DNA of 64,000 nt. Source: Thermus brockianus. GTDB taxonomy: Bacteria; Deinococcota; Deinococci; Deinococcales; Thermaceae. The stretch covers positions 1,674,001 through 1,738,000 of the forward strand of contig NZ_CP016312.1 of assembly GCF_001880325.1 (NCBI RefSeq), written 5' to 3'. This document shows, in pieces, positions 1 through 64,000 of this stretch (positions are counted from its first letter, which is position 1; every line of letters begins with the position of its first letter). The notes beneath the pieces were generated by a model. That model searched no databases. It was not told the DNA's origin and saw only the letters and a list, made by a program, of their open reading frames with translations. Position numbers and translations under genes: made by a program.

Positions 1-1
1 C

Positions 2-235
2 TTGGAGGCGGAGGAGGAGTTCGTGCGGCTTCAGGCGGTGCGCCTTCTTCCCCTCCTGGGGGAACCCTTGGCCCGGAGGGCCTTGTGGAGGGCCCTCTCC
101 GACCCCTCCTTCTACGTGCGCCGGGCGGCGGCGGAGGCCCTTAAGGCCTTGAACCCGGCCCTCCTGGAACGGGCGGCCGAGGCCCACCCCGACCCTTACG
201 GCCGGGCCATGGCCAAGCAGGTTTTGGGGGCGTGA
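2..235 (+). CDS. HEAT-repeat protein, C-terminal part only
   Basis: The gene runs in from the left edge of the window, so its start is not visible and the first in-frame TTG at position 2 need not be real. The 77 visible residues form paired amphipathic helices of HEAT/PBS-lyase type: a QAVRLLPLLGEPLARRALWR unit is followed by DPSFYVRRAAAEALKAL. Such repeats are scaffolds for protein contacts, and nothing here shows a specific partner. The stop overlaps the start of the next gene in a TGATG arrangement, so the two are probably translationally coupled and may act together in envelope glycan work. Confidence 0.7.
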   Translation: MEAEEEFVRLQAVRLLPLLGEPLARRALWRALSDPSFYVRRAAAEALKALNPALLERAAEAHPDPYGRAMAKQVLGA

Positions 236-1671
236 TGGAGACGCTTCTTGGGCTTCTTTTCGCCTATCAAGTCTTTATCCTCTACTACTTTGCCCTTTTG
301 AACTTACTTTACGCTTACTTCGCCCTAAGCGGCCTCGCCATGGTGGCCCGTTACGCCCGGGAGCTTTCCGAGGTGGCCCTGAAGGACCTCTTGGAGCGGG
401 AGGCTTACCTGCCCGTTTCCATCCTGGTGCCCACCTACAACGAGGAAAAGACCATCGCCGCCGCGGTGGGTTCCTTCCTCGCCCTGCACTACCCGGAGTT
501 TGAGGTGGTCGTGGTGGCGGACGGGCCCAAGGACCGGACCCTCGAGGTCCTAAAGGAAGCCTTCCGGCTGGTGGCGGTGGACTGGGTCTACCGCCGGGTG
601 CTCCCGAGCAAACCGGTGCGGGGGGTGTACCGCTCCCTCCTCTACCCCAACCTCCTGGTGGTGGACAAGGAAAACGGAGGCAAGGCGGACGCCCTGAACG
701 CCGGGCTCAACTTCGCCCGCTACCCCCTCTTCTGCGCCGTGGACGCCGATAGCCTCCTGGACGCCCAGGCCCTCCTCAGGGCGAGCCGGCTTTTCCTGGA
801 GGACGACCGGGTCTTGGCCGTGGGGGGCACCATAAGGCCCCTGAACGGGGCCGTGGTGCGGGGCGGGGTGGTTAGGGAGATGCGGCTACCCCGGGGCTTC
901 CTGGAGAAGATGCAGGTGATTGAGTACGCCCGGGCCTTCTTTATGGGGCGCGCCGGCTGGAGCGCCATGAATGCTCTCCTCATCATCTCCGGGGCCTTTG
1001 GGGTGTTCCGCCGGGAGGAGGCCCTCCGCGTGGGGGGCTACCGCACGGACACCGTGGGGGAGGACATGGAGCTCGTGGTGCGCCTGCACCGCCGCGCCCG
1101 GGAGGAGGGGCGGGCGTACCGCATCCTCTACACCCCGGACCCCATCTGCTACACGGAGGTGCCCGCCGACTGGGCCACCTTGCGTAAGCAGCGCAACCGC
1201 TGGCACAGGGGGCTTTGGGAGGTGCTTGGGCACCACCGGGCCATGCTCTTCAACCCCCGGTACGGGCGGCTTGGCCTCGTGGCCATGCCCTACTTTTTCC
1301 TCTTTGAGGCCTTGGGCCCGGTGGTGGAGGTGCTGGGCTACGCCCTTCTTCCCGTCTTCTGGCTTCTGGGCCTCCTGAACGCCCAGGTGGCGGGGCTCTT
1401 CCTGGCCCTGGCGGTGGGGTATGGGGTGCTCCTTTCCCATCTCGCCGTGGGTATGGAAACCCTGCTCCTCAAGCGGTACCCCCGGCTAAGGGACAGGCTT
1501 TGGCTCCTCTTCCTGGGGTTCCTGGAGGCCTTGGGCTACCGCCAGCTCCTCGCCTGGGAGCGCTTTCTCGCCACCTTCCAGGTGTGGCGTAAACGGGGGG
1601 TCTGGGGGGAGATGCAGCGGAAAGGCCTAGAGGCGCCGGAAGGCCAAAGCCACCAGGAGCCGAAGGCCTAA
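235..1671 (+). CDS. membrane glycosyltransferase, family 2
   Basis: A processive-type GT2 enzyme that would add sugars from a nucleotide-sugar donor at the cytoplasmic membrane. After an N-terminal hydrophobic segment the catalytic domain starts at VSILVPTYNEE (about residue 60). It has VVADGPKD (about 95), the metal-binding CAVDADS (about 165), the VGEDMEL base region and a QRNRW motif, which together match the D, D, D, QxxRW pattern of poly-GlcNAc, cellulose and hyaluronan synthases. The last roughly 130 residues hold several membrane helices. The exact polymer cannot be told. The ATG at 235 overlaps the upstream stop; a GTG directly before it (232) is an alternative. The 3' end overlaps the convergent transporter gene by 45 bp. 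Confidence 0.85.
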   Translation: METLLGLLFAYQVFILYYFALLNLLYAYFALSGLAMVARYARELSEVALKDLLEREAYLPVSILVPTYNEEKTIAAAVGSFLALHYPEFEVVVVADGPKDRTLEVLKEAFRLVAVDWVYRRVLPSKPVRGVYRSLLYPNLLVVDKENGGKADALNAGLNFARYPLFCAVDADSLLDAQALLRASRLFLEDDRVLAVGGTIRPLNGAVVRGGVVREMRLPRGFLEKMQVIEYARAFFMGRAGWSAMNALLIISGAFGVFRREEALRVGGYRTDTVGEDMELVVRLHRRAREEGRAYRILYTPDPICYTEVPADWATLRKQRNRWHRGLWEVLGHHRAMLFNPRYGRLGLVAMPYFFLFEALGPVVEVLGYALLPVFWLLGLLNAQVAGLFLALAVGYGVLLSHLAVGMETLLLKRYPRLRDRLWLLFLGFLEALGYRQLLAWERFLATFQVWRKRGVWGEMQRKGLEAPEGQSHQEPKA

Positions 1672-2799
1672 CGAAACCAGGATGGGCAGGTGGTAAGGGC
1701 TAGGCCCCACGCCTAAGTGGGCGATGCTTCCGGCAAGGAGGCTTCCCGCAAGCCCCCCGAGCCCTAGGGCGAGCCAAAAGAGGGCCAGGTAGCCGCCCCG
1801 CACCTCCTCGGGGGCCCGGGCGAGGGCGGCGTTGGCCATGGCGGTGCTTAGACCGCTCCAGGCCAGGGCGTCGGCCACAGCGGAAAGCCAGATGGGCCAG
1901 GGGAAGGTGGGGGAGCCTAGGAGCCACAAAGCGGGCATCAGGGCCCCCACTAGGCCCGCCCGGAAGAGGACCACGCCGTGCCCTTCCCGGTCGGCGAGCC
2001 GGCCCCAAAGGGGGCCAAAGAGGAGCCCAGAGGTGGCGGAGAGGAGGGTCCAAAGCCCCACCTCGGCCATGGAAAGCCCGCCCACCTGCACGAAGTAAGG
2101 GACCACGAAGGGTCCCCCCACCATCACCGCCCCGTACCAGAGGAGGACGCAGGTCAGGTAAAGGCGGTAGGCCTGGTCGTGGAAGGCGGCCCGCAAGGCG
2201 GTGCGGGGCGGAGGGGGGGAAGGCGCTCGGGGTTCGGTCTGCAACCGCAAAACCCAAACGGAGAGGAGGCCTGCGCCTACCCCCAAAAGGAGCACCGCTT
2301 GGTACCCCGTGGGCGAGGGGAGGGTGTCCGCCACCAGGCCGCCCAGGGCGTTGCCTAAGGTACCCACCAGGCCCAGAAGGGCGTTTCGGAAGCCGAAGTA
2401 GCGGCCCCGCCTTTCTTGCGGCACCAGGTCCGCCATCCAGGAAAGCCAGAGCACCCCCACCGGGGCGGCGAGGAGCTGGGAGATGGCGGCGAAGAGGAGA
2501 AGGCAAGGCATCCTTAGCCCTTCGGGCAAGAAGGGGGCCAGGAGGGTGGGCAGGAAGAGGAGGCGGGAGGCCAGGTTGAGCCGCACCGCCCAAGCCTTCT
2601 GGCTTCCCCGGAGGAAGGGAGCTAGGGGGGCTGTGAGTTGGGCGAGAAAGGGCAGGGCCTCCAGGAGGGCCAGGGCCAGGGGCGGGGCCCCTAGGGCCAG
2701 GGCGTACCCGATGACGAGGACGTCGGTGCTCCAGTTGAGGAAAAGGACGGCCAGGGTTCCTTCCCAGATGGAGAGGCGCAGGGAGCGGTCCGGTTCCAC
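1627..2799 (-). CDS. MFS transporter
   Basis: About 390 residues of almost continuous hydrophobic helices in the 12-segment arrangement of the major facilitator superfamily. A conserved loop reads DLVPQERRGRYFGFRNALLG after the fourth helix and a GRLADREG-like loop opens the second half. The substrate cannot be inferred. The reading frame stays open upstream into the divergent gene, but those residues are non-hydrophobic and antisense to it. I therefore place the start at the GTG at 2799, just before VEPDRSLRLSIWEG. It is divergent from the nitronate monooxygenase-like gene with only 36 bp between them, so the two promoters must overlap. Confidence 0.8.
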   Translation of the reverse strand: MEPDRSLRLSIWEGTLAVLFLNWSTDVLVIGYALALGAPPLALALLEALPFLAQLTAPLAPFLRGSQKAWAVRLNLASRLLFLPTLLAPFLPEGLRMPCLLLFAAISQLLAAPVGVLWLSWMADLVPQERRGRYFGFRNALLGLVGTLGNALGGLVADTLPSPTGYQAVLLLGVGAGLLSVWVLRLQTEPRAPSPPPPRTALRAAFHDQAYRLYLTCVLLWYGAVMVGGPFVVPYFVQVGGLSMAEVGLWTLLSATSGLLFGPLWGRLADREGHGVVLFRAGLVGALMPALWLLGSPTFPWPIWLSAVADALAWSGLSTAMANAALARAPEEVRGGYLALFWLALGLGGLAGSLLAGSIAHLGVGPSPYHLPILVSLGLRLLVALAFRRL

Positions 2800-2812
2800 C
2801 TGCCTATTATCC

Positions 2813-2828
2813 TTGAACCGGGTAAAAT
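2813..2828 (+). promoter_or_regulatory. -10 box and overlapping dyad before nitronate monooxygenase-like gene
   Basis: TAAAAT at 2823-2828 lies 7 nt before the ATG at 2836, the spacing of a leaderless Thermus promoter. It is overlapped by TTGAACCGGGTAAA, which resembles the near-palindrome TTGAACCGGGTCAA upstream of the acyl-CoA synthetase gene (55617-55630). It could be a repressor site; this is inferred. Confidence 0.4.
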
Positions 2829-2835
2829 CCCTCCT

Positions 2836-3690
2836 ATGGAGACTGCCATCACGAGGATGCTGGGCATCCGCTACCCCATCGTGGCCGCCCCCATGTTCTT
2901 GGTTTCCGGGGCCAGGCTCCTTTTGGCCGTGGCCGAGGCGGGGGCCATCGGGGTCATCCCTAGCCTCAACTTCCGCACCCACGCCGCCTTTCGGGAGTTC
3001 TTGGAAACCTTCCCCGAGGGGGTTCCCTTCGGCGTGAACCTGATCCTGAAGGCTAACCCCCGCCTCGAGGAGGACCTCCAGGCGGTGGCCGAGCGCCAGG
3101 TCCCCCTGGTGGTCACCTCCTTGGGGGACCCAACGCGGGTGGTGGAGAAGGTCAAGGCCTACGGGGGCGTGGTCTGGTGCGACGTGGTGGGGTTAAGGCA
3201 CGGCAGGAAGGCGGTGGAGGCGGGGGCCGATGCCCTGGTGGCTGTGGCGGCGGGAGCCGGGGGGCATGCGGGGGTGGTGAGCCCCTTCGTCCTGGGCCCC
3301 TGGCTCAGGGAGGAGCTTGGGGTGCCCGTCCTGATCGCTGGGGGGATCGCCACGGGAAGGCAGCTCCTTGCCGCCTTGGCCCTGGGGGACGGGGCCTACA
3401 TCGGCACCCGGTTCATCGCCACCTTGGAGTCCGAGGCGCCTTTGGAGTACAAGGAGGCCCTTCTCCGGGCTACCCCTGAGGAGATCCAGTACACCCCCGA
3501 GGTCACCGGGGTGCCCGCCAACTTCCTCCAGGAGTCCCTGGAGCGCTTCCGCCAAGGCGGGGGGAAGGCCTGGAAGGAGGTCTACTCTGCAGGGCACGGG
3601 GTGGCCTTCATTCGGGACATCCCCTCGGCCAAGGAGGTGGTGGCCCGCCTGGTGGCGGAGTACGAGGAGGCCAAACGTAGCCTTCCCTAG
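2836..3690 (+). CDS. nitronate monooxygenase / FabK-like FMN enzyme
   Basis: A TIM-barrel flavoprotein of the 2-nitropropane dioxygenase/NMO family, 284 residues. The N-terminus ITRMLGIRYPIVAAPMF is the family hallmark. The phosphate-binding part of the FMN site is seen in VAAGAGGHAG (about residue 136) and in PVLIAGGIATGRQLLAALAL (about 165), followed by GAYIGTRF. Members oxidise alkyl nitronates or, in FabK, reduce enoyl-ACP. Which applies cannot be decided here. The start is well supported by a -10 box 7 nt upstream, and an intrinsic terminator follows at about 3707-3734. A divergent MFS gene shares its promoter region. Confidence 0.85.
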   Translation: METAITRMLGIRYPIVAAPMFLVSGARLLLAVAEAGAIGVIPSLNFRTHAAFREFLETFPEGVPFGVNLILKANPRLEEDLQAVAERQVPLVVTSLGDPTRVVEKVKAYGGVVWCDVVGLRHGRKAVEAGADALVAVAAGAGGHAGVVSPFVLGPWLREELGVPVLIAGGIATGRQLLAALALGDGAYIGTRFIATLESEAPLEYKEALLRATPEEIQYTPEVTGVPANFLQESLERFRQGGGKAWKEVYSAGHGVAFIRDIPSAKEVVARLVAEYEEAKRSLP

Positions 3691-3706
3691 GGCCTGGCGC
3701 TTGGGG

Positions 3707-3734
3707 GCTTCCCGGGGCGAACCCGGGCTTTTTT
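3707..3734 (+). terminator. intrinsic terminator
   Basis: A CCCGGG stem at 3711-3716 pairs with CCCGGG at 3722-3727 across a 5-nt loop and is followed by six T at 3729-3734. It ends the nitronate monooxygenase-like transcript only a few bases before the next start codon. Confidence 0.75.
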
Positions 3735-3741
3735 GCCGACC

Positions 3742-5451
3742 ATGCGAAGGTGTATAGCGCTCCTTACCCTCTTGGGCCTCGTCTGGGCCCAGTACGACCT
3801 GGTGGTTTACGGGGCGACCCCGCAAGGCATCACGGCGGCGGTGGCCGCAGCCCAGGAAGGGCTGAAGGTGGCCTTGGTGGAACCCGGCCGGGGCGTGGGG
3901 GGCGTTCTTACCCAGGGGTGGCTCGCCACCTTGGACGTGGCCAAGGATGGGGAGGGCCTTCTCCAGGGAGGGCTTTTCCGGACCTTCTACCGCCTCGTGG
4001 GGGGCGAGGCTTCCTTTGACGTGAAGCGGGCGGAGGACGTTTTCTTGGGGATGCTGCGGGAAGCGGGGGTGGAGGTGCGCTTGGAAGAGCCCTTGGACGG
4101 GGTAGAGGTGGCGGCCGCGCGCATTCTCGCCCTGAAGACGCCCAAAGCCACCTACCAAGCCCCCTACTTTGTGGATGCGAGCGACACGGCGGAGTTGGCC
4201 TTCCGGGCCGGGGCCTCCTTCACCTTGGGCCGGGAGGACACGGGGCTAGACCGGCGCACCATGGCCGCCACCTTGGTCTTCCGCCTGGAGGGGGTACCTT
4301 GGGGGGCGGTCTTTTTGGCCCTCAACTACGAGGGACAGGTGCGGCGCACGGGAGCCGGGGCCTGGGGCCGAAGCGGCTGGGGCTTTGGCGAGTTGGTGCG
4401 GGGGTATGTGGCCTCGGACCTAAGCCGTTATGCCCTGAGGGGCCTGAACCTGGCCCGCCAGGACGACGGCACCCTCCTGGTGAACGCCCTCCTCCTTTTC
4501 GGCCTGGAAGGGTTGGACCCATGGGATTTGGAGCGCAAGCGGCAGGAGGCGGCGGGGGAGGTGGAGCGGGTGGTGGCCTTTCTGCGGGAGAAGGACCCCC
4601 TGCTCTTCGGCACCGCCCGCCTGGCCGGGGTAGCCCCGGCCCTTTACCTGCGGGAAAGCCGCCACCTCAAGGCCCTTTACCGCTTGCGGGCGGAGGAGGT
4701 CCTCCTGGGCCAGGACTTTCCCGATGCGGTGGCCCTAGGCGGCTATCCCCTGGACGGCCAGGCCTACTTCCCCGGGGAGACCCCTTACCTCCTGGGGACG
4801 CCAGCGCCCTACGGCGTTCCCTTCCGCACCCTTGTCCCTAGGGAGCTTGCCAACCTGCTGGTGGTTTCCCAGGCGGCGGGGTTTGATAACGTGGCGGCCT
4901 TTTCCGCCCGGGTGGTTCCCCTGCAGATGGCCTTGGGGGAGGCGGCGGGCGTGGCGGTGGCCCGCTTGCGGCTGGCCCCCCAGGTGGGCCTGGGACGGGT
5001 ACCCTTGGGGAGCTTCCAGGAGTTTGCTGCGAGCCCTGGGGCCCTCCAGTCCCTGCGCCAGCGGCTTTGGGAGCGGGGTGCCCGGCTTTCCTCCAAGGAG
5101 AAGGGCCGGGTGGAAGCGGGTGGCGTGGGCTACCGGGAGGCGGTGAGCCTCTTAAGGCGGGGGCTTTTTGCCGGGCCCTACTACCTAAAAGGGAGCCTGG
5201 GCCTTTCGGAGCCCATGCTGCTAGGCGACCTTCTGGCCAACCTGGAACACTACTACCGGGCCAAGGGGCCTGAGGAGCGTCTGAGGGTGGTCCTCAAGGC
5301 CAGGGAGCTGTACCGGGAGGAATTGCAGCAACCCCTGCAGCGGTCCCTTCTGAACCGGATCCTCCAAGCCCTGGGGGAGGCCCCGGTTCCGGGGGACGGG
5401 CGGATAAGCCGGGGCGAGGCGGCCCGGCTCCTCTTCCGCCTTCTGCCATAA
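3742..5451 (+). CDS. exported FAD-dependent oxidoreductase
   Basis: Begins with a short signal peptide (RRCIALLTLLGLVWA, cleavage likely before QYDLVV), which runs straight into a Rossmann FAD-binding segment YDLVVYGATPQGITAAVAAA. The body has the YFVDASDTAELAFRAGA segment typical of the FAD_oxidored (PF12831-like) family, and a C-terminal QAAGFDNVAAFSARVVPLQM followed by GEAAGVAVA closes the FAD site. About 569 residues in all. Export of a flavoprotein through a Sec-type signal without a twin-Arg motif is notable, because FAD would have to be loaded outside. The substrate is unknown. I prefer the ATG at 3742 because the signal peptide starts there; an in-frame TTG lies 9 nt upstream. Confidence 0.8.
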   Translation: MRRCIALLTLLGLVWAQYDLVVYGATPQGITAAVAAAQEGLKVALVEPGRGVGGVLTQGWLATLDVAKDGEGLLQGGLFRTFYRLVGGEASFDVKRAEDVFLGMLREAGVEVRLEEPLDGVEVAAARILALKTPKATYQAPYFVDASDTAELAFRAGASFTLGREDTGLDRRTMAATLVFRLEGVPWGAVFLALNYEGQVRRTGAGAWGRSGWGFGELVRGYVASDLSRYALRGLNLARQDDGTLLVNALLLFGLEGLDPWDLERKRQEAAGEVERVVAFLREKDPLLFGTARLAGVAPALYLRESRHLKALYRLRAEEVLLGQDFPDAVALGGYPLDGQAYFPGETPYLLGTPAPYGVPFRTLVPRELANLLVVSQAAGFDNVAAFSARVVPLQMALGEAAGVAVARLRLAPQVGLGRVPLGSFQEFAASPGALQSLRQRLWERGARLSSKEKGRVEAGGVGYREAVSLLRRGLFAGPYYLKGSLGLSEPMLLGDLLANLEHYYRAKGPEERLRVVLKARELYREELQQPLQRSLLNRILQALGEAPVPGDGRISRGEAARLLFRLLP

Positions 5452-5460
5452 TGGCCTAGG

Positions 5461-5955
5461 GTGCTTGCGGTCCTGCTCCTTCCGGAGTTTTCCGAGCTGG
5501 AGGCTGCTATAGGCCTCGAGGCGGCCCGCCGCCTGGGGGTTCCCGCCTACACCGTGGCCAAGGGCAGGAAGGGGACGCCTGGGCTTGCGGGCTCGGTCTG
5601 GACCCCCACGTACGCCTTTCCCGCGGCCCCCCCTCCCAAGGCCCTTCTCATCCCCGGGGCCAGAAGGCCGGAAAGGGCGGCGAAGGACCCCGCTTGGCTA
5701 GCGTTTTTGGGGGAGGTATGGGAGGGCTTGGAGGCGGTCTTCGTGGGCCATAACGCCCATCTTTTCCTGGCCGAGGCGGGCCGGCTTCCCTTGGCGGTGG
5801 CCGCTTGCCCGGAGGTGGCGGGTACGCTAGCGGGGATGGGCTATCGGGTGAAGGAAGTCCCCTTTCACCGGGAGGAACGGGTCTACACCACCCAGGGGGG
5901 GCTCGCCCTCCTGGCGGCCTTGGCGGACTGGGCACAGAAAGCGGTTGTGCTATGA
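5461..5955 (+). CDS. DJ-1/PfpI-like protein lacking the usual cysteine
   Basis: A 164-residue protein with the flavodoxin-like layout of the DJ-1/PfpI class I amidotransferase superfamily: LAVLLLPEFSELEAAIGLEAA at the N-terminus, KALLIPGA in the middle, and a nucleophile-elbow-like segment VFVGHNAHLFLAEAGRLPLA. Active family members have Cys at the elbow (pattern .C.GA..LAEAG), but here it reads GHNAH. A hydrolase or glyoxalase function therefore looks lost, and a binding role is possible. It starts with GTG 9 bp after the flavoprotein gene and probably shares its transcript. The assignment rests on pattern only. Confidence 0.6.
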   Translation: MLAVLLLPEFSELEAAIGLEAARRLGVPAYTVAKGRKGTPGLAGSVWTPTYAFPAAPPPKALLIPGARRPERAAKDPAWLAFLGEVWEGLEAVFVGHNAHLFLAEAGRLPLAVAACPEVAGTLAGMGYRVKEVPFHREERVYTTQGGLALLAALADWAQKAVVL

Positions 5956-5974
5956 GTTTGAACTGGAGTACACT
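5945..5974 (+). promoter_or_regulatory. promoter of tetR-type gene
   Basis: TTGTGC (5945-5950), an 18-bp spacer and TACACT (5969-5974), which ends 6 nt before the ATG at 5981. This predicts a leaderless mRNA. It lies partly inside the end of the preceding gene. Confidence 0.5.
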
Positions 5975-5980
5975 AAGCCC

Positions 5981-6589
5981 ATGTCCGTCCGGGAGTACCA
6001 AAAGAAGCGCCGCCGGGACCGCATCTTCCAGGCGGCCATGAAGCTTTTCCGCGAGCGGGGTTTCCGGGAAACCACCGCCGCGGACATCGCCAAGGCGGCC
6101 CACGTTTCCCGTGGTACCTTCTTCAACTATTTCCCCTACAAAGAGGCGGTGCTTTTGGAGTACGGCAGCTTTCTCTTGGACCTCTTGAGGGAGGAGGTTC
6201 GGCGCTGGCTGGCTGAGGGGCAGGATCCCTTGGCGGTGTTGCGCTACGTTTTCCGGGAGTTGGCTACCTTCACTAAGTCGGAGAAGGACCTACTCCTTCC
6301 GCTCCTCTACGAGCTTTTAAACCCGGACCCCATCCGGGCCCGGGCGGCCTTCCAGGCCCTGCCCTTGGGGGACCTAATTGCGGAAATCCTGAAACCCCTG
6401 CAGGAGAAGAGGGTGGTGCGCCAGGACCTCTCCTTGGAGCGCATGGGGCGCACCCTGGCGGACCTTTACTTCTTGGCGGCCTTGCGTTGGGCGGCTTACA
6501 CCCCAAAGCGCGACCTAGAGGAGGAGCTGGACAAGTTTTTGACCTTGGCCCTCGAGGGCATGCTGGCGCGGGAACCCGTCCAGGCCTAG
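5981..6589 (+). CDS. TetR-family transcriptional regulator
   Basis: 202 residues. The N-terminal helix-turn-helix matches TetR closely: [20 protein letters not shown], then [20 protein letters not shown] (about residues 18-57). The C-terminal part is an all-helical ligand and dimer domain. The ligand cannot be read from sequence. Thermus TetR proteins such as FadR, PaaR and PfmR respond to acyl-CoAs and related compounds, so a CoA thioester is one possibility. I place the start at 5981, after a good -10 box, rather than at the upstream GTG inside the DJ-1-like gene. Its TAG stop shares the palindrome CTAG (6586-6589) with the convergent uvrA stop. Confidence 0.85.
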
Positions 6590-9444
6590 TCCGTCGCCAC
6601 TTTAAGCCTTTCGGCGATCTCGGGAATGCGCGCCAGGAAGACCCCCGTGGGGCTTCCCGAAAGGGCCACCTCCTCCGGGGTGCCCTCGGCCACGATCTCC
6701 CCGCCCCGGTCCCCGCCCTCGGGGCCCAGGTCAATGACCCAGTCCGCCGTCTTCACCACGTCCAGGTTGTGCTCAATGACCACCACGGTGTTGCCCGCCT
6801 CCACCAGGCGGTGGAGCACGTCCAAAAGCTTGGCCACGTCCTCAAAGTGGAGGCCGGTGGTGGGCTCGTCCAGGATGTACAGGGTGCGGCCCGTGGCCTT
6901 GCGCCCGAGCTCCGTGGCCAGCTTGATCCGCTGGGCCTCGCCGCCGGAGAGGGTGGGGGAAGGTTGGCCAAGCCGCATGTAGCCGAGCCCCACGTCCACC
7001 ATGAGCTGGAGCTTGCGGGCGATGGTGGGAACGTTTTGGAAAAACTCCAGGGCCTCCTCGGCGGTCATGTCCAGGACATCGGCGATGCTCTTGCCCCTTA
7101 GCTTCACCTCGAGGGTTTCCTTGTTGTACCGCTTCCCCTTGCAAACCTCGCAGGGCACGTAAAGGTCGGGCAGGAAGAGCATCTCAATCTTCACCGTGCC
7201 GTCCCCACCGCAGGCCTCGCACCGCCCCCCCTTGACGTTGAAGGAGAAGCGGCCTGGGCCGTAGCCTCGCTTCCTGGCCTCCGGGGTCTTGGCGAAGAGG
7301 TCGCGGATCTCGTCAAAGATGCCCGTGTAGGTGGCGGGGTTGGAGCGGGGGGTGCGGCCGATGGGGGACTGGTCAATCTCAATGACCTTGTCCAGGTGTT
7401 CTATGCCCTCCAGGGCCTCGTAGGCCCCCGGGGTGGTCTTGGCCCGCATGAGCCTTTGCGCCAGGGCGGCGTAGAGGACATCGTGGATCAGGGTGCTCTT
7501 GCCGCTTCCCGAGGGCCCCGTTACCGCCACGAAGCGGCCCAAGGGGATGCGCAGGGTGACGTTTTTCAGGTTGTGCTCCCGGGCACCCCTGAGGACGAGC
7601 CACTTGCCGTTCCCCTTGCGCCTTTCCTTGGGTACGGGGATTTTCTTTTCGCCCCTCAGGTACGCCCCCGTGAGGCTACGGGGATTGTTTAGGATTTCCT
7701 CCAAGGGTCCTTGGGCCACCACCTCCCCCCCGTGGATCCCCGCCCCCGGGCCCATGTCCACAATCCAATCGGCGGCCCGCATGGTCTCCTCGTCGTGTTC
7801 CACCACGATGAGGGTGTTGCCCAGGGCCTGGAGCCGCTTTAGGGTGGCGATGAGGCGCTGGTTGTCCCGGGGGTGGAGGCCGATGGAGGGTTCGTCCAGG
7901 ACGTAGAGGACCCCCGTGAGGCCGCTCCCCACCTGGGTGGCCAGGCGGATGCGTTGCGCCTCTCCCCCCGAGAGGGTGTTGGCCGCCCGGTCCAGGGTGA
8001 GGTAGTCCAGGCCCACCCCCACCAGGAAGCCGAGCCTCTCCACGATTTCCCGGAGGATGGGCCGGGCGATCTGGGCCTGGAAGGGGGAGAGGTGTGCCTC
8101 AAGCCCCTGGAAGAAGGCCAAGGCCTCCCGCACGGGCAAGGCGGAGACCTCGGCGATGTTCTTGCCCCCTACCCGCACCGAGAGCACCTCCTTCTTGTAG
8201 CGCGTGCCCCCGCAGGCCGGGCAAGGCTTTAAGGACATGAAGCCCTCCAGGGCCTCCCGCACCCCCTCGGACTCCGCCTCCTGGTAGCGCTTTTCCAACC
8301 AGGGGATGACCCCTTCGTAGTGCACCTCCACCCGGAAGGTCTCCTTCCCCCCCCGGCGGAAGACCACCTCAAAGGGCTCGGGTAGGCCGTAGAGCACCGC
8401 CCGTTGCACCGCCTCCGGCAGGTCCTTGAAGGGGGTCTTGAGGTCAAAGCCCAGGTACTCGGCAAGGGCCCTTAAGCGGTCCCAAAGGTAGCTCCGCCCC
8501 GTGTCCCGGCCCCGGGCCCAGGGCAGGATGGCCCCTTCCGCCAGGGAAAGCTCGGGGTTGACCACCAGCTCGGGGTCAAACTCCTGCTTGTACCCAAGCC
8601 CCGAGCAGGCGGGGCAGGCCCCGTAAGGGGCGTTGAAGGAGAAGATGCGGGGTTCCAGCTCCTCCAGGACGCTTCCGTGTTCGGGGCAGGCGAACTTTTC
8701 CGAGTAGAGCTCTTCCTCGCCCGTATCGGGGTAGAGGACGCGCAAAAGCCCCTCGCCCCGGAGGAGGGCGAGCTCCACCGCCTCGGCGATGCGGGGGCGT
8801 TCCTCCTCCTTGAGGACCACCCGGTCCACCACCAGGTCAATGTCGTGCTTCTCGTACTTCTCCAGGTTGAGGCCTTGCGCCTCCTCCAGGAGGTAGATCA
8901 CCCCGTCCACCCGCACCCGGGCGTATCCCTCCTTCATGAGTTGTTGGAAGAGTTTCCGGTACTCCCCCTTCCTCCCCCGCACCAGGGGGGCCATGAGGAC
9001 GGCCCGGGTGCCCTGGGGCTTTTGCAGGAGGCGGTCGGTGATTTCGCTGGCGGACTGCTTCTCAATGGGGCGGCCGCAGGTGGGGCAGTAGGCCTGGCCC
9101 ACCCGGGCGAAGAGGAGGCGGAGGTAGTCGTGGATCTCCGTCACCGTGCCCACGGTGGAGCGGGGGTTGTGGCTCGTGGTCTTCTGGTCAATGGAGATGG
9201 CGGGGGAGAGGCCTTCGATGCTCTCCACCTCCGGCTTGTCCATGACCCCGAGGAACTGGCGGGCGTAGCTGGAGAGGCTTTCCACGTAGCGCCGTTGCCC
9301 CTCGGCGTAGATGGTGTCAAAGGCTAAGGTGCTTTTCCCCGAGCCCGAAACCCCGGTGATGACGATGAATTTTCCCCTGGGGAGCTCGAGGCTGATGTTT
9401 TTGAGGTTGTGCTCCCTCGCGCCCCGGATGACGATGCGGTCCAT
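6586..9444 (-). CDS. uvrA: excinuclease ABC subunit A
   Basis: 952 residues, the full length of bacterial UvrA, the damage-sensing ATPase of nucleotide excision repair. It opens with [20 protein letters not shown] and has a first Walker [11 protein letters not shown] and a second [10 protein letters not shown] near residue 640. LSGGEAQRI signatures occur twice, as do Walker [13 protein letters not shown] and [13 protein letters not shown]. The Cys-rich zinc modules are visible as [22 protein letters not shown] and CEACGGDG with CEVCKGKRY. The start is backed by a TATACT box 7 nt upstream. It is divergent from the SIS-domain gene and convergent with the TetR gene. Confidence 0.98.
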
Positions 9445-9451
9445 CCGTGGA

Positions 9452-9457
9452 AGTATA
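9452..9457 (-). promoter_or_regulatory. uvrA -10 box
   Basis: On the minus strand TATACT lies 7 nt upstream of the uvrA ATG, predicting a leaderless transcript. Confidence 0.55.
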
Positions 9458-9460
9458 CCA

Positions 9461-9477
9461 CCCCTTCCGGGAAGGGG
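9461..9477. promoter_or_regulatory. 17-bp perfect dyad between divergent promoters
   Basis: CCCCTTCCGGGAAGGGG is a perfect inverted repeat around a central G. It lies between the uvrA -10 box (9452-9457) and the -10 box of the SIS gene (9493-9498), where -35 elements would be. It may be an operator for either gene or simply a hairpin. Confidence 0.4.
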
Positions 9478-9492
9478 CTAGGGTAGCCGGGC

Positions 9493-9498
9493 TACAAT
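9493..9498 (+). promoter_or_regulatory. -10 box of SIS-domain gene
   Basis: TACAAT ends 7 nt before the ATG at 9506. The earlier ATG at 9497 overlaps this box and is therefore unlikely to be used. Confidence 0.5.
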
Positions 9499-9505
9499 GG
9501 CTCTT

Positions 9506-10537
9506 ATGGTTTCCTCCATGCGCCGCGAAGCGGAAGAGGCGCCCAAAGTGGTGGAGAGGCTCCTTCGGGAGAACGAGGGGGAGGTCAAGGCCTTGGCCGC
9601 CTTCCTGCGGCGTAGGCCCCCCGCCCTGGTCCTCACCGTGGCCCGGGGGAGTTCGGACCACGCCGCCCTTTTCGCCAAGTACCTCCTCGAGGCCCGCCTG
9701 GAGTGGCCCGTGCTCCCCTTGGCCCCTTCCGTCCTCACCCTGTACCGGGCGCGGCCCAGGCTCCCCCATCCCTCCCTGCTCCTCGCCTACAGCCAAAGCG
9801 GGGAAAGCCCGGACCTTTTGGAAGCCGTGCGGGCCTACCGGGAAAGGGGCGTCCTCACCGTGGCCTTGGTGAACCGGGAGGATAGCCCCTTGGCCAAGGC
9901 GGCGGAGGTGGTCCTCCCCCTCCATGCGGGGGAGGAAAGGGCGGTGGCGGCCACCAAGAGCTTCTTGGCCATGTTGGCGGCCACGGCGCACCTCCTCGCC
10001 CATCTCTTGGAAGGCCCTGGGCTTAGGGAGGCCTTGCCGGCTTTGCCCGAAGCCTTGAACCGGGCTTTGGAACCGAAGGGCGACCTGGGGTATTTGGAGG
10101 AGGCGGAGAACCTCTTCGTGCTGGGGCGGGGCTTCGCCTTCCCCGTGGCCCTCGAGGCGGCCCTAAAGCTCAAGGAGGTGGCGGCCCTCCACGCCGAGGG
10201 GCTTTCCCTGGCGGAGTTCCTCCACGGGCCCCAGGCCCTTTTGGAGGAGGGCTTTCCCGTGCTGGCTTTGGTGCAGAGGGACGAGGCCCTGGAAACGGTT
10301 CTAGGGACCCTGGAAAGCCTACGGGTTAAGGGGGCTCACCTTTTGGTCCTTTCCCCCGAGCCCGACGCCTTGGCCCTGGCCCACACCCCCTTGGCCCTTC
10401 CCGTGGCCCTTACCCCCGAGCTAACCCCCCTTCTCCTCGCCCAGGCCTTTTACCCCCTGGCGGAGGCCCTAGCCCAGGCCCGCGGCCAGGACCCCGACCG
10501 CCCCCGCCACCTCAGCAAGGTGACCCGGACCCGCTAG
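9506..10537 (+). CDS. SIS-domain sugar isomerase/deaminase, GlmS-like
   Basis: 343 residues with two sugar-isomerase (SIS) domains: LTVARGSSDHAALFAKYLLE with LLAYSQSGESPDLLEAV in the first, and VLGRGFAFPVALEAALKLKE with SLAEFLHGPQALLEEGFPV in the second. This matches the C-terminal isomerase half of GlmS, but the roughly 240-residue glutaminase domain is absent. It is therefore more likely a glucosamine-6-phosphate deaminase (GlmD/AgaS-like) than an amidotransferase, unless a partner supplies ammonia. The start is chosen at the ATG 7 nt after a TACAAT box. Its stop shares CTAG (10534-10537) with the convergent csaA. Confidence 0.8.
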   Translation: MVSSMRREAEEAPKVVERLLRENEGEVKALAAFLRRRPPALVLTVARGSSDHAALFAKYLLEARLEWPVLPLAPSVLTLYRARPRLPHPSLLLAYSQSGESPDLLEAVRAYRERGVLTVALVNREDSPLAKAAEVVLPLHAGEERAVAATKSFLAMLAATAHLLAHLLEGPGLREALPALPEALNRALEPKGDLGYLEEAENLFVLGRGFAFPVALEAALKLKEVAALHAEGLSLAEFLHGPQALLEEGFPVLALVQRDEALETVLGTLESLRVKGAHLLVLSPEPDALALAHTPLALPVALTPELTPLLLAQAFYPLAEALAQARGQDPDRPRHLSKVTRTR

Positions 10538-10863
10538 AAGACCTTCTCCCCCAGGGGTACCTCCCGTTCGGGGGTGAGGAGGACCACCCGGCCCTCCTCG
10601 TCCTTCACCCCCAGGACCAGGACCTCCGAGGGGAAGCCCCCGATGACCCGGGTGCCCAGGTTCACGGCACAGACCACCAGGCGGCCCACCAGGCCCTCGG
10701 GCGTGTAGAGCTCGGTGATCTGGGCCGAGCTCCGCTTCACCCCTAGGGGCCCCAGGTCAATCCAGAGCTTGTAGCTGGGCTTTCGGGCCTTCTCGTGGAC
10801 CTCCGCCTTCACCACCCGGCCCACGCGCAACTCCAGGAGCTGGAAAGCTTCCAGGGCCTCCAT
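10534..10863 (-). CDS. csaA: CsaA-like tRNA-binding domain protein
   Basis: About 109 residues forming a single OB-fold tRNA-binding domain like the C-terminal appendage of methionyl-tRNA synthetase. The segment LELRVGRVVKAEVHEKA leads in and LWIDLGPLGVKRSSAQITEL follows. VVCAVNLGTRVIGGFPSEVL has the N-L-x-x-R pattern of CsaA, a dimeric protein with chaperone-like activity that binds tRNA in vitro. I prefer the second ATG (10863); the first is 9 nt upstream. It lies directly downstream of tRNA-Ile on the same strand, separated by a hairpin. Confidence 0.85.
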   Translation of the reverse strand: MEALEAFQLLELRVGRVVKAEVHEKARKPSYKLWIDLGPLGVKRSSAQITELYTPEGLVGRLVVCAVNLGTRVIGGFPSEVLVLGVKDEEGRVVLLTPEREVPLGEKVF

Positions 10864-10884
10864 GCCCTCCATTCTGCCAAAAGG

Positions 10885-10908
10885 AAAGGGCCCCTAAGGG
10901 GCCCCTTT
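10885..10908 (-). terminator. hairpin after tRNA-Ile
   Basis: GGGGCCCC and its complement flank a short TTA loop, followed on the minus strand by CTTTCCTTTT. It is placed to end tRNA-Ile transcription. It may allow partial read-through into csaA. Confidence 0.6.
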
Positions 10909-10984
10909 GGTGGGCCGTGCAGGACTTGAACCTGCAACCAACCGGTTATGAGCCGGCCGCTCTGACCGATTGAGCTAACGGCCC
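10908..10984 (-). tRNA. tRNA-Ile(CAU), lysidine type
   Basis: 77 nt including an encoded CCA. Acceptor GGGCCGT pairs with ACGGCCC, the D stem is GCTC/GAGC, the anticodon stem GCCGG/CCGGT encloses the loop CTCATAA, and the T arm is GCAGG TTCAAGT CCTGC. The anticodon is CAT. A second CAT tRNA occurs at 61162-61238 with a different body. This one resembles E. coli tRNA-Ile2 in its variable and T regions (TTGGTTGCAGGTTCAAGTCC), so I call it the isoleucine tRNA that needs TilS to convert C34 to lysidine. Elongator Met is the alternative. Confidence 0.8.
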
Positions 10985-10997
10985 ACGCCAAGGGCTT

Positions 10998-11003
10998 ATT
11001 GTA
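10998..11003 (-). promoter_or_regulatory. -10 box of tRNA-Ile
   Basis: TACAAT on the minus strand, 13 nt before the mature 5' end. No convincing -35 box is visible at 16-18 bp. Confidence 0.45.
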
Positions 11004-11059
11004 GCACAAGGCCAAACGTCCTGGCCCACCTGGTGTACGCTTGAAGGCGGAGGTCAGCC

Positions 11060-11251
11060 ATGACGGTGAACGAAAGCACCGCCGATAGGGTCATCCGGTT
11101 CGTCCTGGCCCTGGTCCTCTTCTACTTCGCCTTCCAGTCCGCCTCTCCCTGGAACTGGATTTTGGGCATCGTGGCCGTGGTCCTCCTCTTCACCGCCATC
11201 ACCGGCTTCTGCGCCCTTTACAAGGTCCTGGGCATCAGCACCAAGCGGTGA
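11060..11251 (+). CDS. small DUF2892-type membrane protein
   Basis: 63 residues. After a short polar start (TVNESTADRVIRF) it forms two membrane helices, VLALVLFYFAFQSA and WILGIVAVVLLFTAITGFC, ending FCALYKVLGIST. This matches the DUF2892/YgaP-C family, where the conserved G-x-C-x-x-Y motif follows the second helix. Function is unknown; relatives are often fused to or next to rhodanese domains, but none is here. A GGAGGTC ribosome site precedes the ATG. Its TGA overlaps the GTG start of the next gene (GTGA), which implies coupled translation. Confidence 0.75.
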   Translation: MTVNESTADRVIRFVLALVLFYFAFQSASPWNWILGIVAVVLLFTAITGFCALYKVLGISTKR

Positions 11252-11772
11252 GCTGGCCCCTTGCCCCGGGGGACTCCGTCCGGGTGGAGTTCTGGAAGTA
11301 CCCGGAGGGGGTCCTTCACTACTACTGGGAGGCCCGGGTGGTGGAGGTGCGGCCCGAGGGCGTGCTCACCCTCCTGCCCCAGGGTGGGGTCTTCCACCAC
11401 GTGGCCAAGGGGCGGTCTGTGGTCCTGGACCACGACGCCTACGTGGCCTTTTTCCCCGGGGCCTGGTACTCAGGCGGGCCCGACGTGCGGGAGGGGCGGG
11501 TCTTGGAGTACTACTGGAACGTGCAGACCCCAGCGGAGTGGACGGGGAAGGCCCTGCGGCAGTACGACCTGGAACTGGACGTGAAGTGCCGGGCGGACCA
11601 CACCTGCGAAGTGTTTGACCGGGAGGAGTTTTGGGCCAAAAGGGCCCTCTATCCTCCCCTTTGGGTGGCGGAGGCGGAAAGGGCGGTGGAGGCCATCTTC
11701 CGGCACATGCGGGAAGGGCGCTGGCCGGTCCTACCCCCGGGGGAACCCCTCCCTTGGATGGAGCGGGTTTAG
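11248..11772 (+). CDS. DUF402 protein, nucleoside-diphosphatase-like
   Basis: 174 residues of the DUF402/FomD family. Characterised members (FomD, staphylococcal SA1684, B. subtilis YgaC) hydrolyse nucleoside tri- or diphosphates or a CMP-phosphonate with divalent metal. Family features here are the N-terminal beta barrel VRVEFWKYPEGVLHYYWEA, LDHDAYVAFFPGAWYS, the central EYYWNVQTP and the acidic metal-binding stretch YDLELDVKCRAD. It starts at a GTG overlapping the stop of the small membrane gene. The true substrate is unknown. Confidence 0.75.
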   Translation: MSWPLAPGDSVRVEFWKYPEGVLHYYWEARVVEVRPEGVLTLLPQGGVFHHVAKGRSVVLDHDAYVAFFPGAWYSGGPDVREGRVLEYYWNVQTPAEWTGKALRQYDLELDVKCRADHTCEVFDREEFWAKRALYPPLWVAEAERAVEAIFRHMREGRWPVLPPGEPLPWMERV

Positions 11773-12788
11773 GGGAGAAGGCGGGGCGGGTAGGCGCTGG
11801 GCGAGGCCTGGGTGCCAGGGCCGTAGATCCTTTCGGGAATAAGGGTCTGGCCCTCCAGGTGCCAGTGGCCCTCCAGGACCTCTTCGTAGAGGAGGCCCTT
11901 AAAGAACCCATGGAAGCTATCCTCCCAGGTTTCCAGGTTCTGGGCCCTCAAGGGGTAGTTGTGCCAGGCGGGGCCTAGGTAGTGGAGCCAGGGGTCCTCG
12001 AGGGGGCGGGTATCCCCAGGCGAAAGCCCCAAAATGGCATTGAAATAGCCCCTTAGGCGGCTTGCCGTGAAAAGAAGGTTGAGGTAGGGGTCCTCCAACG
12101 CCGCCCGGGCCTCCGCCTCTGTGCGGGGAAAGGGCCTTGCGGGGTCCCAGGCGCCAAACCGCCTTAGCCTTTCCTCCTGTTTGAGGGCGTCTTCCCAGCT
12201 CATCTGGGCGAGGCCCAGGGTGCGGCTAAAAGGGGCTTGGCCCTGAAGCGTCGCTAGGTCTTCGGCCAAGGCGTCCGCTGCTTCCCGCACGCTTCGGGAA
12301 AGCCCCAGGGCCTTGTCCCCCCCGTACTGCTCGTTGTCCACAATGGCCGCCAAGGTGCCTTTGGGGATGTGCAAGGCCCCTGCCGCCGCCCGAATCTCCC
12401 TGGTGTGGGGCAGGACGTGGTGAGGAGCCGTGGGAAGGCCCCGGAGGTCCACCCTTTGCCTCCGGTGGGCTTGGCCGATGGCTTCCACCCACCGCTTGGC
12501 GGCGGCGAGGGCGGCCTGGGGTTCGGCGAAGGCCGAGTGCTTTCCCGCCCGCTGGTTGCTGAGCTCCAAGCGTAAAAGCCGGTCGTAGGCCCGGGCCGCC
12601 CCTTCCCCCAGGAGGAGGCGAAGGCTCGCCTTGTTCCGAAGATGCAGGGCCACAAGCCTCTCCCGAACCGCCTTGGGGTAGGGGAGAAGCGCCCGCAGGC
12701 TCGGGGAGGGTGGGGCTTCCGGGAAGGTGGGCGGGGTCCAAAAAAGAAGGCCCGCCAGCAGGAGGACGAGCCAGGGCCCAGGGCGCAT
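11769..12788 (-). CDS. secreted lytic-transglycosylase-like protein
   Basis: 339 residues with a clear signal peptide (RPGPWLVLLLAGLLFWTPP). The central part reads IPKGTLAAIVDNEQYGGDK and then RTLGLAQMSWEDALKQEE. The first has an E in the place of the lysozyme-fold catalytic glutamate and the second matches the S/T-x-G-x-x-Q motif of lytic transglycosylases (DUF1402-like). It likely cleaves peptidoglycan in the cell envelope. The C-terminal roughly 100 residues are unassigned. It is 7 bp downstream of the NYN gene and probably co-transcribed. Its stop overlaps the convergent DUF402 gene by 4 bp. Confidence 0.6.
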   Translation of the reverse strand: MRPGPWLVLLLAGLLFWTPPTFPEAPPSPSLRALLPYPKAVRERLVALHLRNKASLRLLLGEGAARAYDRLLRLELSNQRAGKHSAFAEPQAALAAAKRWVEAIGQAHRRQRVDLRGLPTAPHHVLPHTREIRAAAGALHIPKGTLAAIVDNEQYGGDKALGLSRSVREAADALAEDLATLQGQAPFSRTLGLAQMSWEDALKQEERLRRFGAWDPARPFPRTEAEARAALEDPYLNLLFTASRLRGYFNAILGLSPGDTRPLEDPWLHYLGPAWHNYPLRAQNLETWEDSFHGFFKGLLYEEVLEGHWHLEGQTLIPERIYGPGTQASPSAYPPRLLP

Positions 12789-12795
12789 GGCCCTT

Positions 12796-13344
12796 TCAGG
12801 GTTTTCCCTCTTCCACCGTAGCGGGGGGTACTTCCACCGTGGCCTCCACAGGGTAGCCCACGTAGGTGCGCCGGCCCCCTAGGGTCCTTTCCAGCACCTC
12901 CCGCCACTCGGGTAGGTTCAGAAAACGGTCCGCCTGGTTGCGGAGCTCCAGGTCGGCCAGTTCGTGGACGCCTAGGAGGTGGACTTCCTTGCCCATAGCC
13001 CTAAGGGCGGCAAAGGTGTGGGCCAGGTCCCCGGAGCCGCTCGCCACGATGGCCCGGTCCCAGCGGGGGGCGGTGGTGAGGAGGTCGGTGGCGATCATGG
13101 CCTCAAAACGGGCTTCCCCCCGGATGAGGCGGCTTCGCACCGTGTAGCCCATGAAGACCAGGGCGTCAATGAACCGTTGTTGTCGCTCGTCTTCGGGGTC
13201 GGTGATGGGCACGTAGTAGAAGGCGTTGTAAAGCTGCTCGGGGGTGGCGAACTGCGTGAGGACGCGCCGGTGGTCCACGTTCCACCCTAAGCGCTTAGCC
13301 GCCAGGTACATGTAGGAACCGTCAATGAAAAGGGCAACCCGCAT
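12796..13344 (-). CDS. NYN-domain (PIN-like) protein
   Basis: 182 residues of the NYN/LabA (DUF88) family, PIN-like nucleases acting on RNA. Acidic active-site positions are visible in VALFIDGSYMYLAA (D8), FEAMIATDLL and VASGSGDLAHTFAALRAMGK, ending with the typical VHLLGV strand. In other bacteria LabA proteins affect RNA turnover, or output of the cyanobacterial clock. A TATCAT box lies 8 nt upstream of the ATG, so the mRNA may be leaderless. It heads a two-gene unit with the transglycosylase-like gene. Confidence 0.8.
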   Translation of the reverse strand: MRVALFIDGSYMYLAAKRLGWNVDHRRVLTQFATPEQLYNAFYYVPITDPEDERQQRFIDALVFMGYTVRSRLIRGEARFEAMIATDLLTTAPRWDRAIVASGSGDLAHTFAALRAMGKEVHLLGVHELADLELRNQADRFLNLPEWREVLERTLGGRRTYVGYPVEATVEVPPATVEEGKP

Positions 13345-13370
13345 ATGCCCCCATGATAGAACAAGCGAAA

Positions 13371-13396
13371 CCCCCTGGGGTCCAGGCCCCAGGGGG
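13371..13396 (-). terminator. strong hairpin terminator of fnr
   Basis: A 10-bp stem, CCCCCTGGGG with CCCCAGGGGG around a 6-nt loop, 10 nt beyond the ferredoxin-NADP reductase stop. On the minus strand it is followed by TTTCGCTT. Confidence 0.75.
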
Positions 13397-13405
13397 TGGA
13401 GGTCC

Positions 13406-14413
13406 TTAAGCAGGGGTTTTCTCCTCCGCCTTCTCCGAGGAGTGGCCCGGGTTCACCTTTAGGGCGGGGTTGGCGTAGGCGGCGGCGTGGTTAGCGGCGA
13501 TGGCGGCCTCGCCAAACCCCAGAACGATGAGAGGGAGCTTTCCCGGGTACGTGACGATGTCCCCGCAGGCGTAGACCCCGGGGATGCTGGTGGCCATGGT
13601 GGTGTCCACCTTGATCTTGTTCTTTTCCAGCTCCAGGCCCCAGTTGGCCAAGGGGCCCAGCTTGGTAAGGTAGCCCGCCAGGATAAGCACGGCGTCCACC
13701 GCCAGCACCACCTCTTCCTGGGTTTGGTTGTGGAAAATCACCACCTGCTTCACCCAGCTATCCCCCTCTATCCGCCGCACCTCGTAGGGGGTAAGTACCC
13801 GAAGTTTCCCTTCCTCCTGGGCCTGGAGAAGCTCCCTCACGCTGGCCTCGTGGGCCCGGAACTGGGGCCTGCGGTGGATGAGGGTGATTTCTTGGGCGGT
13901 GCCCAGCAGGTTGAGGGCCCAGTCCACGGCGCTATCCCCCCCGCCCACGATCAGCACCCGCTTCCCCTGAAACTCCGCCTTGGCCTTCACGGCGTAGTAC
14001 ACCCCTTTGCCCTCAAATTCCTTCTCCCCAGGGGCCCCGAGACGCCTGGGCTCAAAGGCTCCCACCCCTGCGGCGATGATGACCGCCTTGGCGGTGTAGG
14101 TCTGGCCCGTGGAGGTGGTGACCCTGAAATGGTCGCCATCCTTCTCCAGGGTTTCTGCCCGCTCCCCTAGGCTGTAAATCGGGTTAAAGGGGGCCACCTG
14201 CTCCACGAGGCCCTTCACCAGGTCCTTGGCGTATACCTTAGGAAAGCCCGCCACGTCGTAGATGTATTTTTCCGGGTAGAGAGCGCTAAGTTGGCCCCCA
14301 GGTTCCGGCAAAGGGTCTACGAAACGAAAGGAAAGCCCCCGCATCCCCACGTAGAAACCCGCAAAGAGACCCGCTGGCCCCGCACCGATGATGAGGACGT
14401 CCGTATGTTCCAT
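13406..14413 (-). CDS. ferredoxin/flavodoxin-NADP+ reductase, thioredoxin-reductase type
   Basis: 335 residues of the type 2 FNR family (B. subtilis YumC-like), which moves electrons between NADPH and ferredoxin. The FAD-binding GxGxxG is in [20 protein letters not shown] and the NADPH-binding one in [18 protein letters not shown]. The second FAD motif is [21 protein letters not shown]. The CxxC pair of true thioredoxin reductases is absent, which supports FNR. An upstream in-frame ATG adds seven residues, but GGGAGGTGGTG lies ahead of the ATG at 14413, so I use that one. It is followed by a strong terminator. Confidence 0.88.
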
Positions 14414-14488
14414 AAACACCACCTCCCACGGCATTCTATCCCTTTAGCCCGTAGTCCAGGCTTCCCTTAGAGAAGGGACGAAAGGCCT

Positions 14489-15520
14489 TTAGTCCACCCG
14501 AAGCACCACCTTGCCAAATACCCGCCGCTCCTCCAAAAGCCGGTGCCCCTCGGCTGCCTCTTCCAAGGGGAGAACCTGCCCCACCACAGGCCGCAGTTTC
14601 CCTTCTTCCACGAAACGGAGGATGGGAAAGAGGCGGCTTTTAGAGGCCATGGTAGATCCCAAAATGGAAAGCTGGCGGAAAAACACGTGGGCGAAAGGTA
14701 AGGTTCCCTCGTAACCCGAGGAGGCGCCAGCGATGGCGATGCGTCCGCCGTTGGCCGTGGCCTTGATCACCCCTTCAAAGTAAAGGGCGCCGGTATGGTC
14801 CACCACCTTGTCCGCCCCCTTGCCCCCGGTGAGGCGGCGCACCTCCTTAAACCACTCGGGGTGGGTGTAGTTCACCGCTTCGTCCGCCCCCAGTTCCCGG
14901 GCTTTCCTGAGCTTTTCCTCGGAACCCGCCGTGGCGATGACCCGAGCCCCGTGGAGCTTGGCGATCTGGATGGCGGCCACGCTCACCCCGCTCCCCGCCG
15001 CCATGATCAGGACGTCGTCCCCAGGGCGGACCTGGAGCTTGTCCACCACCATCTGCCAGGCGGTGAGGAAGGTGAGAGGGATGGCCGCCGCCTCCTCAAA
15101 GGAGAGGTTTTGGGGTTTTTTGAGGAGGTTCGCCTCGGGCACCACCAGGTACTCGGCGTACGCCCCCCAGCGGTGCTCCCCCAGGATCTCGTACCTTGGG
15201 CAAAGGTTATCCTCCCCCGCCAGGCACCGCTCGCAGTGGCCGCAGGAAAGGCCGGGGTTCACCACCACCTCGTCCCCCGGCGCGAAGGCCGTGACCCCGG
15301 GGCCCACCGCGTCCACCACCCCGCTGGCGTCCGCGCCCAGCACGTGGGGGAGGGGAAGCTTGGGGCTCGCCACCCCCTTGCGCACCCAGACGTCCAGGTG
15401 GTTGAGGGCCGCTGCCTTCACCCGTAAGCGCACCTCCTTGGGCCCTGGCTCGGGTGTAGGCACCTCCGCCACCTTGAGCACCTCCGGGCCGCCTCTCGCC
15501 TCCATGACCACCGCTTTCAT
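14489..15520 (-). CDS. zinc-containing alcohol dehydrogenase / quinone oxidoreductase family
   Basis: 343 residues of the medium-chain dehydrogenase superfamily. The GroES-like half has ALNHLDVWVRKG and ADASGVVDAVG. A four-Cys structural zinc loop is present (CGHCERCLAGEDNLC), so it belongs to the zinc side of the family. The cofactor half has MAAGSGVSVAAIQIAKLHGA, the nucleotide-binding glycine turn, and ends REGxxxRRVFGKVVLRVD-like. Likely NADP(H)-dependent oxidation or reduction of alcohols or enones; the substrate is not readable. An AAGGAGGCGG ribosome site precedes the ATG. It is divergent from the peptide transporter operon. Confidence 0.85.
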   Translation of the reverse strand: MKAVVMEARGGPEVLKVAEVPTPEPGPKEVRLRVKAAALNHLDVWVRKGVASPKLPLPHVLGADASGVVDAVGPGVTAFAPGDEVVVNPGLSCGHCERCLAGEDNLCPRYEILGEHRWGAYAEYLVVPEANLLKKPQNLSFEEAAAIPLTFLTAWQMVVDKLQVRPGDDVLIMAAGSGVSVAAIQIAKLHGARVIATAGSEEKLRKARELGADEAVNYTHPEWFKEVRRLTGGKGADKVVDHTGALYFEGVIKATANGGRIAIAGASSGYEGTLPFAHVFFRQLSILGSTMASKSRLFPILRFVEEGKLRPVVGQVLPLEEAAEGHRLLEERRVFGKVVLRVD

Positions 15521-15576
15521 GGCCGCCTCCTTATGCAGGGGATTTTTTCACGAACCCCCCCGCCGGTCAAGCGTGC

Positions 15577-15606
15577 TTGACAGGGGCTAAACGGAACGTG
15601 TAGCCT
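15577..15606 (+). promoter_or_regulatory. promoter of the peptide ABC transporter operon
   Basis: TTGACA (15577-15582), an 18-bp spacer and TAGCCT (15601-15606), about 30 nt upstream of the oppA ATG and its AAGGGGAGG ribosome site. Confidence 0.6.
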
Positions 15607-15636
15607 TAGCGCCGTAAGGCAAGGGGAGGCGAGAAT

Positions 15637-17389
15637 ATGAGAAGAGCCCTGGTGTGGATGGCAGGCCTTATCGCGCTGGCCGGCGTGGCCAGCGCCCAAA
15701 CCTTTGTCTGGCCCCAGAATGTGGACGGTGGCCAAGCCCTCTGAGGTGAAGCGGGGCGGTACGCTGCGGGCAGCGGTTATTTCCGACTACCGTACCTTTA
15801 ACCCCTTTATCACCGCCGAGGCGGACAGCGTCCCTGACCTCATTTCCGGGGATCGCGGCCTCGTGAGGCGCGACCCCACCACCGGGGATTGGATTCCCTA
15901 CATGGCGGAGTCCTGGACCATCAGCCCCAACAAGCTGGAGATCACCTTCAAGATCCGCCGGGGGATGAAGTGGTCCGACGGCAAGCCCATCACTGCCGAC
16001 GACTGGATCATGACCTGGCGCATCCACACGGATAAGGCGGTGGGGTCCAACCTCTACGATACCTTCTTTATTGACGGCAAGCCTATCACCCTGCGCAAGA
16101 TTGACGACTACACCATCCGCTTCATCTACCCCAAGACCGATGCGGACGCCTTTGCCGTGGCCAGCTTTGCGCCCTGGCCCGCCCACGTCTTCGGCCCCGT
16201 CTACCAAAGGGAGGGGGCCGAGGGCATCAAGAAGATGTGGACCCTGAACGAGAAGCCGAATAACATTGTTTCCGGCGGGCCCTGGCTCATTGAGAGCTAC
16301 CGCCCGGGTGAGCGCCTGGTCCTGAAGCGCAACCCGGCCTTCGGGGAGTGGAACAAGGACGAGGCCGGAAACCCCTTGCCCTACCTGGACCGCTACGAGA
16401 TCAAGATCGTCAAGGACGTGAACGCCCGGCTGGCGGAGTTCCTGGCAGGCAACATTGACCTCTTTGCCCCCGCTACCGTAGACCACATTTCCCAGGTGCG
16501 CCAGGCCATCCAGCAGGGCCGCCTGGACGCCACCATCAAGGTGAACGCTTCCCCCGTGGCCAGCAGCCAGTTCATGGTCTTCAACTGGAATAAGGCCTCG
16601 GACCCCTTCAAGCAAAGCCTCTTCCGCTCGGATAAGTTCCGCCGGGCCATGAGCCACATCGTGAACCGCCAGGCGGTGATTGACATCGTCTACGGTGGCC
16701 TGGGCACCCCCATGTACAGCAGTGTCTACCCGGTCCTCACCCAGTGGGTGAACCCCAAGGTGCCCAAGTACGAGTACAACCTGCAGCAGGCGGCGAAGCT
16801 TTTGGCCGAGCTGGGCTTCACCAAGAAGGACAAGGACGGCTACCTGGTGGACAGCAAGGGACGCCGCCTGGAGTTCAACCTCGCCACCAACGCCGGCAAT
16901 AACCAAAGGGAGCAGATCGCCAAGATCTTCGTGGACGAGGCCAAGAAGGTGGGGGTGAAGGTGAACTTGACCGCCATTGACTTCAACACCCTGGTGGGCC
17001 AGCTCCTCTCCTCCGGCCCCGACCGGCCCTTTGACGCCATCATCATCGGCCTCTCCGACGGGAGCCTAGACTGGCCCTTTGGCTCCAACGTGGTGCCCTG
17101 CAAGGGCAACCTGCACATGTGGAACAAGTCGGGCCAGTGCCTGGACCCCAGGGAAACCCAGCTGGATGCCCTTTACTCCCGTGGCCGCACCGAGCTGGAC
17201 TTCAAGAAGCGGGTGGAGATCGGCTACCGCATGCAGGAGATTGAGGCCCAGCTCCTTCCCGTGATCTACATTGCCGGGCCCAACTACCACCCCGCCTGGA
17301 ACAACCGTCTGGGTGGGGAGCACCCCGATGCCATCATCAGCAGCATCTGGGGCCAGCGGGAGCTGGAGCTGACCTTCATCAAGAAGTGA
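15637..17389 (+). CDS. peptide ABC transporter substrate-binding protein (apparent frameshift)
   Basis: Family 5 extracellular solute-binding protein (DppA/OppA type), about 583 residues once the frame is repaired. The signal peptide RRALVWMAGLIALAGVASA is encoded from the ATG at 15637, but that frame stops at 15748. The mature protein continues one frame over, from about 15716 (WTVAKPSEVKRGGTLRAAV). Removing one base in the stretch 15712-15722 (a CCCC run, or the G of AATGTGG) joins both parts. Characteristic segments are GMKWSDGKPITADDW and NPLPYLDRYEIKIV. It captures peptides outside and hands them to the permeases downstream. A sequencing error or a true lesion would both explain the shift. 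Confidence 0.85.
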
Positions 17390-17400
17390 GCTAGCTGTAG

Positions 17401-17434
17401 AGTATCCCCGGGGTCTATCGGCCCCGGGGATACT
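17401..17434 (+). terminator. intercistronic hairpin between oppA and oppB
   Basis: A 13-bp perfect stem (AGTATCCCCGGGG with its complement) and an 8-nt loop, followed by TTT. Its position between binding protein and permease suits partial termination or mRNA stabilisation, giving more binding protein than permease. Confidence 0.7.
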
Positions 17435-17444
17435 TTGGGAAGCC

Positions 17445-18428
17445 ATGACCGCATATATCCTTCGCCGAATCCTGTACCTGATCCCCACCTTCTTCGGGGC
17501 TACCTTCCTGGCCTTCCTCATCATCCAGCTGGCCCCGGGGGATTACCTGACCCAGCTGGAGCTGGATCCCAAGGTAACCCCGGAGACCATCGCCCGCCTT
17601 AGGGTCCAGTTCGGCCTGGATCGCCCCATCTACGAGCAGTACCTGCTTTGGATGGATAACCTGTTGCACCTGAACCTGGGCTACTCCTTCGCCTTCCAGG
17701 CGCCGGTCCTGGAGGTGATCTGGCCCCGGGTGGTGAACTCCATGGTAATCGTCATCCCCTCCACCCTTCTTCTGTACCTGGTGGCCATTCCCGTCGGGGT
17801 CTACGGGGCGGTGCGCCAGTACTCTTTGGGTGACCGCCTCCTCTCCTTTCTGGCCTACATCGGGCTCTCGGTGCCCAGCTTTTTCCTGGCGCTCATCGCC
17901 ATCTACGTGCTTCTCCAGATCAAGTTCCGCACGGGTACCCTTATCTTTCCGGTTTCCGGCATGACCAGCAGCGGCTTTGAGCAGATGCCGCCCTTGCGCC
18001 AGATCCTGGACATCGCCTGGCATGCGGTGGTGCCTGTGCTGGTGGCCACCGCCAACGATATCGCCGGGCTTTCCCGCCTCATGCGGGGACAGATGCTAGA
18101 GGTCTTGGGGCAGGACTATATCCGAACCGCCCGGGCCAAGGGCTTGGCCGAGCGGGTGGTCCTGTACAAGCATGCCTTTCGCAACGCGGTGATTCCCTTT
18201 GTGGCCACCTTGGGCGGGCTTCTTCCCAGCCTGATCTCGGGAGCGGGGTTCGTGGAGGTGGTTATGGCCTGGCCGGGTATTACCCCCTTTTTCCTGGACG
18301 CCATCGCCAACCAGGACCTTTACGTGATCGCCGGTTTTCTCACGGTGAGCCTGGTCCTCTTGATGATCGGCAACCTCATCTCCGATCTCCTCCTGGCCTG
18401 GGTGGACCCCAGGATCCGCTACGAATAG
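17445..18428 (+). CDS. peptide ABC transporter permease (DppB/OppB type)
   Basis: 327 residues. The N-terminus TAYILRRILYLIPTFFGATF and the six-helix layout are standard for DppB/OppB. The large loop VRVQFGLDRPIYEQYLLWMD follows the first helix. The EAA loop that contacts the ATPases reads YIRTARAKGLAERVVLYKHAF (about residues 225-245). It forms the membrane channel with the following gene product. Translation starts just after the intercistronic hairpin. Confidence 0.93.
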   Translation: MTAYILRRILYLIPTFFGATFLAFLIIQLAPGDYLTQLELDPKVTPETIARLRVQFGLDRPIYEQYLLWMDNLLHLNLGYSFAFQAPVLEVIWPRVVNSMVIVIPSTLLLYLVAIPVGVYGAVRQYSLGDRLLSFLAYIGLSVPSFFLALIAIYVLLQIKFRTGTLIFPVSGMTSSGFEQMPPLRQILDIAWHAVVPVLVATANDIAGLSRLMRGQMLEVLGQDYIRTARAKGLAERVVLYKHAFRNAVIPFVATLGGLLPSLISGAGFVEVVMAWPGITPFFLDAIANQDLYVIAGFLTVSLVLLMIGNLISDLLLAWVDPRIRYE

Positions 18429-18437
18429 GGGTGATCT

Positions 18438-19796
18438 GTGGAACGCCTTTCGTCTTCTACCGCCCGCACCCAGCTGGTTTTGCGCCAGTTTCGCAAGCAC
18501 CGCCTGGCGGTCTGGGGCGGGCGCATTCTTCTGGTGCTTTACCTGATGGCCGCCTTCGCCGGGTTTTTCAGCCCCTACGATCCCAACTACTATGAGCTCT
18601 ATCCCCCCAAGGGGAACCACCCGCCCACCCGAATCCACTTTGTGGACCCCGAAACGGGAAGGCTCAGTCGGCCTTTTGTCTACGCCACCAAACGCAGCAT
18701 TGATCCGGTAACCCTCCAGCCCCGTTACGAGGAGGATCCATCCCAGGGCAAGTTCTACCTGCGCTTTTTCGTGCGAACCCCCGACCAGCCCTACACCGTC
18801 TTCAAGGTGTTCCGCTCCGACCTAAGGCTCATTGGGGTGGATCCCCCGGGGCGCATCTTCCTTATGGGTACGGATAACTTTGGCCGGGACCTCTTCAGCC
18901 GGATCGTCTACGGGGGGCAGGTATCCCTTACCATCGGTATCCTTTCCGCTTTGGTTTCCTTCGCCCTGGGGCTCTTGCTGGGGGGCATCGCCGGCTACTT
19001 TTCGGGGCGGCCCTTTGCCCTTTCCCTCCCCCCTCGAGCCTGGCGCGGCTGGAGCGGGGTGCTGGGGCTTGTGGGCCTTCTTCTCTGGCTGGCAGTGGCC
19101 GCTGGCGTTCTTTTCTTGGCCTGGTCCTTTGTGCGGCTCAGCCCTGGCAAGGGTGTCTTTTCCCTGGCGGTGGATGGGGTCGTCCTGCTCCTGGGTTTTG
19201 GGGGAGCCCTTCTTATCCTTTGGAAGGTTTTCCGGGAGCCTTTGAAGCTCGATCCTGACGACCTCATCATGCGCACCGTGGAGATCATCGCCGCCATTCC
19301 CAGCCTTTTCCTCCTCATCTCCTTGCGGGCGGTGTTTCCCACCAACATTGATCCGCTCATCACCTTTTACCTGGTGGTGGGGCTTTTGGGCTTCATCGGC
19401 TGGGGGGGATTGGCCCGGGTGGTGCGGGGGATCGTCCTCTCCGTGCGGGAGATGGACTACGTGCAGGCGGCCAGGGCCTTGGGGGCTTCGGATGGGCGCA
19501 TCATCGCCCGGCATGTTCTTCCCGCCACGGCGAGCTACGTGATCGTGAGCCTATCCCTCACCATCCCCGGCTTTATCCTGGGAGAAAGCGGGCTTTCCTT
19601 CTTAGGCCTTGGGGTTACGGAGCCGTACACCAGTTGGGGGCTCCTGCTCCAGGCGGCGCAACAGGGCGGCTTCGCTTCCTTTACCGACCGCCCTTGGGTG
19701 CTTTGGCCTGGGTTTTTCATCTTCCTGGCTGTGCTTTCGTGGAACTTCCTGGGGGATGGGCTCCGGGACGCCTTGGACCCAAGGAGGAGGCGGTAG
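18438..19796 (+). CDS. peptide ABC transporter permease (DppC/OppC type), enlarged
   Basis: 452 residues, well over the roughly 300 usual for DppC. The first helix (VWGGRILLVLYLMAAFAGFF) is followed by about 90 polar residues before GTDNFGRDLFSRIVYGGQVS. A second insert of about 100 residues (about 190-290) adds two hydrophobic segments, WSGVLGLVGLLLWLAVAAGV and LAVDGVVLLLGFGGALLILW. The core then resumes with the EAA loop DYVQAARALGASDGRIIARH. The GTG start follows a GGGGTGA ribosome site 9 bp after oppB. The inserts look like extra periplasmic and membrane elements peculiar to this subfamily; their role is unknown. Confidence 0.9.
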   Translation: MERLSSSTARTQLVLRQFRKHRLAVWGGRILLVLYLMAAFAGFFSPYDPNYYELYPPKGNHPPTRIHFVDPETGRLSRPFVYATKRSIDPVTLQPRYEEDPSQGKFYLRFFVRTPDQPYTVFKVFRSDLRLIGVDPPGRIFLMGTDNFGRDLFSRIVYGGQVSLTIGILSALVSFALGLLLGGIAGYFSGRPFALSLPPRAWRGWSGVLGLVGLLLWLAVAAGVLFLAWSFVRLSPGKGVFSLAVDGVVLLLGFGGALLILWKVFREPLKLDPDDLIMRTVEIIAAIPSLFLLISLRAVFPTNIDPLITFYLVVGLLGFIGWGGLARVVRGIVLSVREMDYVQAARALGASDGRIIARHVLPATASYVIVSLSLTIPGFILGESGLSFLGLGVTEPYTSWGLLLQAAQQGGFASFTDRPWVLWPGFFIFLAVLSWNFLGDGLRDALDPRRRR

Positions 19797-19868
19797 GCTC
19801 TTCTCTTTTGACCGGGCATGGCGTATAACGGGTGAGGTGTTTTAAGGGCAGTGCCCGAAGGAGTGCGC

Positions 19869-20888
19869 ATGGACGACAAGCGGCTGCTGGAGGTGAGAGA
19901 CCTTAAGGTCCACTTCTTCACGGACGATGGCGTGGTGAAGGCGGTGGACGGGGTGTCCTTCCACGTGGACAAAGGGGAGACCCTGGCGGTGGTGGGGGAG
20001 TCGGGCTCGGGGAAGAGCGTGACTTCCTTGGCCATCATGCGGCTCATTCCCACGCCCCCGGGGCGGATTGTGGGCGGGGAGATCCTCTTCCGGGGGAAGG
20101 ACGGCCAGGTGCGGGACCTCACCAAGCTCTCCGAGGCGGAGATGCGGCGCATCCGGGGTAACGACATCGCCATGATCTTCCAGGAACCCATGACGTCCTT
20201 GAACCCGGTGTACACGGTGGGGGACCAGATCGCCGAGGCCATCATGCTCCACCAGGGGAAAAGCCGGAGGGAGGCCATGGAGCTCGCCGCCCACATGCTG
20301 GACCTGGTGGGGATTCCTGAGCCCAAGAAGCGGCTTGCCAACTACCCCCACCAGATGTCCGGGGGGATGCGGCAGCGGGTGATGATCGCCATGGCGCTTT
20401 CCTGCAACCCTTCGCTTCTCATCGCCGACGAGCCCACCACCGCCTTGGACGTGACCATCCAGGCGCAGATCCTGGAGCTGATGAAGAAGCTTCAGGAGGA
20501 GATCGGGATGAGCATTCTCTTCATCACCCACAACCTGGGGGTGGTGGCGGAGATGGCGGACCGGGTGGTGGTGATGTACGCGGGGCGGGCGGTGGAGCAG
20601 GCGGACGTGGTGCCGCTTTTCAGGGAACCGCTCCACCCGTACACCCGGGGGCTTCTCCACTCGGTGCCCCGGCTGGACCTTGCGGCGGAGCGCAAGGAGC
20701 GGTTGGAGGCCATTCCTGGGAACGTGCCGAACCCGCTTTACCTGCCTTCTGGTTGCGCCTTCCACCCCCGGTGCAAGCACTACGTGGAGGGGCTTTGCGA
20801 CCGGGAGGTGCCGCCCTTGGAGGAAGTGGGGGACGGGCGGCAGGTGCGGTGCGTGCGCTGGCGGGAGATCCGGGAGGTTAGGGCATGA
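19869..20888 (+). CDS. peptide ABC transporter ATP-binding protein (DppD/OppD type)
   Basis: 339 residues. Walker A is [19 protein letters not shown] (about residue 37), the Q-loop [16 protein letters not shown], the signature [17 protein letters not shown], Walker [21 protein letters not shown] and the switch His [16 protein letters not shown]. The C-terminal oligopeptide-binding-cassette extension carries a Cys set ([15 protein letters not shown]) that in some relatives holds a [4Fe-4S] cluster. I use the ATG at 19869 with GAAGGAG in front; a GTG 18 nt upstream is also in frame. The stop overlaps the next ATG (ATGA). Confidence 0.94.
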
Positions 20889-21862
20889 GCGGGGTCCTGC
20901 TGGAGGTCAAGGACCTCAAGAAGCACTTTCCCATCCGGGGCGGGGTGCTTTCCCGGGTGGTGGGGAGCGTGAAGGCGGTGGACGGGGTATCCTTCGCCAT
21001 CCGGCGGGGGGAGGTACTGGGGCTTGTGGGGGAGTCGGGGAGCGGCAAGACCACGGTGGGCCGCACCCTGTTGCGCCTCATTGAGCCCACGGGGGGAAGG
21101 ATCCTTTTTGACGGGGAGGACATCACCGAGCTGCCCAAGGACAAGCTAAGGCCCTACCGCCGCCGGATGCAGATCATCTTCCAAGACCCCTTTAGCTCCC
21201 TGAACCCGCGGATGACGGTGGGGGACATCATCGCCGAGCCCCTGGTGATTCACGGCATCGGCAAGACGCCCCAGGAGCGGACCGAGCGGGTGGCGGAGCT
21301 CCTAAAGCTCGTGGGGCTTTCTCCCGATCACATGCGCCGCTACCCCCACGAGTTTTCCGGGGGGCAGAGGCAACGCATCGGCATCGCCCGGGCCCTGGCG
21401 GTGGCACCGGAGTTCATCGTGGCGGACGAGCCGGTTTCCGCCCTGGACGTGTCCATCCAGGCCCAGGTGGTGAACCTTCTCCAGGACCTGAAGGAGGAGC
21501 TGGGCCTCACCCTGCTCTTCATCGCCCACGACCTGGCGGTGGTGGAGTACATCTCCGACCGGGTGGCGGTGATGTACCTGGGCAAGGTGATGGAGATCGC
21601 TTCTTCGCGGGAGCTCTACCGCAACCCCAAGCACCCCTACACCGAGGCCTTGCTCTCGGCGGTGCCCATTCCTGACCCCACGGTGAAGCGGGAGCGCATT
21701 GTGCTCCAGGGGGATATTCCTTCCCCCATCAACCCCCCTTCGGGGTGCGTCTTCCGCACCCGTTGCCGCTACGCCCTCCCCGAGTGCGCCCACACCGTGC
21801 CCGAACTCAAGGAGGTGGCCCCGGGCCACTACAAGGCCTGCATCCGGGACGACATCCTCTGA
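20885..21862 (+). CDS. peptide ABC transporter ATP-binding protein (DppF/OppF type)
   Basis: 325 residues, paired with the preceding DppD-like ATPase to form the heterodimeric motor. Walker [19 protein letters not shown]-loop [17 protein letters not shown], signature [17 protein letters not shown], Walker [21 protein letters not shown] and H-loop [16 protein letters not shown] are all intact. The C-terminal extension has the Cys pattern [14 protein letters not shown]. It ends the operon; a CCCCCC/GGGGGG hairpin follows at 21882-21896. Confidence 0.95.
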
Positions 21863-21881
21863 GGCCATCGTGGGCCGAGCA

Positions 21882-21902
21882 CCCCCCTTCGGGGGGTATA
21901 CT
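21882..21902 (+). terminator. hairpin terminator merged with acuB promoter
   Basis: A six-bp C/G stem with a TTC loop (21882-21896) is directly followed by TATACT (21897-21902), which lies 6 nt before the acuB ATG. The same 20 bp seem to end the opp operon and start a leaderless acuB transcript. Confidence 0.55.
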
Positions 21903-21908
21903 CGTTTC

Positions 21909-22535
21909 ATGCTGGTCAAGGACGTGATGCGCTCCCCCGTGGTCACGGTGGGGCCGGACGCCACCCTGGAAGAGGCCTACCGCCTCCTCCTGGAGAGGGG
22001 CATCCGGCACCTACCCGTGGTGGCCGAAGGGCGGCTTCTGGGCATCGTCACCGACCGGGACATCCGCCTGGCCACCAGCCACCTGAACCCCAAGGGCCCC
22101 TGCCCGGGGTGCACCCAGGTGGCCGAGGTGATGACCCGGGGCGTGGTCACCGCCCACCCCCTGGACCCGGTGGAGGAGGCGGCCCGGGTGATGCGGGAGA
22201 GGAAGATCGGTTCCCTGCCGGTCTTGGAAGAGGGGGCTTTGGTGGGCATCGTCACGGGCATAGACCTCCTGGATGCCCTGCTTAAGCTCACCGGGGTCAC
22301 GGAGCCTTCGGGAAGGCTGGAGGTCCGCCTTCCGGACAGGGTAGGGGAACTGGCCCGCCTCACGGGGTTCTTGGCGGGCCGGGGGGTGAACATCCACTCC
22401 CTCTTCTCCTACCCGGAGGATGGGGACTTCGTGCGGGCGGTGGTGCGGGTAAACACCCTGGAAACCCACCTCTTGGCGGAGAGCTTGAGGCGGGAAGGGT
22501 TTGAGGTGCTTTGGCCCCCCAAGAAGCCATGGTGA
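21909..22535 (+). CDS. acuB: CBS-pair and ACT domain protein, AcuB-like
   Basis: 208 residues. Two CBS motifs form a nucleotide-binding pair: VKDVMRSPVVTVGPDATLEE with GIRHLPVVAEGRLLGIVTDR, then VAEVMTRGVVTAHPLDPVEE with KIGSLPVLEEGALVGIVTGI. An ACT-like domain follows (RLEVRLPDRVGELARLTGFL). CBS pairs usually sense adenosine nucleotides. The same arrangement occurs in B. subtilis AcuB, encoded with the deacetylase AcuC that controls acetyl-CoA synthetase, and acuC follows here too. The real start is the ATG at 21909 after a TATACT box. The stop overlaps the acuC start. Confidence 0.85.
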   Translation: MLVKDVMRSPVVTVGPDATLEEAYRLLLERGIRHLPVVAEGRLLGIVTDRDIRLATSHLNPKGPCPGCTQVAEVMTRGVVTAHPLDPVEEAARVMRERKIGSLPVLEEGALVGIVTGIDLLDALLKLTGVTEPSGRLEVRLPDRVGELARLTGFLAGRGVNIHSLFSYPEDGDFVRAVVRVNTLETHLLAESLRREGFEVLWPPKKPW

Positions 22536-23656
22536 TCTACCGGGACGAGTATCGCCTCTACAACTTTGGCCCGGACCATCCCTTCTCCCCCGTGCGCCTG
22601 GAGATGCTCACCTCCCTTCTCCAGGCCCTGGGGGTGTGGCGGACGCCCCACCTTCCCCCGGAGGCCACCCGGGAGGAGGTGCTCGCCGTTCACTCCGAGC
22701 GCCTGGTGAAGCGGGTGGAGGCGGCAAGCCTTGGGGAAAGGGTGCCGGACCTGGAGCACTATGGCTTGGGCACGGGGGATACCCCCGTCTTCCCCGGCAT
22801 GGACCGGGCGGCCCGCATCCTGGTGGGGGGGACCCTCGAGGGGGCGAGGCGCATCCTTTCCGGGGAAAAGCGGGTGCTCCAACTGGGAGGGGGCCTGCAC
22901 CACGCCCAGTACGACCGGGCCTCGGGGTTTTGCGTGTACAACGACCTCTCCGTGGCCATCCGCCACCTGACCCGGGCCGGGCTTCGGGTGGCCTACCTGG
23001 ACATTGACGTTCACCACGGGGACGGGGTGCAGTGGATCCACTACGAGGAGAAGGAGGTCCTCACCCTAAGCCTCCACGAGTCGGGCCGTTACCTTTTCCC
23101 CGGCACCGGGCACGTGCACGAGCTGGGCCGGGGGGAGGGGGTGGGGAAGAAGCTCAACCTTCCCCTGGAGCCTTTTACCGAGGACGGAAGCTACGTGGAG
23201 GTCTTTGAGGCCTTGGTGCCCTGGGCCCTAAGGGCCTTCCGGCCCGATGTTTTGGTGGTCCAGGCGGGGGCGGACGCCCACTACCTGGACCCCTTGGCGG
23301 ACCTCCTCCTCACCACCCGGGCCTACGAAAGGCTTTTCCGCCTCATCCTGGAGTACGCCGAGGCCTATGCGGGGGGACGGGTCCTCTTTACCCTGGGGGG
23401 CGGGTACAGCCTGGACGGGGCGGTGCGGGTCTGGGCCATCCTTTACCACGTCTTCCACGGCCTTCCCTTGCCCGAGCGCCTCCCGGAGGGGTGGCTTAGG
23501 GCCTGGGAAGGGCGGCTTGGGCGGTCCCTTACCCCTACCCTCCACGACCCCGAGGACCCCTACCCGGAAATCCCTAGGCGGCCGGAGATAGAAAAGCGGA
23601 ACCGGCTTACCCTAAGCCGGCTCACAGAACTTGTCTCCTCCTACCTGCTAGACTAG
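22529..23656 (+). CDS. acuC: histone-deacetylase-family protein AcuC
   Basis: 375 residues of the arginase/deacetylase fold. The zinc site is readable: YLDIDVHHGDGVQW supplies Asp and His, and VVQAGADAHYLDPLADL the second Asp. The His pair is in GGGLHHAQYDRASGFCVYND and the transition-state Tyr in TLGGGYSLDGAV. AcuC removes acetyl groups from lysine, in B. subtilis from acetyl-CoA synthetase. It is translationally coupled to acuB, its ATG overlapping the acuB stop region by 7 bp. Together they suggest post-translational control of acetate activation. Confidence 0.88.
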   Translation: MVIYRDEYRLYNFGPDHPFSPVRLEMLTSLLQALGVWRTPHLPPEATREEVLAVHSERLVKRVEAASLGERVPDLEHYGLGTGDTPVFPGMDRAARILVGGTLEGARRILSGEKRVLQLGGGLHHAQYDRASGFCVYNDLSVAIRHLTRAGLRVAYLDIDVHHGDGVQWIHYEEKEVLTLSLHESGRYLFPGTGHVHELGRGEGVGKKLNLPLEPFTEDGSYVEVFEALVPWALRAFRPDVLVVQAGADAHYLDPLADLLLTTRAYERLFRLILEYAEAYAGGRVLFTLGGGYSLDGAVRVWAILYHVFHGLPLPERLPEGWLRAWEGRLGRSLTPTLHDPEDPYPEIPRRPEIEKRNRLTLSRLTELVSSYLLD

Positions 23657-23660
23657 CGGG

Positions 23661-23858
23661 GTGAAGGTCATTCTGCGCCTGCCCGAGCGCAAGGAGGTGG
23701 AGGTTAGGGGGGACAGGCCCCTAAAGGAGGTTCTCCTGGAGCTTGGCCTGAACCCGGAGACGGTGGTGGCCGTGCGGGGGGAGGAGCTCCTCACCCTGGA
23801 CCAGGTGGTGGGGGAAGGGGAGACCCTAGAGGTGCTTTCCGCCATCTCGGGAGGCTAG
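23661..23858 (+). CDS. ttuB: ubiquitin-like sulfur carrier TtuB
   Basis: 65 residues with a beta-grasp ThiS/MoaD/ubiquitin fold ending in the essential Gly-Gly (VLSAISGG). In T. thermophilus TtuB carries the thiocarboxylate sulfur for 2-thiolation of ribothymidine-54 in tRNA, which stabilises tRNA at high temperature, and is also conjugated to protein lysines. The sequence (LRLPERKEVEVRGDRPLKEV then LNPETVVAVRGEELLTL) agrees with my memory of TtuB. It starts with GTG 4 bp after acuC and is one base from ttuA, its enzyme partner. Confidence 0.93.
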   Translation: MKVILRLPERKEVEVRGDRPLKEVLLELGLNPETVVAVRGEELLTLDQVVGEGETLEVLSAISGG

Positions 23859-23859
23859 G

Positions 23860-24825
23860 GTGGTCTGCAAGGTCTGCGGGGAAAAGGCCCAGGTGGAGGT
23901 GCGCTCCCGGGGCTTTGCCCTCTGCCGGGCGCACTACCTGGACTGGTTCGTGAAGGAGACGGAAAGGGCCATCCGCCGCCACGGGATGCTCAAGCCCGGG
24001 GAGCGGGTTCTGGTGGCGGTCTCTGGGGGGAAGGACTCCTTGGCCCTCTGGGACGTGCTAAGCCGCCTGGGCTACGAGGCGGTGGGGCTTCACATTGAGC
24101 TGGGTATCGGGGAGTACTCCCGGCGGAGCCTCGAGGTCACGGAGGCCTTCGCCCGGGAAAGGGGCCTGGAGCTTTGGGTGGTGGACCTCAAGGAGGCCTA
24201 TGGCTTTGGCGTGCCGGAGCTCGCCGCCCTCTCCGGGCGGGTGGCCTGCTCCGCCTGTGGGCTTTCCAAGCGCTACATCCTCAACCAGGTGGCGGTGGAA
24301 GGGGGGTTCCGCGCCGTGGCCACGGGCCACAACCTGGACGACGAGGCCGCGGTGCTTTTCGGCAACCTCCTCAACCCCCAGGAGGACGCCCTGGTCCGCC
24401 AGGGGCCGGTCCTGCCCGAGAAGCCCGGCCTCGCCGCCCGGGTCAAGCCCTTCTACCGCTTTAGCGAGCGGGAAGTTCTCTCCTACACCCTCCTGCGGGG
24501 CATCCGCTACCTGCACGAGGAGTGCCCCAACGCCCAGGGGGCGAAGAGCCTCCTCTACAAGGAGGCCTTAAACCTGGTGGAGAAGGAAATGCCGGGGGCC
24601 AAGCTCCGCTTCCTGGAGGGTTTTTTGGAGAAACTACAACCCCGGTTGCAGGCGGGGGAGGAGGTGGCCCTTAGGGAGTGCGAGCGCTGCGGCTACCCTA
24701 CCACGGGAAGCGTCTGCTCCTTCTGCCGCATGTGGGACGCCGTGTACCGAAGGGCCAAGAAAAGGCGGCTCCTTCCGGAAGAGGCGGCCTTCCATCCCCA
24801 CGTGGAGCCCCTCCGTGTCCGTTAA
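23860..24825 (+). CDS. ttuA: tRNA-5-methyluridine54 2-sulfurtransferase TtuA
   Basis: 321 residues. An N-terminal zinc ribbon (VCKVCGEKAQVEVRS, then LCRAHYLDW) leads to the PP-loop VAVSGGKDSLALWDVLSRLG that adenylates U54. The catalytic cysteines that hold a [4Fe-4S] cluster are seen in CSACGLSKRYILN (about residues 130-133) and in LHEECPNAQGAKS. A second zinc ribbon closes the protein (CERCGYPTTGSVCSFCRMWD). It uses sulfur delivered by TtuB, encoded one base upstream. The start is GTG. Its end overlaps the DUF1653 gene by 11 bp. Confidence 0.95.
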   Translation: MVCKVCGEKAQVEVRSRGFALCRAHYLDWFVKETERAIRRHGMLKPGERVLVAVSGGKDSLALWDVLSRLGYEAVGLHIELGIGEYSRRSLEVTEAFARERGLELWVVDLKEAYGFGVPELAALSGRVACSACGLSKRYILNQVAVEGGFRAVATGHNLDDEAAVLFGNLLNPQEDALVRQGPVLPEKPGLAARVKPFYRFSEREVLSYTLLRGIRYLHEECPNAQGAKSLLYKEALNLVEKEMPGAKLRFLEGFLEKLQPRLQAGEEVALRECERCGYPTTGSVCSFCRMWDAVYRRAKKRRLLPEEAAFHPHVEPLRVR

Positions 24826-25027
24826 GCCGGGGCTTTACCGCCACTATAAGGGAGGGCTTTACCAAGTCCTCTTCCTGGCCCGCCACTCGGAAACGGAGGA
24901 GGTGATGGTGGTCTACCAGGCCCTCTATGGGGAAAGGGGGTACTGGGTCCGGCCCTTATCCCTTTGGCTTGCCCCCGTGGAGGTGGAAGGGAAGGCGGTG
25001 CCCCGCTTCCAACCCCTGGAGGAGTAG
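24815..25027 (+). CDS. DUF1653 protein
   Basis: 70 residues matching the DUF1653 pattern: GLYRHYKGGLYQVLFLARHS, then MVVYQALYGERGYWVRPLSLW and a closing RFQPL. Its function is unknown. It starts with GTG inside the end of ttuA, so it is probably translated from the same message, but a link to tRNA thiolation is only suggested by position. Confidence 0.85.
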   Translation: MSVKPGLYRHYKGGLYQVLFLARHSETEEVMVVYQALYGERGYWVRPLSLWLAPVEVEGKAVPRFQPLEE

Positions 25028-25063
25028 GGGGTGGAAGCCCTTCCAGCCTGGCCTGGGCCGGGG

Positions 25064-25069
25064 TAGACT
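25064..25069 (+). promoter_or_regulatory. -10 box of alpha-glucosidase gene
   Basis: TAGACT ends 6 nt before the ATG at 25076; leaderless spacing. Confidence 0.5.
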
Positions 25070-25075
25070 TGGGGT

Positions 25076-26662
25076 ATGTGGTGGAAAGAGGCGGTGATTT
25101 ACCAGATTTACCCGCGAAGCTTCCAGGATAGCAACGGCGATGGCATCGGGGACCTGGAGGGCATAAGGCGGCGGCTTCCCTACCTCAAGTCCTTGGGGGT
25201 GGATGCCCTTTGGCTTTCCCCCTTTTACAAGAGCCCCATGAAGGACTTCGGCTACGATGTGGCCGACTACTGCGACGTGGACCCCATCTTTGGGACCCTC
25301 GAGGACTTTGACCGCCTCCTCCAAGAGGCCCATGCCCTGGGGCTAAGGGTCCTCATAGACCTGGTGCCCAACCACACCTCCAGCGAGCACCCCTGGTTTT
25401 TGGAGTCCCGGGCCTCCCGGGAAAGCCCCAAGCGGGACTGGTACGTCTGGGCCGACCCTGCCCCCGATGGGGGCCCGCCCAACAACTGGCAGAGCTTCTT
25501 TGGCGGCCCCGCCTGGACCCTGGACGAAAGGACGGGGCAGTACTACCTCCACCAGTTCCTCCCCGAGCAACCGGACCTCAACTGGCGCAACCCCGAGGTG
25601 CGGGAGGCCATTTATGAGGTCATGCGCTTTTGGCTCCGGCGGGGGGTGGATGGGTTCCGGGTGGATGTCCTTTGGCTTTTGGCCGAGGACCTCCTCCTGA
25701 GGGACGAGCCCGGCAACCCCGACTGGCGCCCGGGCATGTGGGACCGGGGCCGGCACCTCCACCTCTTCACCGAGGACCAGCCGGAAACCTACGCCTATGT
25801 GCGGGAGATGCGCTTTGTCCTGGACGAGTTTTCCGCCCCCGGGCGGGAGCGGGTGATGGTGGGGGAGATCTACCTGCCCTATCCCCAGCTCGTGCGCTAC
25901 TACCAGGCGGGTTGCCACCTCCCCTTCAACTTCCACCTCATCTTCCGGGGCCTTACCGATTGGCGGCCCGAGAACATCGCCCGCATCGTGGAGGAGTACG
26001 AGCGCCTCCTCACCCGCCTGGACTGGCCCAACTGGGTTCTGGGCAACCACGACCAGCCCCGCCTGGCCTCCCGCCTGGGGGAGGCCCAGGCCCGGGTGGC
26101 CGCCACCCTCCTCTTCACCCTGAGGGGCACCCCCACCTGGTACTACGGGGACGAGCTCGCCCTCCCCAACGGGGAGATTCCCCCGGAGAAGGTGCAAGAC
26201 CCCGCCGCCTTAAGGCAAAAGGACCGCAAGGGCGAGCACGGCCTACCCCCGGGCCGTGACCCCGAGCGCACCCCCATGCCCTGGGACGACTCCCCCCATG
26301 CCGGCTTCTCCACCGCCGAGCCCTGGCTTCCCCTCAACCCTGACTGGCCGAGGCGCAACGTGGCGGCCATGGAGCGGGACCCCCGCTCCATGCTCCACCT
26401 GGTGCGCCGCCTTATCGCCCTGCGGAAAGACCCTGGCCTCCTTTACGGGGCCTACCGCACCTACTGGGCCCAGGAGGGCGTTTACGCCTACCTTAGGGGG
26501 GAAGGGTGGCTTGTGGCCCTCAACTTCACGGACAAGGAAAAGGCCCTTCCCCTGCCTCGAGGGGGGCAGGTGGCCCTCTCCACCCACCTGGACCGGGAGG
26601 AGCGGGTGGGGGACCTTCTCCGCCTCAGGCCCGACGAAGGGGTGGTGGTGCGGCTAGACTGA
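25076..26662 (+). CDS. alpha-glucosidase, GH13 (oligo-1,6-/trehalose-type)
   Basis: 528 residues, a cytoplasmic glycoside hydrolase family 13 enzyme like the known Thermus alpha-glucosidases. It opens WWKEAVIYQIYPRSFQDSNG and has DLVPNHTSSEHPWFLESRAS. The nucleophile Asp lies in GVDGFRVDVLWLLAEDLL, the acid/base Glu in VMVGEIYLPYPQL and the third carboxylate in VLGNHDQPRLASRLG. The SSEHPWF loop fits the oligo-1,6-glucosidase subfamily. There is no signal peptide. It would release glucose from short alpha-glucosides brought in by transporters. No sugar transporter is adjacent here. Confidence 0.93.
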   Translation: MWWKEAVIYQIYPRSFQDSNGDGIGDLEGIRRRLPYLKSLGVDALWLSPFYKSPMKDFGYDVADYCDVDPIFGTLEDFDRLLQEAHALGLRVLIDLVPNHTSSEHPWFLESRASRESPKRDWYVWADPAPDGGPPNNWQSFFGGPAWTLDERTGQYYLHQFLPEQPDLNWRNPEVREAIYEVMRFWLRRGVDGFRVDVLWLLAEDLLLRDEPGNPDWRPGMWDRGRHLHLFTEDQPETYAYVREMRFVLDEFSAPGRERVMVGEIYLPYPQLVRYYQAGCHLPFNFHLIFRGLTDWRPENIARIVEEYERLLTRLDWPNWVLGNHDQPRLASRLGEAQARVAATLLFTLRGTPTWYYGDELALPNGEIPPEKVQDPAALRQKDRKGEHGLPPGRDPERTPMPWDDSPHAGFSTAEPWLPLNPDWPRRNVAAMERDPRSMLHLVRRLIALRKDPGLLYGAYRTYWAQEGVYAYLRGEGWLVALNFTDKEKALPLPRGGQVALSTHLDREERVGDLLRLRPDEGVVVRLD

Positions 26663-26666
26663 GGGC

Positions 26667-27306
26667 GTGGAGGACCCCTTTCAGGGCCTGGCGGAGGCCT
26701 ACGAGGCCTGGTACGAGACCCCTTGGGGGCGTACGTCATCGCCGAGGAGGAAAGGGCGCTAAGGGCCCTCCTCCCTCCAGGGGAAAGCCTTCTGGAGGTG
26801 GGGGCGGGGACCGGGTACTGGCTCAGGCGCCTCCCCTACCGGGAGAAGGTGGGGGTGGAGCCTTCCCCTGCCATGCGCCGCCTGGGGGAGGTGCGGGCCA
26901 AGGAGGCGGTGTGGGTGGAGGGGCGGGGGGAGGACCTGCCCTTTCCTGGGGGGCGGTTTGACGTGGTCCTCCTCTTCACCACCTTGGAGTTCGTGGGGGA
27001 TGTGGGGAGGACCCTGCGTGAGGCGAGGAGGGTCCTTAGGCCGGGCGGGGCCCTGGTGGTGGGCATCCTCGAGGCCCTCTCCCCCTGGGCCGCCCTCTAC
27101 CGCCATCTGGGGGAGAAGGGGGTGCGTCCCTGGACCCACGCCCGCTTCCTCACCCGGGAGGACCTCGCCGCCCTCCTGGGCCCCCCGAGGCGGAAGGGGA
27201 GGCGGTCCACCTCGCCCCGGAGGCCCGCCCCCCCTACGGCGAGGCGGACCGGGCGGGGAGGCGGGCGGGGAACCGCCCTGCCCTATACTTGGGGCGATGG
27301 CGCTAA
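26667..27306 (+). CDS. class I SAM methyltransferase (two apparent frameshifts)
   Basis: Three reading-frame pieces make one 213-residue protein. Piece 1 starts at GTG 26667 (EDPFQGLAEAYEAWYETPW). One G seems missing from GGGGG at 26725-26729, after which AYVIAEEERALRALLPPGES and the SAM motif LLEVGAGTGYWLRRL follow, then GRGEDLPFPGGRFDVVLLF. A second missing base in CCCCCC at 27181-27186 gives the end EAEGEAVHLAPEARPPYGEA and a stop at 27306 inside the next gene. It resembles UbiE/Methyltransf_11 enzymes; the substrate is unknown. The codon pattern stays Thermus-like in all three pieces, which argues for assembly errors. Confidence 0.75.
27284..27289 (+). promoter_or_regulatory. -10 box of the fusion methyltransferase gene
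   Basis: TATACT, 7 nt before the ATG at 27297, inside the end of the previous methyltransferase gene. Confidence 0.45.
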
Positions 27307-28046
27307 AGGCCCTTTTCGCCCTCTACCCCCTCCTGCAAGGGGACTACCGCGCGGTGGAAAAGGCCCTCCTGGCCCTGGAGGGTAGCGGCGTGGACCACCG
27401 GGTTTTCCCCACCCACACCGAGCTCTCCGGGGAGGAGGCGGTGGTCTTTGGGGCGCTTCGGGAGGCCTTCGCCAAGGCGGCGGAGGAGGGGGCTTTGGTC
27501 ATGTGGGCCCTCCTTACCAACGCCTGCGAGGCCCAGGATCCCTTCCGCCTTCCGGAGCGCCTGGAGCGCTTCGCCCCCCTGGAGGTGGCGAGGCGGGCCC
27601 TCGAGGGCCTTAAGGCCAAAAGCGCCCTGGACATCGGCACCGGGACCGGGGTCTTCGCCGAGGCCTTCCACGGCCTTGGGCTTTTCACCGTGGGCCTGGA
27701 CCCGCGGGCCGACCGCCTGGAGATGGCCCGGGCCAAGGTGAAGGGAGCCCGTTTCGTGGAGGGCAGGGCGGAAAGCCTCCCCTTTCCCGACGGGAGCTTT
27801 GACCTGGCCTTCTTCGGCCTCTCCCTCCACCACCTGGACCCCATCCCCGCCCTGAAGGAGGCGGCGCGGGTGGCCCGGCGGGTGGCGGTGTTGGAGTGGC
27901 CCTACCGGGAGGAGGAGGTGGGCCCGCCCTTGGCCAGGCGCCTCTCCCCAGAAACCCTTAAGGCCCTTTTCCAGGAGGCTTTGGGAAGCCCGCCCCACCT
28001 CCACCTGGAGGAGGCGTACACCCTGGCCCTCTGGGAAAAAGCCTAA
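27297..28046 (+). CDS. YkoF/MTH1187-like domain fused to a SAM methyltransferase
   Basis: 249 residues in two parts. Residues 1-80 (ALYPLLQGDYRAVEKALLAL, then VFPTHTELSGEEAVVFGALR) look like a thiamine-binding/YkoF-type ferredoxin-like domain (MTH1187/DUF77). From about 100 a class I methyltransferase begins, with motif I SALDIGTGTGVFAEAFHGLG, RAESLPFPDGSFDLAFFGLS and LHHLDPIPALKEAARV. YkoF proteins bind the hydroxymethylpyrimidine part of thiamine, so this enzyme could act on or sense a thiamine-related compound. That is inference. A TATACT box sits 7 nt upstream. The gene overlaps the previous methyltransferase by 10 bp. Confidence 0.7.
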   Translation: MALKALFALYPLLQGDYRAVEKALLALEGSGVDHRVFPTHTELSGEEAVVFGALREAFAKAAEEGALVMWALLTNACEAQDPFRLPERLERFAPLEVARRALEGLKAKSALDIGTGTGVFAEAFHGLGLFTVGLDPRADRLEMARAKVKGARFVEGRAESLPFPDGSFDLAFFGLSLHHLDPIPALKEAARVARRVAVLEWPYREEEVGPPLARRLSPETLKALFQEALGSPPHLHLEEAYTLALWEKA

Positions 28047-28064
28047 AGGCCCCTTGCGGGGCCC
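28043..28064. terminator. bidirectional terminator
   Basis: GGCCCC pairs with GGGGCC around a short loop. On the minus strand, after tRNA-Leu, it is followed by TTTAGGCTTTTT, and it also lies directly after the methyltransferase stop on the plus strand. Confidence 0.6.
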
Positions 28065-28066
28065 AT

Positions 28067-28154
28067 TGGTGCCGGGAGCGGGACTCGAACCCGCACGCCC
28101 TCATCGGGCAACAGATTTTGAGTCTGCCGCGTCTACCAATTCCGCCACCCCGGC
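28067..28154 (-). tRNA. tRNA-Leu(CAA)
   Basis: 88 nt including an encoded CCA. Acceptor GCCGGGG pairs with CTCCCGGC-type bases, the anticodon loop CTCAAAA gives CAA, and the long variable arm TGCCCGATGAGGGCGT marks a class II tRNA. The T arm is GCGGG TTCGAGT CCCGC. The first 22 nt overlap the 3' end of the lnt reading frame. Confidence 0.95.
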
Positions 28155-29463
28155 AGACGCACCCTAAGGATAAGGCCAAAGAGAAAAATGGTCAACGCCA
28201 GGGCCACCGCCCAGTCCCCTAGGCGCACGTAGGGGGTGGCGCCCTCCCTTTGGGCATAGGGGGCGAGGAGGAAGCCCTCCCGGTGGGGGGGGATGGCCGC
28301 CACCGTGCGCCCCAAAGGGTCCACACTGGCGGTGATGCCGTCGTTCCCGGCCCGGAGGAGCCAAAGGCCCGTTTCCACCGCCCGAAGCCTCCCCATGGCG
28401 AAGTGTTGGCGCCCGCCGAAGGAGGGGCCGTACCAGGCGTCGTTGGTGAGGAGGACGAGAACCCTAGCCCCTTCCCGGGCCAGGCCCCGGGCCACGGAGG
28501 GGAAGACGGACTCGTAGCAGATGAAGACCCCATAGGCCCCCAAGGGGGCGATGCCTTCCCCCGGGGTGCGGTTGGCCAGTTCCCCAAGGCCAAAGGCGCG
28601 GAAGAAGAAGCCGTAGACCCTCCCCAGGACCTCCCGGAAGGGAAACCGCTCCCCGAAGGGCACGAGGCGCACCTTATCGTAGTGGGCGAGGATTTGGCCG
28701 CCTTGGTACAGGACCGCCCGGTTGGGGCCAAAGAGGTTGAGGCCGGTGATAAGGGGGCGGCCTTGGAGAAGGGTGTCCAGGCCTTCGGGGATTTGCCAGA
28801 CGGCGGTTTCCGGCCAGACCACAAGCCCCGCCTCCGGATGGCGGGCGAGGCCCTCTCGGGTGAGGCGGAGGTAGACCCTTTCGTCCAGCTCCCCCTGGAC
28901 CTTGGCCAGGGGGTTCAGGTTACCCTGGACGAGAAGGCCCTTCTCCTCCCCTTCCACCTGCGGCAGGGGCCAAAGCCAAAGGAGGGCCCAGGGAAGGAGG
29001 ACCCAGGGGCGCCGGTGGGCGAGGCCGTAGGCGGCGAGGAGGACGAGGAGGGAGAGGAGGTAAACCCCGCCCCAGGCGGCCAGGACCCGGCCCGGGGCCT
29101 CCGCCAGGGCGTAGCCCAAAAACCCCCAGGGGAAGGCCAGCTCGCCCTGCTCCGTGAGCCACTCCAGGACCACCCACCCCCCAAGGCGGGCGAGGGGCGA
29201 GGGGGTGAGGGCGAAGAGGAGGCCGAAGGAAAGGGCTTTGAGGAGGACGAGGGGCAGGAAGGGAAGCGCCCCCAAGGGGCCGAAGAGGTTTGCGAAGCTT
29301 TGGGGAAGCCAGATGAGGTGGAGCCCCCAGAAGCCCACGCCGGCGAGGAAGCCTTCCCGGAAACCACCCCGGAGGAGGAAGGCGAGGGGCAAGGGGGCGA
29401 GGAAGCCAAAAGGGAAGGGGGGAGGGTGAGGGCGAGGGCGAGGCCTAGGAGGAAGGGGCGCAC
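28133..29463 (-). CDS. lnt: apolipoprotein N-acyltransferase (apparent frameshift)
   Basis: Lnt transfers the third acyl chain to lipoproteins on the outer face of the inner membrane. About 443 residues after repair. The GTG at 29463 starts RPFLLGLALALTLPP; one base seems missing in the G6 run (plus strand) at 29417-29422, after which LAFLLRGGFREGFLAGVGFW continues. N-terminal membrane helices are followed by the nitrilase domain with catalytic Glu in VVWPETAVWQIP, Lys in AHYDKVRLVPFGERFPF and Cys in YGVFICYESVFPSV. A final helix ends at a TAG inside tRNA-Leu. It is short compared with E. coli Lnt (512) but all three catalytic residues are there. Confidence 0.88.
28167..28195 (-). promoter_or_regulatory. 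tRNA-Leu promoter inside lnt
   Basis: On the minus strand: TTGACC (28195-28190), a 17-bp spacer and TATCCT (28172-28167), 12 nt before the mature tRNA end. The whole promoter lies within the coding sequence for the last membrane helix of Lnt. Confidence 0.7.
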
Positions 29464-29523
29464 CCTTTCACCATAAGGCGCTTCCTAAGGATTGACCAGG
29501 TGGGGCTATGGCAGAATGGTCCC

Positions 29524-30219
29524 ATGCGTCTTGGGGTCCTTTCCGATATCCACGCCAACCTGCCCGCCCTCGAGGCCGCCCTGGAGGCCCTGCGGGCTGA
29601 GGGGGTGGACGAGGTCCTGGTCTTGGGGGACCTCGTGGGCTACGGCCCCCATCCCCGCCAGGTGGTGCGGCGCCTCATGGAGGAAGGGCTTCCCGCCATC
29701 GCCGGGGCCTGGGACCTGCGGGTGGCCTACCCCGTGGACCGCGCCCTCCCCGAAGGCCTGGGCAAGGCCACCCTGGAATGGACCCGGGCGCAACTTGGGG
29801 AGAAGGAGCTCGCCTACCTCCGTTCCCTGCGCCTTTCCCACCGGCGTACCTATGGGAACTTCCGCCTCGTGGCCTTCCACGGCAGGCCGGGCCGCCCCGA
29901 GGAGGGCGTGGACCTCTTGGGCCCGGCCCGGGAGTTCCTCACCCTTTTGGAGCGCTACGGGGCCAAAGCCCTCCTCCTTGGGGGGCGGCACCTGCCCCTG
30001 GCCAGGCGGGTGGGCCAGGGGCTCGTGGCGGACCCAGGGAGCGTGGGGCTAAGCCTCTCCGGGGAGCCGGGGGCCGACGCCCTCCTCCTGGACACGGATA
30101 CCCTCGAGACCCGCTTCCTCAAGGTACCCTACGACCTCGGTCCCCTGCTCTTTGACCTCAGGGCCTGGGGCCTGCCCCCCGCCTTGGAGAAGGTCTACCG
30201 CACCGGGCGCTTCCAGTAG
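29524..30219 (+). CDS. metallophosphoesterase, YfcE/DUF2437-like
   Basis: 231 residues. Calcineurin-like metal-site motifs are LGVLSDIHANLPALEAAL (D-x-H), VLVLGDLVGYGPHPRQV (GDxxGYG) and the later LVAFHGRPGRP and LLLGGRHLPLARRVGQGLVA, where the usual GHTH is replaced by GGRH, so one metal ligand differs. The pair SDIHAN and GDLVGYGP is typical of the YfcE-like clade acting on phosphodiesters. The start is the ATG at 29524; an upstream frame extension has no support. It is divergent from lnt and convergent with queG. Confidence 0.8.
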   Translation: MRLGVLSDIHANLPALEAALEALRAEGVDEVLVLGDLVGYGPHPRQVVRRLMEEGLPAIAGAWDLRVAYPVDRALPEGLGKATLEWTRAQLGEKELAYLRSLRLSHRRTYGNFRLVAFHGRPGRPEEGVDLLGPAREFLTLLERYGAKALLLGGRHLPLARRVGQGLVADPGSVGLSLSGEPGADALLLDTDTLETRFLKVPYDLGPLLFDLRAWGLPPALEKVYRTGRFQ

Positions 30220-31281
30220 GGCCTGGGCGTCCTGGCGCACCGTGGGGTCGGGGTCCTTTAGGAAGCCTTGGATGGGCTTCCCCGCCCGGAAGAGGGCGTG
30301 GAGGGCGGTGCGGCGCACCAGGGGGTTGGGGTCCTGGGCCGCCTCCGCCATCAGGCTTTCCCCCAAGCCCAGGTTGGCGAGGACGATGAGGGCGTTGCGG
30401 GCCATGCGGGCCCGGCCAGGCCGGAGGAAGGCGGTGCCCGCGTACTTCTTCCGGAAGGCGTGCCCCGAGAGGCGGAAGAAGTCCCGAAGGTCCGGGTGGG
30501 CCAGCTCGGGCTCGGGGGCAAAACCCGGCCAGGCCTTGCCGAACCGCCCCCAGGGGCAAGCCTCCCCGCAGAGGTCGCACCCCAGAAGCCACGCCCCTAT
30601 CCCAGGCCAAAGCCCAGGGGGGATGAAGCCCTTGTGCTCCACGGTGAGGTAGCTCACGCATACCCGGGCGTCCAGGGTGCCGTCCCCCAGGAGGGCCCCC
30701 GTGGGGCAGGCGGGAAGGCAGCGGGAGCACCGGCCGCAGCGGGGGGGGTGGAGGGGGGAGGGGGCCACCTCCAGGGAGGTGAGGAGGACGGCGATGAAGG
30801 CGTGGACCCCAAAGCCTTGGGAGAGGAAGTAGCCATTCCGCCCAATCCAGCCTGCCCCCGAGAGGGCGGCCAGGGTGCGCTCGGAAAGGGGCCCGTGGTC
30901 CACATAGCCCTTGGCGAAGACCCCAAGGCCCTCCGCCACCCGCTCAAGCCGCCTAAGCTCCTCCCCCAAGAGGAGGTGGTAGTCCCGCACCCAGGCGTAG
31001 CGGGCCACCCGGCCCACCCGGAGGCCCCCAGGGGGCTTCCCGGGGTCGGGGAAGGCGTAGGGGGCGAAGAGGAGGAGGGCGCTATGGGCCATGGGGAAGC
31101 GGCGCCTTGGGTCAAAGCGCTCCTCCACGCGCCCTTCCAGGTAGGCCATGCCCCCATGCCGGCCTGCTCCCAGCCAGGCCTGGAACCGGGCCTTGGCCTC
31201 CTCCTGGGGGGCGAGGGGGGCCCAGGCCACCCCCAGGCCCCGCTCCCGGGCGGCTTCTTCCAGGAGGGCCTTAGGGTCCAC
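30049..31281 (-). CDS. queG: epoxyqueuosine reductase
   Basis: QueG reduces epoxyqueuosine to queuosine in tRNA using cobalamin and two [4Fe-4S] clusters. The N-terminal cobalamin-binding part contains ARYAWVRDYHLLLGEELRRL. Cluster motifs follow: CGRCSRCLPACPTGAL and CDLCGEACPW, then a HEAT-like tail (DPNPLVRRTALHALFRAGKP). The GTG at 31281 starts the protein. The frame runs to 30049, 171 bp antisense into the convergent phosphoesterase gene. The last roughly 55 residues (from about 30219) look like shadow sequence, so either the overlap is real or a nearby frameshift hides the true stop. Confidence 0.88.
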   Translation of the reverse strand: MDPKALLEEAARERGLGVAWAPLAPQEEAKARFQAWLGAGRHGGMAYLEGRVEERFDPRRRFPMAHSALLLFAPYAFPDPGKPPGGLRVGRVARYAWVRDYHLLLGEELRRLERVAEGLGVFAKGYVDHGPLSERTLAALSGAGWIGRNGYFLSQGFGVHAFIAVLLTSLEVAPSPLHPPRCGRCSRCLPACPTGALLGDGTLDARVCVSYLTVEHKGFIPPGLWPGIGAWLLGCDLCGEACPWGRFGKAWPGFAPEPELAHPDLRDFFRLSGHAFRKKYAGTAFLRPGRARMARNALIVLANLGLGESLMAEAAQDPNPLVRRTALHALFRAGKPIQGFLKDPDPTVRQDAQALLEAPGAVDLLQGGGQAPGPEVKEQGTEVVGYLEEAGLEGIRVQEEGVGPRLPGEA

Positions 31282-31286
31282 ACCTA

Positions 31287-31292
31287 TATAAT
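31287..31292 (+). promoter_or_regulatory. -10 box of hom
   Basis: A perfect TATAAT 7 nt before the ATG at 31300. The gap to the divergent queG start is only 18 bp, so the same AT-rich patch (TATATAAT) must serve both directions. Confidence 0.6.
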
Positions 31293-31299
31293 CCCTCCC

Positions 31300-32303
31300 A
31301 TGGAGACCTTAAACCTCGCTCTCCTCGGGGGCGGCACCGTGGGGAGCGCCTTTTACACCCTGGTCCAGGAGCGGCAGGAGGAGCTTGCCGCCCTGGGCTT
31401 TCTTCCCCGCTTCCTTGGGGTCTTGGTGCGGGATAAGGCCAAACCCAGGGCCATTCCCCCAGAGCTCCTCCGGGTGGAGCCCTTTGACCTCCTGGAGGCG
31501 GACGTGGTGGTGGAGGCCCTGGGGGGGTGGAGGCCCCCCTCAAGCTCGTCCTCCCCGCCCTCGAGGCCGGCATCCCCCTCATCACCGCCAACAAGGCCCT
31601 TTTGGCCGAGGCCTGGGACGCCCTTCGCCCCTTCGCCGAGGAGGGCCTCATCTACCACGAGGCGAGCGTCATGGCGGGCACCCCGGCCCTTTCCTTCCTG
31701 GAAACCCTAAGGGGAAGCCAGGTCCTGGAGCTCCACGGCATCCTGAACGGCACCACCCTTTACATCCTCCAGGAGATGGAGAAGGGCAGGACCTACGCCG
31801 AGGCCCTGGCCGAGGCCCAGCGCCTAGGCTACGCCGAGGCCGACCCCACCCTGGACGTGGAGGGAATAGACGCCGCCCACAAGCTCACCCTCCTCGCCCG
31901 CCTCCTGGTGGACCCGGGCTTTCCCTTTGCCGAGGTGAGGGCCCAAGGGATCGCACGCCTCACCCCGGACCACCTGGAGGAAGCGGGGCGCCGGGGGGCC
32001 AGGGTGCGCCTGGTGGCGAGCCTCTACGGGGAAGGGGGGAGGTGGCGGGCGGAGGTGGCGCCCCGGTACCTGCCCCAGGACCACCCCTTGGCCCAGGCCC
32101 GGGGCAACGCCCTTTGGGTGCGCGCCCACCCCTTGGGGGAGGCCTTCGTCACCGGCCCCGGGGCGGGGGGTGGGGCCACGGCGAGCGGGCTTTTCGCCGA
32201 CCTCCTCCGCCTCCTCTCCGGGGCGCCGGGGCACCTGCCCGCCCCAAGGGCCAAGCCGCCCCTTGCCGAGGGCCACCCCTTCCCCGAGGTCTTGACCCAG
32301 TAG
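31300..32303 (+). CDS. hom: homoserine dehydrogenase (apparent frameshift)
   Basis: NAD(P)-dependent reduction of aspartate semialdehyde to homoserine, the branch step to threonine and methionine. The N-terminal Rossmann segment LNLALLGGGTVGSAFYTLVQ is in one frame up to VVVEALGG. One G appears to be missing in GGGGGGG at 31521-31527, after which APLKLVLPALEAGIPLITAN, LHGILNGTTLYILQEME and DPTLDVEGIDAAHKLTLLAR (catalytic Asp/Lys region) follow. Repaired length is 334 residues, the short form without the ACT domain. thrC follows 24 bp downstream. Confidence 0.92.
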
Positions 32304-32327
32304 CCCTCTCCCTGGAAGCATATCCCC

Positions 32328-33383
32328 ATGCGCCTTCCCCTCCTTGAACGCTACCGTCCCCACCTGCCCGTTTCCGAGAGGACGCCGGTGGTTAGCCTCC
32401 TGGAGGGCTCCACCCCCCTCATCCCCCTCAAGGGCCCCAAGGAGGCCAGGGAGAGAGGCATCCGGCTTTTCGCCAAGTACGAGGGCCTAAACCCCACGGG
32501 GAGCTTCAAGGACCGGGGGATGACCCTGGCGGTGTCCAAGGCGGTGGAGGCGGGGGCAGAGGCCATCGCCTGCGCCAGCACCGGGAACACGGCGGCGAGC
32601 GCCGCCGCCTACGCCGCCCGGGCCGGGATTCGGGCCATCGTGGTCCTGCCCGCCGGGTACGTGGCCTTAGGCAAGGTGGCCCAAAGCCTGGTGCACGGGG
32701 CCCGCATCGTCCAGGTGGAGGGGAACTTTGACGAGGCCCTAAGGCTCACCCGGGAGCTCACGGAGCGCTACCCCGTGGCCCTGGTGAACTCGGTGAACCC
32801 TTTCCGCCTCGAGGGCCAGAAGACCCTGGCCTTTGAGGTGGTGGACGAGCTCGGGGATGCGCCCCACTACCACGCCCTCCCCGTGGGGAACGCCGGGAAC
32901 ATCACCGCCCACTGGCAGGGATACAAGGAGTACCACGCCTTGGGGAAGGCTAGGCGCCTACCCCGCATGTTGGGCTTCCAGGCGGCGGGGGCGGCCCCCT
33001 TGGTCCTGGGGCGCCCGGTGGAGAAACCCGAGACCCTGGCCACCGCCATCCGCATCGGCAACCCGGCCAGTTGGGAGGGAGCGGTGCGGGCCAAGGAGGA
33101 GTCCGGGGGGGTAATAGAGGCGGTCACGGACGAGGAGATCCTGGCCGCTTACCGCTACCTGGCAGAGGAAGAGGGCATTTTCTGCGAACCGGCGAGCGCC
33201 GCCGCCATGGCCGGAGTGTGGAAGCTCCTTAAGGAGGGCCGCCTGGAGCCGGAGAGCACCCTGGTCCTCACCCTCACGGGCCACGGCCTCAAGGACCCGG
33301 CCACGGCGGAGCGGGTGGCGCGGCTTGACCCCCCGGTGCCGGCCACCCTCGAGGCGGTGGCGAAAGCGGCAGGCCTCTGGTAG
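32328..33383 (+). CDS. thrC: threonine synthase
   Basis: 351 residues, the PLP enzyme converting O-phosphohomoserine to threonine. The PLP lysine is in GLNPTGSFKDRGMTLAVSKA (about residue 60) and the phosphate-binding loop in ACASTGNTAASAAAYAARAG. The segments LPVGNAGNITAHWQGYKEYH and CEPASAAAMAGVWKL are as in Thermus threonine synthase. It follows hom, forming a threonine unit; thrB is not in the window. Confidence 0.95.
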   Translation: MRLPLLERYRPHLPVSERTPVVSLLEGSTPLIPLKGPKEARERGIRLFAKYEGLNPTGSFKDRGMTLAVSKAVEAGAEAIACASTGNTAASAAAYAARAGIRAIVVLPAGYVALGKVAQSLVHGARIVQVEGNFDEALRLTRELTERYPVALVNSVNPFRLEGQKTLAFEVVDELGDAPHYHALPVGNAGNITAHWQGYKEYHALGKARRLPRMLGFQAAGAAPLVLGRPVEKPETLATAIRIGNPASWEGAVRAKEESGGVIEAVTDEEILAAYRYLAEEEGIFCEPASAAAMAGVWKLLKEGRLEPESTLVLTLTGHGLKDPATAERVARLDPPVPATLEAVAKAAGLW

Positions 33384-33392
33384 GCTTCGGGT

Positions 33393-33707
33393 ATGCCGGA
33401 GGCCAAGCGCGCCCGAAAAAAGGTGCCCGAGCCCTTCCCCGGGGCCTACTACCTGGCGGGGGCCATCACCATCCTCCTCATGCTCCTCTTCCTCTACCTG
33501 GGGGCGAGCCTTCCCCCGGGGGTGGCGGGGTTTTTGGTGGCCTTCGTCCTGGGGCTTACCGTGAACCTCAAGTACGTCCCCTACTTCTTCCTGGCCGGAG
33601 TCTTCTCGGCGGTGATGGGTTTCCTGGGGCGGGAGCCCCAGGTGGCCTGGGGCGGGGTGGCCCTGGCCCTTTCCCAGCTTTGGGTCCGCCGTTTCGTCCG
33701 GGAATGA
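33393..33707 (+). CDS. small membrane protein
   Basis: 104 residues, not recognised. A basic N-terminus (PEAKRARKKVPEPF) is followed by three hydrophobic segments: YYLAGAITILLMLLFLYLGA, GVAGFLVAFVLGLTVNL and FFLAGVFSAVMGFLG. It begins 9 bp after thrC and its stop overlaps the ATG of the next membrane gene, so these follow the threonine genes in one transcript. No functional motif. Confidence 0.7.
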   Translation: MPEAKRARKKVPEPFPGAYYLAGAITILLMLLFLYLGASLPPGVAGFLVAFVLGLTVNLKYVPYFFLAGVFSAVMGFLGREPQVAWGGVALALSQLWVRRFVRE

Positions 33708-34000
33708 GCCCGCACCGCCTCTCCCAAGCCCTCGCCCTTTTCGGGGTGACCCTTTACGCCTACTTCCTCTTCCTGCGCCCCAACCAGGAGGGGATGGCCC
33801 TGGCCGTGGGCCTCTTCGTGGGCACCATGGGGGTGGCCTACGGGGAGAGGCCTTTTCCCGTGCCCTTTTTCTTGGGGCTCTACGGGGTGCTTTTCCTCCT
33901 CCAGCTCCTCTTCGGCCACCCCCTTGCCTTCCTTCTGGGGGGGCTTCTGGGGGTAGGGCTCCCCTACCTCCTCTACCGCTTGCGGAAGCCCGCCAAGTAG
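33704..34000 (+). CDS. small membrane protein
   Basis: 98 residues, not recognised. Three to four membrane helices (ALALFGVTLYAYFLFL, MALAVGLFVGTMGVAY, FFLGLYGVLFLLQLLFG, AFLLGGLLGVGLPYLLY) and a basic tail YRLRKPAK. It is coupled to the preceding membrane gene by an ATGA overlap and converges with the membrane gene on the minus strand, overlapping it by 28 bp. It may form a small membrane complex with its neighbour; this is inferred from coupling only. Confidence 0.65.
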   Translation: MSPHRLSQALALFGVTLYAYFLFLRPNQEGMALAVGLFVGTMGVAYGERPFPVPFFLGLYGVLFLLQLLFGHPLAFLLGGLLGVGLPYLLYRLRKPAK

Positions 34001-34311
34001 AGGAGGCTTCCCCCAAGCATCCCTTCCCCTAAGGTGGGGAGGTAGAGGAGAAACTCCCTCACGTCCAGCCGCAGGTAGAGGAGGAGGGGCCAGGGGGTGA
34101 GGGCCCAGGCCAGATCCGGCCGCCCGTACCCCGCCGCCAGGAAGAGCCCCGCCCCAAGGCCCCGAAGGTAGGGGAGCCAGCCCGAGCCCAGCTCGTTTTG
34201 GTAAACGAAGTAGAGGAGGTTGAGCCAGACCCCAAGGACCCAAAGGGGTAGGCGCTTTTCCAAGCGGAAGGCCAGGGCCAAGAGGAGGGAAAAGGCCAGG
34301 GCGTCAAGCAC
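33973..34311 (-). CDS. small membrane protein downstream of 2PGK
   Basis: 112 residues beginning at GTG 34311, overlapping the end of the kinase gene by 8 bp. The sequence is strongly hydrophobic with about four helices (VLDALAFSLLLALAFRLE, WVLGVWLNLLYFVYQN, LRGLGAGLFLAAGYG, TLGEGMLGGSLLYLAG). No family is recognised. The reading frame continues upstream as a shadow of the kinase, so I use the internal start. Confidence 0.6.
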   Translation of the reverse strand: MLDALAFSLLLALAFRLEKRLPLWVLGVWLNLLYFVYQNELGSGWLPYLRGLGAGLFLAAGYGRPDLAWALTPWPLLLYLRLDVREFLLYLPTLGEGMLGGSLLYLAGFRKR

Positions 34312-35734
34312 GGGCCACCTCCGCCTGGCCCCGGGCCTCCAGGTAGGCCACCAGTACCTCCAGGGCCTTCTCCACCGCCTCGTCCAGGTCCTCCCCGGGG
34401 ATGAGGGGGATGCCCTCCTCCTGGGCCCATAGGAGGAGGTGCTCCTGGATGAGCCGGATCTCGGCGAAGTGGGCCAGGTACTTGTCCTTGGGCCGGGCGT
34501 GGCCCGTCTCCCGGTCCCGCAGGCGGAAGCGGTCCTGGTGGAGCTTCTCGTCCTGCAGGTAGACCAGCATGGGCACGGTGAGGACCCGGTCCTGGTAGGG
34601 GTGTTCCAGGTAGCGGGGCACCACGTGCACCCCCTCCAGCACGATGGAGGTGCCCTCCAGGGCGCTCCGTTCCTGGATGGCCCTGAGCCCCACCGCCACC
34701 CGGGCCACCTGGTCCAGAAAGCCCCTGAGCACCCTCCCCTCGTGCCCCTCCTGGGAAAGTTCGGGCAAAAGGGCCTTCCAGGCCTCAAAGGTGGAGAGGT
34801 GCAGGGTGGGGAGGAGGTCCTTGGACAAGGAGGCGCGGAAGACCTCCCGCACGGCGTCCGAGGGGACGATGTGGGTGATGCCCAGGCGGTAGGCCAGGGC
34901 CGAGGCCAAAACGCTCTTGCCCACCCCCGTGACCCCGCCGATGAGGATGTGCACGGGCCGGGCGCTCCGGCGGAGGTGCCTTAGGAGGAGGTAGCGCCGG
35001 GCCACTTCCTCGCCCGCTTCCTTAAGGAGGGCCTGGAAGACCCTTTCCCGGAGCTCGGGCCGGCGGATGACCTTTAGGCCTTCCCGCCGCAAGGCCCCCT
35101 CAATCTCCCGGGCCAGGCGGTAGGCCCCTTCAGGGGAGAGGCCGATGCCCATGAGGGACTGGGCCAGGATGCCCTTGGAGAAGGGCATGCGGGGTTCACC
35201 CCCCTCCTCTTCCACAAAGAGTTCCCCAGCAAAGGCCCGGCGTTCCAGGTAGCGCCTTCTCGCCGCCTGGCCCTTGGCCTTGGCCACCTCTTGGGCCACC
35301 ACCTCCTCTAGCCGGCGGGCGGCAATCTGCCGCACGCCCTCCTGGCGTAGCCTTTCCTCTACCCGTTTGGCAAGCTCGTGGGCTTCCTTTAGGGAAAGCC
35401 CCGCCTCCTCTAGGCTCCGCACCAGGAGCCCCTTGGAGAAGGGGCGGCGCCGTTTGCCGTCCAGGACCAGGATTTCCTCAAAAGGAAGCGTTCTTTGGGC
35501 CAGGGCCTCCGCCACCTCCTTTCCCAGGGCCTTGGCCACTTCTTCTAGGAGGACCTGGCGGAGGTGCCTGGGGGTTACCTCCTTGCGCCCCTCCTCCTTA
35601 AGCCTTTCCTCCACGGTGTGGGCCAGGGCCTGGGCGGCCTCGAGGGGGACCCCTAAGGGCAGGAGGGCCTCCAACAAAAGCCCCTTGGAAAAGGGCCACC
35701 GCCCCCGCCTGAGGCGCACGAAGACGTCGCTCAT
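34304..35734 (-). CDS. 2-phosphoglycerate kinase with three ATP-cone-like modules
   Basis: 476 residues. The C-terminal half (from about 255) is a P-loop kinase like archaeal 2-phosphoglycerate kinase: Walker A PVHILIGGVTGVGKSVLASA, IVPSDAVREVFRASLSKDLL and SIVLEGVHVVPRYLEHPYQ. The N-terminal half carries three copies of an ATP-cone-like unit, each with a PFSKG motif: RWPFSKGLLLEALLPLGVP at about 13, RPFSKGLLVRSLEEAGLS at about 97 and MPFSKGILAQSLMGIGLSPE at about 183. Methanogen 2PGK, as I recall, has one such unit and makes 2,3-diphosphoglycerate en route to the cyclic thermoprotectant. The product in Thermus is not established here. Confidence 0.82.
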   Translation of the reverse strand: MSDVFVRLRRGRWPFSKGLLLEALLPLGVPLEAAQALAHTVEERLKEEGRKEVTPRHLRQVLLEEVAKALGKEVAEALAQRTLPFEEILVLDGKRRRPFSKGLLVRSLEEAGLSLKEAHELAKRVEERLRQEGVRQIAARRLEEVVAQEVAKAKGQAARRRYLERRAFAGELFVEEEGGEPRMPFSKGILAQSLMGIGLSPEGAYRLAREIEGALRREGLKVIRRPELRERVFQALLKEAGEEVARRYLLLRHLRRSARPVHILIGGVTGVGKSVLASALAYRLGITHIVPSDAVREVFRASLSKDLLPTLHLSTFEAWKALLPELSQEGHEGRVLRGFLDQVARVAVGLRAIQERSALEGTSIVLEGVHVVPRYLEHPYQDRVLTVPMLVYLQDEKLHQDRFRLRDRETGHARPKDKYLAHFAEIRLIQEHLLLWAQEEGIPLIPGEDLDEAVEKALEVLVAYLEARGQAEVARA

Positions 35735-35775
35735 TGCTTGGCATCATAGCACCTTTCCCTTAGTTATGGGCTTTC

Positions 35776-35805
35776 TTGACACTCCTTGTGGCCCCGTGCT
35801 AAGCT
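35776..35805 (+). promoter_or_regulatory. promoter of tRNA-Cys/tRNA-Val operon
   Basis: TTGACA (35776-35781), an 18-bp spacer and TAAGCT (35800-35805), 12 nt before tRNA-Cys. Confidence 0.75.
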
Positions 35806-35817
35806 ACCTTACGGCTT

Positions 35818-35892
<75 letters not shown>

Positions 35893-35899
35893 AAAGCGC

Positions 35900-35976
35900 G
35901 GGCGCGTAGCTCAGGTGGCCAGAGCACTACCTTGACACGGTAGGGGTCGGTGGTTCAAGTCCACTCGCGCCCACCA
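35900..35976 (+). tRNA. tRNA-Val(GAC)
   Basis: 77 nt including CCA. Acceptor GGGCGCG pairs with CGCGCCC, the anticodon stem CTACC/GGTAG encloses TTGACAC (anticodon GAC), and the T loop is TTCAAGT. Confidence 0.96.
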
Positions 35977-35980
35977 GGCC

Positions 35981-36010
35981 AAGCCCCCGGGGTGATCCCT
36001 GGGGGCTTTT
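35981..36010 (+). terminator. terminator of tRNA operon
   Basis: GCCCCCGGGG pairs with CCCTGGGGGC across a short loop, followed by TTTT. Confidence 0.8.
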
Positions 36011-36035
36011 GGTTTGCGGCGAGGCTGCCTCGGGG

Positions 36036-36041
36036 TATACT
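36036..36041 (+). promoter_or_regulatory. -10 box of hypothetical gene
   Basis: TATACT, 6 nt before the ATG at 36048; leaderless spacing. Confidence 0.5.
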
Positions 36042-36047
36042 CGGGCC

Positions 36048-36437
36048 ATGAGCGCTGCCCACGACCGCGAGCTCTACCAGGCCTGGGTGGAACTCCTTTC
36101 CTGGATGCGGGAGTATGCCAAGGAAAGGGGTGTCCGCTTTGAGAAGGAGGCGGACTTCCCCGACTTCATCTACCGCATGGAGAGGCCCTACGACCTCCCC
36201 ACCACCATCATGACCGCCTCGCTTTCCGATGCCTTGGGGGAGCCTTTCCTCCTGGCGGACGTCTCCCCCCGTCACGCTAAGCTGAAGCGCATCGGCCTCC
36301 GCTTGCCCCGGGCCCACATCCACCTCCACGCCCACTACGAGCCCGGCAAGGGCCTGGTCACGGGGAAGGTTCCCCTCACCAAGGAGCGCTTCTTCGCCTT
36401 GGCGGACCGGGCCCGGGAGGCCTTGGCCCTGGCCTAG
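36048..36437 (+). CDS. conserved hypothetical protein
   Basis: 129 residues, family not recognised. It is soluble and mixed alpha/beta, with a helical N-terminus (ELYQAWVELLSWMREYAKER) and a His-rich centre (RAHIHLHAHYEPGKGLVTGK). The HIHLHAH stretch could bind metal, but no known motif fits. The start at 36048 is supported by the -10 box 6 nt upstream; the longer frame has no ribosome site. Its stop overlaps the convergent thioesterase gene by 4 bp. Confidence 0.65.
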   Translation: MSAAHDRELYQAWVELLSWMREYAKERGVRFEKEADFPDFIYRMERPYDLPTTIMTASLSDALGEPFLLADVSPRHAKLKRIGLRLPRAHIHLHAHYEPGKGLVTGKVPLTKERFFALADRAREALALA

Positions 36438-36832
36438 ACCTGGCTAATCGTCCCCTGGGCCAGGGCGATGAGCCGGGGTTCGGGCTCCTCGCTGTAGGCT
36501 TCCCCCTGCACCACGGCGAGGCGCCTGCCGGCGTGGACCACCCGGCCCAGGGCGCGTAGCCTTTCCCCCTTGGCCGGGCGGAGAAAGTTCACCTTAAACT
36601 CCACGGTGAGGACGTTGGGGCCCAGGGCAAGCCCCCCGGCGAAGGTGAGGGCGTTGTCCAAGAGGGCGCTGATGACCCCGCCGTGGACCACCCCGAGGTG
36701 CTGGTAAAACTCGGGCCGCACCTTCAGGGCGAACTCCACCTCCTCCCCCTCCACCCGCACCACCTCTGCCCCTAGGTGCTGGGTGAAGGGCTGGGCACGG
36801 GCTACCTGTTCCGCCAGGGCTTTCAGGTCCAT
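36434..36832 (-). CDS. PaaI-type hot-dog thioesterase
   Basis: 132 residues. The hot-dog signature VVHGGVISALLDNALTFAGG sits where PaaI/YdiI thioesterases place their catalytic region, followed by LTVEFKVNFLRPAKGERLRA and a final ALAQGTISQV. It hydrolyses acyl- or aryl-CoA thioesters in the cytoplasm. AAGGAGGAGAC precedes the ATG. Upstream lies TAAACTTTGACC, a 12-mer also found ahead of the acyl-CoA synthetase, which hints at shared control. Confidence 0.85.
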   Translation of the reverse strand: MDLKALAEQVARAQPFTQHLGAEVVRVEGEEVEFALKVRPEFYQHLGVVHGGVISALLDNALTFAGGLALGPNVLTVEFKVNFLRPAKGERLRALGRVVHAGRRLAVVQGEAYSEEPEPRLIALAQGTISQV

Positions 36833-36851
36833 GGGTCTCCTCCTTAGACTT

Positions 36852-36863
36852 GGTCAAAGTTTA
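36852..36863 (-). promoter_or_regulatory. TAAACTTTGACC motif upstream of thioesterase
   Basis: On the minus strand TAAACT could be the -10 box and TTTGACC the start-site region. The identical 12-mer lies at 55625-55636 before fadD. A common acyl-CoA-responsive repressor such as Thermus FadR is a plausible but untested explanation. Confidence 0.4.
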
Positions 36864-37982
36864 GCCTGTTCCTTCCCCTCCTTCAAGGGCTTCCCAGAGG
36901 GAGAGGACCACCCGGTGGAGGAGGGGAAAGGCCTTGGGGGTGGGGCGTAGCCGTTTTCCCTCCACCTGGAGGAGGCCAGCTTCCGCTAGCTCCTTTGCCC
37001 GTGGTTCCAGAAGGGGGAAAAGGGAGAGGCCTACCCTCGCCTCCACCTGGGCCACGTCCACCCCTTCCCTAAGCCTTAGGCCCAGCATGAGGCTTTCCTT
37101 GGCGTGCTCCAGGGGGCTTATGGCCTCCTCCCTTGGGGCCTCCCGGGCGAGCCAGCGGGGGAGGGGAGGGTTGGTGCGCCTTAGGGCGTAGGCCAGGCCC
37201 TCCCCGGGGTACTGCCCGGTGGCGGCGGGCCCCAGGGCGAGCCAGAAGCCATTCCGCCAGTAGACCAGGTTGTGCTGGGCCTCCTCCCCGGGGCGGGCGA
37301 AGTTGGAAACCTCGTAGCGCTCTAGCCCCGCCTCGCCCAGAAGGGCCTCCGCCCGCTCCATGGCCCAGGCTTCCCGCTCGGGGTCTTCGGGAAGCCCGAG
37401 GAGGGCGAAGGGGGTTCCCTTTTCCACCTGCAGGGTGTAGGCGGAGACGTGGCCTAGGCCGAGGCTGGCCGCTTCCTTGAGGTCCTTCTCGGGGTCCTGC
37501 ATGGGAAGGCCCAGGATGAGGTCAATGGAGGTGCGGAAGCCCGCTTCCAGCGCCATCTCCACCGCCCTTAGGGCCCCCTTGCGCCCGTGGGCCCGGCCGA
37601 GGAACCGGAGCACCGGGTCCTGGAAGCTTTGCACCCCCAAGGAAAGGCGGTTGACGCCCAGGTCCTTAAGGAGCCTTAGGCGGGCGGGGTTCAGGGTGCC
37701 GGGGTTGGCCTCGAGGGTCACCTCCGCCCCCTCGGCCAAGGGCCAGGGGAGGGCCTGGAAGAGGGCCAAAAGTTCCCGGTCCCGCAGGTAGCTGGGCGTG
37801 CCCCCGCCCAGGTAGAGGGTCTTTAGGGGATGGGGGTAGCGGGCATAAAGGGCCTCCGCCTCTTCCTTAAGGCGCCTCAGGTAGGCCTCCACCCACCCAG
37901 GCCCCCGGCGTACCACGTGGAAGTCGCAGTAGGGGCAGAGGGTGGGGCAGAAGGGGACGTGAACGTAAAGCGCCAACCCCAT
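36861..37982 (-). CDS. hemW: radical SAM heme chaperone HemW
   Basis: 373 residues. The radical SAM cluster motif is CPTLCPYCDFHVV near the N-terminus (CxxxCxxC), followed by TLYLGGGTPSYLRDRELLAL and the HemW-type segment GVNRLSLGVQSFQDPVLRFLG. The C-terminal HemN/HemW domain contains LEHAKESLMLGLRLREGVD. The protein lacks the longer N-terminus of true oxygen-independent coproporphyrinogen oxidase HemN, so a heme-insertion chaperone role is favoured. The ATG overlaps the stop of the upstream glycerate kinase (TGATG). Confidence 0.87.
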   Translation of the reverse strand: MGLALYVHVPFCPTLCPYCDFHVVRRGPGWVEAYLRRLKEEAEALYARYPHPLKTLYLGGGTPSYLRDRELLALFQALPWPLAEGAEVTLEANPGTLNPARLRLLKDLGVNRLSLGVQSFQDPVLRFLGRAHGRKGALRAVEMALEAGFRTSIDLILGLPMQDPEKDLKEAASLGLGHVSAYTLQVEKGTPFALLGLPEDPEREAWAMERAEALLGEAGLERYEVSNFARPGEEAQHNLVYWRNGFWLALGPAATGQYPGEGLAYALRRTNPPLPRWLAREAPREEAISPLEHAKESLMLGLRLREGVDVAQVEARVGLSLFPLLEPRAKELAEAGLLQVEGKRLRPTPKAFPLLHRVVLSLWEALEGGEGTG

Positions 37983-39202
37983 CAGTCTACCAGGAGGAGG
38001 CGGAAATCGTTAAGGTTGGTGCCCGTGGGGCCGGTGACGAGGAGGGTCCCCACCTCTTGGAAAAAGCCCAGGCTATCGTTCTCCTCTAGGAAGGGCCTGG
38101 GATCTAGGCCCCGGTCCCAGACCGCAGGGGTGAGGAGGGCACCCGCTACCCCGCTGTTCCCGTCCAGGCCGTCGGAGTCCGCCGCCAGGGCGTAGAGGGG
38201 CCTTGGGAGGTGGGCGTAGAGGGCGAGGAGGAACTCCAGGTTGCGCCCCCCCTTGCCCCTACCCCTTACCCGCACCTGGGCCTCGCCCCCCGAGAGGAGG
38301 AAGATGGGCCTGCGAAAGGGCACCCCGTGGGTGCGGATGGTCTCCGCCAGCTCGGCGTGGAAGCGGGCAAGGGCCCTGGCCTCCCCCCCGAAGCGGTCGG
38401 AGAGGACCACGGCCCGGTGGCCCTGGCGCCTGAGGAAGCCTTGGGCGGCCCTTAGGAGGTGGAGGTTCGCCCCCACCAGCTTCCAGGTGAGGCGCCTAAG
38501 GGCGGGGTCTTGGGGCTTGAGGGTCTCGGGAAGCTTCCCCTTAGCCCCCGCTTCCAGCACCGCCCGGGCCTCGGGGAAGGCGAGGCCGTACCGGTCCAAG
38601 ACCCCTAGGGCCTCCGGGTAGGTGGAGGGGTCTGGGTGGAAGGGCCCGGAGGCGATGACGCTGGGGTCGTCCCCGGGGACGTCGGAGAGGAGGAGGGCGT
38701 GGACCCTGGCCTTGGTGGCGAGGAGGGCCCTTCCTCCCTTGATGCGGGAGAGGTGCTTGCGCACGGCGTTGATTTCCCGGATGCCCGCCCCACTTTGGAG
38801 GAGGGCCTGGGTGAGGGCCTGCTTCTCCCTAAGGCCTATCCCCAGGGGGGCGCACCAGAGGGCGCTCCCTCCCCCCGAAAGGAGGGCAAGGACCCGCGCT
38901 TTGGGGGAGAGGGAGGCGAGGAGGTGGAGGACCTCCTCCGCTGCCCGCACGCTTCCCTCATCGGGCACGGGGTGGCGGGCGAAGACTGCTTTCAGGCCCA
39001 AGGCCTCCTGGCCTTGGGGCAACGTGAGATGGTAGGGGACTTCCCCATACCGCTCCAGGGCTGCCCGGAGCATGGGGGCCGCCGCCTTGCCCACGGCGAG
39101 GATCAGGTCGGGTCGGAAGGAGGGAAGGGCCTTGAGGGTGAGGCGGTAGGGGTCCGTGGCCCTTAGGGCGTGGAAGAAGGTTTCTTTCAGGAGGGCTTCC
39201 AT
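37982..39202 (-). CDS. glycerate kinase, MOFRL type
   Basis: 406 residues of the GckA/MOFRL family, which phosphorylates D-glycerate (usually at O2 to 2-phosphoglycerate). Typical pieces are ILAVGKAAAPMLRAAL, the loop LLSGGGSALWCAPLGI, LSDVPGDDPSVIASGPFHPD and the MOFRL C-terminus with LLSGGEAQVRVRGRGKGGRN and AADSDGLDGNSGVAGALLT. It could use glycerate made from glyoxylate, which fits the glycolate/malate-synthase module about 1.2 kb away on the same strand. The CRISPR array separates them. It probably forms an operon with hemW. Confidence 0.9.
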   Translation of the reverse strand: MEALLKETFFHALRATDPYRLTLKALPSFRPDLILAVGKAAAPMLRAALERYGEVPYHLTLPQGQEALGLKAVFARHPVPDEGSVRAAEEVLHLLASLSPKARVLALLSGGGSALWCAPLGIGLREKQALTQALLQSGAGIREINAVRKHLSRIKGGRALLATKARVHALLLSDVPGDDPSVIASGPFHPDPSTYPEALGVLDRYGLAFPEARAVLEAGAKGKLPETLKPQDPALRRLTWKLVGANLHLLRAAQGFLRRQGHRAVVLSDRFGGEARALARFHAELAETIRTHGVPFRRPIFLLSGGEAQVRVRGRGKGGRNLEFLLALYAHLPRPLYALAADSDGLDGNSGVAGALLTPAVWDRGLDPRPFLEENDSLGFFQEVGTLLVTGPTGTNLNDFRLLLVD

Positions 39203-39218
39203 ACCAGGCTGGTTGGGT

Positions 39219-40218
39219 GTGTCAAACCCTTATAGGTAAGTTCCAAACGGCTGTGGGGGACTTATCGTCCCTATTATAGTTTCAAACCCTCATAGGTACG
39301 GTACGAACACGCCGCCCCCGCCCCTAAGCGTAGGCGGAAGAAGGCCGAGGACGCCGAGGCGTTTCAAACCCTCATAGGTACGGTACGAACCAGGCACTCC
39401 TCCGGCACGCCGTTAGCGCCCACTTTGAGTTTCAAACCCTCATAGGTACGGTACGAACGAGGTGGAAGGATGCTAGTAGCCTCCTTCAGGGTTGAAAAAG
39501 TTTCAAACCCTCATAGGTACGGTACGAACGTCGGGATAGGGGGGTTCGTAGAGGTTCGTACGGACCTGTTTCAAACCCTCATAGGTACGGTACGAACCGT
39601 GGTCCCCAAGGGGAAGAGGGACATCAAGCACTACGCGTTTCAAACCCTCATAGGTACGGTACGAACAGATGGCCGCATTGTCTACCGAGCCTTGGAGTTG
39701 GGCGGTTTCAAACCCTCATAGGTACGGTACGAACTTGCACGGATAGGGAGCGAGCCAGGGCGTTTGAGGTTGCGTTGGCGTTTCAAACCCTCATAGGTAC
39801 GGTACGAACGTGAAACGGCCTTTTCTGGTGGAGAAGCAGGTTCAGAGGTTTCAAACCCTCATAGGTACGGTACGAACGCCGCCCTAGCCCCAAAAGGCTA
39901 GGGTGGCCGCTACCACGTTTCAAACCCTCATAGGTACGGTACGAACTGGGCATCGTCCTCATCATCGTTATTTTGCAAAGGGCGGTTTCAAACCCTCATA
40001 GGTACGGTACGAACGAAGCCACGCGCCTGGTAGCGGTGTCCACCACCGCGACGTTTCAAACCCTCATAGGTACGGTACGAACTTCCCGACCTCACCCGTG
40101 AGGGAAGCCGGGCCTTGAAGTTTCAAACCCTCATAGGTACGGTACGAACTCAGGAGGTCGCCCTGGTCAAGCACACGACCGGAGGAAGGTTTCAAACCCT
40201 CATAGGTACGGTACGAAC
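39219..40218 (-). CRISPR. CRISPR array, 15 repeats and 14 spacers, no adjacent cas genes
   Basis: The 30-bp repeat on the plus strand starts GTTTCAAACCC and ends GGTACGGTACGAAC. Repeats begin at 39219, 39279, 39361, 39429, 39500, 39568, 39637, 39705, 39780, 39848, 39917, 39985, 40053, 40120 and 40189. All are identical except the first, which has several changes. Spacers are 30, 52, 38, 41, 38, 39, 38, 45, 38, 39, 38, 38, 37 and 39 nt. The worn repeat marks the old, leader-distal end, and the AT-richer flank lies at the high-coordinate side. I therefore infer minus-strand transcription, with the repeat ending TTTGAAAC, like the 8-nt handles of type I-B/III crRNAs. Any Cas proteins would have to act in trans. 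Confidence 0.97.
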
Positions 40219-40438
40219 AGCCACAACATCGTCAGGAACACGAAACACTCATGAAGCTCTAATCTTAGTTTTCAAGAACCACTACGGCCGAGGTGGGAAA
40301 GTTTGGCCGTCTGAGGTCAGGCTAGCAGGGTGGGGGGTAGTGCGTCAACCCCCCCGGGTTTTGGGGGGGATTGGGGGTTGGCGCAATCGTGGATTTGGTC
40401 CAACTTCTTACATAGGGAGATACCAGGTTTAGGTCGCC
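40219..40438 (-). promoter_or_regulatory. probable CRISPR leader and glcF 3' region
   Basis: 220 bp without a gene. The first roughly 65 bp next to the last repeat are clearly AT-richer than the surroundings (for example CTCTAATCTTAGTTTTCAAG), as CRISPR leaders are. Further on, 40341-40385 is a long imperfect dyad: TGCG-CAACCCCC pairs with GGGGGTTG-CGCA around C/G runs. It may end glcF transcription or insulate the array. I see no convincing consensus promoter. Confidence 0.5.
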
Positions 40439-41713
40439 CTAGCTCCTTAGGGGTCCCTTAAGCGGGTCCTTCCCCTCGTAGAGGAGGGCCAGAAGCTCTG
40501 CCGTGTGGAGCACGGGGATGCCCTGGAGGTAGGCGCCAATCTGGGTGAGGCAGCCGATGTTGCCCGTGACCACCAGGTGGGGCTCGGTGGCCTTGAGGTT
40601 TTCCGCCTTGCGCCGGCCTAGGGCCTCGGCGATCTCGGGTTGGAAGAGGTTGTAGGTGCCGGCGGAGCCGCAGCAGAGCTCCCACTCCTTGGGCTCCAAG
40701 ACCTCGAGCCCCGCCGCCTTCAGGATGTTCCGGGGGGCTTCCCGCACCCCTTGGGCGTGGGCCAGGTGGCAGGCGTCGTGGTAGGCCACCCGAAGGGGGG
40801 TTTTGGGGGGTGGGGGCGGAGTGAAGCCCAGTTCGTCCAGGATGACGGTGATGTCCTTGACCTTCTGGGCCAGGGCCTTGGCCTCTGCCTCCTCGGGTTC
40901 CCCCAGGAAGAGGAGGGGGTATTCCTTCATCCCCGAGCCGCAACCAGCGGCGTTGGTGACCACGTAGTCCACGTCCTGGAAGGCCTTTAGGTTCTTGCGG
41001 GCGAGGGCTCTCGCCCCCTCCTTGTCCCCGGCGTGGAGGTTCAGGGCCCCGCAACAGACCTGCTCCCGGGCCACCACCACCTCCACCCCGTTTTCCTGGA
41101 GGACCCGGATGGTGGCTTCGTTGATGGAGGGACGGAGGACCCTTTGGGCGCACCCCAGGAGAAGCCCCACCCGGGCCTTTCTCTCGCCCTTGGCGGGGTA
41201 GACCTCTAGGTACGGGGCTTCCTCCGGAAGGCGCTCGGGGAGGAGGTCTATAGGCGCCTTGAGGGGCTTGGGCAGGGGAAGGGGCTTGAGGAGGGGCTTA
41301 AGCCGGGCGGCGAGCCCTGCCAGGGGCCGGAAGCGCTCGGGGTAGGGGAGGGTGCGGAGGAGGGCCAGGCGGTAGGCCCTTTCCAGGGGGTAGCGGTGGC
41401 GCTTCTCCTCCGTGTGGAGGCGGAAGGCGGCGATGAGCTCGCCGTAGGGTACCCCGCTCGGGCAGGCGGTGACGCAGGCCTGGCAGGCTAGGCACCGGTC
41501 CAGGTAGGGGAGGGCTTCCTCCAGGGGCAAGGCTCCCTCCAGGACCTCCTTCATCAGGAAGATGCGTCCCCTGGGGGAGTCCATCTCCTCTTGCAGGACC
41601 ACGTAGGTGGGGCAGGTGGGGAGGCAGAAGCCGCAGTGGACGCAGGCCTCTATGGCGTGGGCCATCACCTCCCCTTCCTTGCCCAAGGTTTCCACGGGAA
41701 TGCGGTGCTGCAT
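40439..41713 (-). CDS. glcF: glycolate oxidase iron-sulfur subunit
   Basis: 424 residues. Two [4Fe-4S] motifs at the N-terminus (CVHCGFCLPTCPTYVVLQEE, CLACQACVTACPSGVPYGEL) are followed by two CCG domains with QVCCGALNLHAGD, AAGCGSGMKEYP, YHDACHLAHAQGV and ELCCGSAGTYN. GlcF passes electrons from the GlcD/GlcE flavoproteins to the quinone pool when glycolate is oxidised to glyoxylate. It is the last gene of the aceB-glcD-glcE-glcF run. Related lactate or D-2-hydroxyacid dehydrogenase complexes look similar, but the malate synthase neighbour favours glycolate. Confidence 0.92.
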   Translation of the reverse strand: MQHRIPVETLGKEGEVMAHAIEACVHCGFCLPTCPTYVVLQEEMDSPRGRIFLMKEVLEGALPLEEALPYLDRCLACQACVTACPSGVPYGELIAAFRLHTEEKRHRYPLERAYRLALLRTLPYPERFRPLAGLAARLKPLLKPLPLPKPLKAPIDLLPERLPEEAPYLEVYPAKGERKARVGLLLGCAQRVLRPSINEATIRVLQENGVEVVVAREQVCCGALNLHAGDKEGARALARKNLKAFQDVDYVVTNAAGCGSGMKEYPLLFLGEPEEAEAKALAQKVKDITVILDELGFTPPPPPKTPLRVAYHDACHLAHAQGVREAPRNILKAAGLEVLEPKEWELCCGSAGTYNLFQPEIAEALGRRKAENLKATEPHLVVTGNIGCLTQIGAYLQGIPVLHTAELLALLYEGKDPLKGPLRS

Positions 41714-41717
41714 GCTC

Positions 41718-42769
41718 TCACCCTAAGGGAAAACGGCCCATGGGGTCCAGGGCCTGCTTGAGCTTGGCGAAGAAGGCCTCGGGGGGCAGGGGGTAGAGGG
41801 GGTCTTCCGCCCCGCGGAGGACCAGGTGGGGAAAGCCCGCCCGCCTCAGGGCCTCTAGCCCTTCGGGCCCCGTGCCGGCGTAGAGGACCTCCCCCCCGTC
41901 CAGGTAGCGCCTTGGGCCCAAGGGAAGGGCCTCGAGACGGGGTATGGATGCGGGCTTGGCCGGCACCTTCACCCAGATGGGGCTTTCCTCCAGGAAGCGG
42001 AGGTCCCGCACCCCTTCCCAGTGGGCCTCGTCCTCCTCCAGGACCTCGGTCCTTTGGGCTCCCTCCTGGGCGAGGAGGCGCTTTAGGCCCTCCAGGCGGG
42101 CCGCCACGCTCCCGGGAAAGCCTCCCAGGCGGGCCTCGAGGGTGGCGGGGGGATGAGGTCCAGGGCCAGGAGGTCCAGGGGGAGGAGGCGTAGCCTTTCC
42201 AGGGCGGAAAGGGCCTCGCTTAGGCCCGGCATCTCCGCCCGGAGGGTCCGCGTGGCCCTGGGGTAGGGGAAGACTTTGAAGGAGAGCTCCACCATGACGC
42301 CAAAGGCCCCCAAGGAGCCCACCATGAGCCGGTGGAAGGGGAAGCCGGCGGCGTTCTTCACCACCTTGCCCCCGCCCCGCACCACCCTCCCCTCCCCGTC
42401 CACGAAGCGCACCCCCAAGAGGAAGTCCCGCACCCCCCCAAACCGGTGGCGCAAAGGCCCGGAAAGCCCCGCCGCCACCGTCCCTCCTAGGGTGGCCCCC
42501 TTCCCCTTCAGGGGCGGGTGGAAGGGGAGGTACTGCCCGTGGGCCCTTAAGGCCTCCTCCACCTCGGCCACCGGGGTGCCGGCCCAGGCGGTGAAGACGA
42601 ACTCCTCGGGCTGGTACTCCAGGATGCCGGAAAGCCCGGAAAGGGCTAGCCCCACCTCCCCTTCCCGAGGGGCGGAAAGGGCGGGCTTGGTGCCCCCGCC
42701 CATGGGCCTCAGGCGCGGGTAGGCCCGCACCGCCTCCACCACCTCCTGCAGGGTGCCCGCCCTAACCAC
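41718..42769 (-). CDS. glcE: glycolate oxidase FAD-binding subunit (apparent frameshift)
   Basis: About 350 residues after repair. From GTG 42769 the first frame encodes [20 protein letters not shown], the FAD segment [20 protein letters not shown] and [20 protein letters not shown] with [12 protein letters not shown]. One base appears missing in the G6 run (plus strand) at 42147-42152. Beyond it the second frame continues [20 protein letters not shown] to [19 protein letters not shown]. GlcE is the second, smaller flavoprotein-like subunit of glycolate oxidase. The start overlaps the glcD stop by 8 bp, and glcF begins 4 bp after its stop. Confidence 0.88.
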
Positions 42770-44137
42770 GGACCACCTCCGGGAGCACCTTGCCCCGGTT
42801 GGCAAGCCCCTTGGGGTCCAGGATAGCCTTCACCCTTTCCATGGCGAGGAGGTCTTCCTGGGCGAACATCTCCGGCATGTAGGCCTTCTTCTCCACCCCA
42901 ATCCCGTGCTCTCCCGTCAGGGACCCCCCAAGGCGCACGCAGAGCTTGAGGATCTCCCCCGCCAGGGCCTCGGCCCGCTCCAGTTCGCCCGGCTTCTTGC
43001 CGTCGTAGAGGACCAAGGGGTGGAGGTTCCCGTCCCCAGCGTGGAAGACGTTGGCCACCCTAAGCCCAAAGGCCTGGGAAAGCCTCCCTATTTCCCGCAG
43101 GGCCTCCCCCAGGCGGCTTCGGGGCACCACCCCGTCCTGGACCAGGTAGTCCGGGGAGAGCCGGCCCACGGCGCTAAAGGCCGCCTTACGCCCTTTCCAG
43201 ATGGCCTGGCGCTCCGCCTCGCTTGCCGCCACCCGCACGGCGTAGGCCCCGCTTTCCCGGATGACCTCCTCCAGGACCTGGGCCTCCGCCGCCACCTCCT
43301 CCTTGGGGCCCTCCAGCTCCACGATGAGGAGGGCTTCCGCCTGCGGGTAGCCTGCCCGCACCGCCTTTTCCGCCGCCTCAATGGCCAGGCGGTCCATGAT
43401 CTCTATGGCCCCGGGGAGGAGGCCCCTTTGGATGATGAGGCTCACGGCCTCGCCCGCCCGCTCCAGGCTCTCGTAGGCGGCGAGGAGGGTGTGGTAGGCC
43501 TCGGGCTTGGGGAGGAGCCTCAGGGTGATCTCCACCGCCACCCCCAAAAGCCCCTCCGTGCCCACGAAGAAGCCGTGGAGGTCGGGCCCCACGCCCTCTA
43601 GGCTCTCCCCCCGAGGCGCACCACCTCCCCTTCCGGGGTCACCACCTCGAGGCCCAGCACGTGGTTGGCCGTCATCCCGTACTTCAGGCAGTGGGCCCCC
43701 CCCGAGTTGAAGGCCACGTTGCCCCCAAGGGTGGAGACGGGCTGGCTGGAGGGGTCCGGGGCGTAGTAGAGGCCAAAGGGGGCTGCCTGGCGGGAGACCT
43801 CCAGGTTCACCACCCCAGGCTCCACCACGGCGATGCGGGCCGCGGGGTCCAGCTTGAGGATGCGGTTCATGCGGTTTAGGGCGAGGACAATCCCCCCTTC
43901 CACGGGCAAGGAGCCCCCGCTCAGGCTGGTGCCGCTTCCCCGGGCCACGAAGGGGACCCCGTGGCGGTGGCATAGCCGCACCACCTGGACCACCTCTCCT
44001 TTTTCCTGCGGAAGGACCACCGCCAGGGGGCGCTTGCGGTAGGCGGTGAGGGCGTCGGACTCGTAGGGGGCGATCTCCGCTTCCCGGGTGAGGACCCTGC
44101 CCGGCAAGAGGGCCTTGAGTTCTTCCAAAAAGCCCAC
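42762..44137 (-). CDS. glcD: glycolate oxidase catalytic FAD subunit (apparent frameshift)
   Basis: About 458 residues after repair; an FAD-binding type 4 oxidase. From GTG 44137, preceded by AAAGGAGGGAA, it reads [20 protein letters not shown], the FAD loop [20 protein letters not shown] and [21 protein letters not shown] base seems lost in the C6 run (plus strand) at 43617-43622, after which [34 protein letters not shown] and [16 protein letters not shown] follow, the last two being cofactor/active-site hallmarks of GlcD/LldD-like enzymes. It oxidises glycolate to glyoxylate, which the upstream-encoded malate synthase condenses with acetyl-CoA. Confidence 0.92.
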
Positions 44138-44170
44138 GGCTTCCCTCCTTTCCTCCCACTTTAAGCCAAA

Positions 44171-44189
44171 GGGCGGGGAATCCCCGCCC
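44171..44189 (-). terminator. hairpin between aceB and glcD
   Basis: GGGCGGGGA with TCCCCGCCC and almost no loop, followed on the minus strand by TTTGG. It is probably an attenuating or processing hairpin that lowers glc expression relative to aceB. Confidence 0.5.
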
Positions 44190-44208
44190 GCCCCGGCCGC
44201 CCTTCGCC

Positions 44209-45771
44209 CTAGTCCAGGTACTCGTAGGCCACCAGGGTGAGGAACTCTATGAATTCCTCCGAGAGGACGAGCTTGTCCAGGATCTCCTCCGCCTCCTTGT
44301 AGCGCTCCTTCCCCCGGCCCCCCAGCTTGGCGAGCTCCTCCTCCTTGACCTTTTGGTAGAGCTCCGGGGTCACGGTGCGCCCGTCCTCCAGCTGGGCTTC
44401 CCGGTGGACCCACTGCCAAAGTTGCGCCCGGCTGATCTCGGCGGTGGCGGCGTCCTCCATGAGGTTGAAGATGGCGGCGGCCCCGTTGCCCAAAAGCCAC
44501 TGGTTCAGGTACTGCAGGGCCACGGAGATGTTGTTCCTGAGGCCTCCCTCCGTCACCTTGCCCCCGGGGACCGTGAAGTTGAGGAGGTCTTCCGCCTTCA
44601 CCTGCACGTCCAGGCGCTTCACGTGTTTCTGGTGGGGCTTGTCCCCCAGGTAGCGGTCAAAGACCTCTTGAGCCACGGGCACCAGGTCGGGGTGGGCCAC
44701 CCAGGTGCCGTCAAAGCCTTGGGAGGCCTCCCGCTCCTTGTCCGCCCGCACCTGCTGGAAGGCCCGCTCGTTCACCTCGGGGTCCTTGCGGCTTGGGATG
44801 AAGGCGGCCATGCCCCCGATGGCGTGGGCCTCGTGGATGTGGCAGGACTTCACCAAAAGCTCGGTGTAGGCCTTCATGAAGGGGACGGTCATGGTCACCT
44901 GGGCCCGGTCGGGGAAGATGGGGGCGGTGGTGGCGAACTTCTTGATGCAGCTAAAGATGTAGTCCCACCGCCCGGCGTTGAGCCCGGCGGCGTGCTCCTT
45001 GAGCTCGTAGAGGATTTCTTCCATCTCAAAGGCCGCCAGGATGGTTTCAATGAGCACCGTGGCCCGGATGGTGCCCCGGGGGATTTGGAGGTAGTCCTGG
45101 GCGAAGTTGAAGACCTCGTTCCAGAGGCGGGCCTCGAGGTGGCTTTCCATCTTGGGCAGGTAGAAGTAGGGCCCGCTTCCCCGCCTCAGGAGCTCGTGGG
45201 CGTTGTGGAAGAAGTAGAGCCCGAAGTCAAAGAGGCTTGCCGAGATGGGCTCCCCGTCCACCCGCACGTGCTTTTCCACCAGGTGCCAGCCCCGGGGGCG
45301 CACCACCAGGGTGGCGGTCTTCTCCTTGAGGCGGTACGCCTTGCCCTCGGGGGAGACGAAGTCAATCTGGCGGCGCACGGCGTCGTAGAGGTTTTTCTGC
45401 CCCTGGATGACGTTGTCCCACGTGGGGGAGAGGGCGTCCTCAAAGTCCGCCATGAAGACCTTGGCCCCGGAGTTCAGGGCGTTGATGATCATCTTGCGGT
45501 CCACGGGGCCCGTGATCTCCACCCGGCGGTCCAGGAGGTCCTGGGGGGCCTCGGCCACCCGCCAGTCCCCGCCCCGGACGAAGGCGGTTTCTGGGAGAAA
45601 GTCCGGTTTGTCCCCGGCCTTGTACCGCTCCCAAAGCTCGTGCCGGCGGGCAAGAAGGGCCTTGCGCACCGGGTTGAACTCCCGGTGCAGGGCCACCACG
45701 AACTTCAGGGCCTCCTCCGTGAGCACCTCCCCGAGGAGGGGATGGTCTTTGGTGATTTCCACGCCCTTCAT
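44209..45771 (-). CDS. aceB: malate synthase A
   Basis: 520 residues. Malate synthase A condenses glyoxylate with acetyl-CoA. Signature stretches are [20 protein letters not shown], the acetyl-CoA/metal site [20 protein letters not shown] with [20 protein letters not shown], and [20 protein letters not shown]. Near the C-terminus [18 protein letters not shown] holds the catalytic Asp. A divergent IclR-type regulator and a good promoter precede it. It starts a run with glcD, glcE and glcF, so glycolate is turned into malate. Confidence 0.97.
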
Positions 45772-45780
45772 GGTGGCCTG

Positions 45781-45810
45781 AGCTTACGGGGGTGGGGGCG
45801 GGTTTGTCAA
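45781..45810 (-). promoter_or_regulatory. aceB promoter
   Basis: On the minus strand TTGACA (45810-45805), an 18-bp spacer and TAAGCT (45786-45781), 9 nt before the aceB ATG. Confidence 0.65.
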
Positions 45811-45833
45811 TAGACGGAATGGTTTTTCGTGTC
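45811..45833. promoter_or_regulatory. candidate IclR operator
   Basis: AGACGGAA, a T-rich spacer and TTCGTGTCT form an imperfect inverted repeat (about 45811-45833) between the -35 boxes of aceB and iclR. IclR proteins usually bind such dyads, so one dimer here could control both genes. Confidence 0.4.
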
Positions 45834-45862
45834 TTGAAAAATAGCCGGGGCCGTGCTACCTT
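45834..45862 (+). promoter_or_regulatory. iclR-type gene promoter
   Basis: TTGAAA (45834-45839), 17 bp and TACCTT (45857-45862), 8 nt before the ATG at 45871. Confidence 0.6.
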
Positions 45863-45870
45863 AGGGCCCT

Positions 45871-46629
45871 ATGCCGAGGCCGAGGGAAAAGGGCGCAAGC
45901 GGGGTGAAGACCTTGGAAAAGGGGCTTGGGGTTCTGGAAGCCTTGGGGGAGCAGAAGGAGGCGGGGCTTTCCGCCCTGGCCGAGGCCACGGGGCTATCCA
46001 AGAGCACCCTTTACCGCCTTCTCCAGACCCTGGTTCGCCGGGGCTTTGCCGTGGAGGAGGGAGGCGTGTACCGGGTGGGGCCCAAGGCCTTCGCCGTGGG
46101 GCAGGCCTACCCGAGGCGGGACCTCCTCAAGGCGGTGCGTCCGGAGATGGAGGCCTTGGCGGGGGAGACGGGGGAGAGCGTCAACCTGGCGGTGCCCGTG
46201 GACGGGGAGGCGCTTTACCTGGACCAGGTGGAGGGGGGGCAACTGGTGCGCCTCTTCACCGCTCCAGGAAGCCGTGCCCCCCTCCACGCCACCGGGGTGG
46301 GGAAGGTCTTCTTGGCCTACCGGGGGGTGCCCGAGGGCCTCCGCCTCATCCCCTTCACTCCCCATACCAAGACCCGCCTGGCGGAGCTCTTGCAGGAGCT
46401 CGGGGAGGTGCGGGCCCAGGGCTACGCCTTGGACAACGAGGAGAAGGAACTGGGGGTGCGGTGCGTGGCCGCTCCCGTCTTTGGCCCTTCGGGGGAGGTG
46501 GTGGCGGCCATCTCCCTCTCCGCCCCGGCGAGCCGGCTTTCCCTGGAGGCGGCCCGGCGGCTGGCCCCCCGGGTAATGGCGGCGGCCCAGCGCGCTTCCC
46601 TGCGCTTAGGGTTCTCAGGGAGCGTATAA
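45871..46629 (+). CDS. IclR-family regulator of the glyoxylate genes
   Basis: 252 residues. The N-terminal winged helix-turn-helix reads VKTLEKGLGVLEALGEQKEA, then LAEATGLSKSTLYRLLQTLV (about residues 12-60). The C-terminal IclR effector domain has LAGETGESVNLAVPVDGEAL and RAPLHATGVGKVFLAYRGVP. In enteric bacteria IclR controls aceBAK in response to glyoxylate and pyruvate. Divergence from aceB, with a dyad between the promoters, makes control of aceB-glcDEF likely here. Confidence 0.88.
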   Translation: MPRPREKGASGVKTLEKGLGVLEALGEQKEAGLSALAEATGLSKSTLYRLLQTLVRRGFAVEEGGVYRVGPKAFAVGQAYPRRDLLKAVRPEMEALAGETGESVNLAVPVDGEALYLDQVEGGQLVRLFTAPGSRAPLHATGVGKVFLAYRGVPEGLRLIPFTPHTKTRLAELLQELGEVRAQGYALDNEEKELGVRCVAAPVFGPSGEVVAAISLSAPASRLSLEAARRLAPRVMAAAQRASLRLGFSGSV

Positions 46630-46630
46630 T
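46625..46630 (+). promoter_or_regulatory. -10 box of the double-HspR gene
   Basis: A perfect TATAAT inside the iclR stop region, about 40 nt before the ATG at 46671. GGGAGGAGCT serves as ribosome site. No clear -35 box is seen. Confidence 0.5.
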
Positions 46631-46670
46631 GAGAAGGGTTAGTGGGGTTTAGCGGGAGGAGCTAAAGGCC

Positions 46671-47378
46671 ATGGACAGGGTCATGGACAAGGACCGCCCG
46701 GTCTATGTGATTTCGGTGGCGGCGGAGCTGGTGGAGATGCACCCGCAGACGCTGAGGCTTTACGAGCGGAAGGGGCTCATCAAGCCGAAGCGGTCTGGGG
46801 GGAAGACGCGGCTTTACTCGGAGCGGGACATTGAGCGGTTGCGGGAGATCCGGCGGCTGACGCAGGAACTGGGGGTGAACCTGGCGGGGGTGGAGGAGAT
46901 CATGCGGCTAAGGGCGGAGCTGGAGGCCCTCCAGGCCCGCTTTGAAGCCGAGGTGGCAAGGCTCAAACGGGAGATTGGGGACCGTTTCCAGGAACTGGAC
47001 CGCAAGGCCCTTCCCGCCCCCGGGGAGACGCAAAAGCCTTCCCCCAAGGACCGCCCGGTCTATGTGATTTCGGTGGCGGCGGAGCTGGTGGAGATGCACC
47101 CGCAGACGCTGAGGCTTTACGAGCGGAAGGGGCTCATCAAGCCGAAGCGGTCTGGGGGGAAGACGCGGCTTTACTCGGAGCGGGACATTGAGCGGTTGCG
47201 GGAGATCCGGCGGCTGACGCAGGAACTGGGGGTGAACCTGGCGGGGGTGGAGGAGATCATGCGGCTAAGGGCGGAGCTGGAGGCCCTCCAGGCCCGCTTT
47301 GAAGCCGAGGTGGCAAGGCTTCGCCTTCTCCTCTTGGAGGAGGGTAAGGCCCTGGAAGAGGGTAGCATGGGGGCGTGA
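46671..47378 (+). CDS. double HspR-like MerR regulator
   Basis: 235 residues built from two identical units. Each unit has the HspR-type MerR DNA-binding domain: [40 protein letters not shown], then [20 protein letters not shown] and a coiled coil [14 protein letters not shown]. Unit 1 spans about residues 7-98 and unit 2 about 126-217, joined by about 27 residues. HspR represses chaperone operons (dnaK, clpB) as a dimer, so a tandem could act as a single-chain dimer or bridge sites. No chaperone gene is nearby. The stop overlaps the next gene's GTG. See the 276-bp repeat. Confidence 0.85.
46688..46963 (+). repeat. 276-bp direct repeat, copy 1
   Basis: Identical over its whole length to 47045-47320, offset exactly 357 bp (119 codons). 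It encodes one HspR-like unit. No difference was seen, not even at silent positions. Confidence 0.95.
47045..47320 (+). repeat. 276-bp direct repeat, copy 2
   Basis: Second copy of the unit at 46688-46963, separated from it by 81 bp that encode the inter-domain linker. Confidence 0.95.
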
Positions 47379-48693
47379 AGACGCTGGAGCCCCTACTGGA
47401 ATTCCTTTCCATCCCTTCCGTATCCACCGACCCCGGCCATAGGGACGACGTGCGCCGGGCGGCCCTTTGGCTCAAGGACCGCTTGGAGGCCTTGGGTTTT
47501 GTCGCCGCGCTCCACGAGACCCCCCTCCACCCCATCCTTTATGCCGAGCGCCTGGTGGACGAAAAGGCCCCCACCGTTCTGGTCTACGGCCACTACGACG
47601 TCCAGCCCCCCGATCCCTTGGAGCTTTGGGAAACCCCGCCCTTCTCCCCGGTGGTGCGGGAGGGGCGGGTCTATGCCCGGGGCGCCTCCGACGACAAGGG
47701 GCAGCTTTGGGCCCACGTGGCGGCCTTGGAGGGCCTTGCCGCCCGGGTGAACGTCAAGTTCCTGGTGGAGGGGGAGGAGGAGATCGGAAGCCCCCACCTC
47801 CTCCCCTTCGTGCGGGAAAACCGGGAGCGGCTTCGGGCGGACGTGGTCCTCATCTCCGACGGGGCCATGTTCGCCCCCGAAACCCCCACCCTCACCTACG
47901 GCCTGAGGGGGCTTTGCTACCTGGAGGTGCGGCTTCAGGGGGCGAGGCGGGACCTGCACTCCGGGGCCTTCGGGGGGTGGCCCCGAACCCCATCCAGGCC
48001 CTGGGCTGGCTCCTCGCCCGGCTTAAGGACGAGCGGACGGGGAAGGTCCTCATCCCCGGGTTCTACGAACGGGTGCGGCCCGTTGCCGAGGAGGAGAAGC
48101 GCCTTTGGCCCGCTTTGGACGAGGAGGCCCTGAAGCGGGAACTTGGGGTGGACTGCCTGCCGGGGGAGGAGGGATATACCCCCTTGGAGCGGCTTTGGGC
48201 GAGGCCCACCCTGGACCCAAACGGCATCTACGGCGGTTACCAGGGGGAAGGGTCCAAAACGGTGATCCCCGCCGAGGCGGGGATGAAGCTTTCCATGCGC
48301 CTGGTGCCGGACCAGGACCCCGAGGAGGTGGCGGACTTGGCCGAGGCCTACCTTAGGGAAATCCTGCCCCCCGGGTACCGCCTCGAGGTGCGCCGCCTCC
48401 ACGGGGGAAGGCCCGTCCTCACCGACCCCTTTAGCCCCCCCATGCGCCTCATGGCCAGGGCCTTGGCGGAGGTCTGGGGGAGGCCTCCCGTCTACGCCCG
48501 GGAGGGGGGGACCATCCCCGTGGTGGCGGAACTCCAGGAGGCCCTTCAGGCCCCCATCGTCCTCCTGGGCCTCGGGCTAAGCGACGATAACCTGCACGCC
48601 CCCAACGAGAAGTTTGACCTCCTCAACCTGGAAAAGGGCATCGCCGCCATAAGGCGCTTTTACGAGCTTTTGGCGGAGGAGGGCCTTCAGTAG
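47375..48693 (+). CDS. M20 family dipeptidase (apparent frameshift)
   Basis: A zinc metallopeptidase of the M20/M25/M40 family, about 439 residues after repair. Frame 1 from GTG 47375 has the metal-binding [20 protein letters not shown] and [20 protein letters not shown], plus [20 protein letters not shown] with the catalytic Glu, up to HSGAFGG. One G appears missing from the six at 47972-47977. Frame 2 then gives [16 protein letters not shown], the dimerisation domain and [20 protein letters not shown], with a final metal ligand. It likely cleaves dipeptides or acyl amino acids in the cytoplasm and could use peptides from the opp system. Confidence 0.9.
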
Positions 48694-49403
48694 GCCCGCT
48701 TGAAGATGAGGGCGTCCCCCACCCGCCCGGAGAGGATGGGCACGGCGGCGCTCTTGGCCACCTGGGCGGCGAAGGGGACGTCCCCCTCCAGGCCCACCCC
48801 TTTAAGGGCCTGGGCGGCGGCGGAAAGGCTTAGGGCCTCCAGGGGGTCCTGGTAGGCCCGCTTGACGGCCAGGGCGATGCGGGCCCCGTCCTCGGGCTCC
48901 ACCTCGCCCAAGAGGCCTAGGTACTCCGCCAAGACCCCGGCGGTGTAGAGGTCGTCCAGCCCGGCCCGCCCTTCCTTGCCGGCGCAGAGGATGGCCACCT
49001 CCTCCGTGGCCAGTTCCTTGGCGAGCCGGGCGGCGGCGTGGGCGTTGTAGAGGGAGGCGAGGAGGACATGCTTGGCGGACTTGGCGGCGGCGTGGGCCGC
49101 CCGGGTGCCGTTGGTGGTGCTCATCACCACCACCTTGCCCCCCACGGGGGCCTCCAGGGCCTCCCGGGGGGAGTTCCCCAGGTCAAACCCGGGGGGCTTC
49201 AGCCCCCCCACCTCCCCCGCCAGGACCACGTCCTCGTCCTTGAAGGCCCGGGCGGCCTCGAGGCTTTCCACCAGGTATAGGGCCTCCGCCCCCGCCTCCA
49301 GGAGGCAGGCGGCGGTGGTGGTGGCCCGGATCACGTCCACCACCAGGACCACATCGGGGTAAACCGCCCCTTCGTTCGGAAGCACATCCACCCTCAGGCG
49401 CAA
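48687..49403 (-). CDS. comB: 2-phosphosulfolactate phosphatase family protein
   Basis: 238 residues of the ComB family: [40 protein letters not shown], the loop [20 protein letters not shown] and [20 protein letters not shown]. ComB dephosphorylates 2-phosphosulfolactate in coenzyme M synthesis in methanogens. Many bacteria without coenzyme M carry the family, so the true substrate here is open. It lies 12 bp downstream of crp on the same strand. Confidence 0.85.
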
Positions 49404-49415
49404 GGCGCACCTCCC

Positions 49416-50066
49416 CTAGATAAGGCCGAAGGCCACCTCTTCCAGGAGCCGAAAGTCCCGCACCTCCACCTCCCCCGGGGCCAGGGCCAGGATGCCCTTG
49501 TCCTTTAGGTCGTGCAGGACCCGGGTCACCGTTTCCCGGCTCGCCCCCGCCAGGGCCGCCAGGTCCTGGTGGCGCAGGCGGAAGCGGGGTCCGTGCCCCT
49601 GGCGGTGGAGCTTGAGGAGGGCGTAGGCCACCCGGCTTTGCGCCTCTTCAAAGGCGAGGAGGTCCATCTCCACGTTGAGTTCCCTCAGGCGCCGGGCCAG
49701 GATGCGGGCGAGGTTGTGGGCCAAGAGGGGTAGGCGGCGGATGAGGGCCAGGTAGCTTTCCCGGTAGAGGGCGAGGAGGTGGGCGTCCTCCTCGGCTTCG
49801 GCGCTGGCGCTCCTTTCCTCTGGGTCTAGGAGGCTCATCTCCCCGAAGACCTCCCCGGGGCCTAGGAAGCCCAGGGTCTTCTCCTGCCCGCCCAGGTGGG
49901 TGCGGTAGAGCCGCACCCGCCCCGCCTCCACCAGGTAAAGGGCTTGGCCCAGGTCCCCCTGCTGGAAGATGGTCTTCCCCTTGGGGAAGAAAAGGGGCTG
50001 GAAGTAGGAGTGGGCGAGCGCCACCTCCTCCGGGGCCAGGTCCTGGAACAAGGGGCTTCCCCGCAT
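49416..50066 (-). CDS. crp: CRP/FNR-family regulator
   Basis: About 216 residues. The cyclic-nucleotide-binding barrel is clear: FPKGKTIFQQGDLGQALYLV, then FGEMSLLDPEERSASAEAEE, which holds the phosphate-binding cassette (E and the R-S-A-S segment of cAMP-binding CRPs). The C-terminal Crp HTH reads LAALAGASRETVTRVLHDLK. Gene order with LolD, purine nucleoside phosphorylase and dodecin resembles the T. thermophilus HB8 region of cAMP receptor protein TTHA1437, which I recall as an activator that includes cas genes among its targets. I use the second ATG (50066); the first adds three residues. Confidence 0.88.
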   Translation of the reverse strand: MRGSPLFQDLAPEEVALAHSYFQPLFFPKGKTIFQQGDLGQALYLVEAGRVRLYRTHLGGQEKTLGFLGPGEVFGEMSLLDPEERSASAEAEEDAHLLALYRESYLALIRRLPLLAHNLARILARRLRELNVEMDLLAFEEAQSRVAYALLKLHRQGHGPRFRLRHQDLAALAGASRETVTRVLHDLKDKGILALAPGEVEVRDFRLLEEVAFGLI

Positions 50067-50114
50067 CGGTCCCACTCTAACCGAAGCTTCATCTTTTGCC
50101 TAGAGGATGAGAGG

Positions 50115-50744
50115 GTGCGCCCGGTCCTCGAGGCCCAAAACCTCGGCTTCGCCTACGCCGATGGCCCCCTTTTCCGGGGGATTTCCTTGCGGCTGGGGCC
50201 CGGGGAGGTCCTGGCCGTGCTTGGGCCTTCGGGAAGCGGCAAGACCACCCTCCTCCACCTCCTCGCCGGGCTTCTCCCCTTGCAGGAGGGAGAGGTGTGC
50301 TGGGAAGGGACGCCCATTCGGGAGCTAAAGGAAGAAGCCCTCGCCCGGCGCAGGCTCCGCTTTTTGGGCCTTGTCTTCCAGCACCACTTCCTCTTTCCCG
50401 AACTCACCGCCTTGGAGAACGTCCTGGCCCCCGGGTACTTGGCGGGATGGGTGGACCGGGCCTGGGGCCTTTGCCTCCTGGAGCGCCTGGGGCTTGGGGG
50501 GCGGGCCCACTTCCTGCCCCAGCGGCTTTCCGGGGGCGAGAGGCAACGGGTGGCGGTGGCCCGGGCCCTCTACCTCAAGCCCAAGCTCCTCCTGGCGGAC
50601 GAGCCCACGGCGAGCCTGGACCGCCACCAAGCCCGGGAGGCCTTGGCCCTCATGCGCGCCTTGGCGGGGGAGGTGGGGGCGGCCCTGGTCCTCGCCACCC
50701 ACGACGAGGCCCTGGTGGAAGGGCTTCCCGCCCTCAGGCTGTAG
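50115..50744 (+). CDS. ABC transporter ATP-binding protein, LolD/FtsE-like
   Basis: 209 residues. Walker A VLGPSGSGKTTLLHLLAGLL, Q-loop GLVFQHHFLFPELTALENVL, signature LPQRLSGGERQRVAVARALY, Walker B LLLADEPTASLDRHQAREAL and H-loop LVLATHDEALVE are complete. The MacB/LolD-type Q-loop suggests an envelope role such as lipoprotein release, but no permease gene is adjacent. I place the start at GTG 50115 after GAGGATGAGAGG; the longer upstream frame is antisense to crp. It is divergent from crp. Confidence 0.87.
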   Translation: MRPVLEAQNLGFAYADGPLFRGISLRLGPGEVLAVLGPSGSGKTTLLHLLAGLLPLQEGEVCWEGTPIRELKEEALARRRLRFLGLVFQHHFLFPELTALENVLAPGYLAGWVDRAWGLCLLERLGLGGRAHFLPQRLSGGERQRVAVARALYLKPKLLLADEPTASLDRHQAREALALMRALAGEVGAALVLATHDEALVEGLPALRL

Positions 50745-50758
50745 TATCCTTAGGCGGT

Positions 50759-51466
50759 ATGAGTCCCATCCACGTGCGGGGAAAACCCGGGGATGTGGCG
50801 GAACGGGTACTCCTTCCCGGGGACCCGGGCCGGGCGGAATGGATCGCCAAGACGTTTTTGGATGAACCCGTGGTCTACAACACCCACCGGGGGCTTTTGG
50901 GCTACACGGGGCGCTACCGTGGGGTGCCCATCTCCGTCCAGACCACGGGGATGGGGGCTCCTTCCGCGAGCATCGTGGCGGAGGAGCTGGTGCAGCTTGG
51001 GGCCCGGGTTCTCCTCCGGGTGGGCACCTGCGGGGCGGTGGATGGGGCCTTGGCCCCTGGGGATTTGGTGATCGCCCAGGGGGCGGTGCCCCTGGACGGG
51101 GCCACCCGTCAGTACCTTGGGGGGCTTCCTTACGCCCCCGTGCCCGACCCTTCCCTCTTCCGCGCCCTTTGGGCCAAGGCGGAGGAGCGGGGCTACCCCC
51201 ACCACGTGGGCCTGGTGGCCACCGAGGACGCCTTTTACGCCACCACCCCCGAGGCGGCCCGCGCGTGGAGCCGCTTTGGGGTCTTGGCCTTTGAGATGGA
51301 GGCGAGCGCCCTCTTCCTCCTGGGCCGGATGCGGGGGGTGAAGGCGGGGGCTATCCTTACGGTTTCCAACAGGATTGGCGACCCCGAACTCGCCCCGCCC
51401 GAGGTGCTCCAGGAGGGGATAAGGCGTATGGTGGAGGTGGCCCTATTGGCCTTGTTGGAGGTGTAG
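50759..51466 (+). CDS. deoD: purine nucleoside phosphorylase, DeoD type
   Basis: 235 residues, the hexameric trimer-of-dimers class that splits purine nucleosides with phosphate. It opens SPIHVRGKPGDVAERVLLPG, has the phosphate/ribose loop TTGMGAPSASIVAEELVQLG, RVGTCGAVDGALAPGDLVIA, and the ribose Glu in AFEMEASALFLLGRMRGVKA, and ends with the base-binding LTVSNRIGD. The ATG at 50759 lies 11 nt after a TAGTAT box, with AGGCGGT as ribosome site. T. thermophilus PNP has a closely similar sequence and place. Confidence 0.93.
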   Translation: MSPIHVRGKPGDVAERVLLPGDPGRAEWIAKTFLDEPVVYNTHRGLLGYTGRYRGVPISVQTTGMGAPSASIVAEELVQLGARVLLRVGTCGAVDGALAPGDLVIAQGAVPLDGATRQYLGGLPYAPVPDPSLFRALWAKAEERGYPHHVGLVATEDAFYATTPEAARAWSRFGVLAFEMEASALFLLGRMRGVKAGAILTVSNRIGDPELAPPEVLQEGIRRMVEVALLALLEV

Positions 51467-51467
51467 C

Positions 51468-52283
51468 ATGGAGCACGAACACGAGCACGAGTTCATCCTG
51501 GAAATCCCCGAGTTCCAGCACCTCACCTACGAGGTGGAGGGGAATATCGCCCTGGTAACCCTTAGGCGGCCCGAGGCCCTCAACGCCCTCTCCCGAGAGG
51601 TGCTGGAGGAGCTCGCCCAGGTGGCGGAGGTCATCCACCAAGACCCCGAGGCCCGGGTGGCCATCTTCACGGGGGAGGGGAGGGCGTTCGCCGCCGGGGC
51701 GGACCTCAAGGAGATCGCCGCCCTTAAAGACCCCTTCATGGCCCGGGAGTACGCCCTTTTGGGCCAGCAGGTCTTCGCCGAGATCGCCGCCTTGCCCATA
51801 CCCACCATCGCCGCCATCCACGGGTACGCCTTGGGGGGCGGGCTGGAGCTCGCCCTGGCTTGCGACCTCCGGGTGGCGGCCAAGGGGGCCAAGCTGGGCC
51901 TTCCCGAGGTGGGCCTGGGGCTCATCCCCGGCTTTGGGGGCACCCAGCGCCTGCCCCGGCTCATCGGCCGGGGGCGGGCCTTGGACCTCATCTTCACCGG
52001 GCGGCACGTGGAGGCGGAGGAGGCCCTCCAGTTGGGCTTGGTCAACCGGGTGGGGGAGGACGCCCTGGAAGAGGCCAAGCGGCTTGCCCAGAGCATCCTC
52101 AAAAACGCCCCCATCGCCCTGGCCCTGGCCAAGGAGAGCGTGGTGCGGGGGGAGGGGCTGGATCTGGCGGAGGCGTTGGAGATAGAGGCGGACCTCTTCG
52201 GCTACGCCGCCGCCACCGAGGACATGAAGGAAGGGGTGCGGGCCTTCCTGGAAAAGCGGGCGCCGGAATTCAAGGGGGAGTGA
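51468..52283 (+). CDS. enoyl-CoA hydratase/isomerase family protein
   Basis: 271 residues of the crotonase superfamily. The oxyanion-hole segments are AFAAGADLKEIAAL and IHGYALGGGLELALACDLRV, the catalytic Glu candidates follow in KLGLPEVGLGLIPGFGGTQR (both hydratase glutamates appear present), and the C-terminal part has ALQLGLVNRVGEDALEEAKR. It is therefore likely an active hydratase in fatty-acid or amino-acid degradation. A His/Glu-rich N-terminus (EHEHEHEFILEIPEFQ) is unusual and could bind metal. It begins 2 bp after deoD. Confidence 0.9.
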   Translation: MEHEHEHEFILEIPEFQHLTYEVEGNIALVTLRRPEALNALSREVLEELAQVAEVIHQDPEARVAIFTGEGRAFAAGADLKEIAALKDPFMAREYALLGQQVFAEIAALPIPTIAAIHGYALGGGLELALACDLRVAAKGAKLGLPEVGLGLIPGFGGTQRLPRLIGRGRALDLIFTGRHVEAEEALQLGLVNRVGEDALEEAKRLAQSILKNAPIALALAKESVVRGEGLDLAEALEIEADLFGYAAATEDMKEGVRAFLEKRAPEFKGE

Positions 52284-52327
52284 GTCCCTTTTCTTCCCCA
52301 AGGCCCGGTGTAAGGTGAGGGGTGCCC

Positions 52328-53203
52328 ATGACGGGAGACCGCGTGGTCCACGTAGCCAGCCCCAAGGCCAAGCTCTACGCCGAGGCCGACCAGGCCATCC
52401 GGGAGCGCTTAAAGCCTTTTCCCAAGGCGCTTAGGGCTTACGAGCTCTTGATCCAAGACCCCGAGGCCCGGGCCGGTTGGAACATGGCCAACTACATCAC
52501 CATGCGCAAGCTGGGCTACAACGACCACGGCCGGGTCCACGCCCTCCTCACCGGGGCGGCCAGCGTGGCCATCCTGGGCCTTTTGGCCGAGGCGGGGGTG
52601 CGCCTGGACACCCTGGAATCGGGGGCGGGGGAGCTGGAGGACGCCTACGTGGTGGTCCTCCTCTCCACCATGCTCCACGACCTGGGCAACCAGGTACACC
52701 GGGACCACCACGAGGCCTTTGGGGTGTCCTTGGCCCTGCCCATCCTGAACCGTATTCTGGAGAGGATCTACCCGGACCCCGAGCAACGCACCGCCTTAAG
52801 GGCCTTGATGCTCCACAGCATCTACAGCCACGACCTCGCCCCCGAACCCCTCACCATAGAGGCGGGCATCACCGCCGTGGCCGACGGCACGGACATCACC
52901 AAGGGCCGGGGCCGGAAGGCTTTTGCCCTGGGGAGCATTGACATTCACTCCATCAGCGCCCTAGCGGTGGACGAGGTGCGCATCCTAAAGGGCGAGAAGG
53001 TCCCCGTGGAGATCCAGGTGACCATGAACAACTCCGCGGGCATCTTCCAGGTGGAGGAGACCCTCACCAAGAAGGTCTTGCGAAGCCCCTTGCGCCCCTA
53101 CGTCACCGTGGTAGCCATGACCGAGCCCAATGGGGCCCAGGACCAGCGGATCGTCCACCGGGTGCGCCTGCACGAGACGGAGGACCGCTTTGTTCTGGAC
53201 TAA
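52328..53203 (+). CDS. HD-domain phosphohydrolase
   Basis: 291 residues. The HD motif is in VVVLLSTMLHDLGNQVHRDH (His-Asp pair, about residue 120) with a further His in LMLHSIYSHDLAPEPLTIEA and Asp in AVADGTDITKGRGRKAFALG. The C-terminal half (VEIQVTMNNSAGIFQVEETL, then LRPYVTVVAMTEPNG) looks like a small added regulatory beta domain. HD proteins hydrolyse phosphate esters of nucleotides; the substrate is unknown. AAGGTGAGG precedes the ATG at 52328; a GTG 6 nt earlier is the alternative. Confidence 0.82.
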   Translation: MTGDRVVHVASPKAKLYAEADQAIRERLKPFPKALRAYELLIQDPEARAGWNMANYITMRKLGYNDHGRVHALLTGAASVAILGLLAEAGVRLDTLESGAGELEDAYVVVLLSTMLHDLGNQVHRDHHEAFGVSLALPILNRILERIYPDPEQRTALRALMLHSIYSHDLAPEPLTIEAGITAVADGTDITKGRGRKAFALGSIDIHSISALAVDEVRILKGEKVPVEIQVTMNNSAGIFQVEETLTKKVLRSPLRPYVTVVAMTEPNGAQDQRIVHRVRLHETEDRFVLD

Positions 53204-53204
53204 A

Positions 53205-53222
53205 CCCCCCCGACTGGGGGGC
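53205..53222. terminator. C/G hairpin between convergent genes
   Basis: A run of seven C, GACT and a run of six G, lying between the stops of the HD protein gene and the DUF2267 gene. It could end transcription from either side, though no T-run is present. Confidence 0.5.
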
Positions 53223-53228
53223 TCTGCC

Positions 53229-53666
53229 CTAGCCTTCGGGCCAGAGCTCCCTTAGCTCCTTGGGAAGGAGTCGGCGGACGTCCTCTATCTCCCCTTCCAC
53301 CACCTTTTGCCCAAGGACTTTGAACACCGCCTTCACCGCCGCTTCGGGGTCCATCGCTGGGCCGGAAGGGGTTTTGAGCTCCCGGGCCACGTGGGCCAAG
53401 AACTCCTCCTTGTGCCGCTCCTTTAGGGGCTTGCCCGTGGGGTCCCAACCCTCGTAGTAGATGCCCCGGATGAGCATGGGGAGCTGGGCCCCAAGCTGGG
53501 CTACCTCCTCCACGGGCAGGCGGTCCCGAAGGGCGTGGAGGACGGCCCGGAGGGCCATGTAGGCCCGGTGCCGGTCCTCCGTGCCCAGCTCCTGCATGAT
53601 GGCCTTGAGCCAGGTGTGGGTCTTGTGGAGGGTGGTGTCAAAGACCTCCAGACCGGTGGCGCTCAT
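53229..53666 (-). CDS. DUF2267 protein
   Basis: 145 residues matching DUF2267: FDTTLHKTHTWLKAIMQELG, AYMALRAVLHALRDRLPVEE, AQLGAQLPMLIRGIYYEGWD and EEFLAHVARELKTPSG, ending IEDVRRLLPKELRELWPEG. The family is all-helical, common in bacteria with stress functions and repeats twice in some members. The C-terminal half here is the second repeat. Its role is unknown. It has its own promoter (see 53689-53717), separating it from dodecin upstream. Confidence 0.85.
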   Translation of the reverse strand: MSATGLEVFDTTLHKTHTWLKAIMQELGTEDRHRAYMALRAVLHALRDRLPVEEVAQLGAQLPMLIRGIYYEGWDPTGKPLKERHKEEFLAHVARELKTPSGPAMDPEAAVKAVFKVLGQKVVEGEIEDVRRLLPKELRELWPEG

Positions 53667-53688
53667 ACCCCTTCACCCCCTTGCCCTT

Positions 53689-53717
53689 AGCATATCTCTT
53701 GAGTGAGGGTTTGTAAA
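53689..53717 (-). promoter_or_regulatory. promoter of DUF2267 gene
   Basis: On the minus strand TTTACA (53717-53712), 17 bp and TATGCT (53694-53689), followed by a GGTGAAGGGG ribosome site. Confidence 0.65.
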
Positions 53718-53745
53718 GGGGTATGCGTTCTAGAAGCGGAAGCGA

Positions 53746-53952
53746 TTACTCCTCCAGGCGGAAGCCCACCTCCAGCACCACCTGGTACTCCTTAACCCCT
53801 TGCGGGCCGATGGTCCCCCGGATTTCCTTGACCTCAAACCAGTCCAGGTGGCGGAGGGTCTTCTGCGCCCGCTCCAAAGCCCTTTGGATGGCCGCCTCGA
53901 GGCCCTCCCCGCTCGTCCCCACCAGCTCCACCTTCTTGTAAACCTTGCCCAT
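53746..53952 (-). CDS. dodecin
   Basis: 68 residues, the full length of dodecin, a hollow dodecamer that stores flavins (and CoA in Thermus). The sequence runs VYKKVELVGTSGEGLEAAIQ, RALERAQKTLRHLDWFEVKE with the isoalloxazine-stacking Trp, then IRGTIGPQGVKEYQVVLEVG. It lies 9 bp after fadD and is likely in its transcript, which fits a CoA/flavin-buffering role beside acyl-CoA metabolism. Confidence 0.95.
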   Translation of the reverse strand: MGKVYKKVELVGTSGEGLEAAIQRALERAQKTLRHLDWFEVKEIRGTIGPQGVKEYQVVLEVGFRLEE

Positions 53953-53961
53953 GGGCCCATC

Positions 53962-55607
53962 CTACCGCCTTGGCCCCACCTCTTTGGTGAGTTCCCGCTT
54001 CAGGATCTTCCCCACGCTGGACTTGGGGAGGCTATCGCGGAAGACGATGATGCGGGGCACCTTGTAGGCGGCCAGGTGTTGGCGGCAGAAGGCCTCTATG
54101 TCCTTTTCCGTCACCTTGCCCCGGTACTCGGGTTTGAGGACGAGGAAGGCGGCCACGGTTTCCCCGCGGTAGGGGTCAGGGACGCCCACCACGGCGGCTT
54201 CCTGGACGGCCTCGTGGGTGTAGAGGACCTCTTCCACCTCGCGGGGGTAGATGTTGTAGCCGCCGGCGATGATCATGTCCTTTTTGCGGTCCACGATGTA
54301 GAAGTAGCCGTCCTCGTCCATGCGGGCCATGTCGCCGGTGTAGAGCCAGCCGTCCTTGAGGGCCTTTTGGGTTTCCTCGGGGCGGTTCCAGTAGCCTTTC
54401 ATGACGTTGGGGCCCTTGACGATGAGCTCGCCCACCTCGCCCAAGGGGACCTCCTTGCCCTCCTCGTCCACCACCTTGGCCTCCACCCCGGGGAAGGGGA
54501 GGCCCACGCTCCCGAGCTTTCTTGGGCCGTGAAGGGGGTTGCAGTGGGTGACGGGGCTGGCCTCGGTGAGCCCATACCCCTCCACCAGCTTGGCCCCGGT
54601 GAGGGCCTCAAACCGCTCCGCCACCTCGAGGGGGAGGGGGGCGGAGCCGGAGATGCAGGCCCGGACGCTCCTCAGGTTGCGCTTCTCAATCCCGGGGAAG
54701 TTGTTGAAGGCCACGTACAGGGTGGGCACCCCGGGGAAGAGGGTGACCTGGTGCTTCTCAATGGCCTCCACGATGGGGCCGATCTCCGGGCGGGGAAGGA
54801 GGACCAGCTTGGCCGCCCCCAGGAGGGCCAGGTTCATGGCCACGGTCATGCCGTAGACGTGGAAGAAGGGGATAGCCCCAAGGACCACCTCTTCCCCTTC
54901 CCGAAAGTCGGGGATCCAAGACCGCACCTGCAGGGCGTTGGAGGAGAGGTTGCGGTGGGTGAGCATGGCCCCCTTGGCCACCCCGGTGGTGCCCCCGGTG
55001 TACTGCAAAAGGGCCAGGTCGTCCAGGCTAAGGGGCACGGGGCTAGGGGTTCCGGGTTTTAGGAAGCGCCGCCAGGGAATGCCCTCCAAGGATTGGGGCC
55101 ACTGCCCCTTGCGCTTGAGCATGAGGGGGTAGAGGAGGTTCTTGGGGAAGGGGAGGTAGTCCTGGATGCCCGTGCGCACCAGGATTTCCACCGGGGCTTC
55201 CCCCTTCACCTCTTGGTAGCGGGGAAGGAGCTGGTCCAGGATCACCAGGGCCTTGGCCCCGGAGTCCCGAAGCTGGTGCCGGAGCTCCCTGGGGGTGTAC
55301 ATGGGGTTGGTGTTCACCGCCACGCCCCCGCCAAGAGGGTGCCGAAGAAGGCCACCACGAACTGGGGGGAGTTGGGGAGCATGATGGCTACCCGTTCCCC
55401 AGGCCTAAGCCCCGCCTCCTGGAGCCCTTTGGCAAAGGCCTCCACCTCGCGAAAGAGGGCGGCATAGGAAAGACTTCGCCCCAGGAACTCCAAGGCCACC
55501 TTCTTGGGGTAGCGGCGGGCGTTTTCCCGCAGGGCTTCGGTCAGGAGCCGGGGCGTGGGGGCCTCCTTGGGGACCCCGGGATCGTAGTGCGCATACCAAG
55601 GATGCAT
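53962..55607 (-). CDS. fadD: long-chain fatty-acyl-CoA synthetase (apparent frameshift)
   Basis: About 548 residues after repair. The ATG at 55607 after AAGGAGG starts [20 protein letters not shown]; frame 1 ends at FFGTLLAG. One base seems missing in the C5 run (plus strand) at 55325-55329, after which frame 2 continues VAVNTNPMYTPRELRHQLRD. The AMP-binding P-loop LLQYTGGTTGVAKGAMLTHR, the A5 motif KLVEGYGLTEASPVTHCNPL, the hinge YTGDMARMDEDGYFYIVDRK and the A10 lysine region DSLPKSSVGKILKRELTKE are intact. It activates fatty acids with ATP and CoA. Upstream is the 12-mer shared with the PaaI thioesterase gene. Confidence 0.93.
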
Positions 55608-55616
55608 GGCACCTCC

Positions 55617-55636
55617 TTGAACCGGGTCAAAGTTTA
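55617..55636 (-). promoter_or_regulatory. fadD control region
   Basis: On the minus strand TAAACTTTGACC (55636-55625) overlaps the near-palindrome TTGACCCGGTTCAA (55630-55617), immediately before the ribosome site. TAAACT may be the -10 box. The layout suggests a repressor site on the transcription start. Confidence 0.45.
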
Positions 55637-55665
55637 CCGCCCCGCCCTCGCCGGGGCAAGGGGCG

Positions 55666-56619
55666 TTAAACCCGGAAGTAGCGGTACGGGGGGCCTTCCC
55701 GCCCCACCGTGCCTTCCGCCCGCAGGTACTCCAGGTGGGCGAGGGTTTCGGCGAAGGCGAAGCGGCGGCCGGCGGCGTCCAGGTCCTGGGGGAAGAGGAG
55801 GAGGGAGAGCTCCCAGGCGGTTTTGGGGCCTTCCAGGTACGTGAGGAGGGCTTGGAGGCGCTCCTGGTGGTGGGCGAGGAGTTCTTGCGCCCGCCCCTTG
55901 ACGTTCCCTATGGGGCCGAAGTGCCCGGCGTGGGCCACCCGGACGGGGAGCTCGGCCAGGCGCCTGAGGGAGTTCAGGAAGTCCTTAAGGGGGTTTTCCC
56001 GGGTGTAGGCCCAAAGGCCCACGTTGGGGGAGACGTGGTCCAAAAGGGCGTCCCCTGCCAGGAGGACCCCTTCCTCCTCCAGGTAGAAGGCCACGTGCCC
56101 GTCGGCGTGGCCCGGGGTCCAGATGGCCCTAAGCCTCCTCCCCGCCACCTCCAAGACCGCCCCGTCCTCGAGGGCCAGGGGCTCCTTGGGCGGGTGGACC
56201 CTTTCGCGGGTCTTGGCCATGGTTTCCCGGATGCCCAAGAGGGCCTCCTCGGGGGTGCCGTGGTCCAGGAAAAGCCGCCAGGAGGCCTCCTCAAAGGCCT
56301 CGGGGGTGAGCCAGAAACGGTGGCCCCGGCCTAGCTCCTCTGCATGCAGGTACACCCTCGCCCCGAGGCCCTCAAAGAAGCCCGCAAGCCCGTAATGGTC
56401 CGGGTGGTGGTGGGTGAGGAGGACCGTCTTCACGTTCTGGAAGCAGAGCCCGAGCTCCGCCAGGTAAAGCTCCAGGCTCCCTTGGGCGGTGCGGGTGGCG
56501 AGGGCGGTGTCCACCAGGGCCACCTCTCCCTTTCCCTTGAGGAGGTAGAGGTTCACCGTCTTCAAGGGGTACGGGATGGGGACGGGGAGGAGAAAGACGC
56601 CGGGCAGGATTTCCCTCAT
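55666..56619 (-). CDS. MBL-fold metallohydrolase
   Basis: 317 residues. The metallo-beta-lactamase zinc motif is VLLTHHHPDHYGLAGFFEG (H-x-H-x-D-H), with further ligands at WTPGHADGHVAFYLEE (His), VLLAGDALLDHVSPNVGLWA (Asp) and VRVAHAGHFGPIGNVKGRAQ (His). The C-terminal helical part (about 60 residues, AWELSLLLFPQDL) is a winged-helix-like tail seen in LACTB2/glyoxalase II-like hydrolases. It would hydrolyse thioester or phosphoester bonds. It sits between fadD and the phosphohexomutase-like gene, overlapping the latter by 4 bp. Confidence 0.85.
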   Translation of the reverse strand: MREILPGVFLLPVPIPYPLKTVNLYLLKGKGEVALVDTALATRTAQGSLELYLAELGLCFQNVKTVLLTHHHPDHYGLAGFFEGLGARVYLHAEELGRGHRFWLTPEAFEEASWRLFLDHGTPEEALLGIRETMAKTRERVHPPKEPLALEDGAVLEVAGRRLRAIWTPGHADGHVAFYLEEEGVLLAGDALLDHVSPNVGLWAYTRENPLKDFLNSLRRLAELPVRVAHAGHFGPIGNVKGRAQELLAHHQERLQALLTYLEGPKTAWELSLLLFPQDLDAAGRRFAFAETLAHLEYLRAEGTVGREGPPYRYFRV

Positions 56620-57506
56620 AGGAGGACCCCCAGGAGGAGGAGGGCGGCGAGGAAGGGGTCGGGTTCCTTCAGGTGCCAGGGGAAGCGGAAGCCCCCTTCC
56701 CCATCCCCCTCCACCCCTTTGCCGCCCAGGGCCTCCTTAAGGTGTCCCAGGACGGCCTCGTCCCCCAAGGCCTCCGCCCCGGGGAGGTAGACCCTTAGCC
56801 GGCAGGCGTCCCCGTCCAGGGCCAGGCCCAGGGCGGGGGGTTCTTGGGCCTTGAGGAGGACCTGGAGGGTTTTCAGGTTCTCCGGCCTCGGGTCCGGGTC
56901 CACCCCGTAGAAGAGGGGGTGGGGGAGGGGGTGGAGTTCCCGGAGTTCGGCCTCGAGGCCCAAAAGCTTCCACACCCCGGGCAGAACCCCGCCCCCCGCT
57001 CCCCCCATGGCGTCCAGGTAGACCACGCCCTTCCGCTTGGGCACCCCCCCGGCGCTTTGCGCCAGGTGCTCCTGGTAGGCCCGCTTCACGTCCAGGGTGG
57101 CGAAGCTTCCCCGGGCAGCCGGGGGATCTAGGAAGGGTACCTCCTGCCCAGGGAGGGGCTTCCCGGGGCCCAGGCGGAGCTTGACCCCTTGGAAATGGGC
57201 GGGCCTCCGCCCCGCCGAGAGGTAAAGCCCCGCCGCGCCCTCCCGCTCCAAGGCGAAGCCGAAAAGGGGGAGGGGGGAAGGCCCGGGAAGGAGGGAGGTT
57301 TCCAGCCCGAGGGCCGAAAGCACCCCCGCCGCCTCCTCCGCCATCTCCCGGGCCAGGAAGCGGGCATCGTGGCCCACCACCACCCGCCCTATGCCGTCTC
57401 CCTTCAGGCGCTCGCCAAAGCCCGCCGCCAGGCGCGCCAGGGCGGCGAAGGTGAAATCCTTGGCCAGCTCGCCCAGGAAGCCTTCTTGGGTGGGACGAAG
57501 CTCCAT
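56616..57506 (-). CDS. shortened phosphohexomutase-like protein
   Basis: 296 residues against roughly 450-520 for phosphoglucomutase/phosphomannomutase. The family outline is visible: VVVGHDARFLAREMAEEAAG (domain I), a sugar-loop-like GVKLRLGPGKPLPGQEVPF, and LGLALDGDACRLRVYLPGAE in place of the metal loop DGDADR. The catalytic phosphoserine loop (TASHNP) reads YLSAGRRPAHFQG and the last domains are missing, so mutase activity is doubtful. It may be a regulatory or degenerate paralogue. The start at 57506 is supported by a TAGACT box 7 nt upstream. Confidence 0.65.
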   Translation of the reverse strand: MELRPTQEGFLGELAKDFTFAALARLAAGFGERLKGDGIGRVVVGHDARFLAREMAEEAAGVLSALGLETSLLPGPSPLPLFGFALEREGAAGLYLSAGRRPAHFQGVKLRLGPGKPLPGQEVPFLDPPAARGSFATLDVKRAYQEHLAQSAGGVPKRKGVVYLDAMGGAGGGVLPGVWKLLGLEAELRELHPLPHPLFYGVDPDPRPENLKTLQVLLKAQEPPALGLALDGDACRLRVYLPGAEALGDEAVLGHLKEALGGKGVEGDGEGGFRFPWHLKEPDPFLAALLLLGVLL

Positions 57507-57513
57507 GTTCCCA

Positions 57514-57519
57514 AGTCTA
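57514..57519 (-). promoter_or_regulatory. -10 box of phosphohexomutase-like gene
   Basis: TAGACT on the minus strand, 7 nt before the ATG at 57506. Confidence 0.55.
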
Positions 57520-57527
57520 CCCCGTGG

Positions 57528-57533
57528 TAGACT
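57528..57533 (+). promoter_or_regulatory. -10 box of uvrD/pcrA
   Basis: TAGACT, 7 nt before the GTG at 57541. The two divergent genes share mirrored TAGACT boxes within 34 bp. Confidence 0.55.
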
Positions 57534-57540
57534 CCACCCC

Positions 57541-59622
57541 GTGGACGAGGCCCTCCTCTCCTCCTTGAACGAGGCCCAGCGCCAGGCGGTCCTCCACTTC
57601 CAAGGCCCTGCCCTGGTGGTGGCGGGGGCGGGTAGCGGCAAGACCCGCACCGTGGTCCACCGGGTGGCCTACCTCATCGCCCACCGGGGGGTCTTCCCCA
57701 CGGAGATCCTGGCGGTGACCTTCACCAACAAGGCGGCGGAGGAGATGCGGGAACGGCTTAAGGGCATGGTCAAGGGGGCGGGGGAGGTTTGGGTTTCCAC
57801 CTTCCACGCCGCCGCCCTGCGCATCCTCCGCGTCTATGGGGAGCGGGTGGGTTTAAAGCCGGGCTTCGTGGTCTACGACGAGGACGACCAGACGGCCCTC
57901 CTCAAGGAAGTCCTCAAGGAGCTCGGCCTTTCCGCCAAGCCGGGCCCCATCAAAAGCCTCTTGGACCGGGCCAAGAACCGGGGGGAGGCCCCGGAGGCCC
58001 TCCTTTCCGAGCTTCCCGAGTACTACGCCGGGCTTTCCCGGGGGAGGCTTCTGGACGTCCTCCGCCGCTACCAGGAGGCCCTAGCGGCCCAAGGGGCCTT
58101 GGACTTTGGGGACATCCTCCTTTACGCCCTGAGGCTCTTGGAAGAGGACCAAGAGGTGCTCAAGCGGGTGCGGAAGCGGGCCCGCTTTATCCACGTGGAC
58201 GAGTACCAGGACACGAACCCGGTCCAGTACCGCTTCACCAAGCTCCTCGCCGGGGAGGAGGCCAACCTCATGGCGGTGGGGGACCCGGACCAGGGCATCT
58301 ACTCCTTCCGGGCGGCGGACATCAAGAACATCCTCCAGTTCACGGAGGACTTCCCGGGGGCCAGGGTGTACCGCTTGGAGGAGAACTACCGGTCCACGGA
58401 GGCCATCCTGCGCTTCGCCAACGCCGTCATCGTCAGGAACGCCTTGCGCCTGGAGAAGACCCTGAGGCCGGTGAAGGGGGGAGGGGAGCCCGTGCGGCTT
58501 TTCCGCGCCCGGGATGCCCGGGAGGAGGCCCGCTTCGTGGCGGAGGAGATCCTGCGCCTAGGGCCTCCCTTTGACCGCTTTGCCGTCCTCTACCGCACCA
58601 ACGCCCAAAGCCGCCTCCTGGAGCAGGCCCTGGCGAGCCGGGGGGTGGGGGCGCGGGTGGTGGGCGGGGTGGGCTTCTTTGAGCGGGCGGAGGTGAAGGA
58701 CCTCCTGGCCTACGCCCGCCTGGCCCTGAACCCCTTGGACAGCGTGAGCCTGAAGCGCACCCTGAACACCCCGCCCCGGGGCATCGGCCCCGCCACGGTG
58801 GAGAAGGTGGCCCGTCTGGCCCAGGAGAAGGGGCTTCCCCTCTTTGAGGCCCTGAAGGAGGCGGAGGGCGTTTTGCCCCGCCCCGAGCCCGTGCGCCACT
58901 TCGTGGCCCTGATGGAGGAGCTCATGGACCTGGCCTTTGGCCCGGCGGAGGCCTTTTTCCGACACCTCCTCCTCGCCACCGACTACCCCGCCTACCTTAA
59001 GGAGGCCTACCCCGAGGACCACGAGGACCGCCTGGAGAACGTGGAGGAGCTTCTGCGGGCGGCCAAGGAGGCGGAGAGCCTCATGGAATTCCTGGACAAG
59101 GTGGCTCTCACGGCCCGGGCGGAGGAGCCGGGGGAGGCGGAGGGGAAGGTCTCCCTCATGACGCTCCACAACGCCAAGGGCCTGGAATTCCCCGTGGTCT
59201 TCCTGGTGGGGGTGGAGGAGGGGCTTCTGCCCCACCGGAACTCCTTAAACACCCTGGAGGGCCTGGAGGAGGAGCGCCGCCTGTTCTACGTGGGGGTTAC
59301 CCGGGCCCAGGAGAGGCTTTACCTCTCCTATGCCGAGGAGCGGGAAGTCTATGGCCGCACGGAGGCCTCGAGGCCAAGCCGCTTCCTGGAGGAGGTGGGC
59401 GAGGGGCTTTACCAGGTGTACGACCCCTACCGGAACCCGGGGCCCATCCCGCCCCCCCACCGGCCCAAGCCCGGGGCCTACAAGGGCGGGGAGAAGGTGG
59501 TCCACCCCCGGTTTGGCCCCGGGGTGGTGGTGGCGGCCGCGGGGGACGAGGTGACGGTGCACTTTGAGGGGGTGGGGCTCAAGCGCCTTTCCCTCAGGTA
59601 CGCCGACCTGCGCCCGGCGTAG
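57541..59622 (+). CDS. uvrD: UvrD/PcrA-type DNA helicase
   Basis: 693 residues of superfamily 1A, a 3'-5' helicase for excision repair and clearing of RNA polymerase. Motif Q LNEAQRQAVLHFQGPALVVA, Walker A GAGSGKTRTVVHRVAYLIAH, Ia LAVTFTNKAAEEMRERL, II FIHVDEYQDTNPVQYRFTKL, III VGDPDQGIYSFRAADIKNIL, IV VYRLEENYRSTEAILRFANA, V SLMTLHNAKGLEFPVVFLVG and VI RRLFYVGVTRAQERLYLSYA all occur. The C-terminal Tudor-like domain (EKVVHPRFGPGVVVAAAGDE) is the RNA-polymerase-binding module of PcrA/UvrD. The longer upstream frame is antisense to its neighbour, so GTG 57541 is the start. Confidence 0.96.
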   Translation: MDEALLSSLNEAQRQAVLHFQGPALVVAGAGSGKTRTVVHRVAYLIAHRGVFPTEILAVTFTNKAAEEMRERLKGMVKGAGEVWVSTFHAAALRILRVYGERVGLKPGFVVYDEDDQTALLKEVLKELGLSAKPGPIKSLLDRAKNRGEAPEALLSELPEYYAGLSRGRLLDVLRRYQEALAAQGALDFGDILLYALRLLEEDQEVLKRVRKRARFIHVDEYQDTNPVQYRFTKLLAGEEANLMAVGDPDQGIYSFRAADIKNILQFTEDFPGARVYRLEENYRSTEAILRFANAVIVRNALRLEKTLRPVKGGGEPVRLFRARDAREEARFVAEEILRLGPPFDRFAVLYRTNAQSRLLEQALASRGVGARVVGGVGFFERAEVKDLLAYARLALNPLDSVSLKRTLNTPPRGIGPATVEKVARLAQEKGLPLFEALKEAEGVLPRPEPVRHFVALMEELMDLAFGPAEAFFRHLLLATDYPAYLKEAYPEDHEDRLENVEELLRAAKEAESLMEFLDKVALTARAEEPGEAEGKVSLMTLHNAKGLEFPVVFLVGVEEGLLPHRNSLNTLEGLEEERRLFYVGVTRAQERLYLSYAEEREVYGRTEASRPSRFLEEVGEGLYQVYDPYRNPGPIPPPHRPKPGAYKGGEKVVHPRFGPGVVVAAAGDEVTVHFEGVGLKRLSLRYADLRPA

Positions 59623-59632
59623 GAGAAAGCCT

Positions 59633-60343
59633 ATGTGGCCCGCGTACCACAAAACCCGGCCGGTAGCCTTCCTCCATCAGGGTACCCCCTTTTTTGACCG
59701 CTTCCTGGCCGAGGTGGTGGCCCTGCGCCTGCCCCTTTTCCCTTACCCGGTGGAGGGGGAGGCGCCTTGGCGCCTTCTTCCCTGCCTGGCCCCCCTGGGC
59801 TTTGCCGGGATGGTCCTGGACGAGGGCCTGCCGCCCCCGGAGGGGGTGCGCCTCGAGGCGGAGGCGGTGGAGGCGGGCCTCGTGGACCTGGTGGCGGTGG
59901 GGCTAGGGGGGCTCGTGGGCCAGTACACGGAAGGGGTGGCTTTGGAGCGCTTCCTTTCCGCCCACTTTCCCGGGGCCAAGGCCCTTTGGCTTGGCCCTTT
60001 GCGCCCTTCCTTGGCCCCCTTCCTCCGCCCCTTGGCCCAGGTTTCCGTGGCCGCCCCAAGCTTCGCCGAAGGGGACGCTTTCCTCGCCCGCCTGCCGGAA
60101 AGGGCCAGGGGGCACGTGGCCTTGAGGCGGGAGGAGGTGGAAGCCTTGGCCCTTAAGGCGGACCTCCTCCTCTATGCCGGGGGTAAGCTTTTGTTGGAGT
60201 TGCTCCAACCCTTTCACGCCCTTTTGGCCTGGGTCCCGGTGGAGCGCAGGGTTTACGAGCGCGTGCACGGGGTCCATGGCCCCGAGGACCTCTTGGCCTT
60301 CCGGGTCCGAGCGGCCTTGGAGGCCCTGGGCTACGCCCCTTGA
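59633..60343 (+). CDS. hypothetical protein
   Basis: 236 residues, not recognised. It is predicted to be a soluble alpha/beta protein: alternating strands and helices such as FAGMVLDEGLPPPEG, VDLVAVGLGGLVGQY and LLLYAGGKLLLELLQPFHAL give a Rossmann-like rhythm, but there is no glycine-rich nucleotide loop I can name. The start at the ATG 59633 follows AGGAGAAAG. It comes 10 bp after uvrD and is probably in the same transcript. Confidence 0.6.
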   Translation: MWPAYHKTRPVAFLHQGTPFFDRFLAEVVALRLPLFPYPVEGEAPWRLLPCLAPLGFAGMVLDEGLPPPEGVRLEAEAVEAGLVDLVAVGLGGLVGQYTEGVALERFLSAHFPGAKALWLGPLRPSLAPFLRPLAQVSVAAPSFAEGDAFLARLPERARGHVALRREEVEALALKADLLLYAGGKLLLELLQPFHALLAWVPVERRVYERVHGVHGPEDLLAFRVRAALEALGYAP

Positions 60344-60345
60344 GC

Positions 60346-60351
60346 TAGGCT
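60346..60351 (+). promoter_or_regulatory. -10 box of pxpA
   Basis: TAGGCT, 6 nt before the ATG at 60358; leaderless spacing. Confidence 0.4.
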
Positions 60352-60357
60352 AGGGGT

Positions 60358-61110
60358 ATGCGGGTGGACCTGAACGCCGATGCGGGGGAGTCCTACGGGG
60401 TCTACGCCTACGGGCACGACCGGGAGCTTTTCCCCTTGGTGAGCTCGGTGAACCTGGCCTGCGGTTTCCACGGGGGAAGCCCTTCGCGCATGCGGGAGGG
60501 GGTGGCCCTGGCCAAGACCCACGGGGTGGCGGTGGGGGCCCACCCCGGCTTTCCCGACCTGGTGGGCTTCGGCCGCCGGGAGATGGCCCTAAGCCCCGAG
60601 GAGGTCTATGCCGACGTCCTCTACCAGATAGGGGCCCTTTATGCCTTCTTGCGGGCGGAAGGCCTTCCCCTCCACCACGTGAAGCCCCATGGGGCCCTTT
60701 ACCTCAAGGCCTGCCGGGACCGGGAGACGGCCCGGGCCATCGCCGAGGCGGTGAAGGCCTTTGACCCGGGGCTACCCCTGGTGGTCCTCCCCGGCACGGT
60801 CTACGAGGAGGAGGCGCGGCGGGTGGGGCTTAGGGTGGTCCTCGAGGGCTTCCCCGAGCGGGCCTACCTGCAAAACGGCCAGCTCGCCCCCCGCTCCCTC
60901 CCCGGGTCCTGGATCACCGACCCTAAGGAGGCGGCGCGGCGGGCGGTGCGCATGGTCCTAGAGGGCAAGGTGGAGGCCTTGGACGGGGGAGAGGTGGCGG
61001 TGCGGGCCGAAACCCTCTGCATCCACGGGGACAACCCCAACGCCCCCCAGGTGGCGAAGGCGGTGCGGGAGGCTTTGGAGGCGGAGGGCGTGGCGGTGCA
61101 GGCCTTTTGA
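60358..61110 (+). CDS. pxpA: 5-oxoprolinase subunit A (LamB/YcsF)
   Basis: 250 residues. The family start VDLNADAGESYGVYAYGHD is unmistakable, followed by SVNLACGFHGGSPSRMREGV, GVAVGAHPGFPDLVGFGRRE, HHVKPHGALYLKACRDRETA and a final ETLCIHGDNPNAPQVAKAVR. PxpA acts with PxpB and PxpC to open 5-oxoproline to glutamate with ATP, removing a damage product that forms quickly from glutamine at high temperature. pxpB and pxpC are not next to it here. Confidence 0.95.
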   Translation: MRVDLNADAGESYGVYAYGHDRELFPLVSSVNLACGFHGGSPSRMREGVALAKTHGVAVGAHPGFPDLVGFGRREMALSPEEVYADVLYQIGALYAFLRAEGLPLHHVKPHGALYLKACRDRETARAIAEAVKAFDPGLPLVVLPGTVYEEEARRVGLRVVLEGFPERAYLQNGQLAPRSLPGSWITDPKEAARRAVRMVLEGKVEALDGGEVAVRAETLCIHGDNPNAPQVAKAVREALEAEGVAVQAF

Positions 61111-61112
61111 GC

Positions 61113-61141
61113 TTGACCGCCCGGGTGGCCTCCTCTAAGAT
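61113..61141 (+). promoter_or_regulatory. tRNA-Met promoter
   Basis: TTGACC (61113-61118), 17 bp and TAAGAT (61136-61141), about 20 nt before the mature tRNA. Confidence 0.7.
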
Positions 61142-61161
61142 GGGGGTTGCCTGGCGCCCTT

Positions 61162-61238
61162 GGCGGCGTAGCTCAGGTGGTCAGAGCACACGACTCATAA
61201 TCGTGGTGTCGTGGGTTCGAGTCCCACCGCCGCCACCA
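61162..61238 (+). tRNA. tRNA-Met(CAU), elongator
   Basis: 77 nt including CCA. Acceptor GGCGGCG pairs with CGCCGCC, the D stem is GCTC/GAGC, and the anticodon stem ACGA/TCGT region encloses CTCATAA (anticodon CAT). The T arm is GTGGG TTCGAGT CCCAC. It lacks the initiator features (three G-C pairs at the base of the anticodon stem, a C1 mismatch). It is the likely integration target of the element that follows. Confidence 0.9.
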
Positions 61239-61240
61239 GT

Positions 61241-61272
61241 GCCCCGGGAAGCTTCTTCCCGGGGCCTTTCTT
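61241..61272 (+). terminator. tRNA-Met terminator
   Basis: An 11-bp perfect stem (GCCCCGGGAAG with CTTCCCGGGGC, 3-nt loop) followed by CTTTCTT. Confidence 0.8.
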
Positions 61273-61329
61273 ATCGCCAAAATCCCGCCTTTCCGGAAAC
61301 GGGCGGACACCCCCCTGCCGACGCGTCAT

Positions 61330-61387
61330 CCGAACACAATCATCTGAATGAACCGGGTACAAAACCGAACACAAGGGGGGTTGTGTG
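61330..61387 (+). promoter_or_regulatory. repeats and dyad at the integrase start
   Basis: CCGAACACAA occurs twice (61330-61339 and 61365-61374), 35 bp apart. The second copy forms an inverted repeat, ACACAA-GGGGGG-TTGTGT, that covers the GTG start of the integrase (61385). These could be recombinase arm sites or an operator for autoregulation. Confidence 0.45.
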
Positions 61388-62263
61388 GAAAGGCTTTCGG
61401 AATGGCTTGGAGTGTTCCTGCAGGACGGGAAGGCGCGGGGATTGTCGCCCAGAACCTTGGCCTTTTATCGGGAGGGGGTGAATAGCATGCTTAGGATTGT
61501 GGGGGACAAGCGGGCGCAGGACCTGGCGCCCTCGGACCTTAGGGCTTTCCTGGCGCGTTCCCACGAGGAAGGGCTTAGCCCCGGCGGGGTTGTGGCCCGC
61601 TACCGGGCGGTGCGGGCGTTTGTTAGGTGGCTTGTGCGGGAGGGTGTTTTGGAGCATGACCCTACGGCCAGGATTAGGCCCCCCAAGGCCCCGCCCCCGG
61701 ACCTTGCGGTGGTGCGCCCCGGGGAGATACGCAGGATGCTTCTGGCGGCGGATGGGGGGCGGCACCCCTTCCGCGATAAAGCGATACTGCTTTTGCTTTG
61801 GGATACCGCCGCGCGGATAGGGGAGATTGTGGGGCTTAGGCTTGAGGACTTCCGGCCCGAAGGGATAAGGGTAAGGCGCAAGGGCGGGGCCTACCAAGTG
61901 CTTCCCATTTCGCCCCCTACGCGGAGGGCGGTTTGGGCTTACCTTAGGAACGAAAGGCCGGAAAGCCCAAGCGATGCCCTATTCCTAAGCGCCACGGGGA
62001 GGCCGATAAGTAGCGATGCGGTCCGGCAAATGCTACGGCGGCTTGCTAGGGCGGCGGGTGTCCCCTATAAGTCCCCGCATGCCTTCCGTAGGGGGGCCGC
62101 GGTGGTCATGGTGAAAAACGGGATTAACCCTTATGCCCTCCAGGTCCTAATGGGGCACAAGTCCCCGGCCATGACCGCCCACTATGTGCGGCTTGCGGAA
62201 AAGGACCTTAAGGAGATACACGCGAAGGTCGCACCGGCCCTCGGGCTATTGCGGGACATCTAG
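61385..62263 (+). CDS. tyrosine recombinase/integrase
   Basis: 292 residues, XerC/D-like. The N-terminal SAM-like core-binding domain is seen in LSEWLGVFLQDGKARGLSPR and VARYRAVRAFVRWLVREGVL. In the catalytic domain the Arg is in LLLWDTAARIGEIVGLRLED, the Lys in GIRVRRKGGAYQVLPI, HxxR in KSPHAFRRGAAVVMVKNGIN and the H and nucleophile Tyr in LMGHKSPAMTAHYVRLAEKD. All active residues are present. It lies 147 bp downstream of tRNA-Met and uses more A/T-ending codons than the flanking genes, which fits a mobile element. Its end overlaps the convergent nuclease-like gene by 18 bp. Confidence 0.92.
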   Translation: MERLSEWLGVFLQDGKARGLSPRTLAFYREGVNSMLRIVGDKRAQDLAPSDLRAFLARSHEEGLSPGGVVARYRAVRAFVRWLVREGVLEHDPTARIRPPKAPPPDLAVVRPGEIRRMLLAADGGRHPFRDKAILLLLWDTAARIGEIVGLRLEDFRPEGIRVRRKGGAYQVLPISPPTRRAVWAYLRNERPESPSDALFLSATGRPISSDAVRQMLRRLARAAGVPYKSPHAFRRGAAVVMVKNGINPYALQVLMGHKSPAMTAHYVRLAEKDLKEIHAKVAPALGLLRDI

Positions 62264-62746
62264 AACGGCGGGTTCCACTTCTTCTAGGGGAACGCGCCAG
62301 ACTAGGCTAATCCAGGTGCGCCCCCCGTAGCCCTCGGTCCGGGTTTCCCTAAGGTAATCCCCCCATCGGGCCCTGTTCGCTTCGGCAATAGCCCGAAGGG
62401 TGGGCAAGTGAAGGACCAGAAGCCCATCGGTGTAGACCACGATGAGGAGTTCCGCCGGGGAAGTCCAAAGCCATCCCGGGGTGCCCCTGTCCAGGTCTGC
62501 CGTGGTTTCCAGGAACACGGCGGCGTGCTTCAGGGGGTGTAATGAGCCCCGGTAGCGCTTGATTTGCACGGGGATGGGAAAGTGGGGGCGACGGATTATC
62601 AGGTCCACGCCGCGCCGGTCAAGGTCTGAGGGTGCGGGTTCTATGGGGCATCCGGGGTAAAGCTTGCCCAGAAGGGCCAGGACTTGGGGGTCTTTCTCGG
62701 CGGCCCTACCAAAGTCCAGGTCCTGGGCAAAGGGCCGCGCGGTCAT
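62246..62746 (-). CDS. small PD-(D/E)XK nuclease-like protein of the element
   Basis: 166 residues. The core DLDRRGVDLIIRRPHFPIPV, then QIKRYRGSLHPLKHA, has the layout of a PD-(D/E)XK nuclease: an Asp on the first strand and Q-x-K on the next, preceded by a helix with KDPQVLALLGKLYPG. A strand LLIVVYTDGLLVLHLP follows. It could be a Holliday-junction resolvase, a restriction-type or an element-processing nuclease; I cannot name a family. The ATG at 62746 overlaps the end of the Rep-like gene by 41 bp, so the two form one transcript. The upstream part of the open frame is a shadow of rep. Confidence 0.6.
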   Translation of the reverse strand: MTARPFAQDLDFGRAAEKDPQVLALLGKLYPGCPIEPAPSDLDRRGVDLIIRRPHFPIPVQIKRYRGSLHPLKHAAVFLETTADLDRGTPGWLWTSPAELLIVVYTDGLLVLHLPTLRAIAEANRARWGDYLRETRTEGYGGRTWISLVWRVPLEEVEPAVLDVPQ

Positions 62747-63971
62747 GGTCCACCCCCAGAAGGGCGCTAAGCCTTCGTAGGTCGGGGGGTGGGGGTAGGT
62801 CCACGGCTTGGCAGAAGCTTTCCAGGGCATCGCGGGCGGCTTGGCGGACCACCGGCGAAGGGGACTCGAGGCCCCGGAGGTTAGCCGCCAGGAACCTCGG
62901 GGGGTCCACCACGACCACACCGGGGGCCAAGGGGATGGGTCCTTGGGGAAGGGCCGGTTGTTTCCCCGGGAAACGCTTGGGGGAACGGCCTTCGCGCCCC
63001 GTGGAGGCCCAGAAGCCCCGCGCCCCAAGGAGGGCGTCATAGTGGCGCCTTTGGCCGGCCTTGGCCAGGTAGCGGGCGGCGGCCTTGGGGTTTTGCAGTT
63101 CCTCGGCGTGGCGCAGTTCCAAGCCCGAACGCCGGGCGAGGGTGCGCAAGCGCGCAATGGGGAGCCCTTCGGTGATTAGGTGCGCATGGGGATAGAAGGC
63201 CCCATCCCCGGCCCGCGTTTCCACCACCAGGGCGAAGGCCACCCCTTCGCGGCGCAAACGGCCGGCAAGGGCGGAGAAAGCTTGCCCCACTTCAGGGGGG
63301 ACGGCGGCCAAGCGGCGGGCTTCCTCGGAAGGGGGAACAGGGGGGACGAGGGTCGCGAAAATAGCCTCCCCCCGGCCCGCAAGGGCCTCGGCGACCGCGT
63401 CAAGTTTTTCGCGGCGGCGCTTGTAAGTGGCGGGTTTCGCAAGGGACCGGAAGCGACGGGACTTCCGAGGACGCCCCCGCCGCCTTTTGGGGGAGGGCGC
63501 TATCGGCGGTGCCGGGTCATCTTCCCCGTCATCGTCCCCGCTTTCGTCGTCCTCTTCATCCTCGGGAGGCCCATTAGAAGGGGCATTAAGGTTGAGGGGG
63601 GTGCGGGCCCGGGGTTGGGAACGGGGGCGGTGGAAGGGGATGGTTTTTATAACCCGCCTTCGTAGAACCTCGGGAACAATCCTGTTGTTGTGGTGCTCCA
63701 CGTCTAGCGCGGCGTACCTTTCCCAAAAGTGCAGGGCTTCGTCATAGACGCGGGCCTTAAGGATAGGGTCAATGCGGGCCTTCTTGCGCTTCTTGGGCTT
63801 CTTGCGGTTGTAAAGGTGGATCCACACATAGGTGCGTATCAAGCGCCCTTTGGCGCGTTCTTTGCGCTTTTCTACCCCGCATTCAATTCTATTTTGACGC
63901 CCTTCCGAACGCCTTTTCCACCGGGGTTGACGCCGTTTTAGGCTTTTTGATATAATGTTCTCAGGTAGCAT
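62706..63971 (-). CDS. putative HUH rolling-circle replication initiator (Rep-like)
   Basis: 421 residues. A basic N-terminus (KSLKRRQPRWKRRSEGRQNR, then KKPKKRKKAR) leads to a low-complexity acidic linker (PPEDEEDDESGDDDGEDD) and a basic patch. The catalytic part follows: IFATLVPPVPPSEEARRL resembles Rep motif 1, ALVVETRAGDGAFYPHAHLI contains the His-x-His of HUH motif 2, and AARYLAKAGQRRHYDALLGA, then RGFWASTG, places a Tyr-x-x-x-Lys motif 3 ahead of an R-G-F-W-x-S stretch typical of plasmid and phage Reps. GGGGAGG precedes the ATG at 63971. It is only 29 bp from the window edge, so its promoter is not fully visible. Confidence 0.65.
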   Translation of the reverse strand: MLPENIISKSLKRRQPRWKRRSEGRQNRIECGVEKRKERAKGRLIRTYVWIHLYNRKKPKKRKKARIDPILKARVYDEALHFWERYAALDVEHHNNRIVPEVLRRRVIKTIPFHRPRSQPRARTPLNLNAPSNGPPEDEEDDESGDDDGEDDPAPPIAPSPKRRRGRPRKSRRFRSLAKPATYKRRREKLDAVAEALAGRGEAIFATLVPPVPPSEEARRLAAVPPEVGQAFSALAGRLRREGVAFALVVETRAGDGAFYPHAHLITEGLPIARLRTLARRSGLELRHAEELQNPKAAARYLAKAGQRRHYDALLGARGFWASTGREGRSPKRFPGKQPALPQGPIPLAPGVVVVDPPRFLAANLRGLESPSPVVRQAARDALESFCQAVDLPPPPDLRRLSALLGVDHDRAALCPGPGLW

Positions 63972-64000
63972 GTTGTTTTCCTCCCCGGGGGCATTGAGCC

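Follow-up and report, generated by a model that had tools for sequence, protein, structure and literature searches.

The heat-shock repressor gene hspR of Thermus brockianus encodes two complete HspR units in a single chain, and sequence comparison indicates that throughout Thermus the two halves of this ancient fusion are kept nearly identical by concerted evolution, with gene conversion as the best explanation. In the window (the whole 64-kb stretch of DNA that was analysed), the fused gene is an open reading frame of 235 amino acids on the plus strand (46671..47378). A direct-repeat search of the window recovered two copies of 276 nt each, at 46688-46963 and 47045-47320, which are 100% identical, are spaced 357 nt from start to start, lie in frame inside this one reading frame, and form the longest direct repeat in the window. 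Both the coordinates and the complete identity given in the first-pass annotation, which had described two identical in-frame copies within one protein, were reproduced. The first copy, unit A (46688..46963), contains a winged-helix HTH followed by a dimerisation helix. It is joined to unit B (47045..47320) by a 27-codon linker carrying an ALPAP motif (46964..47044), which is not repeated and is orthologous across Thermus, and unit B ends in a Thermus-specific C-terminal tail of 18 residues and the stop codon (47321..47378). The other strong repeat family in the window is a CRISPR array (39279-40250) with at least 13 repeats (GTTTCAAACCCTCATAGGTACGGTACGAAC).

The gene is a member of an already catalogued family of fused, single-chain HspR proteins. 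Its product matched the NCBIfam model NF047377 ("heat shock protein transcriptional repressor HspR, fused homodimer type") at 392.9 bits over residues 7-218, spanning the whole model (1-214 of 214) and exceeding the curated cut-off of 300 bits. The model for single-unit HspR, NF047375, matched the protein twice, both times above its cut-off and in one case over residues 10-95, and Pfam MerR_1 was found in two stretches, with a full domain in each copy. These matches bear out the earlier description of two full HspR-like DNA-binding units. In an alignment of 39 proteins, the HTH residues were invariant in both halves. A sequence search for solved structures returned no fused HspR, the nearest entries being GlnR, MerR and CueR chains, and a search of plasmids returned only distant MerR proteins.

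Within Thermus, the two units of one gene are closer to each other than to their orthologues in other species, which is the pattern that defines concerted evolution. Units A and B of the same gene differed at a mean of 2.6 of 267 aligned nucleotides (1.8% at 4-fold sites), whereas like units compared between species differed at 24 of 267 (25% at 4-fold sites). Expressed as mean divergence, this is 1.0% within genes, while between species the unit diverged by 9.3%, the downstream peptidase gene by 15.6% and the linker by 19.6%. When the 15 intact two-unit Thermus genes were compared, the unit B uniquely nearest to each unit A was that of its own gene in 15/15 species, and in a tree of the HTH core the A and B units were sisters in 16/16 Thermus. 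Several of the remaining A/B differences sit at the ends of the units, as expected of conversion tracts. The linker keeps its position, with a spacing of 357 nt in every intact Thermus gene, and diverges as an orthologue, so the pair has not been broken up and formed anew; this fits gene conversion. Templates for such conversion would be available, since T. thermophilus is polyploid (PMC6469415). Ongoing gene conversion was one of three options raised by the first-pass annotation, and it is the one supported by the near-identity of A and B set against the divergence of species and the normal divergence of the linker.

The fusion itself is ancient. Two-unit hspR genes were found in Thermus, Meiothermus, Calidithermus and metagenome-assembled genomes of Deinococcales, and 50 of 111 genomes scored above the fused-family cut-off of NF047377 in a phylum set that does not recognisably cover Deinococcus itself (D. 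radiodurans HspR DR0934). In the Trueperaceae-like family f5, a single unit was present in all six genomes examined, three of which are single-contig and one of which we take to be Truepera radiovictrix. These single-unit proteins share 72-76% identity with the Thermus unit, and five of the six have C-terminal tails reading ALPAP, ALPRP, ALPSP or similar; the corresponding motif of the Thermus linker is ALPAP or ALPPP. An LPxx motif also occurs at the C-terminus of proteins such as L047, L049 and L108, of which L049 and L108 carry it in the linker as well, and in several Deinococcales proteins it is present at both places. Unit spacing ranged from 336 to 369 nt over all fused forms, indicating a similar linker length. 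Because the ALPxP tail of the f5 proteins recurs in the linker, the linker is probably the ancestral C-terminal tail of a single-unit HspR, and we infer that a head-to-tail duplication, in which the stop codon between the copies was lost, produced the fusion.

Three other readings of the identical halves were weighed against conversion within an old fusion. Constraint on the DNA or on codon use could in principle hold silent sites identical, and the unit does diverge less between species than the linker or the downstream gene, but 4-fold sites that vary so freely between species and so little between the units of one gene make this reading very improbable. The first-pass annotation had also considered a very recent duplication, which as an independent event in this lineage only would account for two copies identical at every silent site. 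It is contradicted by the occurrence of fused forms, with linkers that are homologous, among orthologues from the genus, the family and beyond. It also conflicts with the constant spacing, exactly 357 nt in every intact two-unit gene of Thermus, and with the normal divergence of the linker from species to species, and we give it almost no credence. The remaining suggestion of the annotation was an assembly artefact, in which a one-unit gene would have gained its second unit by misassembly. This receives some encouragement from the Thermus assemblies themselves, since of 27 genomes seven had contigs ending inside the gene and four showed a single unit. Of the other 16, 15 contained an intact two-unit gene and one contained two units with a frameshift in the linker. 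The check that had been proposed, whether other Thermus strains have one unit or two, thus came out for two units in the 15 intact genes and for one unit in four assemblies. However, the assembly containing the window, which we infer with good confidence to be that of T. brockianus GE-1, was built from PacBio RS II reads only, from an 8-12 kb library at 156x with HGAP2 (PMC5292009), and with such a library single reads cross the 633-bp repeat region. Two-unit genes are also present on near-closed contigs of 1.87-2.45 Mb in six other genomes (G003, G005, G007, G016, G018 and G026) and in T. parvatiensis RL (L035), which was likewise sequenced with PacBio (PMC5529391). An artefact in this gene is accordingly extremely unlikely.

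The single-unit Thermus assemblies themselves are most economically explained as repeat collapse, and real deletions are possible. In all four (G004, G010, G019 and G024), the start of unit A is joined to the tail of unit B, and on the flank tree these genomes do not group together but lie next to two-unit relatives. The downstream sequences of G010 and G011 are indistinguishable in this tree, and one of these genomes shows a single unit where the other shows a contig break. G019, which appears to be strain CCB_US3_UF1, was assembled from 454 and Illumina data (PMC4599208). T. brockianus YIM 77927 and Thermus sp. 2.9 are also among the strains whose assemblies show one unit. A search for the linker in the single-unit genomes was uninformative, as assemblies with proven breaks inside the repeat also lack it, and a missing linker is thus no evidence of a single unit. 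The gene with the frameshifted linker (L060, Thermus sp. JCM 17653; also L019/L030) has a 1-nt deletion that reduces the spacing to 356 and leaves a first part of 133 amino acids. This assembly consists of about 620 contigs, so the frameshift is possibly a sequencing error. Where a short-read Thermaceae assembly shows hspR with only one unit or in pieces, an error is the likely cause.

In Meiothermus, the halves of the fused gene differ from each other. On the unit tree, Meiothermus A units and B units fall into largely separate groups, and the amino acid differences between them are concentrated at codons ~28-37 (LIxPKRSGGK versus LVxPxRTSGK) and in the C-terminal helix. In three genes (L042, L104 and L037), the divergent segments are separated by 34-41 codons without any A/B difference, silent sites included. 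Conversion therefore seems, from these sequences, to act in Meiothermus too, with the wing difference retained, and the retention points to selection. In two related species of one genus (L106 and L109), the LI-type and LV-type wing segments have changed places between the halves, which suggests that the order of the two does not matter. A bolder interpretation is that hspR is a recombinational switch, such that living Thermus populations interconvert two-unit forms and one-unit forms with a 357-bp deletion. Some of what the single-unit assemblies show would then be real, and selection would set which residues are homogenised by conversion, giving homotypic proteins in Thermus and heterotypic ones, with fixed differences in the wing, in Meiothermus. 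We regard this interpretation as improbable.

The overall explanation that we favour, and consider likely, combines a fused HspR, an ancient duplication, continuing conversion, and a covalent pseudo-dimer on one operator. Sequence comparison shows its first two steps, and its third is based on knowledge of the family. In the ancient step, a single-unit hspR with an ALPxP tail would have been duplicated head to tail into one reading frame, the first tail becoming the linker. In the second step, which continues in Thermus, gene conversion inside one chromosome or from one sister chromosome to another repeatedly overwrites either copy with its partner, such that the DNA-binding and dimerisation segments remain almost the same in any one species even as the species diverge. 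In the third, the two units may pair within the chain, in the way that two separate HspR subunits do, to form a covalent pseudo-dimer. This would bind a single inverted-repeat operator, both at heat-shock promoters and, probably, in the gene's own leader. A covalent link would hold the dimer together at low concentration or high temperature, but the fusion is present in less thermophilic relatives as well, so thermostability can account for it only in part, if at all. HspR has been proposed to act as a dimer on the HAIR sequence, CTTGAGT-N7-ACTCAAG (PMC6102357). The first-pass annotation had envisaged a covalent pair able to lock or bridge operators; nothing was found in support of this, and it is simpler to suppose that the pseudo-dimer occupies a single inverted repeat. 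Dimerisation between chains, bridging two operators or occupying operators with several sites, would be in keeping with the ability of HspR to bind cooperatively across several adjacent sites, as with the three HAIR copies at dnaK of S. coelicolor and the ~70 bp bound in H. pylori (PMC6102357). Against this, the proline-containing linker of ~27 residues corresponds to the ancestral tail and is of similar length in all fused forms. The antiparallel pairing of MerR helices places the end of each subunit close to its partner, and this geometry, known from the family, would favour pairing within the chain. We consider bridging unlikely.

Candidate sites for regulation by the fused repressor were found in its own leader and upstream of dnaK. 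A TATAAT sequence (46625..46630, plus strand), which overlaps an iclR-like gene at the end of that upstream neighbour, is the likely -10 box of the hspR promoter and is conserved in most Thermus hspR upstream regions. It is followed by a dyad, TTTAGC-N7-GCTAAA (46648..46666, plus strand), which spans the ribosome-binding site. It has the spacing of HAIR and is a candidate operator for autoregulation, although it could also be an RNA hairpin. No second exact match to the dyad exists in the genome. In other Thermus it is again found ahead of hspR, where it mostly scores above nearly all shuffles. Agreement with HAIR extends to only 9-10 of 14 positions, and to 9 of 14 for the dyad at 46648..46666. 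The leader from 46636 to 46690 folds as a hairpin with the ribosome-binding site in its loop (-14 kcal/mol, z = -2.4) and may be an RNA element or an operator. Meiothermus hspR leaders have a different hairpin, GGGC..GCCC, at a similar place. A further near-copy, at C2:288785, falls within a phytoene synthase-like coding sequence and was dismissed as a chance match. The genome searched (2,388,273 bases in three contigs, with C1 of 2,035,182 and C2 of 342,792) contained no match to canonical HAIR with fewer than two mismatches and no such site at a promoter; the best match (two mismatches, C1:247090) was set aside, as the non-coding region around it is probably an RNA gene. HAIR scores upstream of hspR in Meiothermus and most other genomes were at background level. 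Upstream of dnaK (L134, L137-L162), nearly all Thermus carry a strongly conserved block, CTCAA(C/G)TCTCTTGAC, over the likely -35 box, which resembles the HAIR arms but is degenerate.

Downstream of hspR, the gene for an M20-type peptidase (47375-48693) is split between two frames. In an alignment with a relative, one base is missing near 47973, within a G-rich run, and most relatives have an intact open reading frame of ~435 codons. The split is either a PacBio indel error or a real pseudogene.

The fused form of HspR was already known, and the evolution of its two halves is not described in the literature searched; what is new is the phylum-wide contrast in how the halves evolve, along with the assembly errors that result. 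Fused hspR offers a natural two-copy system in which to measure gene conversion in a polyploid bacterium, and the comparison of identical halves in Thermus with different halves in Meiothermus provides a test of whether operator symmetry selects for symmetric repressors. The T. brockianus protein shares two HspR units in one chain with the other members of the NF047377 family and nothing structural sets it apart from them, but the family entry, as returned, says nothing of how nearly identical the halves are at the DNA level. The MerR winged-helix unit is common to the fused proteins and to single-unit HspR (NF047375) of S. coelicolor, H. pylori and Truepera-like genomes, which has one unit per chain and is thought to work as a non-covalent dimer, whereas the Thermus form has two units per chain. 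As in the concerted evolution of rRNA operons and similar cases, copies within a genome are closer to each other than to their orthologues. Unlike in those systems, conversion in Thermus hspR would act on the halves of one regulatory protein.

Follow-up and report, generated by a model that had tools for sequence, protein, structure and literature searches.

A three-gene element in a tRNA-Met gene of Thermus brockianus, a probable minimal integrative plasmid pairing a tyrosine integrase with a HUH Rep-like protein

Architecture of the element at tRNA-Met

The window analysed here, 64,000 nucleotides of the Thermus brockianus genome (C1:1674001-1738000; G000 in the comparisons), ends inside a small element that begins within a tRNA-Met gene. 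Its features are listed in window coordinates, continued as window-equivalent positions beyond the window's end:

61162-61238, plus strand: tRNA-Met (CAT), the integration target, whole at the attL side (ARAGORN)
61194-61243, plus strand: 50-bp attL core, beginning in the anticodon loop and ending 5 nt beyond the tRNA (identical attR copy)
61241-61265, plus strand: terminator-like hairpin behind the tRNA, 11 pairs and a T-rich tail (one consensus match)
61385-62263, plus strand: tyrosine integrase, 292 aa (PF00589, Phage_integrase, E 9.7e-30)
62249-62746, minus strand: PD-(D/E)XK-like protein, 166 aa, with an Hjc-like model (invariant residues, Foldseek)
62706-63971, minus strand: HUH Rep-like protein, 421 aa (motifs, predicted fold, link to Rep_1)
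63972-64000, continuing to window-equivalent 64694: non-coding candidate origin region (repeats, low GC)
window-equivalent 64255-64509: three repeat units of ~71 nt
window-equivalent 64695-64744 (C1:1738695-1738744): attR core, outside the window (genome search)

The first-pass annotation had placed an integrated unit at this tRNA-Met and pointed to a repeat of the tRNA 3' end beyond position 64000 as its far boundary. Searching the whole genome with the element DNA revealed this repeat, a second copy of the 50-bp core that is 100% identical to the first and starts 3,501 bp from it, which gives the element a length of 3,501 bp with three genes inside. The core runs from the tRNA-Met anticodon loop through the CCA end and five more bases. 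The interval originally annotated (61162-64000) contains the tRNA and the genes but is incomplete: the element itself extends from window position 61194 as far as window-equivalent 64694, and the last base of attR, at 64744, falls about 745 bp outside the window. At attL the tRNA-Met is complete and is followed by a terminator-like hairpin supplied by the element; this hairpin is a single consensus match, in a region where the total of such matches is not above that in shuffled sequence. A further hairpin lies behind attR, and the next gene is miaB-like, named from its sequence.

A joined-flank query matches through the junction in six other Thermus genomes (G028, G042, G041, G027, G035 and G024), with short gaps in the terminator region. 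These are the empty tRNA-Met sites that had been sought in other Thermus strains, and the tRNA-Met/miaB order without an insert in sister species therefore identifies the element as an insertion. The annotated drop in GC content is present but mild overall (62% in the element versus 67% in the window), and it is concentrated in the non-coding part, at 56%.

The integrase, annotated as intact and XerC/D-like, starts 147 bp after tRNA-Met and retains the whole catalytic R-K-H-R-H-Y set (R144, K166, H232, R235, H258 and Y267). With identical direct repeats, an integrase that has its catalytic residues and an empty site, this is a complete tRNA-integrated tyrosine-integrase element. Inspection of the open reading frames between the att sites revealed no convincing gene beyond the integrase, the Rep-like protein and the PD-(D/E)XK-like protein. 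No gene for a coupling protein lies between the att sites, and none of the three genes encodes an FtsK/SpoIIIE-type protein of the kind that marks an AICE. No excisionase was recognised within the element, which weighs against reading it as an integrative plasmid.

The Rep-like protein, the nuclease and the non-coding repeats

The first of the two minus-strand proteins had been credited with HUH features, and three lines of evidence agree with this. The ATG of its gene is preceded by GGAGG, and the protein carries FATL as motif I (FxTL in the alignment), an invariant PHAH as motif II, and RYLAK as motif III, of which RY is invariant. The lysine three residues after the tyrosine of motif III is present in the Thermus copies and missing in the Rep of G002, a member of another Thermaceae genus, and this counts against the assignment. 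The predicted core has the order beta-alpha-beta-beta-alpha-beta-alpha; HAH lies on a central strand and Tyr301 in the helix that comes next. The pLDDT is mostly 80-91 in the core and lower around Tyr301, and the whole chain, with a mean of 58, is poorly modelled. Foldseek returned 141 viral matches at E values up to 0.001, the best at 1.9e-7. Most are nameless, and the named ones are initiators of replication or proteins associated with it, Microvirus accounting for several. Matches in the PDB are weak and include the Vientovirus Rep endonuclease domain and the parvovirus NS1 nuclease.

No family in the curated libraries searched, Pfam included, accounts for the Rep-like protein; Pfam matches to DUF6965 and HEAT were below cut-off and were set aside. 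A profile search of the phylum found a Rep_1 protein of G052 (E 5e-4), and hhalign aligned all three motifs with it (E 3.2e-6, probability 88%). This G052 protein belongs to another replicon and was rejected as a further carrier of the element. The Pfam model for Rep_1 (PF01446) matches none of the three Reps, which leaves them outside that family as Pfam defines it and makes the link through G052 an indirect one. Because motifs, predicted fold and this link to Rep_1 coincide, assignment as a Rep-type HUH endonuclease is supported at the level of sequence and model.

In the Rep-like protein HAH (residues 262-264) precedes Tyr301; HUH ahead of Tyr is, as generally understood, the order of Rep proteins and unlike that of canonical relaxases. 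This order speaks against a rival reading in which the HUH protein is chiefly a non-canonical relaxase and the element a minimal IME, its non-coding region acting as an oriT on which another element's conjugation or transjugation apparatus would work. Two points lend that reading some weight. RCR initiators and relaxases overlap in function, as 118 among 144 streptococcal IMEs have relaxases related to RCR initiators and 35 of these lack a coupling protein (PMC5704250); and ICETh1 provides Thermus strains with a DNA-donation system (PMC7767461). However, the element has no coupling protein between its att sites and its repeated units look more origin-like than a single oriT would, and we therefore regard a mobilizable element of this type as rather unlikely.

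The second minus-strand gene, annotated as PD-(D/E)XK-like, starts within the Rep gene, overlapping it by 41 nt here and by 4 nt in the relatives. E17, D48, Q61 and K63 are invariant across the aligned copies. The D-to-Q spacing of 13 (D48 to Q61) is that of Hjc enzymes. No sequence-family match was found in the libraries searched. The top Foldseek match of the model is the Holliday-junction resolvase ST1444, with a probability of 1.00 but an E value of 1.6e-3 and a TM score of 0.37-0.46, and the list continues with other Hjc and RecU entries. Residues and model together are suggestive of an Hjc-type Holliday-junction resolvase, short of proof.

Between the Rep gene and attR lies a gap of about 720 bp with lower GC content and ~71-nt repeats, and the G002 element carries two copies of the same ~71-nt unit. 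A consensus derived from the repeat units, TTTGTNNGNTTTGGNNNNTACCMGT, matches at three places in G000 and at two in G002, always in these non-coding regions; it was found nowhere else in the 50 genomes, and the reversed-pattern control gave no match. A single viral-contig match to TTTGTNNGNTTTGGNNNNTACCMGT falls within a phage-like gene and was judged to be chance. Each G002 unit opens with a hairpin; in G000 the middle unit is covered by a longer hairpin. On the strength of its sequence, the repeat region is a candidate replication origin; no nick site could be named in it, which counts against this role. The repeats may alternatively serve as arm sites for the integrase.

Relatives and other islands at tRNA genes

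The Rep-like protein was found in four of the 50 Thermaceae genomes. The nuclease occurs in the same four among 111 genomes of the phylum, as does a close integrase, so that most Thermus genomes lack the three genes, in favour of the first-pass reading. Identities to the T. brockianus copy are as follows:

Integrase: 90% in G032, 67% in G002
Nuclease: 67% in G032, 58% in G002
Rep-like protein: 57% in G032, 41% in G002

In G002 an intact homologue occupies tRNA-Lys, flanked by 49-bp repeats spaced 3,755 bp apart; its gene order and strands are identical to those of the Thermus element and it contains no other genes. A simple Nei-Gojobori count gives dN/dS values between 0.11 and 0.37, which points to constraint on amino acid changes in the element genes, although dS is close to saturated in most of the comparisons.

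G032 and G033 also carry the three genes at tRNA-Met, but there a transposase-like gene abuts the beginning of Rep, and the stretch examined yielded no attR. This damaged copy raises the prospect that the element is a dead relic that no longer moves. In G000, however, the att repeats match exactly, all three genes have open frames, and the catalytic residues and the origin repeats have been kept, so that we give little credence to loss of mobility here. Beyond the transposase gene in G033 (C4:11454-13306), and also in G032, lies a pair of genes, one for an OLD-like AAA ATPase and one for a small partner protein, which judged by eye are possibly defence cargo.

Searches of plasmid and phage collections (tblastn with Rep and with Int) revealed no further carrier of the module. 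Nor was a free circular form found in these collections, which counts against an excising plasmid. Scans of IMG/VR and GTDB with Rep, nuclease and integrase found no carrier beyond T. brockianus itself and otherwise gave distant integrases only, at about 25-31% identity. These data bear on a further alternative, a phage satellite or a provirus remnant with a small ssDNA-type genome, which would account for the viral initiators, including those of Microvirus, among the best fold matches of the Rep. However, the element is without a structural or packaging gene, the same three genes and no others recur in two genera and at two tRNAs, and no relative of the Rep or the nuclease was found in IMG/VR or in phage records; a phage origin consequently seems to us, by a narrow measure, the least probable of the readings considered.

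In G030 another island ends at the same tRNA-Met boundary (CTCATAATCG...), next to miaB, and tRNA-Met is therefore a shared target. That island (C43:76000-86124) has an att-like end at about C43:79638 and runs to the contig end; judged by eye, its genes include PIN-like and RecT-like ones. In G032 the Rep element is immediately preceded by a 6.6-kb element (C1:284400-291077), which is flanked by two tRNA-Met copies and encodes its own integrase together with primase-polymerase-like and ATPase/helicase-like proteins. The 99.9%-identical region of G033 is without this 6.6-kb element, which suggests that it inserted recently in G032. A 7.1-kb element at tRNA-Leu in G002 (C1:249728-256877) has 61-bp repeats and an integrase 53% identical to the one described here. 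In place of the HUH Rep it encodes an 892-aa primase/helicase-like protein, and it was therefore rejected as a family member. This type of integrase thus seems to be common to different replication modules.

Proposed life cycle and comparison with known systems

Taken together, the att repeats, the empty sites, the G002 homologue, the integrase residues, the fold and motifs of the Rep, the private repeat motif and the dN/dS values lead us to read the element as a minimal integrative plasmid that is excised by Int and replicated by rolling circle, with a probability of about 0.75. In the proposed cycle, attP and the 3' half of tRNA-Met would be recombined by Int; the anatomy of the site shows that the element restores the tRNA and brings a terminator-like hairpin along. 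Excision would again depend on Int, without a recognisable excisionase. The HUH Rep could then nick within the repeat-rich non-coding region via Tyr301, and rolling-circle replication would proceed with host polymerase and helicase, while the Hjc-like nuclease probably processes branched replication or recombination intermediates. The element has no transfer gene, and its passage from cell to cell would therefore depend on an outside route, which could be natural transformation, transjugation or another element.

Elements that pair a tyrosine integrase with an RCR initiator have been described before, namely pSAM2-type AICEs (PMC3218068), streptococcal IMEs (PMC5704250) and a thaumarchaeal element (PMC6563490). 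The AICEs share the integrase, the rolling-circle initiator and, commonly, a location in a tRNA gene (PMC3218068). They differ in having an FtsK-like transfer protein and, in nearly all Frankia examples, Xis, neither of which was found here; the Thermus element is also far smaller, and AICEs were restricted to Actinomycetales in that study (PMC3218068). Streptococcal IMEs likewise combine an integrase with an RCR-related HUH protein and are without a conjugation apparatus of their own (PMC5704250), whereas the Thermus Rep falls in no named family by sequence search, a coupling protein is missing and the host belongs to Deinococcota. The thaumarchaeal NitAQ6f-E2, with an RCR initiation endonuclease, and NitUzo-E2 (2.6 kb) are likewise described as small, cryptic integrated elements (PMC6563490); they are archaeal, and no Hjc-like partner is mentioned for them (PMC6563490).

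Within the genus, ICETh1 and ICETh2 of Thermus thermophilus HB27 are also integrated at tRNA genes between direct att repeats, of 47 nt in ICETh2 (PMC7767461, PMC7693054). Both are larger and differ in site and gene content: ICETh1 lies at tRNA-Ile, is about 14.9 kb long and encodes a DNA-secretion system, and ICETh2 lies at tRNA-Val, measures 11.3 kb and encodes a primase-polymerase and a helicase (PMC7767461, PMC7693054). The initial view that the unit is not one of the described Thermus ICEs therefore holds. The Rep itself resembles the pC194/pUB110-type initiators of Rep_1 (PF01446) in having the three motifs in the same order and in being alignable with the G052 protein; it departs from them in its lack of a Pfam match, its basic, poorly conserved N-terminal region and its distinct C-terminal part.

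No description of this element was found in the literature searched, which comprised open-licence texts. What appears to be new is the Rep family, the nuclease family, the minimum of three genes and the host phylum. Because a relative in another genus has the same layout at a different tRNA, the element seems to represent a family of very small integrating plasmids that has yet to be described. A more far-reaching proposal, which we make tentatively and with the odds somewhat against it, is that Thermaceae harbor a new family of minimal integrating replicons in which a new HUH initiator family and an obligatory Hjc-like partner act at an origin of ~71-nt repeats, and which, having no transfer gene itself, spreads through natural competence or transjugation.

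It is hard to conceive of an integrating rolling-circle replicon much smaller than this element, with its three genes, one origin region and two att sites. The element could provide a base for a Thermus integration or replication vector and offers a heat-stable, testable model for how an integrase is combined with a HUH Rep. It also gives a likely function to two proteins, an uncharacterised Rep and a resolvase-like one, and shows that in Thermaceae integrase and replication modules share tRNA targets.
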